From positions 186,001-250,000 of the forward strand of contig NZ_OW150024.1 in NCBI RefSeq assembly GCF_933509905.1: 64,000 nt of DNA. Direction: 5' to 3'. This document shows positions 1 through 64,000 of this stretch, in pieces. Position numbers and translations under genes: made by a program. The notes beneath the pieces are model-generated. The model did not search any database. It was not told the origin of the DNA and saw only the letters and a list, made by a program, of their open reading frames with translations. This DNA comes from Trichlorobacter ammonificans. Its GTDB lineage: Bacteria > Desulfobacterota > Desulfuromonadia > Geobacterales > Pseudopelobacteraceae. The stretch's first letter is position 1; each line of letters opens with the position of its first letter.

Positions 1-185
1 AGGCCGCTCATCCCCTGCATCTTCAGGTCGGTCAGAATCAGATCGAAGGCCCGTTTGTCCAGCAGCTTCAGGGCCGCCTGCACGCCGGAGGCGTCGGCGG
101 TATCGTACCCCTCGGCCCGCAGGATCATGGTCAGGATCTCCCGCTGTCCCTTTTCGTCGTCCACGATCAGGATGCTTCCCTTCAT
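1..185 (-). CDS. Response regulator receiver domain (partial, 3' end outside window)
   Basis: Only the first 62 codons are in the window. They read as the N-terminus of a receiver domain: the acidic pair Asp9-Asp10 follows a hydrophobic first strand, and Asp53 in the stretch LILTDLKMQG is the expected phosphorylation site. The ATG at 185 overlaps the stop codon of the upstream kinase gene by four bases (ATGA), so the two are translationally coupled and almost certainly a cognate pair. With an NtrB-like kinase upstream, an NtrC-type regulator with AAA+ and HTH domains is the most likely full protein, but those parts are not visible here. Confidence 0.85.
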   Translation of the reverse strand, partial: MKGSILIVDDEKGQREILTMILRAEGYDTADASGVQAALKLLDKRAFDLILTDLKMQGMSG

Positions 186-1603
186 GCGTTCTCCTCTCCG
201 CAGGGCAGGCGCACGGTGAAGGTGGTTCCCTCGCCGCTGCTGGCTACCGCAATCTCGCCGCCATGTTCCCTGATGATCCGTTCGGTGATGGCCAGTCCCA
301 GGCCGATCCCCACCTCCTTGGTGGTGAAGTAGGGCTGGAAGATCTTGTCCAGGTCCTCCGGCGGGATGCCGGCCCCCCGGTCGCGGAAGCTGAGCAGTAC
401 CCAGCCGCTTTTTTCCGGGTCAAGGGTGGCGCCCAGCACGATCTCGCCGCCGTCCGGCATGGCTTGTGCGGCGTTGGTGATGAAGTTGGTGATGGCGTTG
501 CGCATCAGCTCCGGATCGAGCAGCAGCGGCGGCAGCTTGTCGGCCACCTGCCGGACGATGGATACCCGTTGCTCGGCCAGCCGGTCAGCCAAGGTGGGCA
601 GCGTGCGTTCCAGCAGTTCTTCGTAGGTGATGATCCCCCGGCGCAGCTTCAGGGGGCGGCCGTAGTTCATGAAGTTGAGCACCATGTAGTTGGCCCGGCG
701 CACTTCGTCACGGATCTTGTCGGCCAGGTCGCTCACCTGCGCTGCCCGGCCGGGGCACTGCACCAGCAGTTCGTTCTTCAGGTGGTCGATGGCCAGGCTG
801 ATGTAGTTGAGCGGGTTGCGGATCTCGTGGGCGATGCCGGCGGCCAGTTGTCCCACCCGTGAAAGATGTTCCGCTTCGTAGAGCCGTTTTTCCAGGGCTT
901 CCCGCTCCCGCAGCTTCTCCACCATTTCGTTGAAGGCCTGGGCCAGTTCGCCGATTTCGTCGCAGCTTTCCACCGGGATGGTCACCGAGAGATCGCCGGC
1001 CGACACCTTCTTGAAATCTTCGGCCAGGCGGTGGATCGGGTCGGTGTAGCGGCGGGCCAGATAGATGGTGAAGGCGATGCCCACGGTAAAGACCATGGCG
1101 GTGGCTGCCAGGCGCTTGATGAAGTTGGCGTGCTGGATGTTGCGGATGTTGTCCAGCAGCATGTTGACCTGCACGTAGCCCAGGTGCTCGTCGCCGACGA
1201 TGACCGGCACCACCACGTCGTAGGGTTTCTGGGAGAGGATCGAGGCCTCCCCCAGGCGGTTCGTCGCTGCCCGTACCCCTTTTTCGAGCTTTTTCAGATC
1301 CTTTTGCTTGCCGATCTTCTCCGGGTTGGTGGAGTCGATGATCTCCCCTTCGCTGTTGATGATGTTGATCTCGTTGATCCCTTTCTGGCGGGCACTGTCA
1401 AGAAATTCGGCGAGACGGGAGGTTTCGGCTTCGGAGGTCAGGTCGGCGATGCTGAGCTGCACCGCCTTGGATATCTCCTGGGAACTGTCCTGGATTTCCT
1501 GCACCAGGTCATTCTGGGCGTACTGGTTGAGGGTGAAGAGGGTAATGATCGCAATCACCAGCAGGGAGAGCATGATCAGAATCAGTTTGGCGTTCAGCTT
1601 CAT
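182..1603 (-). CDS. Membrane sensor histidine kinase (NtrB-like)
   Basis: A 473-residue kinase. Visible parts in order: transmembrane helix about residues 6-24, a periplasmic sensor segment of about 140 residues, a second helix at about 165-184, a HAMP linker (about 186-237), and a HisKA H-box around His259 (GIAHEIRNPLNY). The ATP-binding domain follows, with an N-box (ITNFITNAAQAM), a G1 box (DRGAGI) and a G2 box (GIGLGLAI). The start ATG at 1603 is chosen because the hydrophobic helix begins directly after it; the open frame further upstream has no kinase character. It overlaps the downstream receiver gene by four bases. The phosphoryl acceptor is presumably that neighbour. The signal sensed is unknown. 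Confidence 0.9.
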   Translation of the reverse strand: MKLNAKLILIMLSLLVIAIITLFTLNQYAQNDLVQEIQDSSQEISKAVQLSIADLTSEAETSRLAEFLDSARQKGINEINIINSEGEIIDSTNPEKIGKQKDLKKLEKGVRAATNRLGEASILSQKPYDVVVPVIVGDEHLGYVQVNMLLDNIRNIQHANFIKRLAATAMVFTVGIAFTIYLARRYTDPIHRLAEDFKKVSAGDLSVTIPVESCDEIGELAQAFNEMVEKLREREALEKRLYEAEHLSRVGQLAAGIAHEIRNPLNYISLAIDHLKNELLVQCPGRAAQVSDLADKIRDEVRRANYMVLNFMNYGRPLKLRRGIITYEELLERTLPTLADRLAEQRVSIVRQVADKLPPLLLDPELMRNAITNFITNAAQAMPDGGEIVLGATLDPEKSGWVLLSFRDRGAGIPPEDLDKIFQPYFTTKEVGIGLGLAITERIIREHGGEIAVASSGEGTTFTVRLPCGEENA

Positions 1604-1698
1604 GACGGGGCTCCGAACAGCGTCAAAATATCGCCAGAGTAGCAGTAAAGCGGTGGCCGTGCAAGAAATCCGCTCCAGCACGGCAGGGCGTGAAAGCG

Positions 1699-1728
1699 TT
1701 GACAGGGCAGGCGCAAAGCGTGTACAAC
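1699..1728 (+). promoter_or_regulatory. Candidate sigma-70 promoter for the outer-membrane protein gene
   Basis: A perfect -35 hexamer TTGACA at 1699-1704 is followed after 18 bp by the weaker -10-like TACAAC at 1723-1728. Transcription would begin around 1735, almost at the ATG at 1737, so the message would be close to leaderless. No Shine-Dalgarno sequence precedes that ATG, which fits. The -10 match is only 4 of 6, so this is a tentative call. Confidence 0.35.
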
Positions 1729-1736
1729 ACCACCCC

Positions 1737-3011
1737 ATGTTGCGTTCAAAAATCAGATATTTCAGCTTGATTGCCGTAGTGGTACCGTTGTGTCTCGCGC
1801 TTGCCGGCTGCACCTCCCTGGTGCCCCGGGAGCGGCTCCCCCTGATCAGTGGAGAAGCCTGCGGCGAACAGGTGAAGGTGGTCACCGTGCCGTTGCCGGT
1901 GATCGCTTCCTCCCCCAACGAGGGGATCACCGCAGGGGCGCTGGGTGCCTTCCTGATCCACGACCGCAACAACGAGATTTATTCCCTGTTGGCACCCCAG
2001 ATCAACCACAACCGTAATTTCGGTGTCACCGCCAGTTTGTACGGCGCCGTCAACCCCAGCAGGGACCACAGCCTGGAGTTCAACATCGCCCAATCCCAGA
2101 AGGTTAACTACGATTACGAGGCGAAATACCGCGACACCAGCCTGCAGGGGGGCGATCTTGAGTTGAACGCCTTTGTCGGCTGGTTCGCCGACGGGTCATC
2201 CCGGTTTTACGGTTTCCAGGCCCGTACCCCGGTCTCCCAGGAAACCAACTATACCAACCGTGAATTCGTCTACAATATTTCCGCCACCTGGTTCCTGGGG
2301 CGCCATTACTATCTTGAGCTGGGACACCGCTTCAGGAATGTCTCCATTCACGGCGGCGCCGTCAAAAACGTGCCGTTCATCAGGGACCGGTTCAGCAACG
2401 CCGAGGTGCCCGGTCTTGACGGCTTCACTACCCATGCTCCCCGAATCTCGCTGATCTACAGCACCCTCGACAGCCGTCCCCTGGCCACGTTCGGCGGTTA
2501 CGCCCGGATCACCTTCGAGCCCACCATCAAGGCGCTGGGCGGTACGGCCGACTACCGCCACTACGAAGTGGAGGCCAAGGGGTACATCCCCAAGGGGGAG
2601 GACAAGCGGTTCATCTCGGTCTTCCGGATCATGTACAACCAGACCCTGGGCGATACCGACTCGACAAAGGTACCGTTCCTGGAACAAAGCATCCTGGGGG
2701 GAGAGACCACCCTGCGCGGCTATGGCCGCAACCGCTTCATCGACAACAGTTTTCTGCTGCTCAACCTGGAGGAGCGGATCAGGCTGTTTCGCTGGGAGAT
2801 CTTCAACGTGGTGGCTGACTGGGAAATCGCCCCCTTCGTCGATCTGGGAGCGGTGATGGAGAGCTTCGACAAGGCAACGTCGAAGAACTTCGAATTCAAC
2901 CCGGGCGTCGGTTTCCGCGCCACGGTCCGTCCCAACATCGTGGGGCGAGTAGACCTGGGGATCGGCAGGGATGGGCCGGCGATATACGTTGGGCTGGGCT
3001 ATCCCTTTTAA
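1737..3011 (+). CDS. BamA/TamA-like outer-membrane beta-barrel lipoprotein
   Basis: A 424-residue protein with an N-terminal lipoprotein signal: a basic start, a hydrophobic core and the lipobox LAGC near residue 24. The rest has the alternating aromatic/polar pattern of an outer-membrane barrel. It resembles the C-terminal barrel of the Omp85/D15 surface-antigen family: GGETTLRGYG near residue 320 and a closing strand ending in YVGLGYPF with terminal Phe. No POTRA repeats are visible, so it is shorter than BamA (about 800 residues) and nearer the small Omp85-like proteins of unknown role. It stands alone, divergent from the kinase and convergent with the ABC gene. The start at 1737 is set by the signal peptide; there is no clear ribosome-binding site. 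Confidence 0.8.
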   Translation: MLRSKIRYFSLIAVVVPLCLALAGCTSLVPRERLPLISGEACGEQVKVVTVPLPVIASSPNEGITAGALGAFLIHDRNNEIYSLLAPQINHNRNFGVTASLYGAVNPSRDHSLEFNIAQSQKVNYDYEAKYRDTSLQGGDLELNAFVGWFADGSSRFYGFQARTPVSQETNYTNREFVYNISATWFLGRHYYLELGHRFRNVSIHGGAVKNVPFIRDRFSNAEVPGLDGFTTHAPRISLIYSTLDSRPLATFGGYARITFEPTIKALGGTADYRHYEVEAKGYIPKGEDKRFISVFRIMYNQTLGDTDSTKVPFLEQSILGGETTLRGYGRNRFIDNSFLLLNLEERIRLFRWEIFNVVADWEIAPFVDLGAVMESFDKATSKNFEFNPGVGFRATVRPNIVGRVDLGIGRDGPAIYVGLGYPF

Positions 3012-3049
3012 TCGAACGACCGTGGAGAAACCAGACATCTGAACTGCAC

Positions 3050-3158
3050 GGGCATGCGGATTTGCGCGGATGCGGCGGATATACGCGGATTTTGAACCTT
3101 TTTTAAATCGTCTGTTTTGGGTTTATCCGTGAACATCCGCTTAAATCCGGCCTTTTCC
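3050..3158. repeat. Intergenic GGAT-rich inverted repeat
   Basis: Between two convergent genes. The left arm carries GCGGATTTGCGCGGATG and further GCGGAT units at roughly 8-10 bp spacing (3057-3092). The right arm (3123-3153) carries the same units in reverse (TTTATCCGTG, ACATCCGCTTAAATCCGG). The arms can fold into a long imperfect hairpin separated by an AT-rich loop that includes TTTTTT. It probably acts as a convergent-gene terminator or is a dispersed repeat; no coding potential is seen. Confidence 0.5.
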
Positions 3159-3172
3159 ACGTGCTGTCGCCG

Positions 3173-4945
3173 TTAACGTTTTTCCGCGCCTGCGCTCCCG
3201 CCTCCCGTTCCCTGCCGTTTGGCCAGTTCGGTGTAGCGTCCCCCCAGCTGCAGCAGTTCCGCCGGTGTTCCCTGTTCCACGATCCGTCCGTCGTCCAGCA
3301 CCAGTACCCGGTGGCAGTCCCGGAAGGCTGAGAGCCGGTGGGAGACCATCAGCACGGTTTTGCCCCCCCAGGCGGCGGAGAGGGCGGTGAGAATTTCATC
3401 CTCGTGTCCCGCATCCACCGCAGCCAGGGGATCATCCAGCAGCAGCAGCGACGGGTTGCGCATCAGGGCCCGGGCCAGGGCCACCCGCTGCCGCTGGCCG
3501 CCGGACAGGGTTACCCCCCGCTCCCCGACCAGGGTATCCAGGCCCTGGGTAAAGCCTTGCAGGTCCGAGGAGAGTCCGGCCAGTTCGGCAGCTTTTGGGC
3601 AGTCCCCGTCACCGCCGTAGGCGATATTCTCGGCAATAGTCCGCGAAAAAAGGGTGGCTTCCTGGGGCAGGTAGCCGATCAGGCTGCGCAGGTCTCCCAG
3701 GTGCAGCTGATTGATATCCGTTCCATCCAGGAAGATCATACCGTCGCTGGCCGGCAGCAGGCGGGGAATCAGTTGCAGCAGGGTTGATTTGCCGCTTCCC
3801 ACCGTACCGGTGATGCCGATCCGCTCGCCCGCTGCCACGGTGAAGGAGATGTCCCGCAGGACCGGCCGTTCGCCGTAGGCGAAGCAGAGGTTTCTGAAGG
3901 CAACCTCCTCCTTGATGCTGCTGATCCGTTGTGCTGCGGCATGTTCCCGTACCGCGGAACGGGCGGCCAGCAGTTCGTTGATCCGGGCCATGGAAGCTCC
4001 GCCCCGCTGGAACAGGGTGAGAATCCAGCCCAGCACCATGGTGGGCCAGACCAGCAGGGCCAGGTAGCCGGAAAACGCGACAAAATCGCCGAGGGTCATG
4101 GCCTGACGGATGACCAGGTGCCCTCCCAGGTAGAGGACCGCCAGGATTCCCGCGCCGGTGGCCAGGGCGATGACCGGAATGATGAACCCCCGCAGCCGGG
4201 CCAGGCTCAGGTTCCGCTCCAGGCAGCGGTTCGCCGCCACCCGGAACTGTTCCCCGAAACGGGTTTCCCGGCAGTAACTCTTGATCAGCAGCGCCGCTGA
4301 AAATGCTTCTTCGGCATGATTGGAGACCCTGGCCAGTTCCTCCTGGGTTTCCCGGGAGAGCGTGAATATCCTCCCGCTTACCGCCTGGACGGTCAGCACC
4401 ATCAGCGGCAACGGCGCCAGGGCTGCCAGGGTGAGCAGGGGATTGATCCGTACCATCAGCCACACGGCGGAACCGTAGAGGATCACCGTGTTCATCAGGC
4501 TCATGATCCCGAAGCCGGTGAGCATCCGGACATTGGTCAGGTCGTTGGAGAAGCGGGAGAGCAGGTCGCCGGTCCGCTCGCGGAAGAAGAAGGTCTGGTC
4601 CAGCTCCAGCAGCCGGGCGAAGAGCGCTTCCCGTACCCGGAATTCGATCAGGCGGGCACCGTGCAGAATAACTGTGCGGGAGAAGATGCGCACCAGGCAA
4701 TAGGCACCGGCCAAAAGCGCAATCAGCAGGGCGTAGCGGTTGGCGGAGGGGGCGGCGGCAACGGGATGGCTCAATTGCTCCACCGCCCGTTTGAGCAGCC
4801 AGGGAACCAGCAGGGCCGCAGCGTTGGTTGCCAGCAGCAACAGGGCACCCAGGGCGTACCGCCCTTTGAGACCCTCGAAGAACGGCAGCAGATGGGCCAG
4901 CAGGCTGAGCGTTGATGTCGGTGCCGTTGTGGTCTGCTTGTCCAT
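3173..4945 (-). CDS. ABC exporter half-transporter (fused permease and ATPase, MdlA/MsbA type)
   Basis: A 590-residue type I exporter half-unit. An N-terminal transmembrane domain of about six helices (residues 20-310) is followed by a nucleotide-binding domain with Walker A TGTVGSGKST, signature LSGGQRQRVALARAL and Walker B LLLLDDPLAAVD, then the H-loop SHRLS. The residue after Walker B Asp is Asp rather than the catalytic Glu, as in MdlA and one half of heterodimeric exporters. A partner half would therefore be expected elsewhere; none is adjacent. The start at 4945 is supported by AGGGAGAACC just upstream; the longer open frame to 5113 has no homology-like features. Substrate unknown. Confidence 0.88.
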   Translation of the reverse strand: MDKQTTTAPTSTLSLLAHLLPFFEGLKGRYALGALLLLATNAAALLVPWLLKRAVEQLSHPVAAAPSANRYALLIALLAGAYCLVRIFSRTVILHGARLIEFRVREALFARLLELDQTFFFRERTGDLLSRFSNDLTNVRMLTGFGIMSLMNTVILYGSAVWLMVRINPLLTLAALAPLPLMVLTVQAVSGRIFTLSRETQEELARVSNHAEEAFSAALLIKSYCRETRFGEQFRVAANRCLERNLSLARLRGFIIPVIALATGAGILAVLYLGGHLVIRQAMTLGDFVAFSGYLALLVWPTMVLGWILTLFQRGGASMARINELLAARSAVREHAAAQRISSIKEEVAFRNLCFAYGERPVLRDISFTVAAGERIGITGTVGSGKSTLLQLIPRLLPASDGMIFLDGTDINQLHLGDLRSLIGYLPQEATLFSRTIAENIAYGGDGDCPKAAELAGLSSDLQGFTQGLDTLVGERGVTLSGGQRQRVALARALMRNPSLLLLDDPLAAVDAGHEDEILTALSAAWGGKTVLMVSHRLSAFRDCHRVLVLDDGRIVEQGTPAELLQLGGRYTELAKRQGTGGGSAGAEKR

Positions 4946-5154
4946 GGTTCTCCCTGCATTCCTGTCAATGCCGTGGCGCACGGAGCGCCGCAGCCGGAAT
5001 CCGATTATCGGGCATTGTGCGGCGATGCACCAGAAGAAATTCACGAGCCCGTTCCGGCGGCCACGGTGCGGGGGCACGTTACCTGCTGGACGAAACGGCC
5101 GGTTATCTGGCACAATGGCCGGGTCGCCATCCGACCTCCGGGAGTACCGTTGTG

Positions 5155-5691
5155 ATGAACCGTTCCGCCCTCTCCGCTTCGCTGCCGCCTGCCGTTTCCT
5201 TTGTGGCCCGCTCCGGCACCGGCAAGACCACCCTGCTGGAAAAGGTGGTTGCCGAACTGAAAGCGCGGGGCTGGCGGCTTGGGGCCATCAAGCACGACGC
5301 CCACCGTTTCGAGATCGACCATCCCGGCAAGGACAGTCACCGGTTGACCGCCGCCGGGGCCGACGTGATGCTGATCTCGTCGCCGGACAAACTGGCCATG
5401 GTGCGGCAGCACCGGGAATCTCCCGCTGTGGAGGAGTTGATCGCCACCTATTTCGCGGATGTGGACCTGGTGCTGACCGAGGGGTTCAAGGGGAGCAGCC
5501 TGCCGAAGATCGAGGTGCACCGGGCAGGCCACGGCAGTACCCTGCTTTGCCGGGATGAACGCCATGACCCCACCCTGGTGGCGGTGGCCAGCGACGAGCC
5601 GCTGGAGCTGGATGTGCCGGTGCTGGACCTGAACGATCCGGCGGCGGTGGCAGGATTTGTCGAGCAGCATTTTCTTGTGAGCCGGACGTAG
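5155..5691 (+). CDS. mobB: Molybdopterin-guanine dinucleotide biosynthesis protein MobB
   Basis: A 178-residue P-loop protein. Walker A lies near residue 20 (ARSGTGKTTLLEK). The MobB-typical stretch IKHDAHRFEIDHPGKDS follows and includes the family's conserved GKDS, with LTEGFKG further on. MobB binds GTP and assists MobA in adding GMP to molybdopterin, giving the bis-MGD cofactor of formate dehydrogenase and related enzymes. The ATG at 5155 is used; an in-frame GTG directly before it (5152) is an alternative. The next gene is tRNA-Sec, which supports the same physiology, because many MGD enzymes are selenoproteins. Walker A reads G-T-G-K-T with a short preceding strand, as in other MobB proteins. 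Confidence 0.9.
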   Translation: MNRSALSASLPPAVSFVARSGTGKTTLLEKVVAELKARGWRLGAIKHDAHRFEIDHPGKDSHRLTAAGADVMLISSPDKLAMVRQHRESPAVEELIATYFADVDLVLTEGFKGSSLPKIEVHRAGHGSTLLCRDERHDPTLVAVASDEPLELDVPVLDLNDPAAVAGFVEQHFLVSRT

Positions 5692-5718
5692 CGGTCCCGG
5701 CTCTGCCTGGTATACTGA

Positions 5719-5817
5719 GGAAGCACGTCGGTCGCTGGTGGGCCGCCCGGTCTTCAAAACCGGTGGGGTGGGATGGGAAATCTCCCCGGCAGGTTCGATT
5801 CCTGTGTGCTTCCGCCA
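5719..5817 (+). tRNA. selC: tRNA-Sec (anticodon TCA)
   Basis: A 99-nt tRNA with the unusual selenocysteine architecture. The acceptor stem is 8 bp (5719-5726 GGAAGCAC with 5806-5813 GTGCTTCC), the anticodon stem is CCGGT/ACCGG, the loop is CTTCAAA with anticodon TCA at 5754-5756, there is a long variable arm, and the T-arm contains GGTTCGATTCC. A discriminator G and an encoded CCA (5815-5817) end it. It decodes UGA as selenocysteine when a SECIS element is present. It follows mobB by 27 bases and may be cotranscribed with it. No selenoprotein gene was recognised in the window. Confidence 0.95.
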
Positions 5818-5875
5818 TATTCCACCTTCATGCCGCTCGTTGCGGGATGAGGGGTACCGGGGACGGGAGGATGCC

Positions 5876-6157
5876 ATGAAAAGCTTTGATGACAAGAGTT
5901 TCGTCATTGGAATACTGGCAACGCTGTTGCTGGTGGTGGTTGCGGGGGCGGCCCACGATGTCTTCTCGCCCCAGGAAATCGGCCGTCTCAGGCAGCTGGC
6001 TTCCTATCTGCAGGATGACGGCAGCCTGAACCTGGGCAACAGGAAGATCATCATGCTGGGATCGTCCATCTACGATGACGGCTCCCAGGGGGGCGGCCTG
6101 CAGATTCACGGCGGCGCGGGACGGATACAGACCTTCGGTCAGGTGCTGCAGCGTTGA
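5876..6157 (+). CDS. Small membrane-anchored or secreted protein of unknown function
   Basis: A 93-residue protein with a strong GGGAGG ribosome-binding site five bases before the ATG. Residues 9-27 are hydrophobic (FVIGILATLLLVVVAGAAH), which suggests a signal anchor or uncleaved signal peptide. The remainder is short, Gly-rich and probably beta-structured (residues 58-90, with IHGGAGRIQTF near the end). No known family is recognised. It lies downstream of tRNA-Sec and upstream of the cobalamin riboswitch, and its own transcript probably ends before the promoter at 6174. Confidence 0.6.
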   Translation: MKSFDDKSFVIGILATLLLVVVAGAAHDVFSPQEIGRLRQLASYLQDDGSLNLGNRKIIMLGSSIYDDGSQGGGLQIHGGAGRIQTFGQVLQR

Positions 6158-6173
6158 ACCGTTTAGTAACTTC

Positions 6174-6202
6174 TTGACATGCCTGGGCAGTTCCGCTAGG
6201 TA
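6174..6202 (+). promoter_or_regulatory. Candidate promoter for the cobalamin-controlled operon
   Basis: A perfect TTGACA lies at 6174-6179. A 17-bp spacer leads to TAGGTA at 6197-6202, a poor -10 match. Transcription would start near 6209, immediately before a small hairpin (TTCGCA 6215-6220 with TGCGAA 6229-6234) and the riboswitch, which is the expected layout. Confidence 0.4.
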
Positions 6203-6235
6203 CACACAAACATATTCGCATGCTCCTGTGCGAAG

Positions 6236-6427
6236 CTTCATACGGATCACGGTGCCCGCAAGGGTGAAAAGGGAAGAGGGGTGTAGTTCCGCAAGGCAAC
6301 GAGTCCCCCGCGGACCCGCCGCTGTAAGCGAGGACAAAGGGCAAGGATGTCACTGGTCGCAAGATCGGGAAGACTGCCCGGAGGATGAATCGCAAGCCAG
6401 AAGACCTGCCTGATCCCGGCACGCACC
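6236..6427 (+). promoter_or_regulatory. Cobalamin riboswitch
   Basis: Conserved cobalamin riboswitch elements occur in the right order: GTGAAAAGGGAAGAGGGGTG (6262-6281), CCCGCCGCTGTAAGCG, the GTCACTG core box, CGGGAAGA, GGAGGATGA, and the B12 box AGCCAGAAGACCTGCC ending at 6410. It sits upstream of an outer-membrane gene and cbiMNQO. Binding of adenosyl- or methylcobalamin is expected to switch the operon off through the terminator at 6478-6516. Confidence 0.93.
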
Positions 6428-6477
6428 AGTCCCGACGGTAAAGGGAGCGTGAAACCAGCAGCAGACGTTGAATACGG

Positions 6478-6516
6478 AACGTCCGCATGATGCCCCGGCG
6501 TCAGCGGACGTTTTTT
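6478..6516 (+). terminator. Riboswitch-linked intrinsic terminator
   Basis: AACGTCCGC (6478-6486) pairs with GCGGACGTT (6504-6512) across a 17-nt loop, followed by a run of six T residues. It lies about 50 nt after the B12 box and is the probable OFF-state expression platform of the cobalamin riboswitch. Confidence 0.85.
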
Positions 6517-6539
6517 CATTGCAGCGCCGGCAGCCTGCT

Positions 6540-6706
6540 GGAAGCAGGCCAGAGCGGTCATCAGAGGCCGGACACCAAGGAAGAGGCGTGCAATGCTCCC
6601 GCAGCCTTGAAGGGAACGAACGCCCAATGAGTGCCACTGTCGTGGAATGCCCTGATGGGAAGGCGGGCACGTAGGTGGCCCGCAGCCGGCAGAGTTGTCC
6701 GGGCCG
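6540..6706 (+). promoter_or_regulatory. Probable second (divergent) cobalamin riboswitch
   Basis: Downstream of the first terminator the leader again shows cobalamin-riboswitch-like elements in order: AAGGAAGAGGCGTGCAATG (6577-6595), CTCCCGCAGCC, the exact GCCACTG box (6633-6639), TGGGAAGGCGGGC (6656-6668), and a degenerate B12-box-like CCCGCAGCCGGCAGAG (6680-6695). It has no following T-run. The porin gene's ribosome-binding site GAGGGAG (6714-6720) lies just after it, so control of translation start is plausible. Alignment by eye to the first element supports homology, but several conserved positions differ. Confidence 0.55.
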
Positions 6707-6728
6707 CTAACCCGAGGGAGCACCGAGT

Positions 6729-7541
6729 GTGAAGCGAAGCGTAAGTGTAGTGGCACTATGCCTGTTGTTGTCGGCTGCAACCGCCTTTGCCGGTCCGCCG
6801 CATGCTGCCGACGACGCCGTCACCGACGACGCCGTCACCGTTGCCGTCGGCAGCATCGAGGTGGAGTTGAACGGCTCCTATGCTTACAGCGACAGGACCA
6901 ACGACGGCGTCAACACGCAACAACACCTTTTCGACGGCTCAGTGAAGATCATCACCGGTCTCTACAAGGACTGGGCCATCTCTCTGGAAGTTCCCTATAC
7001 CTTCAGTGAGCGGGTACGGAAAGCCGAGCAGCTGGATAGCGATATTGAGGGTTTTGGCGACATGACCCTGGAAGTTAAATGGGCCTTTGCCGAACTGGCC
7101 GGCATCAAATTCGCCATCAAGCCGACCGTGATCATCCCCACCGGCAGATACAGCGCCGGCCTGTCGGAAGGGCGCTGGCAGCCGGGTGTCGTCCTGATCG
7201 CCACCAGGGAGTTCGAGGGCGGCACGTACGCGCTGCATGCCAACCTCGGCTATGAGCACCACAGCTACCGTACCGGTGGCGCCCAGGCCGAGAACCGCAG
7301 CGGCCTGCTGTCCGGCTCCATCGCCGGTGAGGCGGTACTGCTGAAGGGGTTGTTCATCACGGCTGACTTCGGTCTCTCCACCAACCAGGACAAGACGTCG
7401 AACGTGGTGCCGGTCTACGCGATGACCGGGGCTAGTTACGAGATCAACAAACATCTCGACGCCAATGTCGGCATCAAGGTGGGGCTGACCCGTGCGGAAG
7501 ACGACGTCACCGCTCTCTACGGACTGGTGCTGAAGTTCTAG
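6729..7541 (+). CDS. Outer-membrane beta-barrel protein under cobalamin riboswitch control
   Basis: A 270-residue protein starting at GTG 6729, eight bases after GAGGGAG. Residues 1-21 are a signal peptide ending AFA. The mature N-terminus is His/Asp-rich, with a directly repeated DDAVT encoded by a duplicated 15-bp unit. The body has amphipathic beta-strands and ends in LYGLVLKF, a terminal-Phe barrel signature. It resembles the transporter proteins grouped with the phenol meta-pathway outer-membrane family. It is the first gene behind the B12 riboswitches and precedes cbiMNQO, so a role as an outer-membrane channel for cobalt or a cobalt chelate is inferred. It is not a TonB-dependent BtuB-type receptor: it is far too small and lacks a TonB box. 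Confidence 0.75.
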   Translation: MKRSVSVVALCLLLSAATAFAGPPHAADDAVTDDAVTVAVGSIEVELNGSYAYSDRTNDGVNTQQHLFDGSVKIITGLYKDWAISLEVPYTFSERVRKAEQLDSDIEGFGDMTLEVKWAFAELAGIKFAIKPTVIIPTGRYSAGLSEGRWQPGVVLIATREFEGGTYALHANLGYEHHSYRTGGAQAENRSGLLSGSIAGEAVLLKGLFITADFGLSTNQDKTSNVVPVYAMTGASYEINKHLDANVGIKVGLTRAEDDVTALYGLVLKF

Positions 7542-7580
7542 GTAGCCGTCCAACCCCTGTGACACCAAGGAGAAACGATT

Positions 7581-8258
7581 ATGCATATCATGGAAGGATT
7601 TTTGCCGGTCAAGCATGCGGTGGGGTGGAGCGTCGCTTCTGCCCCCTTCGTGGCCTACGGACTGTACAGCATCAACAAGCGGATCAGAGAGAACCCGGAG
7701 CAGCGGATGCTGCTGGGGGTGGCCACCGCCTTTACCTTTGTGCTGTCGGCCCTGAAGCTGCCGTCGGTCACCGGCAGCTGCTCCCACCCCACCGGCACCG
7801 GCCTGGGGGCGGTGTTGTTCGGGCCGGCAGCCATGGCGCCCATCGGCGGCGTGGTGCTGCTGTTTCAGGCGCTGCTGCTGGCCCATGGCGGCCTGACCAC
7901 CCTGGGGGCCAACATCTTCTCCATGGGTATTGTGGGGCCCTTTGCCGCCTTTGCCATCTACCGCCTGGCCAGGGCGGCCCGCCTCCCCTTCGGCGTGGGC
8001 ATCTTTCTGGCAGCGGCCCTGGGGGACCTCCTGACCTACGTCACCACCTCGGCGCAACTGGCCCTGGCCTTCCCCGATCCGGCAGGGGGCTTTGCCGCCT
8101 CATTCGCCAAATTTTCCGGCATCTTCGCCGTGACCCAGCTCCCGCTTGCCGTCAGCGAGGGACTAGTGACCGTGGTGGTCTTCAATGCCCTGGTCCGCTT
8201 TAATTCACGGGAGTTGCAGGACTTGAAGGTCGTTTCCCGCCAGGAGGTGCAGGCATGA
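7581..8258 (+). CDS. cbiM: Cobalt ECF transporter substrate-binding membrane protein CbiM
   Basis: A 225-residue integral membrane protein with the N-terminus MHIMEGFLP. The free amino end and His2 of this motif are known metal ligands in the CbiM/NikM family. About six hydrophobic segments follow, with the family pattern [17 protein letters not shown] near residues 69-85 and [17 protein letters not shown]. CbiM captures Co2+ and determines specificity. It has an AAGGAGA ribosome-binding site and overlaps cbiN by four bases. Nickel specificity cannot be excluded from sequence alone, but the cobalamin riboswitch upstream argues for cobalt. Confidence 0.95.
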
Positions 8259-8584
8259 AACGGTTGCAGAATCTCATATTGCTGACCCTGGTGGCTATCC
8301 TGGTCGTTATCCCGCTGGTGATGATCAAAAAGCCCGAACCGGGACCGGACGGCAAGGAAGTGAAAATCTTTGCCGGAGCCGATGACCAGGCAAGAGACGC
8401 CATCGGCACCATAAACCCGGCGTACCAGCCCTGGATGGAATCACTCATGGAGCCCCCCAGCGGCGAAGTAGCCTCCCTGCTGTTCGCGTTCCAGGCGGCC
8501 CTGGGGGCGGGCTTTATCGGCTACTGGTACGGCAGTTCCTCAACCCGCGCCAAGCTGCGGCGGGAGCAGGAAAAGCAGGCATGA
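8255..8584 (+). CDS. cbiN: Cobalt transport protein CbiN
   Basis: A 109-residue protein with two transmembrane helices (about 7-24 and 75-95) and an intervening extracytoplasmic loop containing [12 protein letters not shown], the family hallmark. CbiN assists metal loading of CbiM. It overlaps cbiM (ATGA, 8255-8258) and cbiQ (8581-8584), so all four subunits are translationally coupled. The C-terminus is basic ([13 protein letters not shown]), consistent with a cytoplasmic tail. Confidence 0.94.
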
Positions 8585-9327
8585 TGCTGCTGGAACAGTA
8601 TGCCGCCGCCAACCGCTGGCGGCGGGTGACGCCGGCGGCCAAGGGGCTGTTCACCCTGTGCGGGTTCGTGGCCGTATTCAGCGCGTCCCGTCCCGCCGTG
8701 GCCGCCGGTCTGGCCCTGGTGCTGGCGGCGGTTACCCTGCTGGGGGCCGGCGTTCCGCTGACGGGCTACCTGCGGGTGGCGGCCCCGGCCCTGTTCTTGC
8801 TCGTCGCCAGCGCCCTGCCCCTGCTTTTCTCCCTGTCCCTGTCCGGTCCGGAGGGGCTGTCCCTGCGCCCGGTGCCGACGGAGGCGGGCCGGGTGGCCCT
8901 GGTCTGTACCCGTTCCCTGGGAGGGCTGGCAGCCTTGCTCTTCCTGGGGTTCACCACGCCGATGAACGACACCATCGCCCTGCTGCGTCGTCTGAAGGCC
9001 CCGGAGGTGCTGCTGGACCTGATGACCCTCTGCTACCGCATGCTGTTCGTACTGTCAGAAGCGCTACATGACATCCGTACGGCCCAAACGGCCCGCCTCG
9101 GCTACGCTACGAACCGACTGGCCCTGCGCTCCCTCGGCAGCCTGGCAGCCAACCTCACGGTGCAGGTCTGGCAGCGTTCCCATGCCCTGCACCAGGCGGC
9201 CCAGGCCCGTGCCAACGATGGTCCCCTGTGCTTTCTGGAGCCGGACTACTCCTCCAAGACCGCCGGGCTGGCTGTTGCGGTCCTGGCGGGGGGCTCTCTG
9301 ATTCTGGTGTCGGTGGTCGCTGCGTGA
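8581..9327 (+). CDS. cbiQ: Cobalt ECF transporter transmembrane (T) component CbiQ
   Basis: A 248-residue membrane protein with several hydrophobic segments (about 25-60, 66-85, 100-130 and 228-248). It carries the coupling-helix region typical of energy-coupling factor T components, including the conserved Ala-Arg-Gly-like motif area around residues 155-200 (AQTARLGYAT). CbiQ transmits ATP hydrolysis by CbiO to CbiM. It overlaps cbiN by four bases, and its stop overlaps the GTG of cbiO (GTGA, 9324-9327). Confidence 0.92.
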   Translation: MMLLEQYAAANRWRRVTPAAKGLFTLCGFVAVFSASRPAVAAGLALVLAAVTLLGAGVPLTGYLRVAAPALFLLVASALPLLFSLSLSGPEGLSLRPVPTEAGRVALVCTRSLGGLAALLFLGFTTPMNDTIALLRRLKAPEVLLDLMTLCYRMLFVLSEALHDIRTAQTARLGYATNRLALRSLGSLAANLTVQVWQRSHALHQAAQARANDGPLCFLEPDYSSKTAGLAVAVLAGGSLILVSVVAA

Positions 9328-10172
9328 GGTGCGGCAGGGACGAAATCCTGGAACTGCGGCAGGTGGGTTTTCGCTACCCGGACGGCAGCGTAGGGCTGGA
9401 CGACTGTTCCCTGGTCATCCGGCGGGGCAGCCGCACCGTGCTGCTGGGGCCCAACGGTGCCGGCAAGACCACCCTGTTCCTGCACTGTAACGGTATTCTG
9501 CGACCGGAGAGCGGCCGGGTGCTGTTTGAAGGCCGTCCCCTGGACTATGGTCGGCAGGGATTGCGGGAGTTGCGCTCCCGGGTGGGGCTGGTGTTCCAGA
9601 ATCCGGACAGCCAGCTTTTTTCCGCCAGCGTGCGGGAGGATGTCTCCTTCGGCCCCATGAACCTGGGGTTGGGGCGGCATGAAGTGCGGGAGCGGCTGGA
9701 ACGGGCCCTGGAGGCGGTGGGGATGGCCGACTGCGCCGACAAGCCGGTGCACTCCTTAAGCCACGGCCAGAAGAAGCGGGTCTCCATCGCCGGAGTACTG
9801 GCGATGCAGCCGCAGGTGCTGATCCTCGACGAGCCCACTGCCGGACTTGACTTCAGGATGCAACAGGAACTCCTTGGGGTGCTGCAGCAGTTGCATGGGC
9901 AGGGGATCACCATTGTCATGGCAACCCACGATCTGGACTTGGCCTACGCCTGGGCCGACGACGTCTGTCTGATGGTCGGCGGCCGGCCGGCAGCGCGGTT
10001 TGCGGCCGACCAGTTCCCGCAACAGGCCGGACTGCTGGAGCGGCACGGCTTGGGCGTCCCCCGGGCGGCCCTGCTCCATCCCCTGCTGGTGGCCCGGGGG
10101 GCTTTATCGGCCAACGGGGCCCCACCCCGCTCCTGCGCCGAGCTGGCACGGCTGTTGGCGGCTACAGACTGA
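9324..10172 (+). CDS. cbiO: Cobalt ECF transporter ATPase CbiO
   Basis: A 282-residue ABC ATPase: Walker A GPNGAGKTTLFLH, Q-loop VFQNPDSQLFS (typical of ECF ATPases), signature LSHGQKKRVSIAGVLA, Walker B VLILDEPTAGLD, and H-loop ATHDLDLA. The start is taken as GTG 9324, because it overlaps the cbiQ stop in the same coupled manner as the rest of the operon; the longer open frame inside cbiQ is a shadow. Its 3' end overlaps the convergent MATE gene by 11 bases, so no terminator separates them. Confidence 0.94.
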   Translation: MRCGRDEILELRQVGFRYPDGSVGLDDCSLVIRRGSRTVLLGPNGAGKTTLFLHCNGILRPESGRVLFEGRPLDYGRQGLRELRSRVGLVFQNPDSQLFSASVREDVSFGPMNLGLGRHEVRERLERALEAVGMADCADKPVHSLSHGQKKRVSIAGVLAMQPQVLILDEPTAGLDFRMQQELLGVLQQLHGQGITIVMATHDLDLAYAWADDVCLMVGGRPAARFAADQFPQQAGLLERHGLGVPRAALLHPLLVARGALSANGAPPRSCAELARLLAATD

Positions 10173-11517
10173 CGCCGTGCAGGTCGCGGCGGTGGTAGCG
10201 CCAGCCGAAGGCCAGGGCACGCACGTACCAGTCCACCAGAAAGACCCCCCAGACCCAGTACAGCGACAGCTGCAGCCAGGATGAGACGATCCAGGCCAAC
10301 AGAACCCGTACCCCCCACATGGTCAGCATCGTCACCAGAAAGACGTAGAAGGTATCCCCGGCCCCCCGCAGGGAGCCGGCATAGACGAAGGAAAGCGCCA
10401 GCGGCACTTGGGCGAAGGCCACCAGTCGCAGGAACACGGAGCCCTGGCGGATGACTTCGGGATCGGCGGTGAAGAGGCTCACCAGGTGGTGCGGAATGGC
10501 CAGGAAGAGCAGGGCCATGCTGCCCATCACCACCAGGGCCAGCTTCATCGCCTCGCCGTGACCGGCCCGGGCGCGGCGGTATTTTTTCGCCCCCAGCGAC
10601 TGTCCCATCAGGGTTGCCGCCGCAATCCCCATGCCGGCCCCCGGCATGAAGGAGAGGGATTCGATGGAAAGCCCGATCTGGTGGGCAGCGTAGGCGGTGG
10701 TGCCATAGGCGATGATGAAGCCGGAGTAGAACAGTTGGCCGCTCTGCTGGGCCACCCGCTCCAGGGCCACCGGCCAGCCCACCCGCCAGATCCTGCCGAA
10801 CAGTGCTGCCTGCGGACGCAGCAACCCCAGGTAGCGGTGCCGGAATGCCTGGATGAGCAGATAGCAGCAGCCGATAGCTTCCGACAGGTTGATGGCGATG
10901 GCTGCCCCCTTGACCCCCAGGGGGGGCAGGCCTAGTTTGCCGTAGATCAGCGGCCAGGCGATCAGGATGTGCAGGATGTTCACCAGCAGGATCCCCTGCA
11001 TCGGGATGCGGGTCTGGCCGTTGCCGTGCATGATGGCGGAGAGGATGTTGACGCCGGTGGTCCAGAGCAGCCACTGGAACACCAGCCGGATATAGTCCCG
11101 TGCCTGCGCCTGCACTTCCGACGTCGCTCCCAGCAGGCGGGCCGCCTCGCCTCCCCAGAGGGTCCCGGCCACGCTACAGATGACGGTGAGTCCCAGGCAG
11201 GCCAGGAACGCGGTGACGGCGGCGCGGCGGGCTTCGTCATGGCGTCCGGCGCCGGTCAGGTGGGCAATCACCACCGTGGCGCCGGTGGAAAGCCCCCAGA
11301 AAATGGTCATGGTGCAGAACATCAGCAGTTGCCCCAGCCCGGTGGCGGCAATAGCCGATGCCCCCAGTCCGCCGGTCATGAAAATGTCGGCGATTCCCAC
11401 CAGCCGCTGGAACAGTGATGAGAGCAGCACCGGCAGGGAGAGTTTGAACACGGAGGAGCGGATGGAGACCGGCTTGCTGCGGACAGCGGGGCCTATGGGG
11501 AGAAGGCGGCGAAGCAT
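10162..11517 (-). CDS. MATE-family multidrug/solute antiporter
   Basis: A 451-residue membrane protein with about twelve hydrophobic helices in two repeated halves. Family patterns are visible: LSLPVLLSSLFQRLVGIADIFMTGGLGASAIAATG near residues 30-65 (FMTGGLG) and VALERVAQQSGQLFYSGFI in the second half. MATE proteins export cationic compounds against Na+ or H+. The start at 11517 is the first Met before the family-like region, though no good ribosome-binding site is seen. Substrate unknown. Convergent with cbiO, sharing 11 bases. Confidence 0.88.
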   Translation of the reverse strand: MLRRLLPIGPAVRSKPVSIRSSVFKLSLPVLLSSLFQRLVGIADIFMTGGLGASAIAATGLGQLLMFCTMTIFWGLSTGATVVIAHLTGAGRHDEARRAAVTAFLACLGLTVICSVAGTLWGGEAARLLGATSEVQAQARDYIRLVFQWLLWTTGVNILSAIMHGNGQTRIPMQGILLVNILHILIAWPLIYGKLGLPPLGVKGAAIAINLSEAIGCCYLLIQAFRHRYLGLLRPQAALFGRIWRVGWPVALERVAQQSGQLFYSGFIIAYGTTAYAAHQIGLSIESLSFMPGAGMGIAAATLMGQSLGAKKYRRARAGHGEAMKLALVVMGSMALLFLAIPHHLVSLFTADPEVIRQGSVFLRLVAFAQVPLALSFVYAGSLRGAGDTFYVFLVTMLTMWGVRVLLAWIVSSWLQLSLYWVWGVFLVDWYVRALAFGWRYHRRDLHGVSL

Positions 11518-11811
11518 GACCGGACTGTAGCCCCGCTGTCGGGAGGCGTCAACAAAAAGGGTGTCGGCTGTTCCGCAGGTGCCCGCCTCGTCCGCTGGCC
11601 GGCGTAGGTGCTTGCGTATAGGGGTAAAGCAGTGTATTACAGAGCACGCTGCATGACCATGGCGGTCTCCGTTGTCCGCCGTAGATTGTGGTGGCGTAAT
11701 CATCGTATTTTGGTGTACAATAATGCCCTGCCGTGGGCGGGGCCTCCCTTTGACCGGTGGTTTGTCTGCAGGCTATGGAGATGCACACTATTCGTACCAG
11801 GAGGATGCAAT

Positions 11812-12147
11812 ATGCAACTAGAAGACGTACCGAGCGATATGGAAGTTATCAGTCCCCTTGTGGAGAAGACCCTCTCGAACGGCATGCTCATCGAGGTGTT
11901 TCTCGTCAAGCGTCCCCGCCAGTACGAAGCGGCCCTTTTTATCGGCGGGATTCACAAGCCCGGCCCGCCCCTGCCCCGGCCCTTTGACACGCCGACGCCG
12001 CAGTTGTACGCCTGGATGGGGGTCCGGCCCAAGGTCGGTTTCTCCCAGGAGGAGTACGATGAGATCATCGGCGCGGTGAACGTGCAGAACAAGCTCCACC
12101 ACTGCCACTTCATGGACAAATGGGGCCTCAATATCGACGAAGACTGA
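11812..12147 (+). CDS. Conserved-looking small protein of unknown function
   Basis: A 111-residue soluble protein preceded by a perfect AGGAGG (11799-11804). It is acidic at both ends and has a Pro-rich centre (KPGPPLPRPF) and a His-containing C-terminus (NKLHHCHFMDKWGL). No family is recognised. The roughly 290 bases upstream (11518-11811) hold no gene; an AT-rich TACAATAAT at 11716 may be a -10 element but lacks a good -35. Clean codon use, the strong ribosome-binding site and the lack of competing frames support it as real. Confidence 0.7.
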   Translation: MQLEDVPSDMEVISPLVEKTLSNGMLIEVFLVKRPRQYEAALFIGGIHKPGPPLPRPFDTPTPQLYAWMGVRPKVGFSQEEYDEIIGAVNVQNKLHHCHFMDKWGLNIDED

Positions 12148-13532
12148 TCACCCCGTTGTTTCCACCAGTCCCCCTCTTCGACGGGCGGGCAACGACTGAA
12201 CGGTGCCCGCCCCGAATTATCTCCGTCATCGACGGTTCTGCCGATCGTCCTTCAGCGCGATGCGGCAGTCGACTGCGGTCGGCAGCTGACCATTTCCCGT
12301 GCGCTCTTCACCTGCTTCCGGTTATTGCGCTTTGTCTGCTCCTCGCTGCCGGTGACGTCCTTGCCGAGGTCATCCCCGGCACCGATCTGTTGGCACGCAG
12401 CGGCTTCGGCCTGCTGCAGGGCAAGGCGGTGGGACTGATCACCAACCAGACCGGTCGCAGTCGCGACGGCACCAGCACCATCGATTTGCTGGCCACTGCC
12501 CCCGGCCTCCGGCTGGTTGCCCTCTTTTCCCCGGAACACGGCATCCGCGGCGATGCCGATGTGAAGCTTGCCTCTACCACCGACCAGCGTACCGGCCTCC
12601 CGATCCATTCCCTGTATGGAGCAAGCTGTCGCCCCACCCCGGCCATGCTGGCCGGCATCGATCTGCTGGTCTTCGACATCCAGGATATCGGCGCCCGCTT
12701 CTACACCTACATCGGCACCCTGCACCACGCCCTGCGGGCCGCAAAAGAGCGGAACATCCCCCTGGTGGTGCCGGACCGTCCCAACCCGCTGGGGGGCGTC
12801 GTGGTGAAGGGGGCCGTGCCCGATGCCGCCGCCGTTGCCCGCCGCATTGCCGCCGACCGCACCGGCTGCCGCTCGCTCGCCGTTACCCACCCCATTCCCA
12901 CCCGTCACGGCATGACGGTTGCCGAGCTGGCCCGGATGATCAATGCCGAGGCCGGCATTAACGCCGACCTGCGTATCGTGCCGATGGCGGGCTGGCAGCG
13001 GAGCATGACGTGGCAGGATACCGGCCTCGCCTGGATCAATCCATCCCCCAACATGAAGGACCCGGTGGCTGCCCTGCTCTACCCCGCCTTCGGTCCCCTG
13101 GAGGCCACCACCCTGGCGGTGGGGCGGGGGACGGACCGGCCTTTCCACCAGTACGGCGCCCCCTGGCTCGATCCGGCGGCGGTGCTGCGCAACCTGCCGG
13201 TGCTGCCGGGAATACGCTTCAGCGCCACCAGCTTCACCCCCACGGCCCCGGGGCACCCTCACCGGAACAAACGCTGCAATGGGATCGGCGTGGCGATTAG
13301 CGAGCCGGAGGCTGCGAATCTATCGGTGGCAGCGTTGTATCTGGTGCAGGCGATCTACCGGGCCCATCCCGACCAGTTCAAGGTTGCCGAGGGTTTTCAC
13401 GGCATGGTGGGGGATCGGGAGGTCTGGCGGTTGCTGACGGCTGAGGGTATGCCGCCGGAACAGGTGGCGGCCCGTTGGGGGGAGGGGATCGAGGAGTTCA
13501 GGAAACGGCGGGAGCGGTTTTTACTGTATTAG
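12120..13532 (+). CDS. NamZ-like exo-beta-N-acetylmuramidase (DUF1343 family)
   Basis: Up to 470 residues. The enzyme body begins after a hydrophobic signal-like segment (about residues 62-82) ending VLAEV. Family-type stretches include VGLITNQTG, FSPEHGIRG, VFDIQDIGARFYTYIGT, VVPDRPNPLGG, WINPSPNM and GRGTDRPF. Characterised members release MurNAc from peptidoglycan fragments outside the cytoplasm. The true start is unclear: ATG 12120 lies inside the previous gene and TTG 12156 is an alternative, and neither has a ribosome-binding site. The residues before the signal segment look non-coding, so the N-terminus may begin at an unusual codon or have suffered a small change. Confidence 0.82.
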   Translation: MGPQYRRRLITPLFPPVPLFDGRATTERCPPRIISVIDGSADRPSARCGSRLRSAADHFPCALHLLPVIALCLLLAAGDVLAEVIPGTDLLARSGFGLLQGKAVGLITNQTGRSRDGTSTIDLLATAPGLRLVALFSPEHGIRGDADVKLASTTDQRTGLPIHSLYGASCRPTPAMLAGIDLLVFDIQDIGARFYTYIGTLHHALRAAKERNIPLVVPDRPNPLGGVVVKGAVPDAAAVARRIAADRTGCRSLAVTHPIPTRHGMTVAELARMINAEAGINADLRIVPMAGWQRSMTWQDTGLAWINPSPNMKDPVAALLYPAFGPLEATTLAVGRGTDRPFHQYGAPWLDPAAVLRNLPVLPGIRFSATSFTPTAPGHPHRNKRCNGIGVAISEPEAANLSVAALYLVQAIYRAHPDQFKVAEGFHGMVGDREVWRLLTAEGMPPEQVAARWGEGIEEFRKRRERFLLY

Positions 13533-13536
13533 CGGG

Positions 13537-13652
13537 TTGTGGAAAAACAGCCATCTCGCCGCCGTCCTCGAAACCTACCTTGTGCGGCATAGCGCTGCTA
13601 CGCCTCCGCGGGGCTTTCTCCGGGTGCGACGATCTGACTGTTTTTGAACAGC
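13537..13652. repeat. Intergenic repeat with inverted ends (copy 1)
   Basis: A segment bounded by GGAAAAACAG (13541-13550) and CTGTTTTTGAACAG (13638-13651) in inverted orientation, with an internal palindromic part rich in CGCCGCC, GGCATAGCGCTGCTACGCC and similar. It lies between two convergent genes. Related layouts are seen at about 55.0 kb and 61.9 kb. It resembles the non-coding palindromic repeats scattered between genes in this bacterial group. Confidence 0.45.
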
Positions 13653-13685
13653 CTGGGTATTTCAACAACCTGTTGGGGTCGCGAC

Positions 13686-14780
13686 TTAAAAGTCAATCGT
13701 CCAGCGTTCCCCGTTCTTGCGGATAGCAAGGTTGGCGGGCGGCAGCCGGCGCAGCCGATCCAGCAACTCCTCAGCCAATGTTCCCTCCAGCACGGTCGGT
13801 TGAAACCCGACATCAGCATGCCGGATGTTCACCGGCACCAGCTCGGCGCTCCGCTGATCACCGTTAAAACGTAGCCGCACCAGCAGCGTGCGGTCGGCGA
13901 TTTTGCTCTTGTGGGCAAAGGCGAAGTTTCCCAGGCTGTAGAAGATGATCCCCCGCTTGTACCGCTCCACCCCCTGCAGGATATGGGGGTGGTGGCCGAT
14001 CACGGCATCGGCGCCGGCATCGATCATCATCCGGGCCAGCCGGGGCTGGTATGGGCGCAATCGGCTGCTCCCTTCCTCCCCCCAGTGCACGGTAACGATG
14101 ACGATATCGGCCAGCCTGCGGGCGGCGCCGATATGCGCTTTTGTCGCCCTCTCCAGCAGCGGTGCGGTACCGAGACGATTTCTGCCGGCCCAGAACTCCT
14201 GGGGCAGGGTCAGGGAGTAGCCCAGGATTGCCACCCTGGTGCCCCGTATCTCCGTGATCAGCGGCATGCATGCCGTTGCCAGGTCGCCGCCGGCCCCGAC
14301 ATGGTCGATACCGGCCCGCTGCAGGGCTGCCAGGGTATCGGCCAAGCCGGCGACGCCGTAATCCATGATATGGTTATTGGCCAGGGTAACCACGTTGATG
14401 CCGGCTTTCTTCAGGGCGAACGCCGCCTCCGGCCGGGCGCGGAAGCGGAACTTCTTTCCGGTGAACTCGTTTCCCCGTCGGGTAAGCGGCATCTCCAGGT
14501 TGGCCAGCGTAAGATCCCCTGCCCGCAACTCCCCGGTGATCTTCTCGAACGGGTGGAAATAGCCGTCAGCAGCCACGGCCCGCTCCCAGCGCCCTCCCAG
14601 CATGATATCTCCCACTGCCTGGATGATCACCTCGGCCCGGACGGCTTGGGGCAACACCGGAAAAAGCAGCACTACCCACAGGAACAGGACAGCCCGGCCA
14701 CTGTACCGTGGGACAGGGCAGTGCCGTTGGGACGCTGCTCCTTCGGCAGGTATGTTGTTCCGATTATGCAGCCTGGTCAT
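13686..14780 (-). CDS. CapA-family (poly-gamma-glutamate synthesis type) metallophosphatase-like protein
   Basis: A 364-residue protein with an N-terminal hydrophobic signal (about residues 28-47, ending VRAEV). The CapA-fold follows, with motifs AVGDIMLGGR, LANLEMPLTRRG, LANNHIMDYG and VVTVHWGEEG, and late GHHPHILQGVE. These are the metal-site-like motifs of the calcineurin-like PGA_cap family. CapA members act at the cell surface in capsule or polyglutamate metabolism; the exact substrate here is unknown, and no capBC genes are adjacent. The start at 14780 has GAGGT at a good distance. A promoter and attenuator-like terminator lie upstream on the same strand. Confidence 0.85.
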   Translation of the reverse strand: MTRLHNRNNIPAEGAASQRHCPVPRYSGRAVLFLWVVLLFPVLPQAVRAEVIIQAVGDIMLGGRWERAVAADGYFHPFEKITGELRAGDLTLANLEMPLTRRGNEFTGKKFRFRARPEAAFALKKAGINVVTLANNHIMDYGVAGLADTLAALQRAGIDHVGAGGDLATACMPLITEIRGTRVAILGYSLTLPQEFWAGRNRLGTAPLLERATKAHIGAARRLADIVIVTVHWGEEGSSRLRPYQPRLARMMIDAGADAVIGHHPHILQGVERYKRGIIFYSLGNFAFAHKSKIADRTLLVRLRFNGDQRSAELVPVNIRHADVGFQPTVLEGTLAEELLDRLRRLPPANLAIRKNGERWTIDF

Positions 14781-14830
14781 TGCTGGACCTCGGTGGTTCG
14801 GCGGATAAAGGGAGACACGGGGAGAGCCAT

Positions 14831-14865
14831 AAAAAACTCCCGTCCTCGGTGACAAGGGCGGGAGT
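14831..14865 (-). terminator. Intrinsic terminator / attenuator in front of the CapA-like gene
   Basis: On the minus strand, a 10-bp stem (14865-14856 with 14845-14836; core ACTCCCG/CGGGAGT) closes a 10-nt loop and is followed by six T residues (14836-14831). It lies between the promoter at 14921-14948 and the CapA-like start at 14780. It would therefore produce an RNA of about 80 nt or act as an attenuator. The + strand version lacks a T-run. Confidence 0.75.
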
Positions 14866-14920
14866 CAGTGGGGTATGGGGACGGTCTGTGCGAACTCCGG
14901 CGTGTCGGTGGAGCCGGTAC

Positions 14921-14948
14921 GCTATAGTAAGCATGTGCCGTTTGTCAA
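14921..14948 (-). promoter_or_regulatory. Candidate sigma-70 promoter, minus strand
   Basis: On the minus strand, a perfect TTGACA (14948-14943) is separated by 16 bp from TATAGC (14926-14921). Transcription would begin near 14914 and meet the terminator at 14865-14831 after about 50-80 nt. Confidence 0.5.
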
Positions 14949-14949
14949 G

Positions 14950-15208
14950 GAACGGTTCGGTCACGGGCGGTGGCACCGAATGGTGTAGTCGTAGTCATGT
15001 CGACGGCGCTGTACGCCGCTTGGCCGACCGTAGGGTTTTGGCTGCTCAGGTTTTGCGTGCCGCTGCAGCCGCAGAAGGTCTCCGGCCCGAGTGCCGGACA
15101 GCGCCGCAGTACCTGTCGCGCCCGCCAGCAGTAAATCAATCGTTGACGCTGTGCGGCAAGGGTGGTAGTTACTAACTTTTAACTCGATAACTTTCGGCAG
15201 GTTTTCCC
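14950..15208. other. Gene-free stretch upstream of serS
   Basis: No convincing reading frame or structured RNA was seen. TTGACG at 15145-15150 followed by TAGTTA at 15168-15173 could be a weak promoter for serS. Searches by eye for T-box elements (the conserved GGGTGGNACCGCG type) were negative. Confidence 0.4.
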
Positions 15209-16483
15209 ATGCTTGACATGAAATTCATTCGTGACCACCTGGACGAGGTGGAGCAGCGTCTTGCCACCCGTGGCGGTGAACTGTCCCTGGCCGGCTTCAA
15301 GGCGCTGGACGGGCGCCGTCGGGCACTTCTGACTGAGAGTGAAACGCTGAAAGCCCTGAAAAACAGTGCCTCCGAGGAGATTGCGCGGGTAAAGGACAAA
15401 AGTCAGGTCAAGGACAAGATCGCCGAGATGAAGGAGGTCAGCCAGCGGATCAAGGGGCTGGATGACGACCTGAAGGCCGTTGAGGAAGAGCTTTCCGCAC
15501 TCTTGATGATGGTGCCCAACCTGCCCCACCCCGCAACACCGCTGGGCCGTTCGGAAGAGGATAACGTCGTGGTGCGTACCTGGGGAACGCCGCCGGTGTT
15601 TCCCTTCGAGCCCAAGTCGCACTGGGAGATCGGCGAACAGCTGGGGATTCTCGACTTTGAGCGGGCGGCCAAACTTACCGGTGCCCGTTTTGCCCTTTAC
15701 AAGAGCGCCGGTGCCCGTCTCGAGCGGGCACTGATCAACTTCATGCTGGACCTGCATACCGGTGAACACGGATATACCGAGGTGATCCCACCCTTCATGG
15801 TCAACCGGGCCACCATGACCGGGACCGGTCAGTTGCCCAAGTTCGAGGAGGACCTGTTCAGGATCGTCGATCCCGACTATTTCTTGATTCCCACCGCCGA
15901 AGTGCCGGTGACCAATATCCACCGGGACGAGATTCTGCGGAAAAGTGACCTGCCGATCAGCTACACGGCCCATACCCCCTGTTTCAGGCGTGAAGCGGGC
16001 TCCTATGGCAAGGACACCCGCGGACTGATTCGTCAGCATCAGTTCAACAAAGTCGAGTTGGTCAGGTTTACTCATCCCGACTGTTCTGACGCCGAGCTTG
16101 AAAAGCTGACCGCCCATGCCGAAAAGGTGCTACAACTACTTGAACTTCCCTATCGGGTCGTGGCACTCTGCAGCGGCGACATCGGCTTCTCGGCCTGCAG
16201 AACCTACGACCTGGAGGTCTGGCTGCCAGGGCAGGGGGGATATCGTGAAATTTCCTCCTGTAGCAGTTTCGGCGATTTTCAGGCGCGCCGCGCCGGCATC
16301 CGCTTCCGGGAGGACGACAGGAGCAAGCCGGAGTTCGTGCACACCCTGAACGGTTCCGGGCTTGCCGTGGGGCGCACCGTTGTCGCCATTCTGGAGAACT
16401 TTCAGCAGGCCGACGGTTCGGTGGTGATCCCGCAAGCCCTTCGACCCTACATGGGCGGGCTGGAAAGAATCTGCAGCCCCTGA
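15209..16483 (+). CDS. serS: Seryl-tRNA synthetase
   Basis: A 424-residue class II aminoacyl-tRNA synthetase that charges tRNA-Ser (and tRNA-Sec) with serine. The N-terminal [19 protein letters not shown] begins the family's tRNA-binding coiled-coil arm (about residues 1-105). Class II motif 2 is visible as [20 protein letters not shown] (about 255-275) and motif 3 as [18 protein letters not shown] (about 378-395). The start at 15209 matches the usual SerRS N-terminus; a weak GCAGG precedes it. Its substrate tRNA-Ser lies just 34 bases downstream. Confidence 0.97.
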
Positions 16484-16517
16484 CATAGCGGAGCAGCAAG
16501 ACCTGCTCCGATGATGC

Positions 16518-16605
16518 GGAGAGATGGCCGAGCGGTTTAAGGCACCGGTCTTGAAAACCGGCGAGGTGCAAGCCTCCGTGAGTTCGAATCTCACTCTCTC
16601 CGCCA
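16518..16605 (+). tRNA. tRNA-Ser (anticodon TGA)
   Basis: An 88-nt class II tRNA. The acceptor stem is GGAGAGA/TCTCTCC, the anticodon stem is CCGGT/ACCGG, the loop CTTGAAA places TGA at 16552-16554, the variable arm is long, the T-loop is GTTCGAATC, and CCA is encoded (16603-16605). It reads UCA and related serine codons. Its 3' end faces an integrase gene, so it is the probable attachment site of the neighbouring element. Confidence 0.96.
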
Positions 16606-16639
16606 TATAATAGTCCGGCATAGTCCGGTGTAGTATACA

Positions 16640-16668
16640 AAGCCCCTGAAATACGGGGCTTTTTCTTT
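16640..16668 (+). terminator. Intrinsic terminator after tRNA-Ser
   Basis: AAGCCCC (16640-16646) pairs with GGGGCTT (16655-16661) across an 8-nt loop, followed by TTTTCTTTTTTC. It ends the serS/tRNA transcript. Just before it, TAGTCCGG occurs twice (in 16612-16629), with a related TTGTCCGG after it. Confidence 0.85.
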
Positions 16669-16789
16669 TTTCTCTTGTCCGGCGTAATCCATGTTAGTAT
16701 GCTTGAGTCTGGTTGCCTTGACGGTATTTGTGGCGGTATTCGCACCATGCCGCCAAGGTGGATACCGTCAAAACCGGAGGACAACAGCC

Positions 16790-18022
16790 ATGCCCAGGAA
16801 AATTGCGCCACTCGCTGAACTACAGGTAAGCAAGGCAAAGCCGAAAGCAAAGGCGTACAAGCTGGCGGACGGTGACGGTATGTATCTGCTGGTGACGGTA
16901 TCCGGCGGCAAGCTATGGCGGTATGACTACCGTTTCCAGGATAAGCGTAAAACAATGGCCCTGGGACAATATCCGGCGGTCTCCCTGGCCGATGCCCGGA
17001 AGCGCCGCGACGATGCCCGCAAGCTGCTTGCCAATGGTCAAGACCCGGCGGACGTGAAAAAGGCACAGAAGGCTACTGAAGAGCAACAGGCCACCACCTT
17101 TGAAATTGTGGCCCGCGAATGGTACGCCAAGAACGAGCTGGTATGGTCACAGGGGCATGCCGTCACCACCATGAACCGACTGACCCATGATGTGTTCCCC
17201 TGCTTTGGGGAAAAGCCGATTGCAGAGATCACGGCGGCGGATGTTCGCGCCATGCTCCTGAAGGTGGGCAACCGGGGCGCGGTAGAATCTGCGGCCCGTA
17301 TCAAGATCATCTGCGGGCAGGTATTTCGGTACGCTATTGCCCACGGCGTGATCGAGCACGACCCGTCTTCAACCCTGAAGCCGTCCGAACTGTTCCAGAA
17401 GCGGGAGAAGGGACACTTTGCCGCCGTCACGAACCCGAAAGAGCTTGCCCCCCTGCTGCGGGCAATAGATGAGTACCACGGCACCGCCGTTGTCAAAGCG
17501 GCCTTGAAGCTGGCCCCGATGCTCTTTGTCCGGCCCGGTGAGCTACGGAATATGGAATGGCGGGAGATCGACCTTGACGCGGCGCTGTGGTCTATCCCGG
17601 CCACCAAAATGAAGACCCGGCAACCGCACCTTGTGCCATTGGCAAAGCAGGCCGTGGCGATACTGCGGGAGCTGCATCCCCTGACCGGCACCGGGCAGTA
17701 TGTATTCCCTGGCCGTACCAGCTCCCGGCCGATGAGTAATAACTCGATCAACGCCGCCATGCGGTACATGGGATACGACGGCGACACCGTGACCGGCCAC
17801 GGTTTCCGGGCAACGGCGCGGACCATCCTGGATGAAGTCTTGGGTTTCCGGGTGGAATGGATAGAACATCAGCTTGCCCACGCCGTGAAGGATGCCAACG
17901 GGCGCGCCTACAACCGGACTTCGTTTCTCGATGACCGGCGGCGGATGATGCAGCAGTGGGCGGACTACCTGGACGGGCTGAAGGCAGGCGCAAAGGTGAT
18001 TCCATTGAAGCGGACGGCATAG
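16790..18022 (+). CDS. Tyrosine-type site-specific integrase (P4/DUF4102 type)
   Basis: A 410-residue integrase. Its N-terminal arm-binding domain has the DUF4102 pattern (KLADGDGMYLLVTVSGGKLW and ALGQYPAVSLADAR). The catalytic domain carries Arg in RPGELRNMEW (about 246), HLVPL, HGFRATART (His and second Arg, about 337-340), HQLAH, and the nucleophile Tyr in GRAYNRTSF near residue 378. All catalytic residues appear present, so it may be active. It starts 185 bases after tRNA-Ser with a CGGAGG ribosome-binding site, the classic arrangement of a tRNA-integrated genomic island. The DNA beyond it lacks intact cargo. Confidence 0.93.
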   Translation: MPRKIAPLAELQVSKAKPKAKAYKLADGDGMYLLVTVSGGKLWRYDYRFQDKRKTMALGQYPAVSLADARKRRDDARKLLANGQDPADVKKAQKATEEQQATTFEIVAREWYAKNELVWSQGHAVTTMNRLTHDVFPCFGEKPIAEITAADVRAMLLKVGNRGAVESAARIKIICGQVFRYAIAHGVIEHDPSSTLKPSELFQKREKGHFAAVTNPKELAPLLRAIDEYHGTAVVKAALKLAPMLFVRPGELRNMEWREIDLDAALWSIPATKMKTRQPHLVPLAKQAVAILRELHPLTGTGQYVFPGRTSSRPMSNNSINAAMRYMGYDGDTVTGHGFRATARTILDEVLGFRVEWIEHQLAHAVKDANGRAYNRTSFLDDRRRMMQQWADYLDGLKAGAKVIPLKRTA

Positions 18023-18121
18023 TTAAAAAGCAGAGAAACGTGATTCGGTGGTCATGAGTAAAATCAGCGTGTTATGGGTATGGAATTCTTCAGGAAGTAT
18101 CTCAACACATCCCTGGCGATC

Positions 18122-18175
18122 CCGGCGGTCCGTCTGGGGTTGCCAGCTCGGCTGGCAACCCCAGACGGACGCCGG
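18122..18175. repeat. Long perfect hairpin (20-bp stem, 3-nt loop)
   Basis: Bases 18128-18147 are perfectly complementary to 18151-18170 around the loop TCG, extended by CCGGC (18122-18126) pairing with GCCGG (18171-18175) past one bulged G. There is no T-run, so it is not a typical terminator. Its strength and position behind the integrase suggest a recombination, replication or repeat-element structure. Confidence 0.85.
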
Positions 18176-18196
18176 CCAGCTCCGGCATAAGGCAGT

Positions 18197-18222
18197 GTGC
18201 CGGGACGATCGTCCCCCGGCAC
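18197..18222. repeat. Near-perfect palindrome
   Basis: GTGCCGGGACGA is followed by TCGTCCCCCGGCAC, forming a 12-bp palindrome with a two-base bulge, only 22 bp from the long hairpin at 18122-18175. It may belong to the same structure. Confidence 0.7.
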
Positions 18223-18479
18223 AGAGGGAGCAACGCGACCGTTGCGCCTTTGACTTTGACAACCGCTGGTGCAGATCAGTACCAAGCTGCCGCGCCGTCA
18301 TGGTCCGTTGCTTCGGCATGGCTATTCGCACCTCATAGCAACCACACCCCTCCGGCAGCACCTCAACAGCCGTTCGCCGTCAGGCGTCGTCACAGCTTCA
18401 TCAGCCCCCGTCCAGTAACACGGGGGCACCAAATACAACCACTATTTAAAATTAACCACTTATCGGCTAAATCTCTTCC

Positions 18480-18509
18480 AGCATGGCGGTACCTGTAACA
18501 CGCCATGCT
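18480..18509. repeat. Inverted repeat in the island remnant
   Basis: AGCATGGCG (18480-18488) and CGCCATGCT (18501-18509) form a perfect 9-bp inverted repeat with a 12-nt spacer in AT-rich DNA. A protein-binding site or weak hairpin; no gene assignment. Confidence 0.55.
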
Positions 18510-18568
18510 ACAACCCCACACATTACCTATTTTCAGCCTTTGACCTGCGGTATCGACTCCCTTGAATG

Positions 18569-18660
18569 TAGAGAGTTGCAACTCTCCCCCAACTCTCTAT
18601 CTGTAAAACATAAATAAGTTCAGCTGGATTTGAGAGTGGTAGAGAGTGGTAGAGAGTCTG
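18569..18660. repeat. Iteron-like GAGAGT cluster
   Basis: The half-site GAGAGT(T/G)G recurs in both orientations: a perfect 16-bp palindrome GAGAGTTGCAACTCTC (18571-18586), CAACTCTCTA (18590-18599), then tandem GAGAGTGGTA at 18632-18641 and 18642-18651 and a GAGAGTCTGG at 18652-18661. Such clusters bind replication initiators, excisionases or repressors of mobile elements. Confidence 0.55.
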
Positions 18661-18883
18661 GGGAAGGGCAGGGTGGGAACCATGACAATCTACCATTCTG
18701 AGGAAGCAGGTAAGCAATCATCAAAAAAATAAGGTGCTCCCGGAAACCGGTCTGGTCAGGCTGTGGCAAATCCTGGGGTATAAGAAGAAGGGGATAATTC
18801 TCATACGTGCGATAGCTGATACCCAGCAGAGCGGCCCTGATCCAAGGCAATTTCCCGTGATCAAGGAGCAAGGGGGCTGCCAT
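18620..18883 (-). CDS. Possible truncated HTH (AlpA/excisionase-like) protein
   Basis: An 87-residue frame. Residues 13-29 (PWIRAALLGISYRTYEN) resemble the helix-turn-helix of AlpA-type excisionase regulators, which often accompany P4-type integrases. After residue 45 the sequence loses this character. A run of seven T residues near 18727 would allow a one-base slip, and another frame there reads GAPYFFDD, closer to the expected C-terminal part. It is probably a decayed or very diverged regulator; not a secure gene. Confidence 0.25.
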   Translation of the reverse strand: MAAPLLLDHGKLPWIRAALLGISYRTYENYPLLLIPQDLPQPDQTGFREHLIFLMIAYLLPQNGRLSWFPPCPSPDSLPLSTTLKSS

Positions 18884-19241
18884 TCGCGGTTCCCCGAGCA
18901 CCGTTGGAAACGGCAAACGGTGAACTTTGGCGGTATGTTTTGCGGTATCCGGTAGGGCACTATTTTGCAAGCTGCCGATTATCATAACAAATACTCAGTT
19001 ATTCGATGGACACTCTCCCATTGGCCGGGTGCCTTTGTCGTTGATTGCTCCCGACGGAAAACGGTGTGGCGCGTGCCGGAGTGCCTGGAATCAGGCACGA
19101 GAACACGGTTGCGCGAGCAGGTAAATTCAGGTATGACAAATGTGCCGGCTTGTGGTAAACAAGCAGACTGCACCACAACTCTCGATCAAGCAGTTCAATT
19201 CACTGTATAAAGCCACTTCAAGGCGACGGAGGAACAAAGCT

Positions 19242-19610
19242 ATGGCAAACATCCTGATCGTTGACGACTCATCCACCATGCGCAAGATCATTTCCCGCTC
19301 CCTGCGTCAAGCCGGCCTGCCGGTTGACGACATTTTGGAGGCCGGGGACGGGATTGAGGGACTGAATGCCTTGCAGACATCGGGGAAGAAGGTCGACCTG
19401 ATCCTGTCGGACATCAATATGCCCAACATGGATGGCCTTGAGTTCGTCAAGTCTGCCAGGGCAGCCGGTTTCAGCATGCCAATCGTGATGATCACCACCG
19501 AAGGCGGCGAGGATATCATTGCCGAAGCGCTGGCAAGCGGCGCAAAGGATTCCATCAAAAAGCCCTTTACCCCCGAGCAACTCAATGAAAAGCTGGGGGG
19601 GCTGTTATGA
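19242..19610 (+). CDS. cheY: CheY-like single-domain response regulator
   Basis: A 122-residue stand-alone receiver. The acidic pair Asp8-Asp9 (ILIVDDSSTMRK), phospho-acceptor Asp57 region (LILSDINMPNMDGLEF), Thr in VMITTEGG and Lys in SIKKPFTPEQL are all in place. It has a strong GGAGGA ribosome-binding site (19228-19233) and overlaps the following cheX-like gene by four bases. It likely carries a signal to the flagellar switch (FliM/FliN are encoded 16 kb downstream) or to the other proteins of this operon. Confidence 0.92.
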   Translation: MANILIVDDSSTMRKIISRSLRQAGLPVDDILEAGDGIEGLNALQTSGKKVDLILSDINMPNMDGLEFVKSARAAGFSMPIVMITTEGGEDIIAEALASGAKDSIKKPFTPEQLNEKLGGLL

Positions 19611-20122
19611 GCCTGAACACCGATATTGCTGAGTCCATGCGATTCAGCGAGCAACAGTTGGCGGAGTACGTCATCAATGCCACGCGTGAGGTGTTCTCCA
19701 CCATGGTGATGATGGACCTTGCCGACGATTTTCCCCTCAAGGAGCCGATCACCCATTTCAAGTGCAGCATTACCGGCATGGTCGGTTTTGCCGGCACCTA
19801 CTCGGGGGTTATTTCCATTCATTGCCCGGTCGTGCTGGCTAAAAAGGTGACGGCGGCCATGCTGGGCATGGAGGAGGCCGAGGTTGAGGAAGGGGGGGAG
19901 GACCTGAACGACGCCATCGGCGAGATCGCCAACATGCTGGGTGGCAGCGTCAAGATGATCCTCTCCAAAGGCGGTCTCGACGTCAAGCTTTCCATCCCCA
20001 CCGTGATTGCCGGTGAGGACTATACGGTCAACTCCCTGTCGGATATCGATTGCGTAGTCATCCCGTTTACCGTCGAAAATGAACGCTTCCTTGTGGGGCT
20101 GACCCTCAAGAAGGAAGACTAG
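19607..20122 (+). CDS. cheX: CheX/CheC-like chemotaxis phosphatase
   Basis: A 171-residue protein of the CheC/CheX/FliY phosphatase fold. The catalytic-type motif with Glu and Asn is visible as DAIGEIANMLGG (about residues 101-112). CheX-type proteins dephosphorylate CheY-P. Overlap with cheY (ATGA) supports cheY as its substrate. Only one active-site-like helix was recognised, as in CheX. The first 30 residues are predicted helical. Confidence 0.8.
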   Translation: MSLNTDIAESMRFSEQQLAEYVINATREVFSTMVMMDLADDFPLKEPITHFKCSITGMVGFAGTYSGVISIHCPVVLAKKVTAAMLGMEEAEVEEGGEDLNDAIGEIANMLGGSVKMILSKGGLDVKLSIPTVIAGEDYTVNSLSDIDCVVIPFTVENERFLVGLTLKKED

Positions 20123-20138
20123 GCCTCCGAAACATAAA

Positions 20139-20166
20139 GCACGGGGCGGGGTGGTCCGTCCCGTGC
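20139..20166. other. Intergenic hairpin
   Basis: GCACGGGGCGG (20139-20149) pairs with CCGTCCCGTGC (20156-20166) around a short loop, with one mismatch. No T-run follows on the + strand. It may attenuate or stabilise the transcript between cheX and the next gene. Confidence 0.5.
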
Positions 20167-20197
20167 CGCACAATCTACTTCTCTCCCGCGAGCCCCA

Positions 20198-21286
20198 ATG
20201 GAAGGATACGACAAGCTTCACGAAATGCTGCAGAATGCCCTAGTACAGGCCGGCGAAGAAGCCGGTATGCTGCTGGGGCAGAGTCTTTCCGTGACGTTGA
20301 CGGACTCGCTCACCTTCAGCAAAAGTGCCTATTTCGGCGATCTTGACGACGGCGTCTTCGTGCTGGAGGTGGAATCCCGCGAAGAATACCCCGGGCGCCT
20401 CTATCTGCTGTTCAATCTGCGTGACGCCATCCTGATGAGTTCGCTGCTGTTGGGAATTCCGGCGGCTCGAATCAAAGAAAAACAACGCCTTTCCATCATC
20501 GAGGCCGACGATATCGATGCCTTTGGTGAAATCGGCAACATGGTGAACGGGGCGCTCAACACGACCTTCCAGGGCAGTCTTTCCGGCAAGGCCCACCTGA
20601 AACTGCAGGGCTCAAAAAAGTACGTGCCGGAGATTGACCCGCTTTCCAGCGAAGAGCCGCTGCCTGACGGCGATTACCTGATGTTCCGTTCGAAGCTCGA
20701 AATGGAAGGTCAGGAGATGCACCACTTGGATGTGCTGATCCCGCTGGACCTGGGCAAGCTGTACGATCCGCCCGCCGAAGCGAAACCTGAAGCGGAACCG
20801 CCGGTGGAGGAGAGCGAGGAGGCGGCCGAGCCTGCCGTCGCCGCGGCCGCGGCACCAGTAGCCGATGGCGCCGTGGGAACCGTCCAGGCGGCAGTGGCCG
20901 GGAGCACCGGCGAGGATATGGTCGTCATTTTTGAGGACGACGACGTTGACCGGCACCAAATGGCGGAGTCACTCAAGTTCACCGGCTTCAAGATCGTGGA
21001 GAGCACCCTGAACGCCGATATCAAGGATATCCTGTCCCAGGGTAACGTCCGGTTGGTGGTGATCGGTTCACGGGATGCCGACGACCGGGAGCTTGCGGTC
21101 TGTATCAAGATCAACGCCCTGCGTCAGGAACAGCCGGTGCCGATCATCATGTCCGCCGAGCGTTGGACCCGTACCGCCGTGCTCAAGGCGCTCAAGTACG
21201 GTGCACGGGAAATCATCATCAAGCCCTGTGACTACGACGATCTCGTCAGCAAAGTGCGGCGGCTTTGCCGGATTATGGCGGTATGA
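20198..21286 (+). CDS. CheC-like domain fused to a degenerate receiver domain
   Basis: A 362-residue fusion. Residues 1-190 resemble the CheC/CheX phosphatase fold, with an active-site-like helix DAFGEIGNMVNGALN (about 107-121). A Pro/Ala/Glu-rich linker occupies about 192-240. Residues 245-360 read as a receiver: acidic cluster IFEDDDVDR, late Lys in EIIIKPCDYDDLV. The position expected to hold the phospho-acceptor Asp reads LVVIGSRDADD, with the Asp displaced, so phosphorylation is doubtful. It follows cheY-cheX and overlaps the next gene's start. The pairing suggests a CheY-P sink or adaptor; the function is not established. Confidence 0.75.
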   Translation: MEGYDKLHEMLQNALVQAGEEAGMLLGQSLSVTLTDSLTFSKSAYFGDLDDGVFVLEVESREEYPGRLYLLFNLRDAILMSSLLLGIPAARIKEKQRLSIIEADDIDAFGEIGNMVNGALNTTFQGSLSGKAHLKLQGSKKYVPEIDPLSSEEPLPDGDYLMFRSKLEMEGQEMHHLDVLIPLDLGKLYDPPAEAKPEAEPPVEESEEAAEPAVAAAAAPVADGAVGTVQAAVAGSTGEDMVVIFEDDDVDRHQMAESLKFTGFKIVESTLNADIKDILSQGNVRLVVIGSRDADDRELAVCIKINALRQEQPVPIIMSAERWTRTAVLKALKYGAREIIIKPCDYDDLVSKVRRLCRIMAV

Positions 21287-23409
21287 ACGCCACCTGGTCC
21301 CGCGCGATGCTGAAGACCATGGTACCGATAGGTTGTCTTGCGCTGGTGGTCGCCCTCCTTTTTCCCGGCATCGTATCCGCGGCTCCGGATGTCTCCGCTA
21401 ACCGCATTCTGCGCGTTGAAATCAAGAACATCAAGCAGTTGACCAGAATTACGCTGTCCTGTGAGGCGGAGCCCCGCTATACCGTAACCGCTCTCCCCGG
21501 CGACCGTGTGAGGATCAGATTCAGCAATACCGACGGGCCGCTGTTTAAGGCCAAGCGACGCTATTCCGACAGTAACATCGGTGGTTTGGTCTTCCGTCGC
21601 TCCGCTGGTGACATGCTGCTGACCTTTGCAGTGGCTCCCCAACGGGTCGGCTGGCGTGTGGTCCATGCCAGCGGGGTTGCCGCATTGTCCATCGATATCG
21701 GCCCGAAGCTCGGTGAGCAAAATCTTCCGCCGGTGCTACCGGGACGAGAGCGTATCCGCAGCGGGGCAGAAAAGCTGCTCAAGGACTTTGATCCCCCGCT
21801 CAAACCAGAGATTCCGTTTGTGCCCACTGACCGGCAAGTGCTCAGCACGCTGTTGGGGGCTGAGGACCAGAATGTCTTCCTGACGGCGGAGAGTGCCCTC
21901 TACAAGGGGCAGTTGACTGCTGCTGAAGAGGTTTTCCAGCAGTTTGCCGCGCGTCAAGGGCCGGTCAGGCCGCTGGCGCTGTACCGATTGGCGGAAGCCC
22001 AGTACCGACTCCAGAAATACGCCCAGTCCCTTGCCACATTCCGTGAGGCGGTCCAGTTGTGGGATGCCTTTTTCTCCCTGAATCCGGCGGCTATGTTCTA
22101 TTACGGCGACAGCATCGCCAGAAACGGTGACCTTCCCGGGGGACGGCAGTTGCTTGCCCGGCTTATCGCCACCCATGCCGACAAGAAGTATGCGCCGGTG
22201 CTGCTGGTACGCATGGCCGACGTACTGGCGCGCCAGGGCCATGATGCGGAGGCTTGGGCGATCTACCGCACCGTGGCTACCGAGTTCCGCGAGGGGAAGG
22301 CTCCCCAGATTGCCCGGATCAAGCTGGCCGACCGGGAGCTGCTTCACTCGACGCCTGATAACTATCGCACACTTGCAGCCGTGTACCGCACGCTTGCCGA
22401 GACGGCGGCCGACTACGATCTGCGTGAAGAAGCCGCTTTCAAGCATGCGTTACTCGAAGCGGTAAACGGTCCTCCCGACTCCGCCCTGGAGTTGGTCAAG
22501 CGCTACCAGAAGCGTTTTCCCAAAGGAGTTTTTCTCCCGATTACCAAGGATATGCGCGAAGATCTGGTGTTGCTGAGCTATCGTGCCAAAAAATGGGACA
22601 ACGATCCTCCGGGGCTGATAAGTCTGGCCAGCGATAATCAGGAGTTCCTTGCGCTGGCCTCGGGATACCCGGGCTTTTTCCCTGCCGTTACCGAGGCGTT
22701 TGCAAAGATTGGCCGTCCCTTGGACTTGATCGCGCTCTATGTCAATATTCTGCAGCGTCCCTGGGTGGGACGCGACAGTCAGGCCTACCTTACGCTGGAG
22801 ATTGCGGATCAGGCCGAGTTGCTTGGTGACGACCGGATGGCTCGGAAGACCCTGGAGAGCTTCCTGCGGCGCAACCCCGATCATCCCAAAGTGCAGGAAG
22901 CGCGGGAAAAGCTTGGAGCCTTGCTGTACAGAGCCAAAGATTTGACAGGTGTGCGGGCGCAGCTTGCCTGGTTGCTGGCCAAGGACACCAAGGCGGCGCG
23001 CCCGATAAGCTACTACTATCTGGGAAGGGCGCTGTGGGAGAGCAAGCAGTACGCTCAGGCAGCCCTTGCCATGGAGACCTATGCGGCGGCGGTCAGGGCC
23101 GAAAAGGAACAGCCGCCGCTGGTGGGTGACGCCTACTATATTGCGGCGCTGTCCGAGCAGGCGCAGGGCCGCTTGTCGAAGGCAGCCAGCCTGCTGCAGG
23201 AAGGAATGAACAAGGTCGCGCCGGAGCGCAGAGACCAGTTCCTGTACAAACTGGGCGAAGTGGCGCTTCAGGACAACCGGGTGCAGCAGGCCCGCGAGTT
23301 TTTTGAGCAGATCGTCAGATCCGGGACGGACTCTGACTGGCGTCGCCTGGCTCGCCAGGCTCTCCTGGACAGGCGGTTCCCGTCCGAGCCTCAGTCAAAA
23401 AAACCATAA
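21283..23409 (+). CDS. Secreted TPR-repeat protein with AMIN-like N-terminal domain
   Basis: A 708-residue protein with a signal peptide (about residues 1-36, ending VSA). Residues 40-145 form an AMIN-like beta domain (NILRVEIKN type start: ILRVEIKNIKQLTRITL). About 200-700 is a run of helical TPR-like repeats (for example ALYKGQLTAAEEVFQQFAA and LYRLAEAQYRLQKYAQSLATF). The AMIN fold often binds peptidoglycan and localises envelope proteins. The ATG at 21283 overlaps the previous stop, so it is coupled to the chemotaxis-like genes. A role in placing or supporting the flagellum is a guess. Ends 253 bases before flgB. Confidence 0.75.
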   Translation: MNATWSRAMLKTMVPIGCLALVVALLFPGIVSAAPDVSANRILRVEIKNIKQLTRITLSCEAEPRYTVTALPGDRVRIRFSNTDGPLFKAKRRYSDSNIGGLVFRRSAGDMLLTFAVAPQRVGWRVVHASGVAALSIDIGPKLGEQNLPPVLPGRERIRSGAEKLLKDFDPPLKPEIPFVPTDRQVLSTLLGAEDQNVFLTAESALYKGQLTAAEEVFQQFAARQGPVRPLALYRLAEAQYRLQKYAQSLATFREAVQLWDAFFSLNPAAMFYYGDSIARNGDLPGGRQLLARLIATHADKKYAPVLLVRMADVLARQGHDAEAWAIYRTVATEFREGKAPQIARIKLADRELLHSTPDNYRTLAAVYRTLAETAADYDLREEAAFKHALLEAVNGPPDSALELVKRYQKRFPKGVFLPITKDMREDLVLLSYRAKKWDNDPPGLISLASDNQEFLALASGYPGFFPAVTEAFAKIGRPLDLIALYVNILQRPWVGRDSQAYLTLEIADQAELLGDDRMARKTLESFLRRNPDHPKVQEAREKLGALLYRAKDLTGVRAQLAWLLAKDTKAARPISYYYLGRALWESKQYAQAALAMETYAAAVRAEKEQPPLVGDAYYIAALSEQAQGRLSKAASLLQEGMNKVAPERRDQFLYKLGEVALQDNRVQQAREFFEQIVRSGTDSDWRRLARQALLDRRFPSEPQSKKP

Positions 23410-23439
23410 GTCAAAACTTCTGACAGTCAAATTTCCGAC
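23410..23439 (+). promoter_or_regulatory. Tandem activator-site candidate upstream of flgB
   Basis: Two related sites lie side by side: GTCAAAACTTCTGAC (23410-23424) and GTCAAATTTCCGAC (23426-23439). They are about 75-100 bp upstream of the sigma-54 promoter at 23514, the usual distance for an enhancer-binding protein. An equivalent pair precedes the flhA promoter. Confidence 0.55.
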
Positions 23440-23513
23440 GATCCCTGTAGCCCCCCCAGGGGCACCCCCGGTCTCCCAGTCTTAACGTGCTGATATTGCA
23501 GTTTTGTTTTTGG

Positions 23514-23529
23514 GGGCACGATATTTGCA
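23514..23529 (+). promoter_or_regulatory. Sigma-54 promoter of the flgB operon
   Basis: GGGCACGATATTTGCA matches the -24/-12 consensus TGGCACG-N4-TTGCA at every key base except the first. Transcription would start near 23540, giving a leader of about 120 nt to flgB. Sigma-54 control of early flagellar genes is established in Geobacter species. Confidence 0.8.
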
Positions 23530-23662
23530 TTTTCGTTTCTTGCGCGTGCCGTGTGCAAGAACTGGGGTGCTGCGGCTGTCGGAATCGGCGGTGCGGTGAG
23601 TGCCAGTGTTGCATTGAGGGTGGCGAGTTACTTATCTTTGTCCCGCCTGGAGGATATGCCAG

Positions 23663-24094
23663 ATGCCAGTTGAGGGCCTGTTCAGTACAACCATTGATGT
23701 TCTGAGTAAGAGCGTTGACCTGCGGACGCGTGCTCACAACCTGACCGCCAGTAATATCGCCAATGCCGAAACCCCCGGTTATACGCCCAAGGCGTTGCAG
23801 TTCGAAGAGTCGCTGCAGCAGGCTGTCAAAAAATCGACAAAGCGTGGGGGCGGAACCCCTTCGACCACCCATCCGGCGCATATCCCATTGAAACGGACCG
23901 GCGATTCGATTCAGCAGGTGCGGGGAGATGTTGTTGAGGTGCCTGCCAAAACACCCGGACGAGACGGCAATTCCGTTGAGCTTGAAAATGAAATGAGCCG
24001 CATGATGCAGAACCAGGTGCTGTTCAATGCATCGGCGCAGTTGCTTACGAAAAAGTTCGAAGGACTGCGGTCGGCGCTGAGGGAGGGCAAATAA
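23663..24094 (+). CDS. flgB: Flagellar basal-body proximal rod protein FlgB
   Basis: A 143-residue rod protein. The N-terminal rod signature is visible (NLTASNIANAETPGYTPK, about residues 28-45), as is the C-terminal helix EMSRMMQNQVLFNASAQLL. It builds the proximal rod with FlgC, FlgF and FliE. First gene behind the sigma-54 promoter; it has a GGAGG ribosome-binding site and ends directly at the flgC ATG. Confidence 0.95.
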   Translation: MPVEGLFSTTIDVLSKSVDLRTRAHNLTASNIANAETPGYTPKALQFEESLQQAVKKSTKRGGGTPSTTHPAHIPLKRTGDSIQQVRGDVVEVPAKTPGRDGNSVELENEMSRMMQNQVLFNASAQLLTKKFEGLRSALREGK

Positions 24095-24532
24095 ATGGAT
24101 CTTTTTACCGCCATGGGTACCAGTTCGTCGGCATTGTCCGCCGAACGAACCCGCATGAACCTGATATCGAGCAACCTTGCCAACGCCAATACGACGCGTA
24201 CGGCGGAAGGAGGCCCCTACAGGCGCAAAGATGCCATCTTTCTGGCAACACCGCCGACGGACACATTCGGTAAGACGCTTGCGGGAGTTACGGCCACCCA
24301 GATCCGGCAGGTGACGGTCAGCGGCATCATTGAAGACAAAAATGCCCCCCGCATGCAGTATGACCCGTCGCATCCTGACGCCACTCCCGACGGATACGTG
24401 GCCATGCCGAACGTGAACGTCGTTGAGGAAATGGTTGATATGATTACTGCGACCAGGGTGTACGAGGCAAACGTGATGGCCGCGCAGGCGGCAAAGGGCA
24501 TGGCGCTGAAAACCCTGGAAATCGGGCGTTAG
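24095..24532 (+). CDS. flgC: Flagellar basal-body rod protein FlgC
   Basis: A 145-residue rod protein with the family N-terminus (ERTRMNLISSNLANANTTRT), the central PDGYVAMPNVNVVEEMVDMI (about 105-123) and the C-terminal YEANVMAAQAAKGMALKTL. It forms the proximal rod together with FlgB. The start ATG follows the flgB stop without a gap, and GAGGGAGGG inside the flgB end serves as ribosome-binding site. Length and both conserved termini are normal for the family. Confidence 0.96.
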   Translation: MDLFTAMGTSSSALSAERTRMNLISSNLANANTTRTAEGGPYRRKDAIFLATPPTDTFGKTLAGVTATQIRQVTVSGIIEDKNAPRMQYDPSHPDATPDGYVAMPNVNVVEEMVDMITATRVYEANVMAAQAAKGMALKTLEIGR

Positions 24533-24543
24533 GGAGTTAGTCT

Positions 24544-24967
24544 ATGAATATTTCGCAGATTGGTGGGATTGGCGGCTCACTGCAATCGTTTGCTTCCCCC
24601 GCAACGCAGTTTACGGACACGCTTGCGAACGCTTCCGGCTCTGGCGGCAAGCTGAACCCCGCCAGCGGGTTTGCCTCGGAAACCGGTGCCGCCGGTATGA
24701 CGCAGGCCTTTGGCGTTTCGTCACCGCAGGCTTCGTCGTCCGTGGCTGAAACCGCCGGAAAGTTCTTCAAGGAGTTGGTGAACAAGGTCAATGACATGCA
24801 GCAGCAGTCCGATGTGGCCATTCAGCAGCTTGCAACCGGAGAAAACCGCAATCTTCACGAAACCATCACTCGCCGTCGAGAAGGCCAGCATATCCTTCCA
24901 GTTCATGTCGCAGGTGCGCAACAAGGCGCTTGAGGCGTACCAGGAAGTCATGCGCATGCAGGTCTGA
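24544..24967 (+). pseudogene. fliE: Flagellar hook-basal body protein FliE, interrupted by a one-base frameshift
   Basis: The first 108 codons are FliE-like, ending in NRNLHETI. The frame then runs into a non-FliE tail and stops at 24933. In the +1 frame, from CTC at 24869, the correct FliE C-terminus continues: [32 protein letters not shown], ending at TGA 24965-24967. One extra base at about 24865-24868 explains the break; without it the protein would be 140 residues. FliE joins the MS ring to the rod and is needed for flagellar export, while all neighbouring genes are intact. A sequencing error is therefore as likely as a true loss. Confidence 0.8.
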
Positions 24968-25036
24968 CGTTGAGTCAGGCGGCCCACGCCTGGCTCCCGA
25001 ACATGGTAACGCAATCCCGAGGGGGCTGACCATACA

Positions 25037-26632
25037 ATGCCGGAAGGTCTGAAAAGAATAGCCGAGCCGTTTCTGGCTCTGTCGCCGGGTAGGCGTCTGC
25101 TGGTTGTTGCGGTTGTGGCAATCAGCATTGTCGCGTTTGGCGCATTGATCATGGTGGCAAACCGGACGGACTACCGTCCGCTGTTCACCAACCTGACCAG
25201 TGAAGATGCCGGCGAAATAGTCAAAAAATTGAAGGATGCCAAGACACCCTACACCATCATGCCTGACGGCAAGGGGATTATGGTGCCGTCGGACCGTGTG
25301 CACGAGCTGCGGCTCTCCCTTGCTTCCGAGGGGCTTCCCCAGGGGGGCGGTGTTGGGTTCGAGATCTTTGACAGAAAAAATTTCGGCATGACGGAGTTTG
25401 TGCAGAAGCTGAACTACCAGCGGGCGCTGCAAGGGGAGCTTGCCCGGACGATTTCGCAGATTTCGGGCGTCGAGCAGGCGCGCGTGCATCTGGTGATACC
25501 GGAAAAAACCCTCTTCAAGGAATCCGAGAAGCCGCCGACGGCATCGATTGTCCTCAAGCTGAAGGGGAGCCGAAGCCTGAAGGAGAACGAGGTCCAGGGA
25601 ATCATGCACCTCGTTGCTGCCTCCATTGAGGGCATGAACTCCGAGAACGTGACGGTGCTGGACAGCAAGGGAAAGATCTTGAGCAAGGGCGGTGCTGCCA
25701 TGGCCGATGCCACGGCAAAGGCAACCAGTGCCATGCAGGAGATGCAACGCGCCTACGAGCGCAATCTGGAGGAACGGCTGCAGACCTTGCTTGACCCGGT
25801 TGTCGGTGGCGGCAAGTCAGTGGCCAGGGTTGCGGCAACCTTTGACTTCAAGCGGGTCGAACGGGTTGAAGAGAAGTTCGATCCCGAGAGCATTGCCGTG
25901 CGGAGTGAGCAGCGGACGGAGGAAAAGTCTTCATCGAGCTCCGGGGCGGTCGCCACGCCGGGAGTCCAGACCAACCTGGGACGCAACACCCAGGCAGGTG
26001 GCGCTGCCAACGACAACAACAACAGCAAAAACGATGAAACCCTGAACTACGAGGTCAGCCGGAGCACGGCCCGTATTATCGAGCCGGTGGGGGCGCTGGG
26101 CAAGGTGTCGGTGGCGATCCTGGTTGACGGCAAGTACGAGGCGGCACCGGTTGCCAAGGACGGCAAGGCCGCGGCTCCCAAGTACATCCCCCGCTCTCCC
26201 GAGGAGCTGCAAAAAATTGAAGCGCTGGTCAAGGGGGCCATTGGTTTCAACCCGGAGCGCGGTGATCAGTTGAGCATCCAGAATATTCCGTTCCAGGACC
26301 CCGGTGATGCCGCCGGTACTGCCGTCAGCCCGCAATGGTGGACCAATCCGTTCTTCCTGACCCTGGCCAAAAATCTGGTCATCGGCTTGGGATTCGTTGC
26401 CCTGATGCTGCTGGTTATCAAGCCGTTGTTGAATACCCTGCGGGCTGCCCGCCCGCCGCGGCTCGACATCCTTGAATCGATCACCCCGGAGGTGCAGGAG
26501 AAGATGTCGGCAAGCGAGCGGGCACAGTTGGCCATGCACATGGCCGAGCAGCAGGACCTGATTGAAAAAGCCAAGGCCAATCCGTATCAGGTTGCCCAGA
26601 TTTTGCAGAACTGGATCCGGGAGGAATCCTGA
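25037..26632 (+). CDS. fliF: Flagellar M-ring protein FliF
   Basis: A 531-residue MS-ring protein. The first membrane helix is at about 19-42 (LLVVAVVAISIVAFGALIM) and the second at about 445-465 (NLVIGLGFVALMLLVIKP). The periplasmic ring-building domains lie between, with NYQRALQGELARTISQI near residue 120. The C-terminus (about 500-531) carries the FliG-binding end EKAKANPYQVAQILQNWI. It is the assembly base of the basal body and houses the export gate. Follows fliE; the ATG has no strong upstream site. Confidence 0.97.
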   Translation: MPEGLKRIAEPFLALSPGRRLLVVAVVAISIVAFGALIMVANRTDYRPLFTNLTSEDAGEIVKKLKDAKTPYTIMPDGKGIMVPSDRVHELRLSLASEGLPQGGGVGFEIFDRKNFGMTEFVQKLNYQRALQGELARTISQISGVEQARVHLVIPEKTLFKESEKPPTASIVLKLKGSRSLKENEVQGIMHLVAASIEGMNSENVTVLDSKGKILSKGGAAMADATAKATSAMQEMQRAYERNLEERLQTLLDPVVGGGKSVARVAATFDFKRVERVEEKFDPESIAVRSEQRTEEKSSSSSGAVATPGVQTNLGRNTQAGGAANDNNNSKNDETLNYEVSRSTARIIEPVGALGKVSVAILVDGKYEAAPVAKDGKAAAPKYIPRSPEELQKIEALVKGAIGFNPERGDQLSIQNIPFQDPGDAAGTAVSPQWWTNPFFLTLAKNLVIGLGFVALMLLVIKPLLNTLRAARPPRLDILESITPEVQEKMSASERAQLAMHMAEQQDLIEKAKANPYQVAQILQNWIREES

Positions 26633-26681
26633 TGGCGCGGGACACAAGGATACGACTGGCTGTGTTTGAGGGTGCGGCACC

Positions 26682-27674
26682 ATGAACGGTACGGAAAAGG
26701 CGGCAATTCTGCTTCTTTACCTTGGCACCGAGGCAACAGCCAAGGTGTTCGAGCATATGGAGGACGACGAGATCAAGCGTATCTCGCGCAGTATGGGGCA
26801 GTTGGGCCACGTCAACCGTACCACCATCACCCAGGTGGTCGATGAATTCAACGAGGTGATTTCTCCCGAGTCAGGCATTTTTGCCCAGGGCGACGAGTTC
26901 GTGCGCAAGGTGCTGGAAAAGGCGCTGGGTCCTGCCAAGGCCCAGATGTTGATGGATGAACTGCAGGCATCCAGCTACGGCGACCTGGTCGATATTCTCT
27001 CCTCGATGGATTCAAAGAGTATTGCCAACTTTATTTCCCAAGAGCATCCCCAGACCATCGCCGTGGTGCTTGCAAAGCTGAAATCAAAGCAGACCAGTGA
27101 GATCATTTCCGCGCTTCCCCAGGAGTTACAGGCGGAGGTGGTGTTGCGCATTGCCGATGTTGAGCAGGTGTCACCGGAAATTCTTCAGGAAATCGATGAC
27201 GTCATGCGGCGCGAGCTGAAATCCATGGGGGGCGTGCAGCGGTACAAGGTGGGTGGTGTCGAGAAGGTTGTTGACATGTTCAACCACTTCGATCGCAGCA
27301 AGGAAAAACAGATTCTGGAAAAGCTGGATGTCCTCAGTCCTCCGCTTGCTGAAGTCATCCGTAAACATCTCTTCACCTTCGAGGATGTGTTCTCCCTGGA
27401 TGATCGCTCCATTCAGTCGGTCATGCGCGAGGTCTCCAATGATACCCTGACCCTTGCCATGAAGACCTCCACGGATGACGTCAAAAACAAGATTTTCAAG
27501 AACATCTCCAGCCGAGCTGCGGAGATGATCAAGGAGGACCTGGAGGTGATGGGGCCGGTGCGTCTGTCGGACGTCGAAAAGGCCCAGTCCGAAATCATCA
27601 AGATCGTCCGCAAGATGGAAGAGGAAGGCAAGATCGTGCTGGGCGGCCGGGGAAGCGAAGATGTCCTCGTCTAG
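26682..27674 (+). CDS. fliG: Flagellar motor switch protein FliG
   Basis: A 330-residue rotor protein. N-terminal domain binds FliF (KAAILLLYLGTEATAKVFEH). The middle EHPQTIAVVLAKLKSKQ (about 120-137) contains the EHPQ motif that contacts FliM. The C-terminal torque domain has the charged helix region SVMREVSNDTLTLAMKTS. Torque is generated against MotA. It begins 49 bases after fliF and overlaps fliH by 14 bases. Confidence 0.97.
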   Translation: MNGTEKAAILLLYLGTEATAKVFEHMEDDEIKRISRSMGQLGHVNRTTITQVVDEFNEVISPESGIFAQGDEFVRKVLEKALGPAKAQMLMDELQASSYGDLVDILSSMDSKSIANFISQEHPQTIAVVLAKLKSKQTSEIISALPQELQAEVVLRIADVEQVSPEILQEIDDVMRRELKSMGGVQRYKVGGVEKVVDMFNHFDRSKEKQILEKLDVLSPPLAEVIRKHLFTFEDVFSLDDRSIQSVMREVSNDTLTLAMKTSTDDVKNKIFKNISSRAAEMIKEDLEVMGPVRLSDVEKAQSEIIKIVRKMEEEGKIVLGGRGSEDVLV

Positions 27675-28425
27675 GATTATCAAATCAGCTGCCACGCCCC
27701 AGGGAATCACTGATTTCAGCTTTCATGCCATTGTCAGGGGAGCACCCGTTGCGACGCCGCCCCAGCAGCCCACCGGGGGGGGATTCGTGCCGCTGGGAAT
27801 CTTCGACCTGTCGGAAGTCGGTCCGAAATGCGGTTTGGCGCCGCAGGTGGAACCGCAGGATGCGCCGGAAGAACCGCCGGGCCGCTTCGTCAGTGACGAG
27901 GAGTTCCAGCGTACGCAGGATGAGGCGTACCAGCGCGGGCTTCAGGATGGCAAGAATCTCGCCGAGCGAGGACTGCAGCATGTGTTCCGGACCCTGCGCA
28001 CTGCGGTGGAGGATCTCCAGCTACAGCGTGAAAAGGTGCTGCGCGACTCGGAAGACCACCTGCTGTCCCTGGTCATGACCATTGCCGGCAGCGTCATTCG
28101 GCGGGAAGTGCAGCAGGACCGCGAGACCGTTGTCAGGCTGATCCAGACAGCCGTCGGGACACTGAACAAGCAGGATGAACTGGTCATCCGGGTGAATCCG
28201 GATGATCATGCCCTGCTGACGGGTAGTTATGCCGAGCTGTTGCGCCGTGAGCTGGGTACCGTATCGTTCGAGTTGAAAGGCGACCCGGCGGTTACCAGCG
28301 GCGGCTGTCTGGTGGAAACCAGGCTGGGTACGGTGGATGCCGGGCTGGAGGCGCAGCTTGCGGAGTTCTACCGCGGTCTGCTGGAAGAACAGTCTCAGCA
28401 GAGTCATGCTGCGGACGAGGAGTAA
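27661..28425 (+). CDS. fliH: Flagellar assembly protein FliH
   Basis: A 254-residue regulator of the export ATPase. The N-terminal 80 residues are Pro-rich. The helical middle (about 85-140) has Gly/Gln/Glu-rich heptads (QRTQDEAYQRGLQDGKNLAE), and the C-terminal domain has VIRREVQQDRETVVRLIQ and VNPDDHALL, shared with V/F-type ATPase stalk proteins. FliH dimers hold FliI near the export gate. It overlaps fliG by 14 bases and is followed by fliI nine bases later. Confidence 0.92.
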   Translation: MSSSRIIKSAATPQGITDFSFHAIVRGAPVATPPQQPTGGGFVPLGIFDLSEVGPKCGLAPQVEPQDAPEEPPGRFVSDEEFQRTQDEAYQRGLQDGKNLAERGLQHVFRTLRTAVEDLQLQREKVLRDSEDHLLSLVMTIAGSVIRREVQQDRETVVRLIQTAVGTLNKQDELVIRVNPDDHALLTGSYAELLRRELGTVSFELKGDPAVTSGGCLVETRLGTVDAGLEAQLAEFYRGLLEEQSQQSHAADEE

Positions 28426-28434
28426 GCGGCTCGG

Positions 28435-29754
28435 ATGCTGAAACGCAGTGTGGATATGGGGCGCTATCTGCGTGTCGCGCAGAACGTCAATCCGATCCGC
28501 CTCCATGGCAAGGTCACCCAGGTGGTGGGACTGGTCATTGAAGGGTATTGCCCGGATACCTCGGTCGGCGCCATCTGTGAAATACGTCCCCAGGGCGGAG
28601 AGGCGATTCCGGCGGAGGTGGTGGGGTTCCGGGACGGCAAGACGCTGCTGATGCCGTTGGGTGAGCTGCGGGGGGTCGGCTTGGACAGCCTGATCGCCGT
28701 GCGGCGCGAAAAAGCCACGCTGGGGGTCGGCCCCATGCTGCTGGGCCGTGTAATTGACGGACTCGGCAACCCGATCGACGAGAAGGGCCCCCTGCAGTTG
28801 GATGAGGAATATCCAATTTACGCCGTACCGGTGAACCCGATGAAGCGGCCTCCCATCCGGCGACCGCTTGACTTGGGGATTCGTTCCATCAACGGGCTCC
28901 TGACCTGTGGCCAGGGGCAGCGGGTCGGGATCATGGCCGGTTCGGGGGTCGGCAAGTCGACGCTGCTCGGCATGATCGCCCGCTACACCGAAGCGGATGT
29001 CAACGTCATCGCCCTGATCGGCGAACGGGGGCGCGAGCTGCGTGAGTTTGTCGAAAAGGACCTGCAGGAACAGGGGCTGAAAAAGTCGGTGGTAGTGGTG
29101 GCGACATCGGACCAGCCGCCGCTGGTGCGGATGCGGGGCGCCTACCTGGCAACCGCCATTGCGGAATATTTCAAGGACACGGGCAAAAAAGTGTTGTTGA
29201 TGATGGATTCGGCGACACGTTTTGCCATGGCCATGCGGGAAGTCGGGCTGGCCATCGGTGAACCGCCCACGACCAAGGGGTACACGCCATCGGTATTTGC
29301 CGCCCTGCCCAAACTGCTGGAACGGACCGGCAATTTCCCCGAAGGGAGTATTACCGGACTGTATACGGTGCTGGTGGAAGGCGACGATTTCAACGAACCG
29401 ATATCCGACGCCATGCGCAGTATTCTGGACGGGCATATTGTCCTGTCGCGGGAACTGGCTGCCCGTAACATCTATCCGCCCATTGACGTCATGGCCAGCG
29501 CCAGCCGGGTCATGACGGACGTTACCGATGCGGCGCACCAGAAGCTTGCCGGCCAGTTTAAGGAAACCCTGGCAATCTACCGGCAGTCTGAGGATCTGAT
29601 CAATATCGGCGCCTACAAGGCCGGCAGCAACCAGGGTATCGACGAAGCGATCCGCAAAATCGACGCCATGATTTCGTACCAGCGCCAGGCTGTAACCGAC
29701 CCGGTTACCCTGGCGGACTCGATTGCGGGTCTCCAGCAGATTTTCGGGTCATAA
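28435..29754 (+). CDS. fliI: Flagellum-specific export ATPase FliI
   Basis: A 439-residue F1-beta-like ATPase. Walker A MAGSGVGKSTLLG at about 167-179, Walker B VLLMMDSATRFAMA, and the type III ATPase feature GEPPTTKGYTPSVFA. It unfolds and dissociates export substrates from chaperones. The ATG at 28435 is the annotated start; ATG 28456 (MGRYLR) is an alternative. It lies between fliH and fliJ, the other two parts of the soluble export complex. Confidence 0.97.
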   Translation: MLKRSVDMGRYLRVAQNVNPIRLHGKVTQVVGLVIEGYCPDTSVGAICEIRPQGGEAIPAEVVGFRDGKTLLMPLGELRGVGLDSLIAVRREKATLGVGPMLLGRVIDGLGNPIDEKGPLQLDEEYPIYAVPVNPMKRPPIRRPLDLGIRSINGLLTCGQGQRVGIMAGSGVGKSTLLGMIARYTEADVNVIALIGERGRELREFVEKDLQEQGLKKSVVVVATSDQPPLVRMRGAYLATAIAEYFKDTGKKVLLMMDSATRFAMAMREVGLAIGEPPTTKGYTPSVFAALPKLLERTGNFPEGSITGLYTVLVEGDDFNEPISDAMRSILDGHIVLSRELAARNIYPPIDVMASASRVMTDVTDAAHQKLAGQFKETLAIYRQSEDLINIGAYKAGSNQGIDEAIRKIDAMISYQRQAVTDPVTLADSIAGLQQIFGS

Positions 29755-29784
29755 GCTGTGCTGTAGCACGTAGCGGGTGATGCC

Positions 29785-30228
29785 ATGAGCTCTCACAAGC
29801 GCTTTGGACTGCATCAGGTGCTGAGCTACCGGAAAGAACTGGAGCGGCTGCGTAAGCTTGAGTTCGCGGCGGCAAAACGCAACCTGGATGATGCCTGCGA
29901 TCTGCTGGAGCAGGAGCAGCGCAACGCTGCACGGCTTGCCGACGAATTTGCCGCAAACCAGGAAAAACTGACTTCAGTGGTGGACCTGCAGCTCTACGCC
30001 AATTTTTTTGCCCGTAAGCGGCAGGAGCTGAAGGTGCAGCAGGCCAGGATCGAGGAGCTTGATCAGATGCTGGAGGTACAACGTCAACAGTTGCAGGCTG
30101 CCACCACGGAAAAAAAGGTGATGGAGCAGCTGAAGGTGAAACAGGATGCCGCGTTCCGTAAGGAGCAGGCCCACAAGGAGGCGCTGCTTCTGGACGAGAT
30201 CGCAGTGCAGAAAAAGGGACAGGAGTGA
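29785..30228 (+). CDS. fliJ: Flagellar export protein FliJ
   Basis: A 147-residue, almost wholly coiled-coil protein (about residues 8-140) with high Gln/Glu/Lys content and the family-type N-terminus (FGLHQVLSYRKELERLRKLE). FliJ sits in the FliI hexamer like the gamma subunit of F1 and contacts FlhA. Identification rests on position after fliI, size and coiled-coil character. Its stop overlaps the GTG of the next gene (GTGA). Confidence 0.9.
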   Translation: MSSHKRFGLHQVLSYRKELERLRKLEFAAAKRNLDDACDLLEQEQRNAARLADEFAANQEKLTSVVDLQLYANFFARKRQELKVQQARIEELDQMLEVQRQQLQAATTEKKVMEQLKVKQDAAFRKEQAHKEALLLDEIAVQKKGQE

Positions 30229-30776
30229 ATCCGTTGAAGCCACGTTGGGCGTACGTACTTGCAGGAGTTGTTGCCATGGGGGCTGTGGCGACGGTTGCGC
30301 TGACCGCCCCGCAGGGGAGCGACCAGCGCCAGCCCGTGTCGGGAGATCCGGTGCCCCCGACCCGTGCTGCGCGGGAAGAGCGGGCCATTCAGGAGACGCG
30401 GCGGCAGCAGCTGGCTGAGCGTGAGGCGGCACTTGCCGCCAAGGAAGAAGAACTGAAAAAGCTGGGTGAAAAGATCGATAGCCAGTTAAAGGCGCTTGAA
30501 GAGACGAAGAAAAAGTACGAGGAGCTGCTGAAGGCCGAAGAAGAACGCCAGAAGCAACTTCAAGGAGAGCGGGTCACCAAAATGGTGAAGCTGTTCAAGA
30601 CCCTCAAGGCGGCTGAATCGGCCAAGCTGCTCGACAAGATGGAAGAGGGCGAGGCACGTTTGATCCTTGACCGCCTCGATACGAAAACGGTAGCCAAGCT
30701 GGTCCCCAATATCAGTCAGCCGCGTACCATCCGCTGGGTGAACGAGAACCTGCAGCGACGGGGCGAAAAGCAGTAA
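30225..30776 (+). CDS. MotE-like flagellar chaperone (MgtE-N-like domain)
   Basis: A 183-residue protein starting at GTG 30225, overlapping fliJ. An N-terminal membrane helix (about 9-30) is followed by a long coiled coil (45-120) and a C-terminal MgtE-intracellular-N-like domain with LFKTLKAAESAKLLDKMEEG and LVPNISQPRTIRWVNE. In other bacteria, proteins of this design located after fliJ (MotE) act as chaperones that bring the MotC/stator-associated proteins to the motor. The partner here is unknown. Confidence 0.78.
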   Translation: MNPLKPRWAYVLAGVVAMGAVATVALTAPQGSDQRQPVSGDPVPPTRAAREERAIQETRRQQLAEREAALAAKEEELKKLGEKIDSQLKALEETKKKYEELLKAEEERQKQLQGERVTKMVKLFKTLKAAESAKLLDKMEEGEARLILDRLDTKTVAKLVPNISQPRTIRWVNENLQRRGEKQ

Positions 30777-30801
30777 AAAGAAACGCGCCTCCTGCCGATA
30801 A
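30774..30801 (+). promoter_or_regulatory. Candidate sigma-28 (FliA) promoter upstream of fliK
   Basis: GCCGATAA at 30794-30801 is an exact match to the sigma-28 -10 element. TAAA at 30774-30777 lies 16 bp before it (usual spacing about 15). Transcription would begin near 30809, ahead of fliK. The -35 match is partial. Confidence 0.45.
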
Positions 30802-30859
30802 GGTGAGATGTGGGCTCTTTGTCAGCCACGACATCTTATTGGTGAAAGGAGGTGAAAGA

Positions 30860-32653
30860 ATGAATGCAGCGCAAATTTTCATGATGCCGCTTGCAGGCGC
30901 AGCTCCGGCAGATACTTCAACCAATGCTGCATCTGCTGCAAACGCGGCTCCTCTGGCCGGGGACCCGTTCAGTCAGGTACTCAGCGACCTGCTGGATGGT
31001 AACGGCGTTCTCTCCGATCCCGCTTCAGAATCATCCACCGAAGCATCTGAGCATGGTACAGCATCCTGGGCCGAACTTCCGGCCACTCCTTCCCCTGATC
31101 CGGCGCTACAGCAGATTGTGGCAGCAACAGCAGGTGCGGTTGCCGTTGCGGCTCCGCAGCAGACTGTTCAGCAGACTGTGGTGGAAACAGCGGTGGGGGA
31201 GTTACAGCAGCAGCAAGCCGTACCGGTGCAATCAACAGTGCCGGTTATGGTATCGGTCAACGAAACTGCTGAACATGTCGAGACATTCGCCTCACCGAAG
31301 ATCGAGGTTTCGGAAGCAACCATGAGCAACAGGGCCGTTGTCGGTGCTGACGCTACCGTCAGGAGGGAAGCAGCGGTGGTTGCGGCCCAGGCTGCACCGG
31401 TGGCTACGGCTGTTCAGCCGCAGGCTGCTGTCGTACATGACGCTACCGTCAGGACAGATGGACCGGTGGTTGCGGCCCAGGCTGCACCGGTGGCTACGGC
31501 TGTTCAGCCGCAGGCTGCTGTCGCACATGACGCTACCGTCAGGGCAGAGGTCCCGGTGGTTGCGGCCCAGGCTGCACCGGCGGTTAGTGCCGTTCAGCCG
31601 CAGGCTGCTGCCGCACATGACGTTACTGTCAGGGCAGAGGTCCCGGTGGTTGCGGCCCAGGCTGCACCGGCGGTTAGTGCTGTTCAGCCGCAGGCTGCTG
31701 CCGCACATGACGCTACCGTCAGGGCAGAGGTCCCGGTGGTTTCGGCCCAGGCTGCACCGGCGGTTAGTGCCGTTCAGCCGCAGGCTGCTGTTGCACACGA
31801 GGTTACCGTCAGGCCAGAGGCACCAGCGGTTGCGCCTCAGGATGCAGCGCCGCTCAACCGGCCGCACGCAAACGCTTCAGCAGAATGGTGGAGTTATGAA
31901 CGGTTGGGTAAGCCGGTCGCCTCTCCGGTGGAAGGAGGCGCCCAGAATCGTCCAGCCATAGCGGAAGAACCGGTTGGCAACCTTCTGGCAGTTGCCGGCG
32001 TGAAGTCGCCATCTGAACAGCCGGAGCCCGCTACGGCAACCGTAACGGAGCTTACGGTGGAAGCTCCACTTCAGGGAAGAACCCCGGCTGACGGCACCGG
32101 CATGCAACATCCGGCACTCTCTTCGACAACGGCGACACGCAGTGAAACCGTGGCTCATGCCGAACGGACCGCCGAGTCGAACCGTCCTGCACTGTCGGAA
32201 CAGGTAACCCGGCAGGTGGCTGAGCGGCTGGGCAGCCACGACTTCAAGCAGGGGAAAGAGCGGATTTCACTTACCCTGAATCCTGAAAACCTGGGCAAGA
32301 TTCAAATGAATTTCCAGATGGACCAGCAGAACCTGCGCATCGAGATCGTGGCCGAGAACCGGACGGTCCGCGATGCGCTGGTGCAACAGGCCGACCTTGT
32401 CAAGGAAAGCTTGGCCCGCCAGAACATCACGGTCGAAAAGTTTGACATTGCCACATCCGGCGAACGGGCGTTCCAGCAGCAGTACCAGCAGTCCCCGCAG
32501 CAGCGCGGGCTCTATGGCTCCCTGTATGAACGACAGGGTGGCGGCCGGGGCGTAACGGCCGGCGCTTCCGGTGGCACAGATGACTATCAGGTACCGGACG
32601 GGCTTCAGTATTTCGAGCAGCAGTACGAATCAACCTTTGCCTACAGAGCGTGA
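30860..32653 (+). CDS. fliK: Flagellar hook-length control protein FliK
   Basis: A 597-residue protein, with a strong AAAGGAGGTG just before the ATG. The N-terminal and central parts are Ala/Pro/Gln/Val-rich and contain five tandem 30-residue repeats (residues about 173-322). The conserved C-terminal domain (about 450-550) shows LTLNPENLGKIQMNFQMDQ and LRIEIVAENRTVRDAL, typical of FliK. It acts as the secreted ruler and switches export specificity by contacting FlhB. The open frame extends upstream to 30803, but the ribosome-binding site fixes the start. Confidence 0.92.
   Translation: MNAAQIFMMPLAGAAPADTSTNAASAANAAPLAGDPFSQVLSDLLDGNGVLSDPASESSTEASEHGTASWAELPATPSPDPALQQIVAATAGAVAVAAPQQTVQQTVVETAVGELQQQQAVPVQSTVPVMVSVNETAEHVETFASPKIEVSEATMSNRAVVGADATVRREAAVVAAQAAPVATAVQPQAAVVHDATVRTDGPVVAAQAAPVATAVQPQAAVAHDATVRAEVPVVAAQAAPAVSAVQPQAAAAHDVTVRAEVPVVAAQAAPAVSAVQPQAAAAHDATVRAEVPVVSAQAAPAVSAVQPQAAVAHEVTVRPEAPAVAPQDAAPLNRPHANASAEWWSYERLGKPVASPVEGGAQNRPAIAEEPVGNLLAVAGVKSPSEQPEPATATVTELTVEAPLQGRTPADGTGMQHPALSSTTATRSETVAHAERTAESNRPALSEQVTRQVAERLGSHDFKQGKERISLTLNPENLGKIQMNFQMDQQNLRIEIVAENRTVRDALVQQADLVKESLARQNITVEKFDIATSGERAFQQQYQQSPQQRGLYGSLYERQGGGRGVTAGASGGTDDYQVPDGLQYFEQQYESTFAYRA
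31376..31825 (+). repeat. Five tandem 90-bp repeats inside fliK
   Basis: Units begin at 31376, 31466, 31556, 31646 and 31736, each encoding about VVAAQAAPVATAVQPQAA plus HDATVRAEVP. Units 3 and 4 are nearly identical; unit 5 is more diverged, and a sixth is partial (31826-31852). The unit adds 30 residues per copy, so copy-number change would alter the ruler length. Confidence 0.95.
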
Positions 32654-32676
32654 TGACGAAAGGAGGTGAATGACGG

Positions 32677-33348
32677 ATGGAAGCTTCCGCTACGAACACA
32701 GCATCAACAACAACGACGACAGCCGCTGCTGAGCAGATGAAGAAAAAGCTAGGGATGGACAAGGACGACTTTCTCAAGCTCTTCGTTACCCAATTGCAGC
32801 ACCAGGACCCGCTGGCACCGCAGGATGCCTCTGCCATGCTGCAACAGTTGAGCCAGTTGACCCAGGTTGAGCAGGCCTACAACACCACCGCAACCCTGGA
32901 AAAATTACTGACATCACAGAACAGCAGCCTGGCCATGGGCGCGGTTTCACTGATCGGCAAGCAGGTGACTGCCGATAGCGACCAAATCGGCTTTAACGGC
33001 TCGGAAAGCACAACAGCAAGCTATCAGACCGCTACGACGTTGACCGGAGCCAAGCTGGCCATTACCAACAGCTCCGGGCAGGTGGTGCGAACCATCGATC
33101 TCGGCACCGTAAATCCGGGTACCTCGACCTACCAGTGGGATGGCAAGGACGACCAGGGCAATCTGCAGCCCGCCGGTACCTATACGTTTGCGGTCAACGG
33201 CACCAACCCGCTGGGGAAGCAGCAGCAGGCCGCCACCGCGACGACCGGTAAGGCTGACGGCGTATCGTTCCTGAACGGTGTCGCCTACGTGTCCATGGGA
33301 CCGGTCGTGATCCCCTTCAGCACTGTCGTATCCGTCAAGGAATCATGA
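32677..33348 (+). CDS. flgD: Flagellar hook capping protein FlgD
   Basis: A 223-residue hook cap scaffold. The N-terminal FlgD signature is clear (DDFLKLFVTQLQHQDPLAP at about 30-48). A central Ig-like FlgD_ig region contains YQWDGKDDQGNLQPAGTYT (about 149-167). It caps the growing hook and is discarded after hook completion. An AAGGAGGTG ribosome-binding site lies 11 bases upstream. It precedes the TIGR02530-type gene by a four-base overlap. Confidence 0.95.
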   Translation: MEASATNTASTTTTTAAAEQMKKKLGMDKDDFLKLFVTQLQHQDPLAPQDASAMLQQLSQLTQVEQAYNTTATLEKLLTSQNSSLAMGAVSLIGKQVTADSDQIGFNGSESTTASYQTATTLTGAKLAITNSSGQVVRTIDLGTVNPGTSTYQWDGKDDQGNLQPAGTYTFAVNGTNPLGKQQQAATATTGKADGVSFLNGVAYVSMGPVVIPFSTVVSVKES

Positions 33349-33728
33349 GCGGCGTTGATCAGATATTTCTGCCCAACCCGCTGCAGCCGGCAACCGCAGC
33401 GAATCAGCCGGCCCGGCAGCAGCCGGCGAAAGCGGCCGGCGAAAGTCCCTTTGCCCGGATGCTGGAGCAGACCCAGGGGGTCAGATTTTCACAGCATGCC
33501 CAGGATCGCCTGAGGGCTCGCAACATCACCTTCAGCCAAGACCAGCTGCAGCAGTTGGCCGGTGCCGTGAACAGCGTGGCACAGAAAGGCGGCCGGGAAT
33601 CGCTGGTGATGATGGGCGATGCGGCGCTGGTGGTCAGTATCAGCAACCGCACGGTCGTCACTGCCATGGACCGTGCGCAGATGAAAGGCAACGTATTTAC
33701 CAACATTGATTCGGCAGTAGTTATCTAA
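33345..33728 (+). CDS. Flagellar operon protein, TIGR02530 type
   Basis: A 127-residue protein. Its centre (about 45-115: SQHAQDRLRARNITFSQDQL, KGGRESLVMMGDAALVVSI) matches the small conserved protein commonly found between flgD and flgE in Firmicutes and Deltaproteobacteria. Its role is not firmly known. It overlaps flgD by four bases and is followed, after 91 bases, by flgE. The N-terminal 40 residues are Pro/Ala-rich. Confidence 0.8.
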   Translation: MSGVDQIFLPNPLQPATAANQPARQQPAKAAGESPFARMLEQTQGVRFSQHAQDRLRARNITFSQDQLQQLAGAVNSVAQKGGRESLVMMGDAALVVSISNRTVVTAMDRAQMKGNVFTNIDSAVVI

Positions 33729-33819
33729 CCAACCCAAAACGGGGCCGGCCCTCTTGAGGAAGCCCCGGAGATGCCGACCGACTGACGCATCTCCACCCAC
33801 ACAACAGGAGGCACAACCA

Positions 33820-34710
33820 ATGAGTATCACCTCAGCAATGTTCACCGGCGTATCCGGTCTGCTGGCCAACGCCGAAGGTATCAACGTTATCGGTAATAAC
33901 CTTTCCAACGTCAACACCGTTGGCTTCAAGTACGGTCGCATGCTGTTTTCCGACATGCTTTCGGCGGATATCGGCAATAACTCGCAGATCGGCCGCGGCA
34001 CCATGATTCAGAAAGTGGATAACATTTTCGGACAGGGGTCCTTCGAGTCGACGGAAGTGACCTCCGATCTTGCAATCCAGGGAAACAGTTTCTTTGCTCT
34101 CGGTAAACCGGGCGAAACAGCGGCCGTCAATACGGAAGATGCCTTTCTGACTCGTGCCGGCGCCTTCCGGGCGAACAGCGACTACAACCTGGTGAACCCG
34201 GACGGATATGTTCTGCTCGAAGCCAACGGCGGTGAACCGATCAAGTTTCTCTACACCGATGGTGCCACGGCGGGCGACTTCGTCAAGGTCACCGCGATTG
34301 ACAGCCAAGGCGTCATTACCTACGTTGACGTCAATGGCGCCGCCTACTACTACAATGGAAACGGCGGTGCCGCCCTGGCGGCAACATCGGCCAACTACGC
34401 AACCGCGCTTGCCAACGGCGCCATCGCGGTGGTCAATCCGCCCAACCCGGGGGGGCTGACCAAGGTTGGAGGTACCCTGTTCCAGGTGACGTCGGAGGCC
34501 GGGGTGCCCACCGGTGCCTTCACCGCTGCGGATAACACCGCTAACGGCACGTCGGAGAAACTGTTCTCCAACTCCCTCGAGCAAAGTAACGTGGACATGG
34601 CTGCCCAGTTCGTGAAGATGATTCTGACCCAGCGGGCCTATTCGGCCAACTCCAAAACCATTACCACGGCAGATGAAATGACTCAGGAAGTGCTGAACCT
34701 GAAGCGGTAG
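33820..34710 (+). CDS. flgE: Flagellar hook protein FlgE (short form)
   Basis: A 296-residue hook protein. N-terminus SAMFTGVSGLLANAEGINVI and GNNLSNVNTVGFK, C-terminus SNSLEQSNVDMAAQFVKMI and TLTQRAYSANSKTI-like ending are all typical of FlgE. It is shorter than the usual 400 or more residues, with a reduced surface-exposed middle domain. An AGGAGG ribosome-binding site precedes the ATG at 33820. The gene is followed by an intrinsic terminator, so it ends the first flagellar block. Confidence 0.93.
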   Translation: MSITSAMFTGVSGLLANAEGINVIGNNLSNVNTVGFKYGRMLFSDMLSADIGNNSQIGRGTMIQKVDNIFGQGSFESTEVTSDLAIQGNSFFALGKPGETAAVNTEDAFLTRAGAFRANSDYNLVNPDGYVLLEANGGEPIKFLYTDGATAGDFVKVTAIDSQGVITYVDVNGAAYYYNGNGGAALAATSANYATALANGAIAVVNPPNPGGLTKVGGTLFQVTSEAGVPTGAFTAADNTANGTSEKLFSNSLEQSNVDMAAQFVKMILTQRAYSANSKTITTADEMTQEVLNLKR

Positions 34711-34737
34711 TTCGTAAAGCCCGGAAAAATTCCGCAC

Positions 34738-34768
34738 AAAACGGGGGGCTCTGGGCCTCCCGTTTTTC
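34738..34768 (+). terminator. Intrinsic terminator after flgE
   Basis: AACGGGGGGC pairs with the following GCCTCCCGTT around a short loop and is followed by TTTT. It separates the flgB-flgE block from the fliL block. Confidence 0.8.
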
Positions 34769-34853
34769 GTCAATAGTTGCAAAATCCATGATTTCGTTAT
34801 ACATAGTACGGCACATGTAACAGGGAATCTGAGTACGTTCTCCGGAGGAGCAG

Positions 34854-35399
34854 ATGGCAAAGGAAGATCAGACGGGCGCCGAAGCACCGGCAGACGGTGA
34901 TGGCAAGAAGAAGTTGTTCATTATTATCGGCGCAGTCGCGCTGGTGCTGATCATCGGCGGTGTTGCAGCTTTCATGATGATGGGCTCGGGAGACAAGAAG
35001 AAGGAAGGCGACAAGGCCGCGGTCGACGCCAATGGCGCACCAGCCGCCGCGGCACCGGCAAGCGGTGGCGGGCATGGCGGCGCCCCTGCTGCTGGTGTCT
35101 CGACGGTCTTTTCTCTGGAGCCGTTCATTGTTAACATCTACGATGGTCAGGAACTGCGCTACCTGAAAGTCAAAATCGAAATGGAAATGGCGAATCCGGC
35201 GGTTAAGGCCGAGCTGGAAGGGCGTCTTGCCGCCATCCGCGATGCCATACTGGTGCTGTTGACCACCAAGACGCTGCAGGATGTGCAGGACGTGCAGGGT
35301 AAAAATCAGTTGCGCGAAGAGATCCTGGCTGCGATCAGCAAGATCGTGGCCCAGGGTAAGGTCACCAAGGTGTATTTTACCGATTTTGTCGTGCAGTAA
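34854..35399 (+). CDS. fliL: Flagellar basal body-associated protein FliL
   Basis: A 181-residue inner-membrane protein. One transmembrane helix (about 21-43), a Gly/Ala-rich linker, and a periplasmic domain with FSLEPFIVNIYDGQELRYLKV (about 87-107) and the C-terminal VYFTDFVVQ, typical of FliL. It associates with the stator and modulates torque. A GGAGGAGC ribosome-binding site precedes it. No sigma-54 or sigma-28 consensus was found in the 143 bases upstream, so the promoter of this block is unclear. Confidence 0.93.
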   Translation: MAKEDQTGAEAPADGDGKKKLFIIIGAVALVLIIGGVAAFMMMGSGDKKKEGDKAAVDANGAPAAAAPASGGGHGGAPAAGVSTVFSLEPFIVNIYDGQELRYLKVKIEMEMANPAVKAELEGRLAAIRDAILVLLTTKTLQDVQDVQGKNQLREEILAAISKIVAQGKVTKVYFTDFVVQ

Positions 35400-35408
35400 C
35401 GGTACGTC

Positions 35409-36392
35409 ATGGAGAAAATCCTCACCAAAGCCGAAATTGAAGCGCTGCTGAATGCGGTCTTCGAAGGCAGGATCGAGCCGGAGAAGGAGCTTGCCAAGGC
35501 AGAGGGCAGCGCCGTCAACTATGACCTCTTCAATACCGAGGCATACCGGGGGTTCGTGCCGAACCTCGATATCGTGTACGATGGCTATATCCGTTACAGC
35601 CGGATCACACTGTCGAACCGCCTGCGTAAATCGGTTGAAATCAAGAAGGTCGGGGCTAAATCCTACAAGTTCGACGACTTCATCCAGACCCTGCCGACAC
35701 CGGTCTGCATGGCCATCTTCAAGCTGGAGCCGCTCAAGGGGGCGGCGCTTTTGGCCATGGACAGTTCGATGGCCTTTGCCATCATCGACAGCGTACTTGG
35801 CGGCACCAGCCGTACCGCCCTGAATCCGAACCGCCTGTTTACCAACCTGGAACTGAAGCTGGTCGAGAAGGTCGTCATCGATATTCTGGCCGACCTTGAA
35901 AAGGCCTGGCTGCCGCTCTATCCCGCCAAGGTGAACCTGCTGCGCATGGAGATGAACCCCCGCCTGGTGACGATCGTGCCGCCGGAGTACCAGGTCGTGA
36001 CCATGATGGTCAAGGTCCAGATCGAAGAGACACCGGGTACCATGATTTTCACGGTCCCGATCATGACCATCGAGCCGATCAGGGACAAGCTGAAGGAGGG
36101 GATGCAGTTTGACCTGATGGCCATTGATCCGCAATGGTCCTTCAGGCTTTCATCCGAGATTCTGGACGCACCGCTGGAGATGTCGGTGGAACTGGGTAAT
36201 GCGAATATTTCGTTGCGTGAGCTGCTCGACCTGGCGGTGGGTGACACCATCATGCTCGACAAGCCCAGCACCAGCGAGCTGGTCGTCAAGGTGGAGGGGG
36301 TGCCCAAGTTTCAGGGAGTCCCGGGTATCCGTCACGGAAACAAGGCATTTCAGATAAGCAGCATTTTGGCCGACAAGGGGACAATAAAGTGA
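35409..36392 (+). CDS. fliM: Flagellar motor switch protein FliM
   Basis: A 327-residue C-ring protein. N-terminus (EKILTKAEIEALLNAVFEG) begins the CheY-binding/early region. The middle domain has SSMAFAIIDSVLGGTSRT (about 117-134) and the C-terminal SpoA-like domain starts near residue 245 (LEMSVELGNANISLRELLDL). It couples CheY-P binding to rotor switching via FliG and FliN. Starts ten bases after fliL and overlaps fliN by four. Confidence 0.96.
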   Translation: MEKILTKAEIEALLNAVFEGRIEPEKELAKAEGSAVNYDLFNTEAYRGFVPNLDIVYDGYIRYSRITLSNRLRKSVEIKKVGAKSYKFDDFIQTLPTPVCMAIFKLEPLKGAALLAMDSSMAFAIIDSVLGGTSRTALNPNRLFTNLELKLVEKVVIDILADLEKAWLPLYPAKVNLLRMEMNPRLVTIVPPEYQVVTMMVKVQIEETPGTMIFTVPIMTIEPIRDKLKEGMQFDLMAIDPQWSFRLSSEILDAPLEMSVELGNANISLRELLDLAVGDTIMLDKPSTSELVVKVEGVPKFQGVPGIRHGNKAFQISSILADKGTIK

Positions 36393-36694
36393 ATGAAAAA
36401 CCGGAAACAGCAGCGGTAGAGACTGATCAGGAGCGGAAAAATCTTGAATTTATTCTCGATATCCCCCTCCAGGTTACCGTGGAACTGGGACGCACCAAGC
36501 TGCTGGTGAAGGATGTTCTGCAACTGAACCAGGGGGCCGTGATCGAACTGACCAAGCTCGCCGGGGAGCCGCTCGATATTTTTGTCAACTCCAAGTTGGT
36601 TGCCAGGGGTGAGGCAGTCGTGGTCAACGAAAAGTTCGGCGTGCGCCTGGTGGATATTGTCAGTCCCAATGAACGGGTGGAGAAAATTTTGTGA
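36389..36694 (+). CDS. fliN: Flagellar motor switch protein FliN
   Basis: A 101-residue SpoA-domain protein: LDIPLQVTVELGRTKLLVK at about 25-43, KLAGEPLDIFVNSKLVARGE, and VVNEKFGVRLVDIV at the end. It forms the C-ring with FliM and binds the FliH-FliI export complex. Starts at GTG 36389, overlapping fliM; its stop overlaps the GTG of fliO. Length is normal for FliN without the N-terminal extension of FliY. Confidence 0.96.
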   Translation: MNEKPETAAVETDQERKNLEFILDIPLQVTVELGRTKLLVKDVLQLNQGAVIELTKLAGEPLDIFVNSKLVARGEAVVVNEKFGVRLVDIVSPNERVEKIL

Positions 36695-37149
36695 AGCAGT
36701 GTACCGTCTCCGGAGCGGTGACGGTTTTGCTGCCTGCTGTGGCGTGGGGAATGGGCACGAGCCCGCCAACCGATAGTTTCAGCCTGCTTTCCAGCCTGTT
36801 CCAGATGGGAGCGGCACTGGTGCTGGTCCTCGGTTTGATTCTGCTGGTCTACTACGGAGCGACACGGCTCATGCACCGGGTGCCGGCCCTTCGTCCCGGC
36901 AGCCGGTACATCAGAGTCATCGAGGTACGGCCGCTGGAGCCCCGCAAATCTCTGATCCTGGTGGAGGTCGGCGGTGAGTACCTGTTGCTGGCCAGTAGCG
37001 ATGGCAACCTGTCGCTGGTCAAGCAGGTCGCCATGCTCGAAGAAGGTGACATCATCGAGGATTCAAACGTAAAACTCCCCTTTGCAACGGTTTTCAAGCG
37101 ATTCAAATCCGGTTCCGGCGCTCCGGAGCCCCCCCCACGGACTGTCTGA
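36691..37149 (+). CDS. fliO: Flagellar biosynthetic protein FliO
   Basis: A 152-residue protein beginning at GTG 36691. A possible signal-like N-terminus is followed by a membrane helix (about 38-55) and a short cytoplasmic domain ([33 protein letters not shown]). FliO stabilises assembly of FliP, which follows directly (one-base overlap at 37149). FliO is poorly conserved in general; the call rests on position, size and topology. Confidence 0.88.
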
Positions 37150-37919
37150 TGGCTTCAAAGCTTTTCCCATATCGACTGACGGGCATTCTGCTGCCGGCGC
37201 TCCTGCTGGTGGCCTGGGCTGGGCAGGCCCTTGCCGAGCCGGTTCCCCTGCCATCGCTTAATATCGGCGTCGGTACGGCAAGCACGCCCGGACAGGTGTC
37301 AACCACCATCCAGATTTTCCTGCTGCTGACGGTTCTGTCCCTGGCTCCCAGTTTGTTGATCATGACCACCTCCTTCACCCGCATCGTGGTCGTGCTTTCC
37401 TTTCTGCGTACCGCCATGGGGACCCAGCAGGCACCCTCCAACCAGATCATTCTGGCCTTGGCCATGTTCCTGACCTTCTTTATCATGACGCCGGTCTGGC
37501 AGCAGATCAACAAGGATGCCTACCAGCCCTACCGGGCCGGAACCATTTCCCAAGACCAGGCCTTTGAGCGCGCGGTGAAGCCGCTCCGCACCTTCATGCT
37601 CTCCCAGACACGTGAGAAGGATCTGGCGTTGTTCGTCAGTCTTTCCAAGCAGGCACGACCGAAAAATGCCGACGACATTCCGACGTTGACCATTATTCCG
37701 GCCTTCATGATATCGGAACTGCGTACCGCTTTTCAGATCGGCTTCCTGATCTATATCCCCTTTATCGTGGTGGATATGGTGGTTGCCTCCGTGCTGATGT
37801 CCATGGGTATGATGATGTTGCCGCCGGTCATGATTTCTCTGCCGTTCAAGATCCTGCTGTTCGTACTGGTTGACGGCTGGGGACTGGTGATCGGCTCGCT
37901 GGTAAAGAGCTTCGGCTAA
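37149..37919 (+). CDS. fliP: Flagellar export gate protein FliP
   Basis: A 256-residue export-gate subunit with a signal peptide (about 1-27, ending ALAEP). The family core includes [33 protein letters not shown] and the C-terminal [20 protein letters not shown]. Several transmembrane helices follow. FliP pentamers with FliQ and FliR form the core channel. Overlaps fliO by one base and precedes fliQ by 12. Confidence 0.97.
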
Positions 37920-37931
37920 AAAGGTGGAACC

Positions 37932-38201
37932 ATGACTCCCGAACTCGTTGTCCAGATCGCCCGGCGCACCTTTGAAACCACCCTGCTGCTCGCCTCACCC
38001 CTGCTGTTGTTCAGCCTCGTCGTGGGACTTGCCATCAGCGTCTTTCAGGCCGTCACGTCCATCAACGAAGCGACGCTCTCCTTTGCTCCCAAGATCATCG
38101 CGGTCATGGTGGCGGTTATCATCTTCTTTCCCTGGATGATGAGCTACATGACTGACTTTACCCGGGAGATCTACGGACTGATCGCGCTGATGCGGCGTTA
38201 G
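37932..38201 (+). CDS. fliQ: Flagellar export gate protein FliQ
   Basis: An 89-residue membrane protein with two helices (about 17-38 and 52-75). The conserved ISVFQAVTSINEATLSFAPK spans the turn between them. FliQ packs around the FliP/FliR channel. An AAGGTGG precedes the ATG. It is followed by fliR after only four bases, in the invariant order fliP-fliQ-fliR. Size and topology are standard. Confidence 0.96.
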   Translation: MTPELVVQIARRTFETTLLLASPLLLFSLVVGLAISVFQAVTSINEATLSFAPKIIAVMVAVIIFFPWMMSYMTDFTREIYGLIALMRR

Positions 38202-38205
38202 GTCC

Positions 38206-39003
38206 ATGTTTCCCTTCGCTTCCCCCCTGCCGACCCCGTCGGATATATTTCTGTTCGCTCTCGTTCTGTGCCGTATCGGCGGCTTGTTTGCCGCCATGCC
38301 GCTCATTGGCGGCCGCCGGGTTCCCACCCGGATCAAGGTGGCGGTGGTTTTCGGCATCACCATTGTCTGTATGCCGATCCTGCGGCTTACACCGCCGGCG
38401 GTACCCGCCGATGTTTTCACCATGGGGCTGCTGGTGCTGCAGGAGGTGCTGATCGGACTCACCCTTGGTTTCATTACCCAGATCATCTTTGGCGCCGTTG
38501 AGTTCTGCGGTCAGATCGTCGGCATGCAGATGGGTTTCAGCATTGCCCAGGTCATTGACCCCGCCCAGGGGGCACAGACCCAGATCATGTCAGTCATGCA
38601 GCTGCTGCTGGCCTCTCTGTTGTTCCTGTCATTGAACATTCATCACCTGTTCATCGGTGCCATCGTCGACAGCTTCCGGGTGATTCCGCTGGGGGGATGG
38701 CAGATGAGCGAGGCCCTGATCCGCTTCCTGGTCAAGGCGTCGTCAGAGCTGCTGATGCTGGGCATCCGGCTGGCGGCGCCGGTGATGGTGACCTTGCTGT
38801 TGACCAGTGTCGTGCTGGGAGTCATGGCGCGGTCCTTTCCCCAGATGAACGTCTTCATGGTCAGCTTTCCCCTGAATATCGGTCTTGGATTCATGGTGCT
38901 GGGAGCGACGCTTCTGCTGTTTTTTCACGTGCTGGAGGTGTCCTTCGGCCAGTTGAAGGAGCAGATCGACACCGTCTTCCGGTTGATGGCAAAGGGGGGA
39001 TGA
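38206..39003 (+). CDS. fliR: Flagellar export gate protein FliR
   Basis: A 265-residue polytopic protein. Family landmarks: LCRIGGLFAAMPLIGGRRVP (about 21-40), LTLGFITQIIFGAVEFCGQIV, and the late GLGFMVLGATLLLFF. With FliP and FliQ it forms the core export gate. Its end (GGGGGGATGA) supplies the ribosome-binding site of flhB. Length is typical. Confidence 0.96.
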   Translation: MFPFASPLPTPSDIFLFALVLCRIGGLFAAMPLIGGRRVPTRIKVAVVFGITIVCMPILRLTPPAVPADVFTMGLLVLQEVLIGLTLGFITQIIFGAVEFCGQIVGMQMGFSIAQVIDPAQGAQTQIMSVMQLLLASLLFLSLNIHHLFIGAIVDSFRVIPLGGWQMSEALIRFLVKASSELLMLGIRLAAPVMVTLLLTSVVLGVMARSFPQMNVFMVSFPLNIGLGFMVLGATLLLFFHVLEVSFGQLKEQIDTVFRLMAKGG

Positions 39004-39006
39004 TCC

Positions 39007-40077
39007 CTGGCTGACGAGGATAAACATTCCAAGACAGAACAGCCGACCAGTCACAAGTTGGAGGAGGCGAGAAAGAAGGGGGCTCCCCCCACCTCGCAGA
39101 TGATGACGCAGGGGTTTACCCTGCTTGCCGGCATGACCGCTCTCTACCTCTTTGGCGGCTACCTGCTGTCCGGCCTGAAAACCACGGTTGTGTCGGTGTA
39201 CGGCCAGATCGGCAGTTTTGAACTGACCCCGGAGAATGTCCACACGCTGTTCATCAAAACAGCGGGTACGATTGTCCTGCTGTTGCTGCCCATCATTGCC
39301 ATCGTCATGCTCACCGGCGTGGTATCACACGTGGTGCAGGACAATGGCCGCTTCGACCTGCAATGGAGCCGGCTGTCCTTCAATCCCAACAAGCTGAATC
39401 CGCTCAGCGGCTTCAAAAAATTGTTCAACAAGGATGCGCTGGTCGAAATCTTCAAGTCGCTGCTCAAGATTTTCATCATCGGCTGGATCGCCTACCGGGT
39501 CATGCAGGATGAGCTGCAGAATCTGATGCATCTGGCGGAGTCGGATATCCCCGGCATTCTGGCCTACGCCGGACATGTCGCCTTCAGAATCGTCACCCAT
39601 ACCTGCGGCATCATGCTGTTGATTGCTTTGCTGGATATGGCGTATGTCAAGTGGCGTTACATCGAAAACCTGAAGATGACCAAGCAGGAGGTGAAGGATG
39701 AGCACAAAAACCAGGAAGGGGACCCCAAGATCAAGGGAAAGATCAGGAACCTGCAGTACCAGGCCGCCCGCCGTCGCCTGACCGCCATCATTCCCACCGC
39801 CGATGTCATCATCACCAACCCGACCCACTATGCCGTCGCTCTCAAGTACGACCGCGCCACCATGATGGCTCCCGTGGTCATCGCCAAGGGAGCTGACGAA
39901 ATGGCGCAGGCCATCAAGGCGCTGGGCCGTGAGCATAAGATCACGCTGGTGGAAAACCGTTTCCTGGCGCGCGAGCTGTTCGATCAGGTGGCGGAGAACC
40001 ACGAAATACCGGAGTCGCTCTACGCGGCAGTTGCCGAAGTGCTTGCCTATGTCTACCGCCTGAAGGGAACGCTCTGA
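39007..40077 (+). CDS. flhB: Flagellar export switch protein FlhB, apparent CTG start
   Basis: With the CTG at 39007 as start, the protein is 356 residues and begins MADEDKHSKTEQPTSHKLEE, the expected FlhB N-terminus (charged, EKTEQPT-like). No ATG, GTG or TTG precedes it in frame because a stop lies at 39001-39003. TTG 39058 would remove the first 17 residues. A GGGGGGA ribosome-binding site ends six bases before the CTG. Four membrane helices follow. The autocleavage motif NPTH is present in DVIITNPTHYAVALKYD (about 263-279). FlhB switches export from rod/hook to filament substrates. Confidence 0.9.
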   Translation: MADEDKHSKTEQPTSHKLEEARKKGAPPTSQMMTQGFTLLAGMTALYLFGGYLLSGLKTTVVSVYGQIGSFELTPENVHTLFIKTAGTIVLLLLPIIAIVMLTGVVSHVVQDNGRFDLQWSRLSFNPNKLNPLSGFKKLFNKDALVEIFKSLLKIFIIGWIAYRVMQDELQNLMHLAESDIPGILAYAGHVAFRIVTHTCGIMLLIALLDMAYVKWRYIENLKMTKQEVKDEHKNQEGDPKIKGKIRNLQYQAARRRLTAIIPTADVIITNPTHYAVALKYDRATMMAPVVIAKGADEMAQAIKALGREHKITLVENRFLARELFDQVAENHEIPESLYAAVAEVLAYVYRLKGTL

Positions 40078-40175
40078 CCGGATGCGCTGCGGTACCCCTG
40101 TGGATACCGTGTCCGAGTCCCTACGGCTCCCTCTCCCCGGTCGCCCCCCCCATTCCTTCTGCAGATACTGCTGGT

Positions 40176-40206
40176 GTCATAATTCAGACAATGTCAAAAT
40201 ATCGAC
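40176..40206 (+). promoter_or_regulatory. Tandem activator-site candidate upstream of flhA
   Basis: GTCATAATTCAGAC (40176-40189) and GTCAAAATATCGAC (40193-40206) lie in tandem, 85-115 bp upstream of the sigma-54 promoter. The second differs from the flgB-upstream site only within its AT-rich centre. Together the two loci suggest a binding site of the form GTCA-N6/7-GAC. Confidence 0.55.
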
Positions 40207-40290
40207 AACGCTTGGGCGGGGAAGCGTGACATTGTTTTGGCGGGATGCGCGGATTCTCAGGCTTTTGAGGCTGTTTTTGTCGAGGTGTGA

Positions 40291-40306
40291 CGGCACGGAA
40301 CCTGCA
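40291..40306 (+). promoter_or_regulatory. Sigma-54 promoter of the flhA operon
   Basis: CGGCACGGAACCTGCA matches TGGCACG-N4-TTGCA with the invariant GG at -24 and GC at -12. Transcription would start near 40317, leaving a 62-nt leader to flhA. Confidence 0.78.
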
Positions 40307-40378
40307 TTGTCTCTCGTTTGTCAAACATTCGACAGCACCGCATAGCAGCGGTATGTAGCGGATTAGTCAGGGGACGGC

Positions 40379-42469
40379 ATGGCAGGAGAAAGCTCCGTAC
40401 AGGCATTGGAACTCACCAACTTCAGAAAACACTCCGACATCTACGTCGCGGTGGGGATCATCGGTATCCTCGCGCTGATGATCATTCCGCTGCCGGCAGT
40501 GGTTCTGGACATATTTCTGGCAGCGAACATCACCATCGCGCTGGCAATTTTGCTGGTCTGTCTCTATACGCGCAATCCACTGGAATTCTCAGTGTTCCCG
40601 TCGGTACTCCTGGTAACGACGCTCTTCCGGTTGGCGCTGAACGTTGCCGGTACCCGCCTGATCCTCTTGCACGGCCGTGAGGGGACCGATGCCGCCGGCG
40701 CGGTCATCAAGGCATTCGGCTCCTTTGTCGTTGGCGGCAACTACGTGGTCGGCGCGGTCATGTTCCTGATTCTGGTGGTCATCAACTTCGTGGTCATCAC
40801 CAAGGGCGCGGGGCGTGTCGCCGAGGTGGCGGCCCGCTTTACCCTGGATGCGCTGCCCGGCAAGCAGATGGCGATCGATGCCGATCTTTCCGCCGGCTAC
40901 CTGTCGGAGAAGGAAGCCCGCAAGCGCCGCGAAAACATACGACGGGAAGCCGACTTCTACGGCGCCATGGACGGTGCCAGCAAGTTCGTGCGCGGTGATG
41001 CCGTTGCCGGCATCCTGATCATGCTGATCAACATCTTCGGCGGCCTGATCATTGGTATCTGGCAGCAGGGGTTGGCCCTTGACGTGGCGCTGGCCAACTA
41101 CACCCTGCTGACCATCGGCGAGGGGCTGGTGGCCCAGATTCCGGCGCTGATCATCTCCACCGCCGCCGGCGTGATCGTCACCCGTACCGCTGACGAAAAT
41201 AATTTCGGCCATGAGCTGACCGGACAGTTTCTCAACTATCCCAAGGCATTTTATGTCGCTTCCGGGGTCATGTTTTTGTTTGCCCTGATTCCGGGCCTTC
41301 CCCATTTCGCCTTCTTCCTGCTTTCCGCCGTTGCCTGGATGGTGGGGCGGATGTCCCGGGAGATGGCGCAGGTGGTTGAGGAGGAGGCCGCCGCCGCGGA
41401 GGCCGCCGGCGCGGAAGAGGCCATTGACCAGGCCTCCGCCATCAGGCCCCTCGATACCCTTGAGCTTGAGGTCGGCTACGGACTAGTGCCGATGGTGGAT
41501 GCCTCCCAGGATGGGGAGCTGCTGGAGCGTATCCGCTCCATCCGTCGTCAGTTCGCCCAGAAAATGGGCTTTGTCGTACCGCCGATCCATATCCACGACA
41601 ACCTGCAGTTGAAACCCTATGAGTACAACATCCTGATTCGTGGTGCCCGTGTCGGCGGCAGCGAGCTGACCGGCCAGTACTTGGCCATGGATTCCGGCTC
41701 GGTTGTTGCCCAGATTTCCGGGCCCTCCGCAAAGGAGCCGGTCTTTGGCCTGCCGGCAGTCTGGATACGGGGCGAGGAACGCGAGCAGGCCCAGGTGAAC
41801 GGCTACACCGTGGTGGACAGCACCACGGTCATCGCCACCCATATCAGCGAAACCATCCGGCGCCATGCCCATGAACTGGTGGGCCGCCAGGAGATGCAGC
41901 AGCTATTGGACAATGTGGCGGTCTCCGCTCCCAAGGTGGTGGACGAACTGATTCCGGGGCAGCTCAGCCTGGGGGCCGTGCTGCGGGTAGTCAAAAGTCT
42001 GCTCAAGGAAGGAATTTCCATCCGGGATCTGCGGACGGTGCTTGAAACGCTGGCCGATTACGCCGGCCTCACCAAGGATCCGGACGTGCTGACGGAATTT
42101 GTCCGACAGGGATTGGGGCGGTTCATCGTCGATCAGTTCAAGGTGGAGGATGAGACGCTCTACCTGGTGACGTTGGACCGCGTGGTTGAAGATATGGTGG
42201 CCGAGGCGATTCAGCCGTCCGACCAGGGCAGTTTCCTCGCCATGGAGCCGGCCGTTGCCCAGCAGATCATTAACGGGGTCCGCACCACGGTTGACCGGTT
42301 TGGTCTCTATGGTGCCCAGCCGGTGGTGCTGGCCTCGCCCACCATCCGCCGGCATGTCAAGAAGTTGATCGAGCGCTTCCTGCCCCACGTGGCGGTGCTG
42401 TCCCACAATGAGATACCCCAGAATATCAAAATACAGTCGTTAGGAGTGGTGAGCGTCAATGCTGGTTAA
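40379..42469 (+). CDS. flhA: Flagellar export gate protein FlhA
   Basis: A 696-residue protein. The N-terminal half has about eight membrane helices, including NPLEFSVFPSVLLVTTLFRL (about 64-83) and the cytoplasmic FHIPEP-like loop region with AEVAARFTLDALPGKQMAID (about 148-167). The soluble C-terminal domain (from about 360) forms the substrate-docking ring. It uses the proton gradient for export. First gene of the third flagellar block, behind a sigma-54 promoter. Overlaps flhF by 11 bases. Confidence 0.97.
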   Translation: MAGESSVQALELTNFRKHSDIYVAVGIIGILALMIIPLPAVVLDIFLAANITIALAILLVCLYTRNPLEFSVFPSVLLVTTLFRLALNVAGTRLILLHGREGTDAAGAVIKAFGSFVVGGNYVVGAVMFLILVVINFVVITKGAGRVAEVAARFTLDALPGKQMAIDADLSAGYLSEKEARKRRENIRREADFYGAMDGASKFVRGDAVAGILIMLINIFGGLIIGIWQQGLALDVALANYTLLTIGEGLVAQIPALIISTAAGVIVTRTADENNFGHELTGQFLNYPKAFYVASGVMFLFALIPGLPHFAFFLLSAVAWMVGRMSREMAQVVEEEAAAAEAAGAEEAIDQASAIRPLDTLELEVGYGLVPMVDASQDGELLERIRSIRRQFAQKMGFVVPPIHIHDNLQLKPYEYNILIRGARVGGSELTGQYLAMDSGSVVAQISGPSAKEPVFGLPAVWIRGEEREQAQVNGYTVVDSTTVIATHISETIRRHAHELVGRQEMQQLLDNVAVSAPKVVDELIPGQLSLGAVLRVVKSLLKEGISIRDLRTVLETLADYAGLTKDPDVLTEFVRQGLGRFIVDQFKVEDETLYLVTLDRVVEDMVAEAIQPSDQGSFLAMEPAVAQQIINGVRTTVDRFGLYGAQPVVLASPTIRRHVKKLIERFLPHVAVLSHNEIPQNIKIQSLGVVSVNAG

Positions 42470-43784
42470 AACATTTCAGGCTCCAACCATGGCCGAAGCG
42501 TTGCGTCTGGTTAAAGCGGAACTGGGCCCGGACGCCATGATCCTTTCCACCAAAAAGGAGCAGATCGGCGGTATTCTCGGATTTTTCAGCAAGCAGGTGG
42601 TCAAGGTGACGGCGGCGATCGACCCGCAGCGGCCGGCTCCCTCGCCGCCACCGCCACCGAAGGAACGGCCCGAACGGGAGCGGACCGCCAAGGAGGAGTT
42701 CGAGAATTCCATGCTGGGTCCCCTGGCCCGGGAGCTGAAAGAGCTGCGGGAACGGGTGGAAATGCTGGCGCGCAAGGACGAAGCCGGGCGAAACGCCGCT
42801 TCTCCACCCAGCGCCGAGGTTCAGCAGCGTCCCGAAGCGGATGCTGCCCTTAACCTGAACAACATCCCCCGCCAGGATATCGAGGAGATCAAGAAGCTGC
42901 TCCTGAACACACTGGTAAAAAGTCAGGAGGGGGGCGTCAAGACGGTGCAGTGGCCCGACGCCCGGACCGACGAGGGAGGATCGCGTGGCGGGGCGGAGCC
43001 TGATGAGGCGATTTCGCCGCTGCAACAGGAGCTGGAGCGGCAGGGAATTTCGCCGGAGATCAAACAGAAGATCCTGGAAACCATGCAGTCGCTGCCGGTT
43101 GACCAGTCGGAGCAGTCGCTGAAGGGGCGGCTGGGCCAGGCCTTTGGCCGTCTGATCAAATTTGCCGGCCTGCTGCGTCTGAAAAAGAACGCGCCGCGCA
43201 TCATCGCTCTGGTGGGCCCCACCGGCGTGGGCAAGACCACCACCACTGCGAAGCTGGCGGCCATGTACGCCCTGAACCGGGGGAACAAGGTCGCCCTGAT
43301 CACCATGGACATCTTCCGGGTCGGCGCCGTGGAACAGCTGAAGACCTACAGCAGGATCATGGGTATTCCGCTGGAGGTGGCTTCCACGGCAAAAGAACTG
43401 GAAAAGGCGATCAAGCAGCACAGCCAGTCCGACCTGATCCTGATCGATACCGCCGGGCGCAGCCACAAGGATTCCGAGAAGCTGGAAGAGATGAAGAGCT
43501 TTCTGGAGAATACCGTTCAGCCGGATATTTTCCTGTGCCTTTCCGCCACCACCAAGGACCGGGAGCTGGAAGAGATACTTAACCGCTTCAGCATATTACC
43601 GATTAGTAAAGTGGTGTTTACCAAGGTTGACGAATGCGAAAGCATCGGCTGCATCATCAACCTGCTGCTCAAGACCAATCTGCAGCTTGCCTATTTTACC
43701 AATGGCCAACGGGTGCCGGAGGATATCGAGGTTGCCACCTCTGACAAGCTGGCTGAACTGATGCTGAGGGAGGGTGCCGAATGA
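42459..43784 (+). CDS. flhF: SRP-type GTPase FlhF
   Basis: A 441-residue protein. The N-terminal basic/Pro-rich region (KTFQAPTMAEALRLVKAELG start) precedes an SRP54-type NG domain with G1 LVGPTGVGKTTTTAKLAA near 250-267, ITMDIFRVGAVEQLKTY, and DTAGRSHKD. FlhF fixes the position and number of polar flagella. It overlaps both flhA (11 bases) and flhG (4 bases), the typical polar-flagellum arrangement. Confidence 0.96.
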   Translation: MLVKTFQAPTMAEALRLVKAELGPDAMILSTKKEQIGGILGFFSKQVVKVTAAIDPQRPAPSPPPPPKERPERERTAKEEFENSMLGPLARELKELRERVEMLARKDEAGRNAASPPSAEVQQRPEADAALNLNNIPRQDIEEIKKLLLNTLVKSQEGGVKTVQWPDARTDEGGSRGGAEPDEAISPLQQELERQGISPEIKQKILETMQSLPVDQSEQSLKGRLGQAFGRLIKFAGLLRLKKNAPRIIALVGPTGVGKTTTTAKLAAMYALNRGNKVALITMDIFRVGAVEQLKTYSRIMGIPLEVASTAKELEKAIKQHSQSDLILIDTAGRSHKDSEKLEEMKSFLENTVQPDIFLCLSATTKDRELEEILNRFSILPISKVVFTKVDECESIGCIINLLLKTNLQLAYFTNGQRVPEDIEVATSDKLAELMLREGAE

Positions 43785-44710
43785 GCGCGGTCAACAGAAC
43801 CGGCGATCAGGCGGACACGCTCCGCCAGATGGCCCGCACGGCGAAAAAGAACGAACAGGCCGGCACCGATGCCGCCCGGATTGCCGGCGGACAGGGGATC
43901 AGGGTTATTGCGGTCACCAGCGGCAAGGGGGGGGTCGGCAAGAGTAACGTCGTCGCCAACCTTGCCATGGCACTGGCGGCAAAGGGGAAGCGTATCCTGA
44001 TCATCGACGCCGACCTCGGCGTCGGCAACATGGATGTGCTGCTGGGGCTCTCGCCCCAGTACAACCTGAACCATGTACTGTCCGGCGAGAAGATGCTCTC
44101 TGAAATCATCATCGACGTGACGCCGAACATCAAGCTCATCCCGGCCGGTTCGGGGGTGCAGGAGTATACCAGTCTCGGCCAGCACGAAAAGATGAAGCTC
44201 CTTGACGAGCTGGACATGCTGGACGAGGCCTTCGATATCATGTTCATCGATACGGAGGCCGGTATTTCAGAAAACGTCACCTACTTCACGGTGGCGGCCC
44301 AGGAAATACTGGTGGTGGTCACGCCGGAGCCGACCTCGATCACCGACGCCTATGCCTTGATCAAGCTGTTGGCCACCCGTTACTCCGAGCACCATTTCAA
44401 GGTGCTGGTCAACATGGCGCGGGACAGCGAAGATGCCCTGGAGGTCTTCAGAAAACTGGCGAATGTGGCGGGGCGGTTCCTGGACATTTCCCTGGACTAC
44501 CTCGGATGTGTGGTGCGAGACGAGCGGCTGATCGATGCGGTGAAAAAGCAGAAAGCGGTTTTCGAACTGCATGCCGACTCGGACGCCGCCAACTGCTTTG
44601 CCACCCTGGCCTCCAGAGTCCTTGAAAACAGCCGCCAGGCGAGGCTCAAGGGGAATATCCAGTTCTTCTTCCGCAGATACCTTGAAGGGCCCGGAACAGG
44701 CGGCCTATGA
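43781..44710 (+). CDS. flhG: Flagellar number regulator FlhG/FleN (MinD-like ATPase)
   Basis: A 309-residue MinD/ParA-family ATPase. The deviant Walker A is VTSGKGGVGKSNVVANLA (about 44-61), followed by DADLGVGNMDVLLGL and the membrane-targeting-like C-terminus. FlhG limits flagellar number, opposing FlhF, and in other species restrains the sigma-54 activator FleQ. It overlaps flhF and fliA by four bases each. Confidence 0.95.
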   Translation: MSAVNRTGDQADTLRQMARTAKKNEQAGTDAARIAGGQGIRVIAVTSGKGGVGKSNVVANLAMALAAKGKRILIIDADLGVGNMDVLLGLSPQYNLNHVLSGEKMLSEIIIDVTPNIKLIPAGSGVQEYTSLGQHEKMKLLDELDMLDEAFDIMFIDTEAGISENVTYFTVAAQEILVVVTPEPTSITDAYALIKLLATRYSEHHFKVLVNMARDSEDALEVFRKLANVAGRFLDISLDYLGCVVRDERLIDAVKKQKAVFELHADSDAANCFATLASRVLENSRQARLKGNIQFFFRRYLEGPGTGGL

Positions 44711-45459
44711 GCAGGCTCAAGGCGTATGAAGAGCAGGCGGGAGAGCGGAGCTGGCATCAACGGGAAACACTGATACTGCAGCATCTTCCGCTGGTCAAAT
44801 ATCTGGTGAACCGCATGTCCGCCCAGCTGCCCGCCCATCTGGACAGCCAGGATCTGGCCAGCGCGGCGGTCGTCGGTCTGGTGAACGCCGCCGACCGGTT
44901 TGACAGCAGCCGGGGAGTACAGTTCAAGACCTTCGCCGAGCAGCATATCCGGGGTGCAATTCTGGATGAGCTGCGCGCCTGCGACAGCATGAGCAGGACC
45001 ATGCGCGACAAGTGCAAAGCGGTGGAACGGGAGATGCGCAGTCTTGAACAACAGCTGGGGCGGACGCCCACCGGTCGCGAGGTGGCGGAAAGCCTGCAGA
45101 TCAGCATGGATGACTACTACCGTCTCCTGGACGACATCCATGAGCATAGCTTCATCAGCCTCGACGACAGCTGGGATGACGACGAGGGGCATCCCGTGAG
45201 CATCGCCGATGTGCTGCGTGACGACGATGATAAAGGACCGCAGCAGCAGGCCATGAACCGGCAGCTGGTGGAAGTATTGGGGGCGGCGATCGAGGCGTTG
45301 CCCGAACGGGAGCGGCTGGTGGTGACCCTCTACTATTATGAAGAGATGAATCTCAAAGAGATCGGCGCGGTCCTGCACCTGACCGAATCGAGGATCTGCC
45401 AGATACTGAGCCAGTCGATGGTTCGGCTGCGCAGCAAGATGAAGTTTTTCCGTCCGTGA
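44707..45459 (+). CDS. fliA: Flagellar sigma factor sigma-28 (FliA)
   Basis: A 250-residue sigma-70-family factor. Region 2 contains HLPLVKYLVNRMSAQLPAHL and QFKTFAEQHIRGAILDELRA. Region 3 is about 95-150, and region 4 (about 195-245) has LPERERLVVTLYYYEEMNLK and SRICQILSQSMVRLR. It transcribes late flagellar and motility genes. Overlaps flhG (ATGA). No flgM anti-sigma gene is recognised in the cluster. Confidence 0.96.
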   Translation: MSRLKAYEEQAGERSWHQRETLILQHLPLVKYLVNRMSAQLPAHLDSQDLASAAVVGLVNAADRFDSSRGVQFKTFAEQHIRGAILDELRACDSMSRTMRDKCKAVEREMRSLEQQLGRTPTGREVAESLQISMDDYYRLLDDIHEHSFISLDDSWDDDEGHPVSIADVLRDDDDKGPQQQAMNRQLVEVLGAAIEALPERERLVVTLYYYEEMNLKEIGAVLHLTESRICQILSQSMVRLRSKMKFFRP

Positions 45460-45472
45460 AAGGAGTGCTGCA

Positions 45473-46234
45473 ATGAACAGCGGCATGTATTCGGCCCTGT
45501 CAGGGAATCTGGCAGCCATGAAGCGACTTGATGTCATCACTTCCAACCTGGCCAATGTAGGAACCAGCGGATTCAAGCAGGACCGCATCGTGTTCGACAG
45601 TCTGCTGGCCGGTGACCGGAACCCGCCGGCAGTGCCGGAGAATCAGACCGCTGACCCAGTGCTGCTGGGGGATCGCATGATCACCGATTTCAGCGCCGGC
45701 TCCCTGCGTCAGACCGGAAACGTGCTGGATGTCGCCATCCAGGGGGACGGCTTTTTCGCCGTGACCACGCCGGACGGGACCGCCTATACCCGCCAGGGGA
45801 ACTTCCGGCTGGCCGGCGACGGGACGCTGATCACGGCCAGCGGCTATCCGGTCCAATCGCAGACGGGGCAGCCGATCGTGATCAACATTGCCGCGCAGGA
45901 GCTTGGCGGTAAGCCGGTGGTGGACAGCCAGGGGAACATCACCCTGAACAATGAGGCGGTCGCCTCGCTGGGAATTTTCGATTTCCCCAAGCCGTATCAG
46001 CTTACCAAGACAGCGGGTACGCTCTTTGTTGCCGGTAACCAGAATATGGCGCCCCAACCGGTGGGACCGATGACCACCGTGGTGCAGGGGGCGCTGGAAG
46101 AGTCCAATGTTGATGCCGTATCATCCATGGTACAGATGATCGAGGCCAGCAGGTACTTCGAGAGCTGCCAGAAGGTGATCCGCAGCTATGACGATATGGC
46201 ATCCAAAGCGGTCAACGAACTGGCCAGAGTTTAA
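45473..46234 (+). CDS. flgF: Flagellar rod/hook protein FlgF
   Basis: A 253-residue proximal rod protein. N-terminus GMYSALSGNLAAMKRLDVIT and SNLANVGTSGFKQDR; C-terminus GALEESNVDAVSSMVQMIEA and RYFESCQKVI. These two regions are the rod/hook family markers. It is placed before flgG by its position and by the shorter, less FlgG-like centre. An AAAGGAG ribosome-binding site precedes the ATG. It begins 13 bases after fliA and probably shares its transcript. Confidence 0.92.
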   Translation: MNSGMYSALSGNLAAMKRLDVITSNLANVGTSGFKQDRIVFDSLLAGDRNPPAVPENQTADPVLLGDRMITDFSAGSLRQTGNVLDVAIQGDGFFAVTTPDGTAYTRQGNFRLAGDGTLITASGYPVQSQTGQPIVINIAAQELGGKPVVDSQGNITLNNEAVASLGIFDFPKPYQLTKTAGTLFVAGNQNMAPQPVGPMTTVVQGALEESNVDAVSSMVQMIEASRYFESCQKVIRSYDDMASKAVNELARV

Positions 46235-46253
46235 CCGAAGGGAGTAACCAACC

Positions 46254-47042
46254 ATGATGAGATCCTTGTGGACCGCAGCGTCCGGTATGAATTCGCAGTC
46301 CCAGAATATCAACGTTATCGCCAACAACTTGGCCAACGTCAATACCACGGGATTCAAGAAAAGCCGGCCAGATTTTCAGGACCTGATGTACCAGACGGTG
46401 CAGAATCCCGGTTCGCCGGCTACCAACGCCAACCAGATTCCCACCGGCATCCAGTTCGGCATGGGCTCCAAGCTGGCCGCCGTTTCCAAGCAGTTTACAC
46501 CCGGCGACTTTCAGCATACCGGTGGGCAGCTCGATATGGCCATTGAAGGGGACGGCTTCTTCCAGATTCAGATGCCGGATGGCACGACCTCCTATACGCG
46601 GGCGGGCGCCTTCAAGATGGACAGCAACGGCAGGGTGGTGACGCCGGAGGGGTATCCGATGCTGCCGGAGCTGGTCATCCCCAACAATTCTACCAAGATC
46701 ACCATCGGTACCGACGGTACCGTTTCGGTGGTGCAGGCAGGACAGACGACCCCCTCCACGGTGGGCAATATCCAGCTGGCAAACTTCAACAACCCTGCCG
46801 GTCTTTCCTCCATGGGCAGGAACTTCTATCAGCAGACCGAGGCATCGGGTAACCCCACCACCGGTACGCCGGGGCAGAATGCCCTGGGGACCATCGGCCA
46901 GGGGTTTCTGGAGATGAGTAACGTCAGCGTGGCGGAAGAGATGGTCAACATGATCGTGGGACAGCGCGCCTATGAAGCCAATTCCAAGGCGATCTCCACC
47001 TCGGACGAGATGCTGCAGCTGGCCAACAACCTCAAGCGCTGA
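46254..47042 (+). CDS. flgG: Flagellar distal rod protein FlgG
   Basis: A 262-residue distal rod protein. The FlgG signature is strong: MMRSLWTAASGMNSQSQNIN, NNLANVNTTGFKKSRPDFQD (about 24-43), and the C-terminal EEMVNMIVGQRAYEANSKAI. FlgG forms the drive shaft. An AAGGGAG precedes the ATG. Its stop overlaps the flgA ATG by one base. Confidence 0.97.
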   Translation: MMRSLWTAASGMNSQSQNINVIANNLANVNTTGFKKSRPDFQDLMYQTVQNPGSPATNANQIPTGIQFGMGSKLAAVSKQFTPGDFQHTGGQLDMAIEGDGFFQIQMPDGTTSYTRAGAFKMDSNGRVVTPEGYPMLPELVIPNNSTKITIGTDGTVSVVQAGQTTPSTVGNIQLANFNNPAGLSSMGRNFYQQTEASGNPTTGTPGQNALGTIGQGFLEMSNVSVAEEMVNMIVGQRAYEANSKAISTSDEMLQLANNLKR

Positions 47043-47764
47043 TGCTGCAACCTGACCGGCGTTTCATAGGGGTGCTGCTGGTACTGTTCATACTGGTCGT
47101 TCCCGGCTTGGTTGCTGCAGCCCAGGTGCCGCTTCCGGAGAAGGAAATCCGGACAGCGGTGAACAGTTTTCTGGAAAGCCGGCTTGCCGATCGGGGATGG
47201 CAGACCATCATCCGCCAGTTGAGTGTCCCCCAAGGCCATACGGTTCCCAAGGGCGCGCGCGACTACGAGGTGATTGCGCCCGCGAGCTGGCCCGGCTGGG
47301 GGGCGGTAAGCCTTGCCGTGGTAGTGCGGGTGGGCGGCGTGGTGGAAAAAAATCTGCCGGTACGCCTGGTGGTGGATGCCCAGACCGAAATGGTGGTGGC
47401 AACCCGACAGCTGCTCTCCGGTACCGTCCTCGGCGCCGATGATGTGGCGTTGCGGGTGCAGGATCTGGCTCTTGCCGGGGGACACCATATCAAAACCATC
47501 GCCGATGCAGTGGGCCGCAAAACCCGTGTGACCGTGCGTGCGGGCTATCCGGTGCGGAATGATCAACTGGTGACCGTACCGGTTGTTGTCAGCGGGCAGT
47601 TGGTGACGATCGTGCTGGAGCGTCCGGGGCTCCGGATCACCGTGGCCGGCCGGGCCAAGAGCTCGGGCGGGGTCGGGGACCTGATCAGGGTGGAGAATCT
47701 CTCTTCGCGCAAGGAAATTCCGGCGCGGGTGGTGGATGCCTCCACGGTGGAAGTCGGGTTCTGA
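47042..47764 (+). CDS. flgA: Flagellar P-ring assembly chaperone FlgA
   Basis: A 240-residue periplasmic protein with a signal peptide (about 8-28, ending VAAAQ). The C-terminal SAF-like domain has ATRQLLSGTVLGADDVALR (about 120-138) and the final IRVENLSSRKEIPARVVD, typical of FlgA. It chaperones FlgI during P-ring formation. It is positioned directly before the L- and P-ring genes flgH and flgI, which need it. Confidence 0.94.
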   Translation: MLQPDRRFIGVLLVLFILVVPGLVAAAQVPLPEKEIRTAVNSFLESRLADRGWQTIIRQLSVPQGHTVPKGARDYEVIAPASWPGWGAVSLAVVVRVGGVVEKNLPVRLVVDAQTEMVVATRQLLSGTVLGADDVALRVQDLALAGGHHIKTIADAVGRKTRVTVRAGYPVRNDQLVTVPVVVSGQLVTIVLERPGLRITVAGRAKSSGGVGDLIRVENLSSRKEIPARVVDASTVEVGF

Positions 47765-47777
47765 CGTGGAGAATCAA

Positions 47778-48458
47778 ATGATGAAGCGAGTGCTTATAGC
47801 AACAAGTACCCTGTTCCTGCTGGCGGGATGCGCCGCCCAGCAAACCGAGGTGGTAACCCCCAGCTTTGACCAGCAGATCCGTCAGCCCGCCCCCAGTTAC
47901 GCCAATGGCTCCATCTGGCAGGCAGCCAGCATTTCGCTGACGGATGACGGCAAGGCCCGGCGTTTGGGCGATATCGTGACGATCGTGATCGTGGAGACCG
48001 CCAGCGCCAGCAAAGAGGCCTCCACGGCCACCAGCCGCTCATCGGAACTGCAGGCCGGTATTCCGAATTTCATGGGGCTGGAGGGGTCAAAAATCATCAC
48101 CAGTAACTTTGCCGACCTGAAAAATCTGATCAATGCCAATGCCGGTTCGAGCTTCGACGGCAGCGGCTCCACCAGCCGCAAGGAGACCCTGACCGCCACC
48201 ATCACCGCCAAGGTGGTGGATGTGCTCTCCAACGGCAACCTCAAGATTGAGGGACGACGCAACGTCAAGGTGAACCACGAAGAGCAGATTGTGACGGTTC
48301 GGGGGACGATCCGGCCCCGCGACATCACGCCTGAGAACACGATCAACTCCATCTATGTGGCAGATGCACAGATCAGTTATTCAGGCGAGGGGATCATTTC
48401 CGATCGCCAGAAACCGGGCTGGTTGATGAACGTTATCGATCGGATCTGGCCGTTCTAA
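47778..48458 (+). CDS. flgH: Flagellar L-ring lipoprotein FlgH
   Basis: A 226-residue lipoprotein. The signal ends in the lipobox LLAGC (Cys about 17). FlgH features follow: NGSIWQAA near residue 50, LGDIVTIVIVETASASKEA (about 72-90), and the C-terminal SYSGEGIISDRQKPGWLMN. It forms the outer-membrane L-ring bushing. The start at 47778 is fixed by GGAGA upstream; GTG 47766 is a possible alternative. Confidence 0.95.
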   Translation: MMKRVLIATSTLFLLAGCAAQQTEVVTPSFDQQIRQPAPSYANGSIWQAASISLTDDGKARRLGDIVTIVIVETASASKEASTATSRSSELQAGIPNFMGLEGSKIITSNFADLKNLINANAGSSFDGSGSTSRKETLTATITAKVVDVLSNGNLKIEGRRNVKVNHEEQIVTVRGTIRPRDITPENTINSIYVADAQISYSGEGIISDRQKPGWLMNVIDRIWPF

Positions 48459-48586
48459 CGACGAAGCGCCCGTTATCCGTTGCCCGGCTTTCTTCTCCGC
48501 CACCTGCCTGCCCGTGAAGGCATCCCTCCCCGTCGAGCCGTCCGGCACGGAACCGTTCGTTTCGTACCATGTGCGAGGTAGCAACG

Positions 48587-49678
48587 ATGAAAAAAATCAT
48601 TTGTATATGTCTGGTACTGCTGGGATGTGCCATGTCGGCGGATGCTGCACGCGTCAAGGATATCGCCTCCTTTGACGGGGTACGGGACAACCAGCTGGTG
48701 GGGTATGGCCTCGTCGTTGGCCTGAACGGCTCCGGCGACAGCGACCAGACCAAGTTTCCGGTGCAGTCACTGGTCAATATGCTGGAAAAGATGGGCGTGA
48801 CGGTCAATCGTAACGACGTCAAAGTAAAGAACGTCGCCGCGGTGATGGTGACCACGACACTGCCTCCCTTTGCCAAGCAGGGGAGCAAACTGGATGTGCT
48901 GGTTTCCTCCCTGGGTGACGCCAAGACCATTGCCGGCGGCACCCTGATCATGACTCCCCTCAGGGGGGCCGATAATCAGGTGTACGCCGTGGCGCAGGGG
49001 TCGGTCCTGACCAACTCCTTCGCATTCGGTGGCCAGGGGGCCAGCATCAGCAAAAACCACCCCACGGCCGGCCGGATCGCCGGTGGTGGGTTGGTGGAGC
49101 GTGAGCTGCCCAACGTGCTCAGCGGTAAGTCCAGTCTGCGGCTGAATCTTGCCCAGTCGGACTTCACCACCGCATCCCGCATGGTTGCGGCGATCAACAA
49201 GCAGTTTGCGGGCAGCGCGGCAAGTGCCGATGCCGGCTCGGTGGTGGTGCGGATACCGGACGAGTATGCGGCCCGTCCCATCGATTTCATCGCGCAGGTG
49301 GAGAACATCGAAGTCGTGCAGGATGCGCCGGCCCGCGTGGTGGTGAACGAGCGGACCGGCACCATCGTCATGGGCGACCGTGTCAAGATATCTGGCGTGG
49401 CGATCTCCCACGGCAATCTGGGGCTCACCATCAAGGAAACCCCCAAGGTATCGCAGCCAAATCCCCTGGCCAGGGGAGGGGAAACGGTCGTTGTGCCAGA
49501 CACCAGCATGAAGGTGCAGGAAGAGGTGCGACGCCTGACGATCATGCCCGACGCCAACACCATCGGCGATGTGGTGCGGGGGTTGAACCTGCTGGGTGTG
49601 ACGCCCCGGGATCTGATTTCGATCCTGCAGGCGATCAAGGCCGCCGGCGCACTGCAGGCCGAACTGGTCATCATTTAG
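48587..49678 (+). CDS. flgI: Flagellar P-ring protein FlgI
   Basis: A 363-residue periplasmic ring protein with a signal peptide (about 1-21). The core has ARVKDIASFDGVRDNQLVGY (about 22-41), GLNGSGDSDQTKFPVQSLVN and the C-terminal DVVRGLNLLGVTPRDLISIL. It forms the P-ring around the rod. A GAGGT ribosome-binding site supports ATG 48587 over the upstream ATG 48569. The 128 bases after flgH contain no gene. Confidence 0.96.
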   Translation: MKKIICICLVLLGCAMSADAARVKDIASFDGVRDNQLVGYGLVVGLNGSGDSDQTKFPVQSLVNMLEKMGVTVNRNDVKVKNVAAVMVTTTLPPFAKQGSKLDVLVSSLGDAKTIAGGTLIMTPLRGADNQVYAVAQGSVLTNSFAFGGQGASISKNHPTAGRIAGGGLVERELPNVLSGKSSLRLNLAQSDFTTASRMVAAINKQFAGSAASADAGSVVVRIPDEYAARPIDFIAQVENIEVVQDAPARVVVNERTGTIVMGDRVKISGVAISHGNLGLTIKETPKVSQPNPLARGGETVVVPDTSMKVQEEVRRLTIMPDANTIGDVVRGLNLLGVTPRDLISILQAIKAAGALQAELVII

Positions 49679-49723
49679 AGCGGACTGAAGAAATCGTCAC
49701 GAAATGCCGATAGGATACTCATC

Positions 49724-50107
49724 ATGGATAGTCCGGTAACCATAGCCCCCGATCTGGTGGTGCAGGATCAGAAGGCGGAACAGCTCGCGAGGCGGGCCGC
49801 GTCCGCTCGGGAACCGCTCACTGCAGCCAAGCGTCAGGAGCTGAAAAAGATCTCCCGTGATTTTGAGGCGATGTTCACCGGCATGATGCTCAAGGCGATG
49901 CGGTCCACAGTGCCGGAAGATAAGCTGACCGGCGGTGGCAAGGCAGAAGAAACCTACCGCTATCTGCTGGATCAGGAGTATGCAACGACAGCAGCGCAGC
50001 GAGGCGGAGCGGGATCTCTGGCCGCCATGGTGGAGAAGGAGTTGCTCAAGCGCTATGAAGAACCTTCACTGCGCCCCGCCACGCGTACGGATGGTGACGG
50101 ACAGTGA
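49724..50107 (+). CDS. flgJ: FlgJ-like rod-binding (rod-cap) protein
   Basis: A 127-residue protein equal to the N-terminal, rod-binding part of FlgJ (ISRDFEAMFTGMMLKAMRS at about 44-62, MVEKELLKRY near the end). The C-terminal glucosaminidase domain of enterobacterial FlgJ is absent, as in many other phyla, so a separate enzyme must open peptidoglycan. It overlaps flgN by four bases (GTGA). Confidence 0.9.
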   Translation: MDSPVTIAPDLVVQDQKAEQLARRAASAREPLTAAKRQELKKISRDFEAMFTGMMLKAMRSTVPEDKLTGGGKAEETYRYLLDQEYATTAAQRGGAGSLAAMVEKELLKRYEEPSLRPATRTDGDGQ

Positions 50108-50601
50108 GCGACGCGCTGCAGGAAATGACGGCAGCCCTTGAACGGCAGCTTGCGGTCTGTGCGCAGCTGCAGCTGCTGCTGCAGAGCGAACAAGAGGCTA
50201 TCAGCAGTCTGGATACCGCCCGCATGGAACAGATCAATGCCGGCAAGGAAGAGGTGATGCAGCGTCAGAAGCGGACAGCCGATGAGTTGCGGAGCGTGCT
50301 GGATCGCTTGGCCCGACAGTACGGGCTGCCCGGCGGGAGTACGCTCGGTGCGGTGCTGGCTGCCGCCCCCAGAGAAGCGGCGCGGCCACTGTATTCGCTG
50401 CAGCAGCAACTGCAGGAAGTCGGTATGGCACTGCAGGCGTTGGCTGAGCAGAATCGGGCCATGCTGGAGCGTTTTCTGGGAACCGTCAACGACTCGCTGG
50501 GCTTTCTGAGCCGCATTCTGAACAGCTCCAGCATGTATGGTGCCAACGGTGCGTACCGTACCGAGCAGACCGGTGCCATGATTGTGAATCGGGAGGCATG
50601 A
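50104..50601 (+). CDS. flgN: FlgN-like flagellar export chaperone
   Basis: A 165-residue helical protein starting at GTG 50104. Heptad-rich helices (about 5-75 and 100-135), Gln/Leu-rich, and a C-terminal tail with SSSMYGANGAYR, match the FlgN family. FlgN escorts FlgK and FlgL, which follow directly. In many relatives flgM lies immediately before flgN; here flgJ overlaps it instead. Confidence 0.88.
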   Translation: MSDALQEMTAALERQLAVCAQLQLLLQSEQEAISSLDTARMEQINAGKEEVMQRQKRTADELRSVLDRLARQYGLPGGSTLGAVLAAAPREAARPLYSLQQQLQEVGMALQALAEQNRAMLERFLGTVNDSLGFLSRILNSSSMYGANGAYRTEQTGAMIVNREA

Positions 50602-50602
50602 G

Positions 50603-52018
50603 ATGGGATTGAGTGCAGCATTTGAAATAGGCAGTGCAGGTCTCAGGATTCACCAGGTTGCCATGGAGGTGATGAGCGAGAACATTGCCAACGTGAATAC
50701 GCCGGGGTACTCCCGGCAGCGGGTTATCCTGGAGACGGCGCCGCCGACAACCCACAACGGCTTTCCGCTCGCCTCCGGTGTGAAGATTGCTACCGTGGAG
50801 CGGTACTACGATGCCCTGCTGCAGAAACAGCTGGTCAATGCCGGTACCACTTCGGGGTACAACACCACCACCCTGCAAGTGCTGCAGCAGGTGGAACCGG
50901 CTTTCAACGAACTGGCCAAGGATGGGCTGGGGGCGGCGATAACCGACTTCTTCAACGCCTGGCAGGACCTTACCCTGAACCCGATCGGTACCGCCGAGCG
51001 TCAGACGGTGCTGTCCAAGGCGGAGATGTTGACCGACCAGTTTCGGTATGCCAGCAGAACCCTGACCGATGCCATGGTGACCCAGGACGAGAGCCTGACC
51101 TCCCTGACCAGCGACATCAATGCCAAGCTGAAGGATATCGCCTATCTGAACGGGCAGATCAAGACCACGGAGCTGATCCACGGCAATGCCAACGAAATGC
51201 GGGATCAGCGCGACTACCTGATCCGCCAGCTCGGCGAAAGCGTTGCCGTCAGTTTCGTGGAAAACACCGACGGTACCACGGATGTTTCCTATACCGACGG
51301 TACCGGAACCTATAGCCTGGTCAGCGGTTCCACTGTTGTGAATAACTTTACCCTGGTTGCCAACGGTACCCTGCCTGATCCGTTGAGCACCACAAAGCAC
51401 GACGTGCAGCTGACGCCGACCGGTGGTGGCGCTGCAGTGACCATCGCACCAACCACCGGCAAGCTGGGAGCGACCCTGGTGATGCGGGATACCACCCTGC
51501 AGGGGTATCTCACCGATCTGGACACGCTGGCCAACTCGATTGTGAGCGATGTCAATGGCCTGCACGTCAGCACGGGAGGGCGCCCCACCTATGATCTGAA
51601 CGGTGCCGCCGGCGGCCTTTTCTTCGACTCTGCCGGGACAACGGCGGCAACGATCAGCCTGGACAGCAATGTTCTGGGAGCGCCGGCAAACATCGCCGCC
51701 GCACTCAGCAACTTCAGCGGCGACAGCAGCAACGCCCTGGCCATTGCGCAATTGAATTCAAAGGTCAACAACTACTCGTCCAGCTACAAGACCCTGGTTG
51801 CTCAAATAGGGCTCGATGTGCAGGCCGCCAAGTCGGTCACCAGCCAGGATGCGGCCTTCATGAAGCAACTGCAGACATTGCGCGACTCAAACTCCGGTGT
51901 CTCCCTGGATGAGGAGCTGGCGGCCCTGATCAAGTACCAGCGTTCCTACCAGGCGTCGGCACGGCTGATCACCACCGCCACGGAAATGATGGACACGGTT
52001 ATTGCCATGATGCGCTAA
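50603..52018 (+). CDS. flgK: Flagellar hook-filament junction protein FlgK (HAP1)
   Basis: A 471-residue junction protein. N-terminus SAAFEIGSAGLRIHQVAMEV and ENIANVNTPGYSRQRVILE; C-terminus VSLDEELAALIKYQRSYQAS and ITTATEMMDTVIAMM. Both ends form the conserved coiled coil. It connects the hook to the filament with FlgL. The ATG follows flgN by one base, and GGGAGGC inside flgN is the ribosome-binding site. Confidence 0.96.
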   Translation: MGLSAAFEIGSAGLRIHQVAMEVMSENIANVNTPGYSRQRVILETAPPTTHNGFPLASGVKIATVERYYDALLQKQLVNAGTTSGYNTTTLQVLQQVEPAFNELAKDGLGAAITDFFNAWQDLTLNPIGTAERQTVLSKAEMLTDQFRYASRTLTDAMVTQDESLTSLTSDINAKLKDIAYLNGQIKTTELIHGNANEMRDQRDYLIRQLGESVAVSFVENTDGTTDVSYTDGTGTYSLVSGSTVVNNFTLVANGTLPDPLSTTKHDVQLTPTGGGAAVTIAPTTGKLGATLVMRDTTLQGYLTDLDTLANSIVSDVNGLHVSTGGRPTYDLNGAAGGLFFDSAGTTAATISLDSNVLGAPANIAAALSNFSGDSSNALAIAQLNSKVNNYSSSYKTLVAQIGLDVQAAKSVTSQDAAFMKQLQTLRDSNSGVSLDEELAALIKYQRSYQASARLITTATEMMDTVIAMMR

Positions 52019-52032
52019 CAGGAGAAGACCCG

Positions 52033-52950
52033 ATGCGTATTACTCCCAACATAACGATCAATAATTCGCTGCATAACATTCAGACCTCCCGTGCCCTGCT
52101 GGACAGCATCCAGGAAAAGATCGCCTCGGGGAAAAACTACAACCGCATCAGCGACGATCCGGTCATGGCACGGCTGCTGGTGGGGATCAACGACCGCTTT
52201 GGCGCCAACGAGCAGTACCGGAGCAACATCAGCAAGGCGAATATCTGGCTGAAGATGACCTCCACCACCCTGGACGGTATGGCGGCCACCATGAAAGAGG
52301 TCAAGTCGCTGATCGGCACCATCCCGATCGACAACAACGACCCGACCACCAGAAATAACATCGCCTATCAGTTGACGCTGATGCGTGAGCAGCTGGCGGA
52401 TATGGGCAATACGCAACTTGAAAATCAGTATATTTTCTCCGGTACCGACACGACAACCCAGCCCTACAACCGGGCGGTACAGGATCCGCCCGTGGCCGGC
52501 GACTATCAGGGAAACAGTGCTGTCACCAAAGTGCAGATCGATTTCAATGCAACTGAAACCATGAATATTCCGGGGAGCGACGTTCTCGGCGGCGGAACGC
52601 CCCCGCCGGCCCGGGTTGATATTCTCAAGGAACTGGATACGCTGATCGCGACGTTGAAAGCGGGCCCGATCTCCGCAAGCGATCGGACGACCTACGCCAA
52701 CCTGATGGAGCAGGGCGCCCAGCAGATTCAGACTGCCCAGGTCACTGCAGCCACCCGGGTCAAGCGCCTGGACCTGATGAGCAAGATGCTGGACAATACC
52801 AAAAATACGCTGGAAACGGTGTTCAGCAACGTTCAGAATGCCGATTATGCCAAGCTGGGAGTGGAGCTGAGCCAGCAGAAGGCCGCCTTTGAAGCAACCC
52901 TTTCCTCCACCGCGAAGATCAGTCAGATGTCGCTGCTCGACTACCTCTGA
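52033..52950 (+). CDS. flgL: Flagellar hook-filament junction protein FlgL (HAP3)
   Basis: A 305-residue flagellin-like junction protein. N-terminus NNSLHNIQTSRALLDSIQEK and the ISDDPVMARLL type motif (about 38-48); C-terminus EAGFEAT-like LSQQKAAFEATLSSTAKI. Last gene of the flagellar cluster, ending before a strong bidirectional terminator. Flagellin (fliC) and filament cap (fliD) genes are not in the window. Confidence 0.95.
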   Translation: MRITPNITINNSLHNIQTSRALLDSIQEKIASGKNYNRISDDPVMARLLVGINDRFGANEQYRSNISKANIWLKMTSTTLDGMAATMKEVKSLIGTIPIDNNDPTTRNNIAYQLTLMREQLADMGNTQLENQYIFSGTDTTTQPYNRAVQDPPVAGDYQGNSAVTKVQIDFNATETMNIPGSDVLGGGTPPPARVDILKELDTLIATLKAGPISASDRTTYANLMEQGAQQIQTAQVTAATRVKRLDLMSKMLDNTKNTLETVFSNVQNADYAKLGVELSQQKAAFEATLSSTAKISQMSLLDYL

Positions 52951-52972
52951 CGCGGCGACAAACCCAGCGCTC

Positions 52973-53024
52973 TGAAACAACGAGCCCCCCACACCGCACT
53001 GCGGGTGGGGGGCTCGTTGTTTCA
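52973..53024. terminator. Strong bidirectional terminator between flgL and the leuD-like gene
   Basis: A perfect 20-bp inverted repeat: 52973-52992 pairs with 53005-53024, with an inner CCGC/GCGG stem in the loop. It lies between convergent genes. The minus orientation ends in TGTTTCA and the plus in TTGTTTCA, not classic T-runs, but the stem is exceptionally stable. Confidence 0.8.
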
Positions 53025-53043
53025 CCGGAGAAACAGGGCTGAC

Positions 53044-53571
53044 TCAGTACTTGGTGTCAGCGTAGTCTACCCAGCCGCCGGCCATGACCAGCGCCTTGTC
53101 GAAGGGTGAGAGCTCGAAGGAGAAAGTCTGCTGTTTGCCTCCTCCCGAGACGGTCAGGGTCTGGGCGGCGATGTCGATGCTCATGGCGGCATCGGCGTCT
53201 GCGGCATGGGAGAAGATCTGGTCAAGGTCGGCCTTGGGCAGTTCGATTGCCGCCATGCCGCAGTTGAACATGTTCTGGCGGAAGATGCGGGCGAAGGACT
53301 CCGCCACCACGCAGGTGATGTCGTTGACCTCGAACACCCAGGGGGCATGCTCGCGGGAGGAGCCGCAGCCGAAATTGGCGCGGGATACCACCACGCGGGC
53401 ATGCTTCAGTTTCTCCCCCTTGGGGTCGAACCCCTCCAGTTTCAAGTCCTCCAGAATGTACGGCTGCAGATCCTGCTTGGTGATCTCGGTCAGGTATTTG
53501 GCCGGAATGATCTCGTCGGTATTGATATCGCTGCGGTCCAGAAACAGGACCGGCCCGCCGAAGGTTTTCAT
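53044..53571 (-). CDS. leuD: 3-isopropylmalate dehydratase (LeuD-like) small subunit
   Basis: A 175-residue protein of the aconitase swivel-domain family. INTDEIIPAKYLTEITKQDL (about 16-35) and SRANFGCGSSREHAPW (about 65-80) are conserved. With the large subunit it isomerises 2-isopropylmalate in leucine synthesis. The substrate loop reads YLTE, so citramalate or other C5-C7 hydroxyacids cannot be excluded. Immediately downstream of the leuC-like gene in the same operon. Confidence 0.85.
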   Translation of the reverse strand: MKTFGGPVLFLDRSDINTDEIIPAKYLTEITKQDLQPYILEDLKLEGFDPKGEKLKHARVVVSRANFGCGSSREHAPWVFEVNDITCVVAESFARIFRQNMFNCGMAAIELPKADLDQIFSHAADADAAMSIDIAAQTLTVSGGGKQQTFSFELSPFDKALVMAGGWVDYADTKY

Positions 53572-53609
53572 ATGTCAGCTCCTTAGCTGGATTGTAATGT
53601 CGATGCCCC

Positions 53610-54893
53610 TTACAGGTAGTTGCGTGGGTCGGCGATCTTGCCCTCGATGGCGCTTGCCGCGGCCGTGGCCGGCGACATCAGGTGCACCATGCCCCCCTTG
53701 CCCATCCGGCCGTTGAAGTTGCGGTTGGTGGTTGAGGCGCAGACTTCGCCTTCGGCCAGCACGCCGTTGCTCATCCCCAGGCAGGCGCCACAGGTGGAGT
53801 TGGTGACGCAAAAGCCGGCATCCAGAAAAATATCGATCAGCCCTTCCTTCATGGCATCGCGGTAGATTTTCGGCGTGGCGGGGGAGAGGATACCCCGGAC
53901 GTTGTCGGCCAGTGTGTGTCCCTTCAGAATCTGGGCGGCAATGCGCAGGTCCTCCAAGCGGCCGTTGGTACAGGAACCGAGGTAGATCTGATCGAGGCGG
54001 GCATTGTCGAAATCGGTCACCGGCTTGACCTGGTCGGGCTTGTAGCCGAAGGTGGCCACCGGCACCAGCTCGGCGGCATTGATTTCAATGGTCTGCTCGT
54101 AGACGGCGTCGCTGTCAGAGCACCAGCGGGAGTACTCCTGCAGCGCCGCCTCCCGCGAGGCGAACTCTCCCTGGATGAACGGCCAGAGGTAGTCAACCGT
54201 GGTCATGTCCGGCATGCAGATACCGGAGGTGCCGCCTGCCTCGATAGCCATGTTGCAGAGGGTCATGCGGGATTCCATGGTCATGGCGTCCACGGTGGAG
54301 CCGCGGAACTCCAGCACCCGGTCGGTGGCGCCGTTGACGCCGATGCGGCCGATCAGGGACAGTACGACATCCTTGGCGTAGACCCCCTTCGGCAGCTCAC
54401 CGTTCACATTGACCCGGATGGTCTTCGGCTCACGAAAGGCGCAGACCCCTTTGAGGATGCCAACCTCCAGGTCGGTGGTGCCGACGCCGGCGGCAAAGGC
54501 GCCGAAGGCACCGTGGGTACAGGTGTGCGAGTCCCCCATGATCACGGTGTTGCCGGGGCGGATAAAGCCTTTTTCGGGAAAGAGGGCATGGCAGACGCCG
54601 TTGGCTCCCACGTCGAAGAAATCCTTGATCCCCTGGCGACGGGCCCAGTCGCGCAGAATCTTGGCCTGGGTCGCGGTTTTCGAATCCTTTGCCGGTGTCA
54701 CATGGTCGATAACCGCCTTGATTTTGGACGGATCGAATACGCGGTCCTTACCCCGCTCCACCAAGTCGACAATGGCGATGGGAGTGGTGATTTCATGGCA
54801 CAGGACAACGTCCAGCCGCAGCACCTTGGTGCCGCTGAACGGTTCATCCACCAAATGGGCCGCGAAAATTTTTTCAGCAGTGGTCTTGCCCAT
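53610..54893 (-). CDS. leuC: 3-isopropylmalate dehydratase (LeuC-like) large subunit
   Basis: A 427-residue aconitase-family subunit. The three [4Fe-4S] Cys ligands lie in YLGSCTNGRL (about 297) and NSTCGACLGM (about 357, 360). Other markers: GDSHTCTHGAFGAFAAGVGT. At 427 residues it is the archaeal/Geobacter-like LeuC type. The start at 54893 has AAGGAAGG upstream. Together with the next gene it makes the isomerase. Confidence 0.87.
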   Translation of the reverse strand: MGKTTAEKIFAAHLVDEPFSGTKVLRLDVVLCHEITTPIAIVDLVERGKDRVFDPSKIKAVIDHVTPAKDSKTATQAKILRDWARRQGIKDFFDVGANGVCHALFPEKGFIRPGNTVIMGDSHTCTHGAFGAFAAGVGTTDLEVGILKGVCAFREPKTIRVNVNGELPKGVYAKDVVLSLIGRIGVNGATDRVLEFRGSTVDAMTMESRMTLCNMAIEAGGTSGICMPDMTTVDYLWPFIQGEFASREAALQEYSRWCSDSDAVYEQTIEINAAELVPVATFGYKPDQVKPVTDFDNARLDQIYLGSCTNGRLEDLRIAAQILKGHTLADNVRGILSPATPKIYRDAMKEGLIDIFLDAGFCVTNSTCGACLGMSNGVLAEGEVCASTTNRNFNGRMGKGGMVHLMSPATAAASAIEGKIADPRNYL

Positions 54894-55014
54894 ACAAACC
54901 TTCCTTTCACATAATCAGAATTAAATTTACATACCAGAAGCGGCTGGCGAAGTCCACTGCTTTGGTGCGGTAACATACTGTTTTCGGGAGCTTAAACAGA
55001 TTATGCCGACTCAG

Positions 55015-55120
55015 CATCAAAGATATCATTTCGTGGGTTCGTCATCGTTTCCTCGACCTGTCGCCGCGTACGCCTGCGCCGAGAGTTTCTTCGCCGCCGT
55101 GCGGTGAAAGTGGAATCAGG
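55015..55120. repeat. Intergenic repeat (copy 2)
   Basis: Between the leuC-like gene and larB (292 bases, 54894-55185, otherwise gene-free). AGCATCAAAGATATCATTTC, then CGTGGGTTCGTCATCGTTTC, CTCGACCTG, CGTACGCC and TCTTCGCCGCCGTG match the copy at 61902-62028 in order and spacing. Confidence 0.5.
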
Positions 55121-55185
55121 CGTCCCGGTCGGCCCTCCGGTGTGATATAAGGAGGCGTACAGGAAAACGGTTGAGGAGGAACTAG

Positions 55186-55938
55186 ATGCAGGAGAAGCAG
55201 CTCGTCGAACTGTTGGAGCAGGTACGGGCAGGACGCCTCGATGTCATGGACGGGGTTGAGCGGCTGCGGCACCTCCCCTTTGAAGACCTCGGCATGGCCA
55301 AGGTTGACCATCACCGCCAGTTGCGGCAGGGGCAGCCGGAGGTCATCTTCGGGCAGGGAAAAACCGTCGCGCAGATCAGCCGGATCATGCAGGCCATGCA
55401 GGGACGGGGGAGCGCCGTTCTGGTCACCAGGCTGGCGGATGAGCAGGCGGAAGCGTTGCTAAGGGAGTTTCCCGCTGCCGTACACCATGGTGCGGCCCGT
55501 TGCCTGACCCTTGAACCGTCGCTGCCGTCCCGGGACGAGGGGCGCGGAACGATCCTGGTCATTTCTGCCGGGACCTCCGACATTCCCGTTGCCGCCGAAG
55601 CAGTGGTAACGGCCCGCTTTTTAGGGAATCGGGTCGAAGAGCTGTTCGATGTCGGGGTGGCCGGCATCCATCGCCTGCTGGCGAGGCTTGAACTGATCCG
55701 TTCCGCCACGGTGCTGATCGTGGTGGCGGGGATGGAGGGGGCGCTGCCGTCGGTGGTGGGGGGGCTGGTGGACCGGCCGGTGATCGCGGTACCAACCTCG
55801 GTCGGGTATGGCGCTGCCTTCGGGGGGGTCGCGGCCCTGCTGGGGATGCTCAACTCCTGTGCCAGCGGGGTGACGGTGGTGAACATCGACAATGGATTCG
55901 GCGCCGCCTGCGCGGCGCATCTGATCAACCGGGCCTAG
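55186..55938 (+). CDS. larB: Pyridinium-3,5-biscarboxylic acid mononucleotide synthase LarB
   Basis: A 250-residue protein. The C-terminal PurE-like domain (about 120-250) includes VISAGTSDIPVAAEA, VVAGMEGALPSVVGGL and PTSVGYGAAFGG. LarB carboxylates and hydrolyses nicotinic acid adenine dinucleotide in synthesis of the nickel-pincer cofactor (LarB, LarC, LarE pathway). larC, larE and a lactate racemase gene are not in the window. GGAGGA ribosome-binding site; followed by a terminator. Confidence 0.9.
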   Translation: MQEKQLVELLEQVRAGRLDVMDGVERLRHLPFEDLGMAKVDHHRQLRQGQPEVIFGQGKTVAQISRIMQAMQGRGSAVLVTRLADEQAEALLREFPAAVHHGAARCLTLEPSLPSRDEGRGTILVISAGTSDIPVAAEAVVTARFLGNRVEELFDVGVAGIHRLLARLELIRSATVLIVVAGMEGALPSVVGGLVDRPVIAVPTSVGYGAAFGGVAALLGMLNSCASGVTVVNIDNGFGAACAAHLINRA

Positions 55939-55959
55939 CGGGAGCGTTGCCTGAACGAA

Positions 55960-55986
55960 AACGCCGCGTCAGACGCGGCGTTTTTT
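55960..55986. terminator. Intrinsic terminator between larB and sfrA
   Basis: AACGCCGCGT (55960-55969) pairs with ACGCGGCGTT (55973-55982) around a three-base loop, followed by six T residues on the + strand. The minus strand also has TTTT after the stem, so it serves convergent genes in both directions. Confidence 0.9.
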
Positions 55987-56015
55987 GTGCATCAAGTTCC
56001 CGCGGAGGCTGCGGG

Positions 56016-58451
56016 TCAGCTTTTTGCCACGGTGACCGCCAGGGTGGCGGCCGGTGTGATGAACAGACGGTTCAGCTCGGCCTCGGGGAAGTGGGAGGGT
56101 GCCACGATCAGGCCGGCCGGCATGGCAGGCAGCACCTGCACCGGCAGGGTCACGGAGCCGCCGTTGGCAGAGATGGTGACGACGTTGCCGTCGACAACGC
56201 CGATTCTGCCGGCATCAGCGGCGGAAAGCAGTGCAACCGCCTCACCCGCCACCAGCCGGTTGTTGGCCGACCAACTGGAGTAGCTGCCGTTGTGACGGAT
56301 GACCGGTGCCAGCAGCAAGGTCGTGGAGGCCGTCGAGGAGGCAACCGGCGTCACCGGTACCAGTGCCGGCGTTGCCACCGGTGCCGGTCTGGCCGCGAGT
56401 TGATTCATTTCCTGGCGCAGAGCGGCAAGGCTGGGGGCGGCACCGCCGGTCAGGCGGGCGTACAGGTCGCCCAGAATGACAAGGTCCGGACGGGATTCGC
56501 CGGCCGGTGAGGCCGCTGCGGTGAAGGCCTGCACCCGCCGGTCCACGGTGGTGAAGGTGCCGCTTTTTTCTGCCGCCGTGGCGGCAGGCAACAGTACATG
56601 GGCGTACCGGGCCGTGGCCGTGGGGAACAGATCGAGCACCACCAGACATTCCAGCTTCTTCAGGGCGGCTTCCACCCGAGCCCGGTTCGGCAGGATATGG
56701 AGCAAGTCGCTCCCCATGACGAGGAGGGCGCGGAGGTCACCCTTTTCGATGGCATCGATGATGCCGGGCAGGTCCCGGCCGCCGGCAGCAGGTGCCACAC
56801 CGGCGTCCAGCAGTCCCTGGGTATTGTTTTTCTCGTCGATCGGGAAGAGCGATGCACCGGTGAGGATCGCCAGGTTGACGGCGCCGGTCACTGCGGCGGT
56901 GGCATCGGTGCTGCGCATGAACTCATGGCCGTAGATGACGGCAACCGGCCCCTTGACAAAGGAGACGGCGTCATTGAAGTCTGCTTCGGTCAGGCCGGTG
57001 GCCATGGTGATCTGATCAGAGGTGACGGCAGCTACGGACTGGCAGAACGAATCGAGGCCCGTTGCCTGCACTTGGCGTCCCGCAGCCAGCAATGCCTTGG
57101 CCAGCCCCAGCGCGACAAACCCTTCGGAACCGGCCTTGTAGCGCAGGGTGCTGTTGGCGAAACCGTCCAGGGAGGTGGGACGGGCGCTGGCGATGACCAG
57201 CTTGGCGTCATGCTTGGTGGCGGCCTTGATGGCCCGGTAGCCGAAACCGGCCGACTCGGCCTTCAGGTCGCTCCCCAGAACAATGATGCAGCCGGCCTGC
57301 TCCAGGGTATCCATGGTGGCGGTGGCACCGCTGACGCCGAGCATCCGTTCCTGAATGGCCTGGGCCGGAGCGTAACCCAGCCGGGCCTCGGAATCCAGGT
57401 TCGGGCTGCCGACGGCTTCCCGGATCAGCTTGGCGAACAGGTAGTTCTCTTCGTTGGTGGCGCGGGGGGAGGCGATACCGGCCACCGCTGCAGCACCGTG
57501 CGTCGTGATGACCTGCTTGATGGCGGAAACCGCCGTGGCCAGAGCGACATCCCAGGTTGCCGGCTTGCGTGCCCCGTCGGCATCGAGGAGCGTCGGCGCG
57601 GTGAGACGTTGCGGTGCGTTGAAGGCGCCGTAGCCGAAGCGGCCGTTGATGCAGAGGTTGCCACTGTTGTAGCCGCTGTCCCGGCTGGTGACCCGGGCCA
57701 CCGTGCCGTCCTTGACATGGTATTCGATCTGGCAGCCGGTGGAGCAGAAGGCACAGATGCTTTCCTTCACCTCGAAAGCCCAGGGACGCCCCATGAACTT
57801 GAACGGCTTACTGATCAGGGTGCCGGTGGGACAGGCGGCGATACAGTTCCCGCAGAAGTCGCAGTCCAGCGGCTTGCCGGAAACCGTTTCCACCACGGCC
57901 CGGTCGCCCCGGGACTGGGTTTCGATGGCGGCAACGCCGGTGATTTCACGGCAGACCTTGACGCATTTCTCGCAGAGGATGCAGCGGTTGGGGTCGCTCT
58001 CCAGCAGGCGCCAGTCGTAGCGGATCGGCAGCCGCTCCAGGTCGGCGGCGTATTCCTGGCGGGAAGCCCCCAGCGCATAGCAGGCGTCCTGCAGGTCGCA
58101 CTCGCCGCCGGCGTCGCAGATCGGACAGTCCAGCGGGTGGTTGACCAGCATCAGTTCCATGGTCTTGCGGCGGATCTTCTCCAACTCCGGGGACTGGGTG
58201 GTGACCTTGATCCCTTCCTTGACCGGGGTGTTGCAGGCGGTCATGGGACGGGCCACCCCTTCCACTTCCACGGCGCAGACCCGGCAGGCGCCGGTGGTGG
58301 AAATCTTCTCCAGCCAGCAGAGGGTGGGAATGCTAATTCCCAGTTTGCGGGCCGCATCCAGAATGGTGGTTCCCGCAGGGACCTGCACCTCGCTGCCGTC
58401 AATGGTCAGGGTGATGGTTGTATTGGTATCGCAGCATTCAGTGTGTGCCAT
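56016..58451 (-). CDS. sfrA: SfrA-like soluble Fe(III)/NADPH oxidoreductase alpha subunit (NuoG-like)
   Basis: An 811-residue iron-sulfur protein. The N-terminal [2Fe-2S] domain (about 10-95, Cys-rich CWLEKISTTGACRVC) and His-Cys3 site (NHPLDCPICDAGGECDLQ) are NuoG-like. A ferredoxin region follows (CILCEKCVKVC, CDFCGNCIAACPTG), then CAFCSTGC. The large C-terminal part is molybdopterin-oxidoreductase-like. It matches SfrA of Geobacter, whose complex with SfrB reduces Fe(III) and oxidises NADPH. It is downstream of sfrB on the same strand, 62 bases apart. Confidence 0.85.
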   Translation of the reverse strand: MAHTECCDTNTTITLTIDGSEVQVPAGTTILDAARKLGISIPTLCWLEKISTTGACRVCAVEVEGVARPMTACNTPVKEGIKVTTQSPELEKIRRKTMELMLVNHPLDCPICDAGGECDLQDACYALGASRQEYAADLERLPIRYDWRLLESDPNRCILCEKCVKVCREITGVAAIETQSRGDRAVVETVSGKPLDCDFCGNCIAACPTGTLISKPFKFMGRPWAFEVKESICAFCSTGCQIEYHVKDGTVARVTSRDSGYNSGNLCINGRFGYGAFNAPQRLTAPTLLDADGARKPATWDVALATAVSAIKQVITTHGAAAVAGIASPRATNEENYLFAKLIREAVGSPNLDSEARLGYAPAQAIQERMLGVSGATATMDTLEQAGCIIVLGSDLKAESAGFGYRAIKAATKHDAKLVIASARPTSLDGFANSTLRYKAGSEGFVALGLAKALLAAGRQVQATGLDSFCQSVAAVTSDQITMATGLTEADFNDAVSFVKGPVAVIYGHEFMRSTDATAAVTGAVNLAILTGASLFPIDEKNNTQGLLDAGVAPAAGGRDLPGIIDAIEKGDLRALLVMGSDLLHILPNRARVEAALKKLECLVVLDLFPTATARYAHVLLPAATAAEKSGTFTTVDRRVQAFTAAASPAGESRPDLVILGDLYARLTGGAAPSLAALRQEMNQLAARPAPVATPALVPVTPVASSTASTTLLLAPVIRHNGSYSSWSANNRLVAGEAVALLSAADAGRIGVVDGNVVTISANGGSVTLPVQVLPAMPAGLIVAPSHFPEAELNRLFITPAATLAVTVAKS

Positions 58452-58513
58452 TGCTCAATTCCTATGCTGGTGAAATTTGTTTGTTCCGGCTTGGGGCGAA
58501 AACATCGTCGCGT

Positions 58514-60532
58514 TTAGAGGGCAACCATCGCCATGCGGTAGCAGCGCAGACAACGATCGGCCTCGGCCTGGGCGATGGAGTCGGCAAAGCCCAGTTCGAC
58601 CTCGTTGTAGTTCCCTTGGGACGCCCGCTCCCTGCCGTGGATCTCTTTCTGGTTGGCGCGGGCCGCCGAGTCCAGCCAGGGGACCTGTTCGTTCTTGTCG
58701 TAGACTCCCAGATAGGTCAGCAGGTCTTCAAAAACCTCCTGTTCGGTCAGGTAGACCTTCCCTTCCTCCAGGTAGCGCTGGATGACGTTGGCGGCACGGT
58801 GGGCGTTGCCGATGCAGGCCACCACGGTTAAGGGGCCGATTTCGGCGTCGCCGCCGGCAAAGACGCCGTCGCAGTCGGTGATCAGGGTGCGGGAGAGGGG
58901 GTTGCCCATGCTGTCGTTCAAAGACTTGCCGGCAGCATCCTTCAGCGGCAGGTACTTGGTCACCACGGTATTCCATTTGGTGATGTCGATCCCCATATCC
59001 GGCGGGATGAAGCCCAGGTCCGGGTCCTGGCCGATGGCCGGGATGACGGTGTCGCACTCCACCACGAACTCGCTGCCCGGCACCGGTTCGGGACGGCGGC
59101 GCCCGGAGGCGTCCGGCTCACCCAGGGCCATGCGTACGCATTCCACGCCGGTCACCTGCTGGTTGTCGTCAACAATGATCCTGGTGGGCAGCACCTGGAA
59201 CTCGAACTTGACCCCTTCCTCGTCGGCGCCGTCCACTTCCCAGACATCGGCCGGCATTTCCTTGCGGGAGCGACGATACAGCAGGATCGATTCCTCGGCT
59301 CCTTCCCGCAGGGCCACCCGGACACAGTCGATGGCGGTGTTGCCGCCCCCCACCACGCAGACCTTCTTGCCCATGCCGGTGGGGCGGCCCATGTAGGCCT
59401 CCCGCAGGAAGTCGATGCCGCCGGAGAGGAACCCCTTGTAGCCCTTGTCCTCTCCTTCAACCCCCATCGGCTTGGAACGGTGGGCGCCGGGGGCCAGGAA
59501 GACGGCGTCGTGCTTTGCCTTCAGTTCCGGCAGGGAGATGTCCTTGCCGACGCGGCAGTTATAAACGATGTCCACACCCATGGACTGGATGATGTCGATA
59601 TCCCGCTGCAACAGGTGCCGCGGCATCCGGTAGGCCGGGATGCCCACCGCCACCATGCCGCCACCGAACCCCTCCGGCAGTGCTTCGTAGATGGTGCAGG
59701 GATACCCTTCCAGGGCCAGATAGTAGGCGGCCGCCAGACCGGCGGGGCCGGCGCCGACGATGCCGACGGTCTTGTTCTTCTTCGGCTTGGGCTGCATCGG
59801 CGGGGTCAGCTTGTGCATCCATTCGTAGTCGGAGGCGGAGCGCTTCAACACCATGATATTGATGGCGTCGTCCACGTTCTTGCGGCGGCAGGCGAATTCA
59901 CAGGGATGGGGACAGACCCGGCCGCAGACCGCCGGCATCGGCATGCTCTCGCGGATGGTGGCCAGGGCCTCGGAGAACTGGTAGTTCTTGATCTCCTCCA
60001 CGTATTTGGGGATGTCGATATGGGAGGGGCAGCGGTCCATACAGGGGGCGGTCAGCTTGTGCAGGTACCTGCCCGGTTTGGCTGGGCGGCTGCCGCTCAG
60101 GCAGGCGAGGAAGTCGTCCTTGTAGTGCTGCACCGCATCCAGCACCGGCTGGGTGGCGCTGGGACAGAGGGTGCATTTGCAGTTCTGCAGCAGGGCGTGC
60201 AGATCGGCCACCTGGTCCAGGTCGGCCTCACGGGCGGAGCCGGCCACCACCTTCTGCAGCAGGTCGGCCAGCACCTTGGTCCCTTTCTTGCCCGGGGTGC
60301 ACTTGCCGCAACAGTAGAGGGTCTGTACCCGCTGCATGTACTCGGCGGTCATGGCCGGGATATCGACATCCTTGTCAAAGACGATCAGGCCGTCCCAGCC
60401 CATGAAGGCACGCAGCGGCTGCTGGCCGTCAAAGGCCACCGGCAGGCGGAAGGCAACGTCTGTCGTCTCTCCGGACGGATTCCTGTTATCGACAACCTTT
60501 CTACCCCACGTGGAAAAAACGACCTGTGCCAC
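58514..60532 (-). CDS. sfrB: SfrB-like NADPH oxidoreductase beta subunit (NuoF-like plus GltD-like)
   Basis: A 672-residue protein. The N-terminal NuoF-like iron-sulfur motif is YCCGKCTPGKKGTKVL and NCKCTLCPS. A GltD-type dihydroorotate/glutamate-synthase region has CGRVCPHPCEFACRR, an FAD site GIVGAGPAGLAAAYYLA and an NADPH site CVVGGGNTAIDCVRVAL. The C-terminus carries CLRCYRM. It matches SfrB. GTG 60532 is preferred because GGAGG lies five bases upstream; GTG 60538 overlaps that site. First gene of the sfrBA pair. Confidence 0.86.
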   Translation of the reverse strand: MAQVVFSTWGRKVVDNRNPSGETTDVAFRLPVAFDGQQPLRAFMGWDGLIVFDKDVDIPAMTAEYMQRVQTLYCCGKCTPGKKGTKVLADLLQKVVAGSAREADLDQVADLHALLQNCKCTLCPSATQPVLDAVQHYKDDFLACLSGSRPAKPGRYLHKLTAPCMDRCPSHIDIPKYVEEIKNYQFSEALATIRESMPMPAVCGRVCPHPCEFACRRKNVDDAINIMVLKRSASDYEWMHKLTPPMQPKPKKNKTVGIVGAGPAGLAAAYYLALEGYPCTIYEALPEGFGGGMVAVGIPAYRMPRHLLQRDIDIIQSMGVDIVYNCRVGKDISLPELKAKHDAVFLAPGAHRSKPMGVEGEDKGYKGFLSGGIDFLREAYMGRPTGMGKKVCVVGGGNTAIDCVRVALREGAEESILLYRRSRKEMPADVWEVDGADEEGVKFEFQVLPTRIIVDDNQQVTGVECVRMALGEPDASGRRRPEPVPGSEFVVECDTVIPAIGQDPDLGFIPPDMGIDITKWNTVVTKYLPLKDAAGKSLNDSMGNPLSRTLITDCDGVFAGGDAEIGPLTVVACIGNAHRAANVIQRYLEEGKVYLTEQEVFEDLLTYLGVYDKNEQVPWLDSAARANQKEIHGRERASQGNYNEVELGFADSIAQAEADRCLRCYRMAMVAL

Positions 60533-60771
60533 ACGCACCTCCGAAAAAACAAAAAACGAATCATATCAGTAGTTTAAGTGCTTAATTTAACAGGCAAACG
60601 AACCCTGAAAAATTGTATACAGTATGCCTGCTTACCATAACCATTCCCTTGAAATCAAGGGAAAAATAGTGGTAATCAGTGCTGTCTGGCGTGGTCGGGA
60701 CAACCATATCCGTGCTATAGATGAATTTCGACAGGTGTCCACTAGCGAGAAGAAATGGGGAGGCGTGTGCC

Positions 60772-61902
60772 ATGACCAAGCTTGATACGGCGTTCAGTTC
60801 TCTGTTTACCGTGAATATGGGGTATCGGCCGGGAGAGCGGATTCTGGTGTTCAGTGATCTGATCCGTGATGATGAGGGCATTGCCGAGGCTGACCGCGAT
60901 CGACGCAGTCGTTTGCACGCCACGGCGCGGGAGCTGGCCGCCTTTGCCGCCACCGCCTTCGGCAGCGGCGAATTCGTTGATTTTTCGGCCACCGGTGCCT
61001 CCGGTGTGGAGCCTCCGGTGGTGCTCTGGCGGGCCCTGTTCGGCAGCGGGCTCGTTGACCGCCTGGAGGCCGCCGGTCTGCTGGCCCCGCTGCTTGCCAA
61101 AAGCATCGGTCCGGATGGGCTGGCCGCGGCCCGGGAACTGGTGGCGGACGCCAGCAATGAGGTGGCCGACATTGTCATCGCGCTGTCCAATAACTCCACC
61201 AGCCACACCAACTTCCGCAAGCTGGCCTGCCATGCCGGCGCCCGTTTCGCTTCCCTGCCCCACTTCGACCCCGAGATGTTCGCTACCTCCATGGCCGTGG
61301 ACTGGCATGCCCTGGCCGAGCGTACCGCCCGGCTGGTGACCGCCGTGAACCGTGCCGAGTGGGTGACGGTTGAGTGCCCCAACGGCACGGCCATGCATAT
61401 CTGCAAAAAGGGCCGCCACGCCGAGGGGGACGACGGCCTGCTCACGGTTGACGGCGCCTTCGGCAACCTGCCGGCCGGCGAGGCGTACCTGGCACCGCTG
61501 GAAGGGGAAAGCCACGGTGTCATGGTGATCGAGTGGGGCCCTACCGCCAAGCTGGCCAGCCCGCTTACCCTCACCATCGCCGAGGGAAGGGTGGTGCGGA
61601 TCGACGGTGACGATCCGCTCCGGCAGCGTCTGGAGGCAAAGTTTGCCGAGCATCCCAACTGCCGCAACCTGGCCGAGCTGGGGATCGGCACCAACGACAA
61701 GGCCAGCCGTCCCGACAACGTGCTGGAGGCGGAAAAGATCCTGGGCACCATCCACCTGGCCCTGGGGGACAACACCGGCTTCGGCGGGACGGTGGCGGCG
61801 CCGTTTCACGAGGATTACGTGTTCTATCAGCCCACCGTGACCCTGCAGATGGCGGACGGCACGGAGGAAGTGATTCTCGATAACGGCCGACTGCAGGTGT
61901 AA
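60772..61902 (+). CDS. M29-like metallo-aminopeptidase (AmpS/aminopeptidase T family)
   Basis: A 376-residue enzyme. Family motifs: ECPNGTAMHICKKGR, PAGEAYLAPLEGESHG (about 245-260), GIGTNDKASRPDNVLEAEK and, near the end, LALGDNTGFGGTVAAPFHED, which hold the metal ligands of the dimeric M29 aminopeptidases. The ATG at 60772 has GGGAGG upstream. Divergent from sfrB; a promoter region of about 230 bases lies between. Physiological substrate unknown. Confidence 0.82.
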   Translation: MTKLDTAFSSLFTVNMGYRPGERILVFSDLIRDDEGIAEADRDRRSRLHATARELAAFAATAFGSGEFVDFSATGASGVEPPVVLWRALFGSGLVDRLEAAGLLAPLLAKSIGPDGLAAARELVADASNEVADIVIALSNNSTSHTNFRKLACHAGARFASLPHFDPEMFATSMAVDWHALAERTARLVTAVNRAEWVTVECPNGTAMHICKKGRHAEGDDGLLTVDGAFGNLPAGEAYLAPLEGESHGVMVIEWGPTAKLASPLTLTIAEGRVVRIDGDDPLRQRLEAKFAEHPNCRNLAELGIGTNDKASRPDNVLEAEKILGTIHLALGDNTGFGGTVAAPFHEDYVFYQPTVTLQMADGTEEVILDNGRLQV

Positions 61903-62028
61903 TACCAGTTCCATAGCAAAGCGTCTTCTTCGTTGGCTCGTCATCGGCTCCTCAACGTGACTTACGTGTACGCCTTCGTGGCCGATCTCCTCGCCGCCTT
62001 GAATCCATCTTTGATCCGGAACTGGTAT
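61902..62028. repeat. Intergenic repeat with 11-bp perfect inverted ends (copy 3)
   Basis: ATACCAGTTCC (61902-61912) and GGAACTGGTAT (62018-62028) frame 105 bp. The inside includes GCAAAGCGTCTTC, CGTTGGCTCGTCATCGGCTC, CTCAACGTG, GTACGCC and CTCCTCGCCGCC, which parallel the copy at 55.0 kb. It is non-coding. Confidence 0.6.
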
Positions 62029-62098
62029 AACCCGCTCTCATCAGGACAGTTCCGTTGCAGGTGCAGTTCATTCTACAGACCCCGAGGAGGTCGCCACC

Positions 62099-63745
62099 GT
62101 GTCCGACCAGGCCATGTTCCATCTGCCATCCGCCTATGACTACCCGCTCCTGATCAAGAACCTGCTCTTCTGTCCCGTGGTGGACAACCCCAAACAGGAG
62201 ATCGTCTACCGCGATGTTTTCCGCTACACCTACGGCGAGTTGCGGCAGCGGGTGCAGCGGCTGGCCAACGTGCTGACCGATCTGGGGGTCAAGCCGGGGG
62301 ATACGGTTGCCGTGATGGACTGGGACTCCCACCGCTACCTGGAATGCTTCTTTGCCGTGCCGATGATCGGCGCCGTGCTGCACACCATCAATGTCCGGCT
62401 ATCGCCGGAACAGATTCTCTACACCATCGACCACGCCGAAGACGACGTGCTGCTGGTGAACAGCGAATTTCTGCCGATCCTGGAGCAGATCCGGGGACGG
62501 ATCGACACGGTCAGAAGTTACGTGCTGCTGAACGACGAACCGGCCCCGCCGCAGAGCAGTATCCCCTTTGCCGGCGAATATGAAACCCTGCTGGCCGCTG
62601 CCCGGCCGGAGTTCGAGTTCCCCGATTTCGACGAGCGGAGCCGCGCCACCACCTTCTACACCACCGGCACCACCGGCATGCCCAAGGGGGTCTACTTCAG
62701 TCACCGGCAACTGGTGTTGCACACCCTGGGGGTCATGGGGGTGCTGGGGTCCGCCCTGGAGCATGGCCGCTTCCATTGCCGGGACGTCTACATGCCGATC
62801 ACCCCCATGTTTCACGTCCATGCCTGGGGGGTTCCCTACATCGCCACCATGCTGGGGGTCAAGCAGGTCTACCCCGGTCGCTATGTTCCCGATCTGCTGC
62901 TGGAGCTGGTGGAGCGGGAAAAGGTCACCTTCTCCCACTGTGTTCCCACCATCCTGCATATGCTGCTCAAGCACCCCCACAGCCAGCGGCTGGACCTGTC
63001 CGGCTGGAAGCTGATCATCGGCGGCGCCGCCATGTCCCGGGCCCTCTGCATTGAGGCGCTGGCCCGGGGTATCGATGTGTTTACCGGCTACGGCATGTCG
63101 GAAACCTGTCCGATCCTGACCATCTCGCACCTGACCCCGGAGATGCTGGAACTCTCGCCGGATGAGCAGGCGCTGATCCGCTGCAAGACCGGCCGCTCCC
63201 TGCCGCTGGTGGACCTGCGGGTCGTGGATGGCTGCCTGCGGGAGCAACCCCGTGACAACGTCACCGCCGGCGAGATCGTGGTGCGGGCCCCCTGGCTGAC
63301 CCAGGGGTACCTCAAGGACACCAAGGCATCGGAGCGGCTCTGGGAAGGGGGCTGGCTGCATACCGGCGACGTGGCGGTGCGGGATGAGCTGGGCTACCTG
63401 CGGATCACCGACCGCAGCAAGGATGTCATCAAGGTGGCCGGCGAATGGGTCTCCTCCCTGGAGCTGGAAGATATCATCGCCCATCAGCCCGGTGTGGCCG
63501 AGGTGGCGGTCATCGGTATCCCCGACGAAAAATGGGGGGAGCGCCCCCTTGTCCTGGTGGTGCCCCGTCCCGACAGCGGGTTGACGGAAAAGGATGTCGC
63601 CCATCATGTCCGGGAGTACGCCGACCGCGGGCTGGTTAACAAGCAGGTGCTGCTGCTCAGGGTCCGCTTTGTGGAGACCATCGACAAGACCAGTGTCGGC
63701 AAGGTCAGCAAGGTAACCCTGCGGGAAAAGTACGCCGTGCGGTAA
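62099..63745 (+). CDS. Fatty acyl-CoA synthetase (AMP-dependent ligase)
   Basis: A 548-residue adenylate-forming enzyme. The P-loop-like motif TTFYTTGTTGMPKGVYFS (about 182-199), FTGYGMSETCP, LHTGDVAVRDELGYLRITDR and the C-terminal DKTSVGKVSKVTLR with the catalytic Lys are all present. It activates a carboxylic acid to its CoA thioester via acyl-AMP. Medium- or long-chain fatty acids are likely. GTG 62099 has GAGGAGG eight bases upstream. Monocistronic, ended by the terminator at 63772. Confidence 0.9.
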   Translation: MSDQAMFHLPSAYDYPLLIKNLLFCPVVDNPKQEIVYRDVFRYTYGELRQRVQRLANVLTDLGVKPGDTVAVMDWDSHRYLECFFAVPMIGAVLHTINVRLSPEQILYTIDHAEDDVLLVNSEFLPILEQIRGRIDTVRSYVLLNDEPAPPQSSIPFAGEYETLLAAARPEFEFPDFDERSRATTFYTTGTTGMPKGVYFSHRQLVLHTLGVMGVLGSALEHGRFHCRDVYMPITPMFHVHAWGVPYIATMLGVKQVYPGRYVPDLLLELVEREKVTFSHCVPTILHMLLKHPHSQRLDLSGWKLIIGGAAMSRALCIEALARGIDVFTGYGMSETCPILTISHLTPEMLELSPDEQALIRCKTGRSLPLVDLRVVDGCLREQPRDNVTAGEIVVRAPWLTQGYLKDTKASERLWEGGWLHTGDVAVRDELGYLRITDRSKDVIKVAGEWVSSLELEDIIAHQPGVAEVAVIGIPDEKWGERPLVLVVPRPDSGLTEKDVAHHVREYADRGLVNKQVLLLRVRFVETIDKTSVGKVSKVTLREKYAVR

Positions 63746-63771
63746 GTGCCGGCGGTTGTGCAGCCATCCGG

Positions 63772-63804
63772 TCCGGCATGGGATACTCCCGTGCCGGATT
63801 TTTT
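63772..63804 (+). terminator. Intrinsic terminator after the acyl-CoA synthetase
   Basis: TCCGGCATGGG (63772-63782) pairs with CCCGTGCCGGA (63788-63798), followed by six T residues. Confidence 0.9.
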
Positions 63805-63847
63805 ATGCGCCAGAATCCGCTTGCCATGGCCGGTGGCGGGATGATAT

Positions 63848-63863
63848 ATCAAGAAAAATTGAT
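63848..63863. promoter_or_regulatory. Possible ArsR-type operator
   Basis: ATCAA-N6-TTGAT (63848-63863) is a short inverted repeat in an AT-rich stretch 27 bases before the ArsR-like start, suggesting autoregulation. Confidence 0.4.
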
Positions 63864-63889
63864 TTATTTATTTCGGAAAAGTTGATGCG

Positions 63890-64000
63890 ATGACCCTTGA
63901 TACCTTCAAAGCCCTGGCCGATCCCTGCCGTCTGCGTCTGGTGGCGATCCTGCTGCATGGTGAATTCACCGTGCAGGAGCTGACCCGCATCCTGGGGATG
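63890..64000 (+). CDS. ArsR-family transcriptional regulator (partial, 3' end outside window)
   Basis: The first 37 residues (MTLDTFKALADPCRLRLVAI, EFTVQELTRILGM) show the winged-helix N-terminus of the ArsR/SmtB family. Metal-binding Cys residues cannot be judged from so little. In related bacteria a similar regulator may carry a methyltransferase domain, but that part would lie outside the window. Confidence 0.8.
   Translation, partial: MTLDTFKALADPCRLRLVAILLHGEFTVQELTRILGM

Follow-up and report, generated by a model that had tools for sequence, protein, structure and literature searches.

The 64,000-nt stretch of Trichlorobacter ammonificans DNA analysed here (the window) contains a forward-strand operon at 6729–10172, in which an outer-membrane beta-barrel gene of the PF13557 family (6729–7541, with a GTG start at 6729) precedes the cobalt ECF transporter genes cbiM (7581–8258), cbiN (8255–8584), cbiQ (8581–9327) and cbiO (9228–10172 as its open reading frame is listed, the true start probably lying farther downstream). 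Directly upstream of the operon is a selenocysteine tRNA gene (5719–5813), which adjoins a MobB-like gene (4912–5691). The barrel gene also adjoins cbiM in genomes G019, G027, G039, G059 and G073. A search of genome contigs with the barrel protein returned 11 relatives, none of them another copy of this genome, while a plasmid search returned a single weak relative on a Trichlorobacter lovleyi plasmid and a CbiM search found no relatives on viral contigs. Two relatives have an in-frame TGA within a barrel gene that lies behind a tandem leader (G039:C146:20144-20936 and G075:C4:2016-2333), which may mark a pseudogene or a selenocysteine codon. Two cobalamin riboswitch matches are found in the operon's leader. 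Elsewhere in this genome there is just one more cobalamin riboswitch (L002, G000:C1:2252367-2252497; 131 bases, 50.1 bits), which is without the large peripheral arm and lies upstream of an ORF whose sequence is CobU-like.

The first match, element 1 (6232–6427, forward strand), is an intact canonical cobalamin riboswitch aptamer that covers the full RF00174 model (1–189 of 189), scoring 104 bits (E = 6e-25) and exceeding the gathering threshold. Compared to its relatives, 3 of 127 conserved positions are altered, and 2 of these 3 are both sides of one terminator pair. On the 3′ side of the aptamer, a fold of 6405–6530 yields a forward-strand hairpin at 6420–6451 (CACGC..GCGTG, with an inner TCCC..GGGA), which the alignment shows to be kept in the tandem relatives and which is probably a P13-type element of the expression platform. 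Further downstream, an antiterminator hairpin (GACGTT..AACGTC, 6464–6483, forward strand; seen in the sequence and in a fold of 6425–6500) overlaps the 5′ arm of the terminator, and relatives have the same layout with GACTT..AAGTC. The preliminary description had placed a transcription terminator at 6478–6516, and an intrinsic terminator is indeed found there on the forward strand (AACGTCCGC..GCGGACGTT, followed by a T-run); its two arms have changed together relative to the relatives' AAGTCCGC..GCGGACTT. A consensus scan found no sigma-70 promoter between elements 1 and 2.

The same description had proposed that a second cobalamin riboswitch stands in tandem with the first, and the Rfam covariance search bears this out, giving a second match above the cut-off at 6511–6716 with 34.3 bits (gathering score 31.5). 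This match, element 2, was recovered again in a whole-genome RF00174 search (E = 6e-7); a fast-filter Rfam scan of the whole window reported element 1 and not element 2. The match is not due to chance, since the same riboswitch subtype recurs at 49 other loci of the order. According to the subtype covariance model R1, element 2 occupies 6565–6721 on the forward strand with a score of 87.6 bits, compared to 54.1 bits for element 1, and it is probably a decayed copy of a predicted translational cobalamin riboswitch subtype. The conserved blocks that had been noticed in it are present, with an exact GCCACTG at 6633–6639 and GGGAAGGC at 6657–6664. It was likewise correctly described as having no T-run after it and as ending just before the ribosome binding site: it ends against the forward-strand Shine-Dalgarno sequence GAGGGAG (6714–6720), upstream of the GTG at 6729. 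An R1 search found no second copy of the subtype in this genome.

A nucleotide search of the order found relatives of element 2 in many genomes, often 150–400 bases downstream of a canonical riboswitch, and they align as a tight subtype that is distinct from the canonical one. Its consensus consists, in order, of P2, GAGGAAGAGGGGUG, P4, CUGCCCCGCAG (P5/L5), CCGUAAAGGGAACGAAnGCCC and a variable stem, then GCCACUG..UGGGAAGGCGGGCAAGUAGG, GCCCUGAGCCGGAAnACC, the 3′ strand of P2 and CGnGGGAGG, which is the Shine-Dalgarno sequence; between P2 and the GGGAA block, the subtype has no counterpart of the canonical hairpin. Across 23 members, 96.5% of the cells in the 33-pair structure are paired and 11 of 33 pairs have changed on both sides, a degree of covariation that none of 500 shuffles reached in the family without the window copy. 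R1 was built from 23 sequences, which are high-scoring by construction, with the window copy left out, and it found 26 further members. In total, R1 identifies 49 members besides the window copy in 141 genomes of the order, with scores of 110–184 bits; a match truncated at a contig end is among the two lowest-scoring, and complete members score 116–184 bits. Canonical riboswitches score at most 84 bits with R1, leaving the window copy alone between the canonical and subtype ranges. Two segments are nearly invariant: 48 of 50 full-length members match GCTGCCCCGCAGC exactly, and 48 of 50 members have CGnGGG at the expected Shine-Dalgarno place. Phylum-wide, the subtype is matched in 29 of 395 genomes, and at the five loci checked outside the order it stands alone, followed by TonB-receptor-like or ABC-permease-like genes where the ORF was read. 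Within the order, the genes behind it include TonB-dependent B12 receptors, CbiZ, CbiM and the barrel gene.

Further, 22 of the 49 subtype members in the 141 genomes lie behind a canonical riboswitch. In these tandems, 21 of the canonical partners score at least 88 bits with RF00174, and the remaining one scores only 33.8 bits because of an insert. A terminator occurs 77–95 nt past the canonical aptamer in all 22, whereas none was found after any copy of the subtype. The window and its 22 relatives thus share a bi-mechanism layout, in which the first riboswitch has a terminator and the second, near the start codon, has none. The layout predicts that the 22 relatives apply transcriptional and then translational OFF control to cobalt and B12 uptake.

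Several subtype loci have additional features. In the B12 box of the subtype, the nucleotide preceding ACC can be G, T, A or C and is a possible ligand-tuning position; by eye, GGAAGACC occurs mostly in tandem members and GGAATACC mostly in solo members. At five loci where a solo subtype precedes cbiM (L099, L128, L132, L133 and L135), a small leader ORF (about 20 codons, TTG start; for example, LFAHLIRFPAADTSPDYRVY) comes first; where the start of cbiM was read, it lies about 107–110 bases past the subtype. A TCTCCCG stretch in these leaders could cover the ribosome site of cbiM itself, an arrangement that suggests control of cbiM through translation of the leader peptide. At eight other solo loci (L130, L137, L152, L163, L134, L136, L143 and L147), the subtype is followed by ORFs of 28–42 codons (for example, MPRFT.FSPV...) that have no long gene immediately after them and are possibly riboswitch-controlled leader peptides or small RNAs. 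Riboswitch loops also carry insertions. In the subtype loop of L053 and L056 and, by eye, in the canonical P4 loop of L153, L154 and L165, the inserted element is a dispersed repeat roughly 120 bases long. Of 15 genomes of the genus, 10 carry this repeat, with as many as 27 matches in a single genome, and the window's genome has none; no Rfam match to it was reported in the loci scanned. L048 and L136 have another, different insert in the subtype riboswitch loop; it is about 150 bases long, and its centre, GTAC..AGTACGT, is similar.

Compared to this family, the window copy has lost essential parts. An 8-nt deletion near 6599/6600 (TGCTCCC|GCAGCC at 6594–6606, forward strand, in the alignments) has removed P5/L5, the hairpin of the proposed loop-loop contact, and left one unit of the 8-base repeat CCCGCTGC|CCCGCAGC. 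Element 2 had already been credited with a degenerate B12 box, correctly, although the deletion is the more telling feature. The relict box reads AGCCGGCAGAGTTGTCC (6684–6700, forward strand, by alignment) where the family has AGCCGGAAnACCnnTCC; its ACC is missing, so that it departs from the intact form AGCC..GA.ACC, and among the members listed only L162 and the window copy are without a AGCCGGAAnACC-type core. Overall, 16 of 84 conserved positions are altered in element 2, while the next highest count is 9 (in L173) and most members have 0–1; similarly, 8 of 33 model pairs are broken, with 4 in the next highest member. Its R1 score is the lowest of all, falling outside the subtype's range of 116–184 bits for complete relatives. 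The excess of altered positions in element 2 over element 1 has a Fisher p of 8e-5, or 0.02 when the deletion is counted as one event, in a test that ignores relatedness. Much of the element's core is still conserved, so the decay would be recent or partial.

Orthologous operons provide a comparison. In G073, a genome of the same genus, the order is the same as in the window (canonical riboswitch, subtype, barrel gene, cbiM) and the subtype copy is intact, with an R1 score of 171.9 bits. In G058, the canonical riboswitch, the barrel gene and cbiM are present and the subtype is absent. The second switch has therefore come or gone along the operon's history, and in the one genome sequence of the window locus it appears to be on its way out.

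The explanation that we consider probable is that the leader once provided two-level OFF control, that element 2 has since decayed, and that the operon is now controlled by element 1 alone. Element 1 would act as an adenosylcobalamin-type riboswitch, where ligand binding favours the terminator and transcription ends. In intact relatives, transcripts that escape termination would expose aptamer 2, whose L5 loop (CCCCG) could then form a kissing loop with CGnGGG at the Shine-Dalgarno sequence, blocking translation. L5 and CGnGGG hardly vary on either side, so there is no covariation to read; the variable third base of CGnGGG suggests a bulge in the L5 pairing. A peripheral arm with GCCACTG and GGGAAGG is a mark of the AdoCbl-type (Cbl-I) aptamers. 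Because the subtype keeps this arm and a canonical-like B12-box core, its ligand is most likely an adenosylcobalamin-type corrinoid, an assignment based on the general features of Cbl-I aptamers together with gene context. In the window's lineage, an ancestral element 2 would have hidden the Shine-Dalgarno sequence by pairing L5 with CGAGGG, until P5/L5 was deleted by slippage between two 8-base repeats; the B12 box would also have lost its ACC, and P3, P4 and P6 some of their pairs. The operon is now probably under element 1 alone, with a relict left in its leader.

It is doubtful, though worth weighing, that element 2 was instead remodelled and governs the ribosome binding site through new pairings, either without a ligand or with an altered one. 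The Desulfuromonadales, as identified by named relatives, would then have a conserved two-level cobalamin unit whose second half, in the window, has become a remodelled leader that no longer needs or prefers adenosylcobalamin. Possible compensatory changes in element 2, namely a G-C to A-U change in P3 and a new C-G pair lengthening P2, are consistent with remodelling, as is the perfect 7-base complementarity between TGCTCCC (6594–6600) and GGGAGCA (6716–6722) in the Shine-Dalgarno region. However, the minimum-energy folds skip this pairing and leave the Shine-Dalgarno sequence partly open, and the pairing is known from one sequence, without conservation; as an anti-Shine-Dalgarno candidate it was rejected.

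It is improbable that both elements are functional and that the window retains a transcription-then-translation cobalamin switch as in its relatives. The tandem architecture is kept, element 2 scores above the Rfam cut-off, the CGAGGG motif adjacent to the Shine-Dalgarno sequence is retained and several core segments are unchanged; against this, P5/L5 and the B12-box ACC are gone, though nearly all complete relatives have both, and the broken pairs in element 2 also weigh against its function. The proposal that a terminator output is followed by a ribosome-site output is supported for the family, with its 22 tandems among 49 relatives, and probably fails in the window, where the second copy has lost these parts. 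The steeper response, or double control, that had been expected of the pair is for the same reason unlikely at the window locus.

A dual-ligand gate, in which the two elements sense AdoCbl and MeCbl respectively, had also been suggested and is very improbable. Two distinct aptamer subtypes do share one leader, and the subtype's B12 box is variable at the position just ahead of ACC; yet the subtype has the large Cbl-I-type peripheral arm, its B12-box core is canonical-like, and the B12 and cobalt uptake genes that it controls are of the same kinds. The window copy probably binds nothing, and no support for such a gate was found. Finally, although the conserved blocks stand in the same order in both elements, the idea that element 2 arose by local duplication of element 1 and never functioned by itself was rejected, because element 2 belongs to a separate subtype that has its own covariation and is often found alone, in many genomes, and because its R1 score is far above that of element 1.

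Decay of element 2 beside an intact element 1 remains the preferred reading, and it makes the window a natural half-knockout beside intact orthologues, in which the second switch's contribution is directly testable. It also cautions that a riboswitch may be dead even though its match passes the Rfam cut-off.

Among known systems, the canonical Cbl-I riboswitch (RF00174) is matched in full by element 1 and shares P4, P7, P8 and the GCCACTG/GGGAAGG blocks with element 2. Element 2's subtype differs from it by lacking the hairpin that lies between P1/P2 and the GGGAA block, where a nearly continuous P2-P3 helix takes its place, and by a loop partner that would be located within the Shine-Dalgarno sequence; P5/L5 is additionally missing from the window copy. 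The btuB-type riboswitch of E. coli is a translational OFF switch of the B12 receptor, hiding the ribosome binding site by a loop-loop contact. A similar contact is proposed here for the subtype, but the subtype often lies behind a separate terminating riboswitch, and its loop partner would be the Shine-Dalgarno sequence itself. In Geobacter and Desulfuromonas, the Cobalamin section of a 2004 delta-proteobacteria survey places B12-elements on B12 synthesis and transport genes and on the cluster that holds cbiMNQO (PMC545781). The window likewise has cobalamin riboswitches ahead of cbiMNQO; that section counts single elements per genome and mentions neither a cobalamin tandem nor a subtype adjacent to the Shine-Dalgarno sequence (PMC545781). 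Likewise, cobalamin-cobalamin pairs go unmentioned in the main text of a 2025 survey of contiguous riboswitches (PMC12452182), and a search of the open-access literature found no cobalamin bi-mechanism tandem. In a review of tandem riboswitches, SAM classes are the only ones for which bi-mechanism pairs are named, and 26 AdoCbl doublets are counted as pseudo-cooperative (PMC9481103). Compared to these SAM-only listings, a bi-mechanism cobalamin tandem that recurs in one order is newly seen here, with the window as a half-broken example, and it would extend the two-level, terminate-then-block design to cobalamin across a bacterial order, where it would act on B12 and cobalt uptake genes. A close likeness is to the SAM-II/SAM-V tandem, which also has a terminator-linked aptamer first and an aptamer of a different subtype at the ribosome binding site of the same gene, and here too both partners are presumed to bind one ligand class; the present system differs in using cobalamin rather than SAM and, in the window, in its probably broken second partner (PMC9481103).
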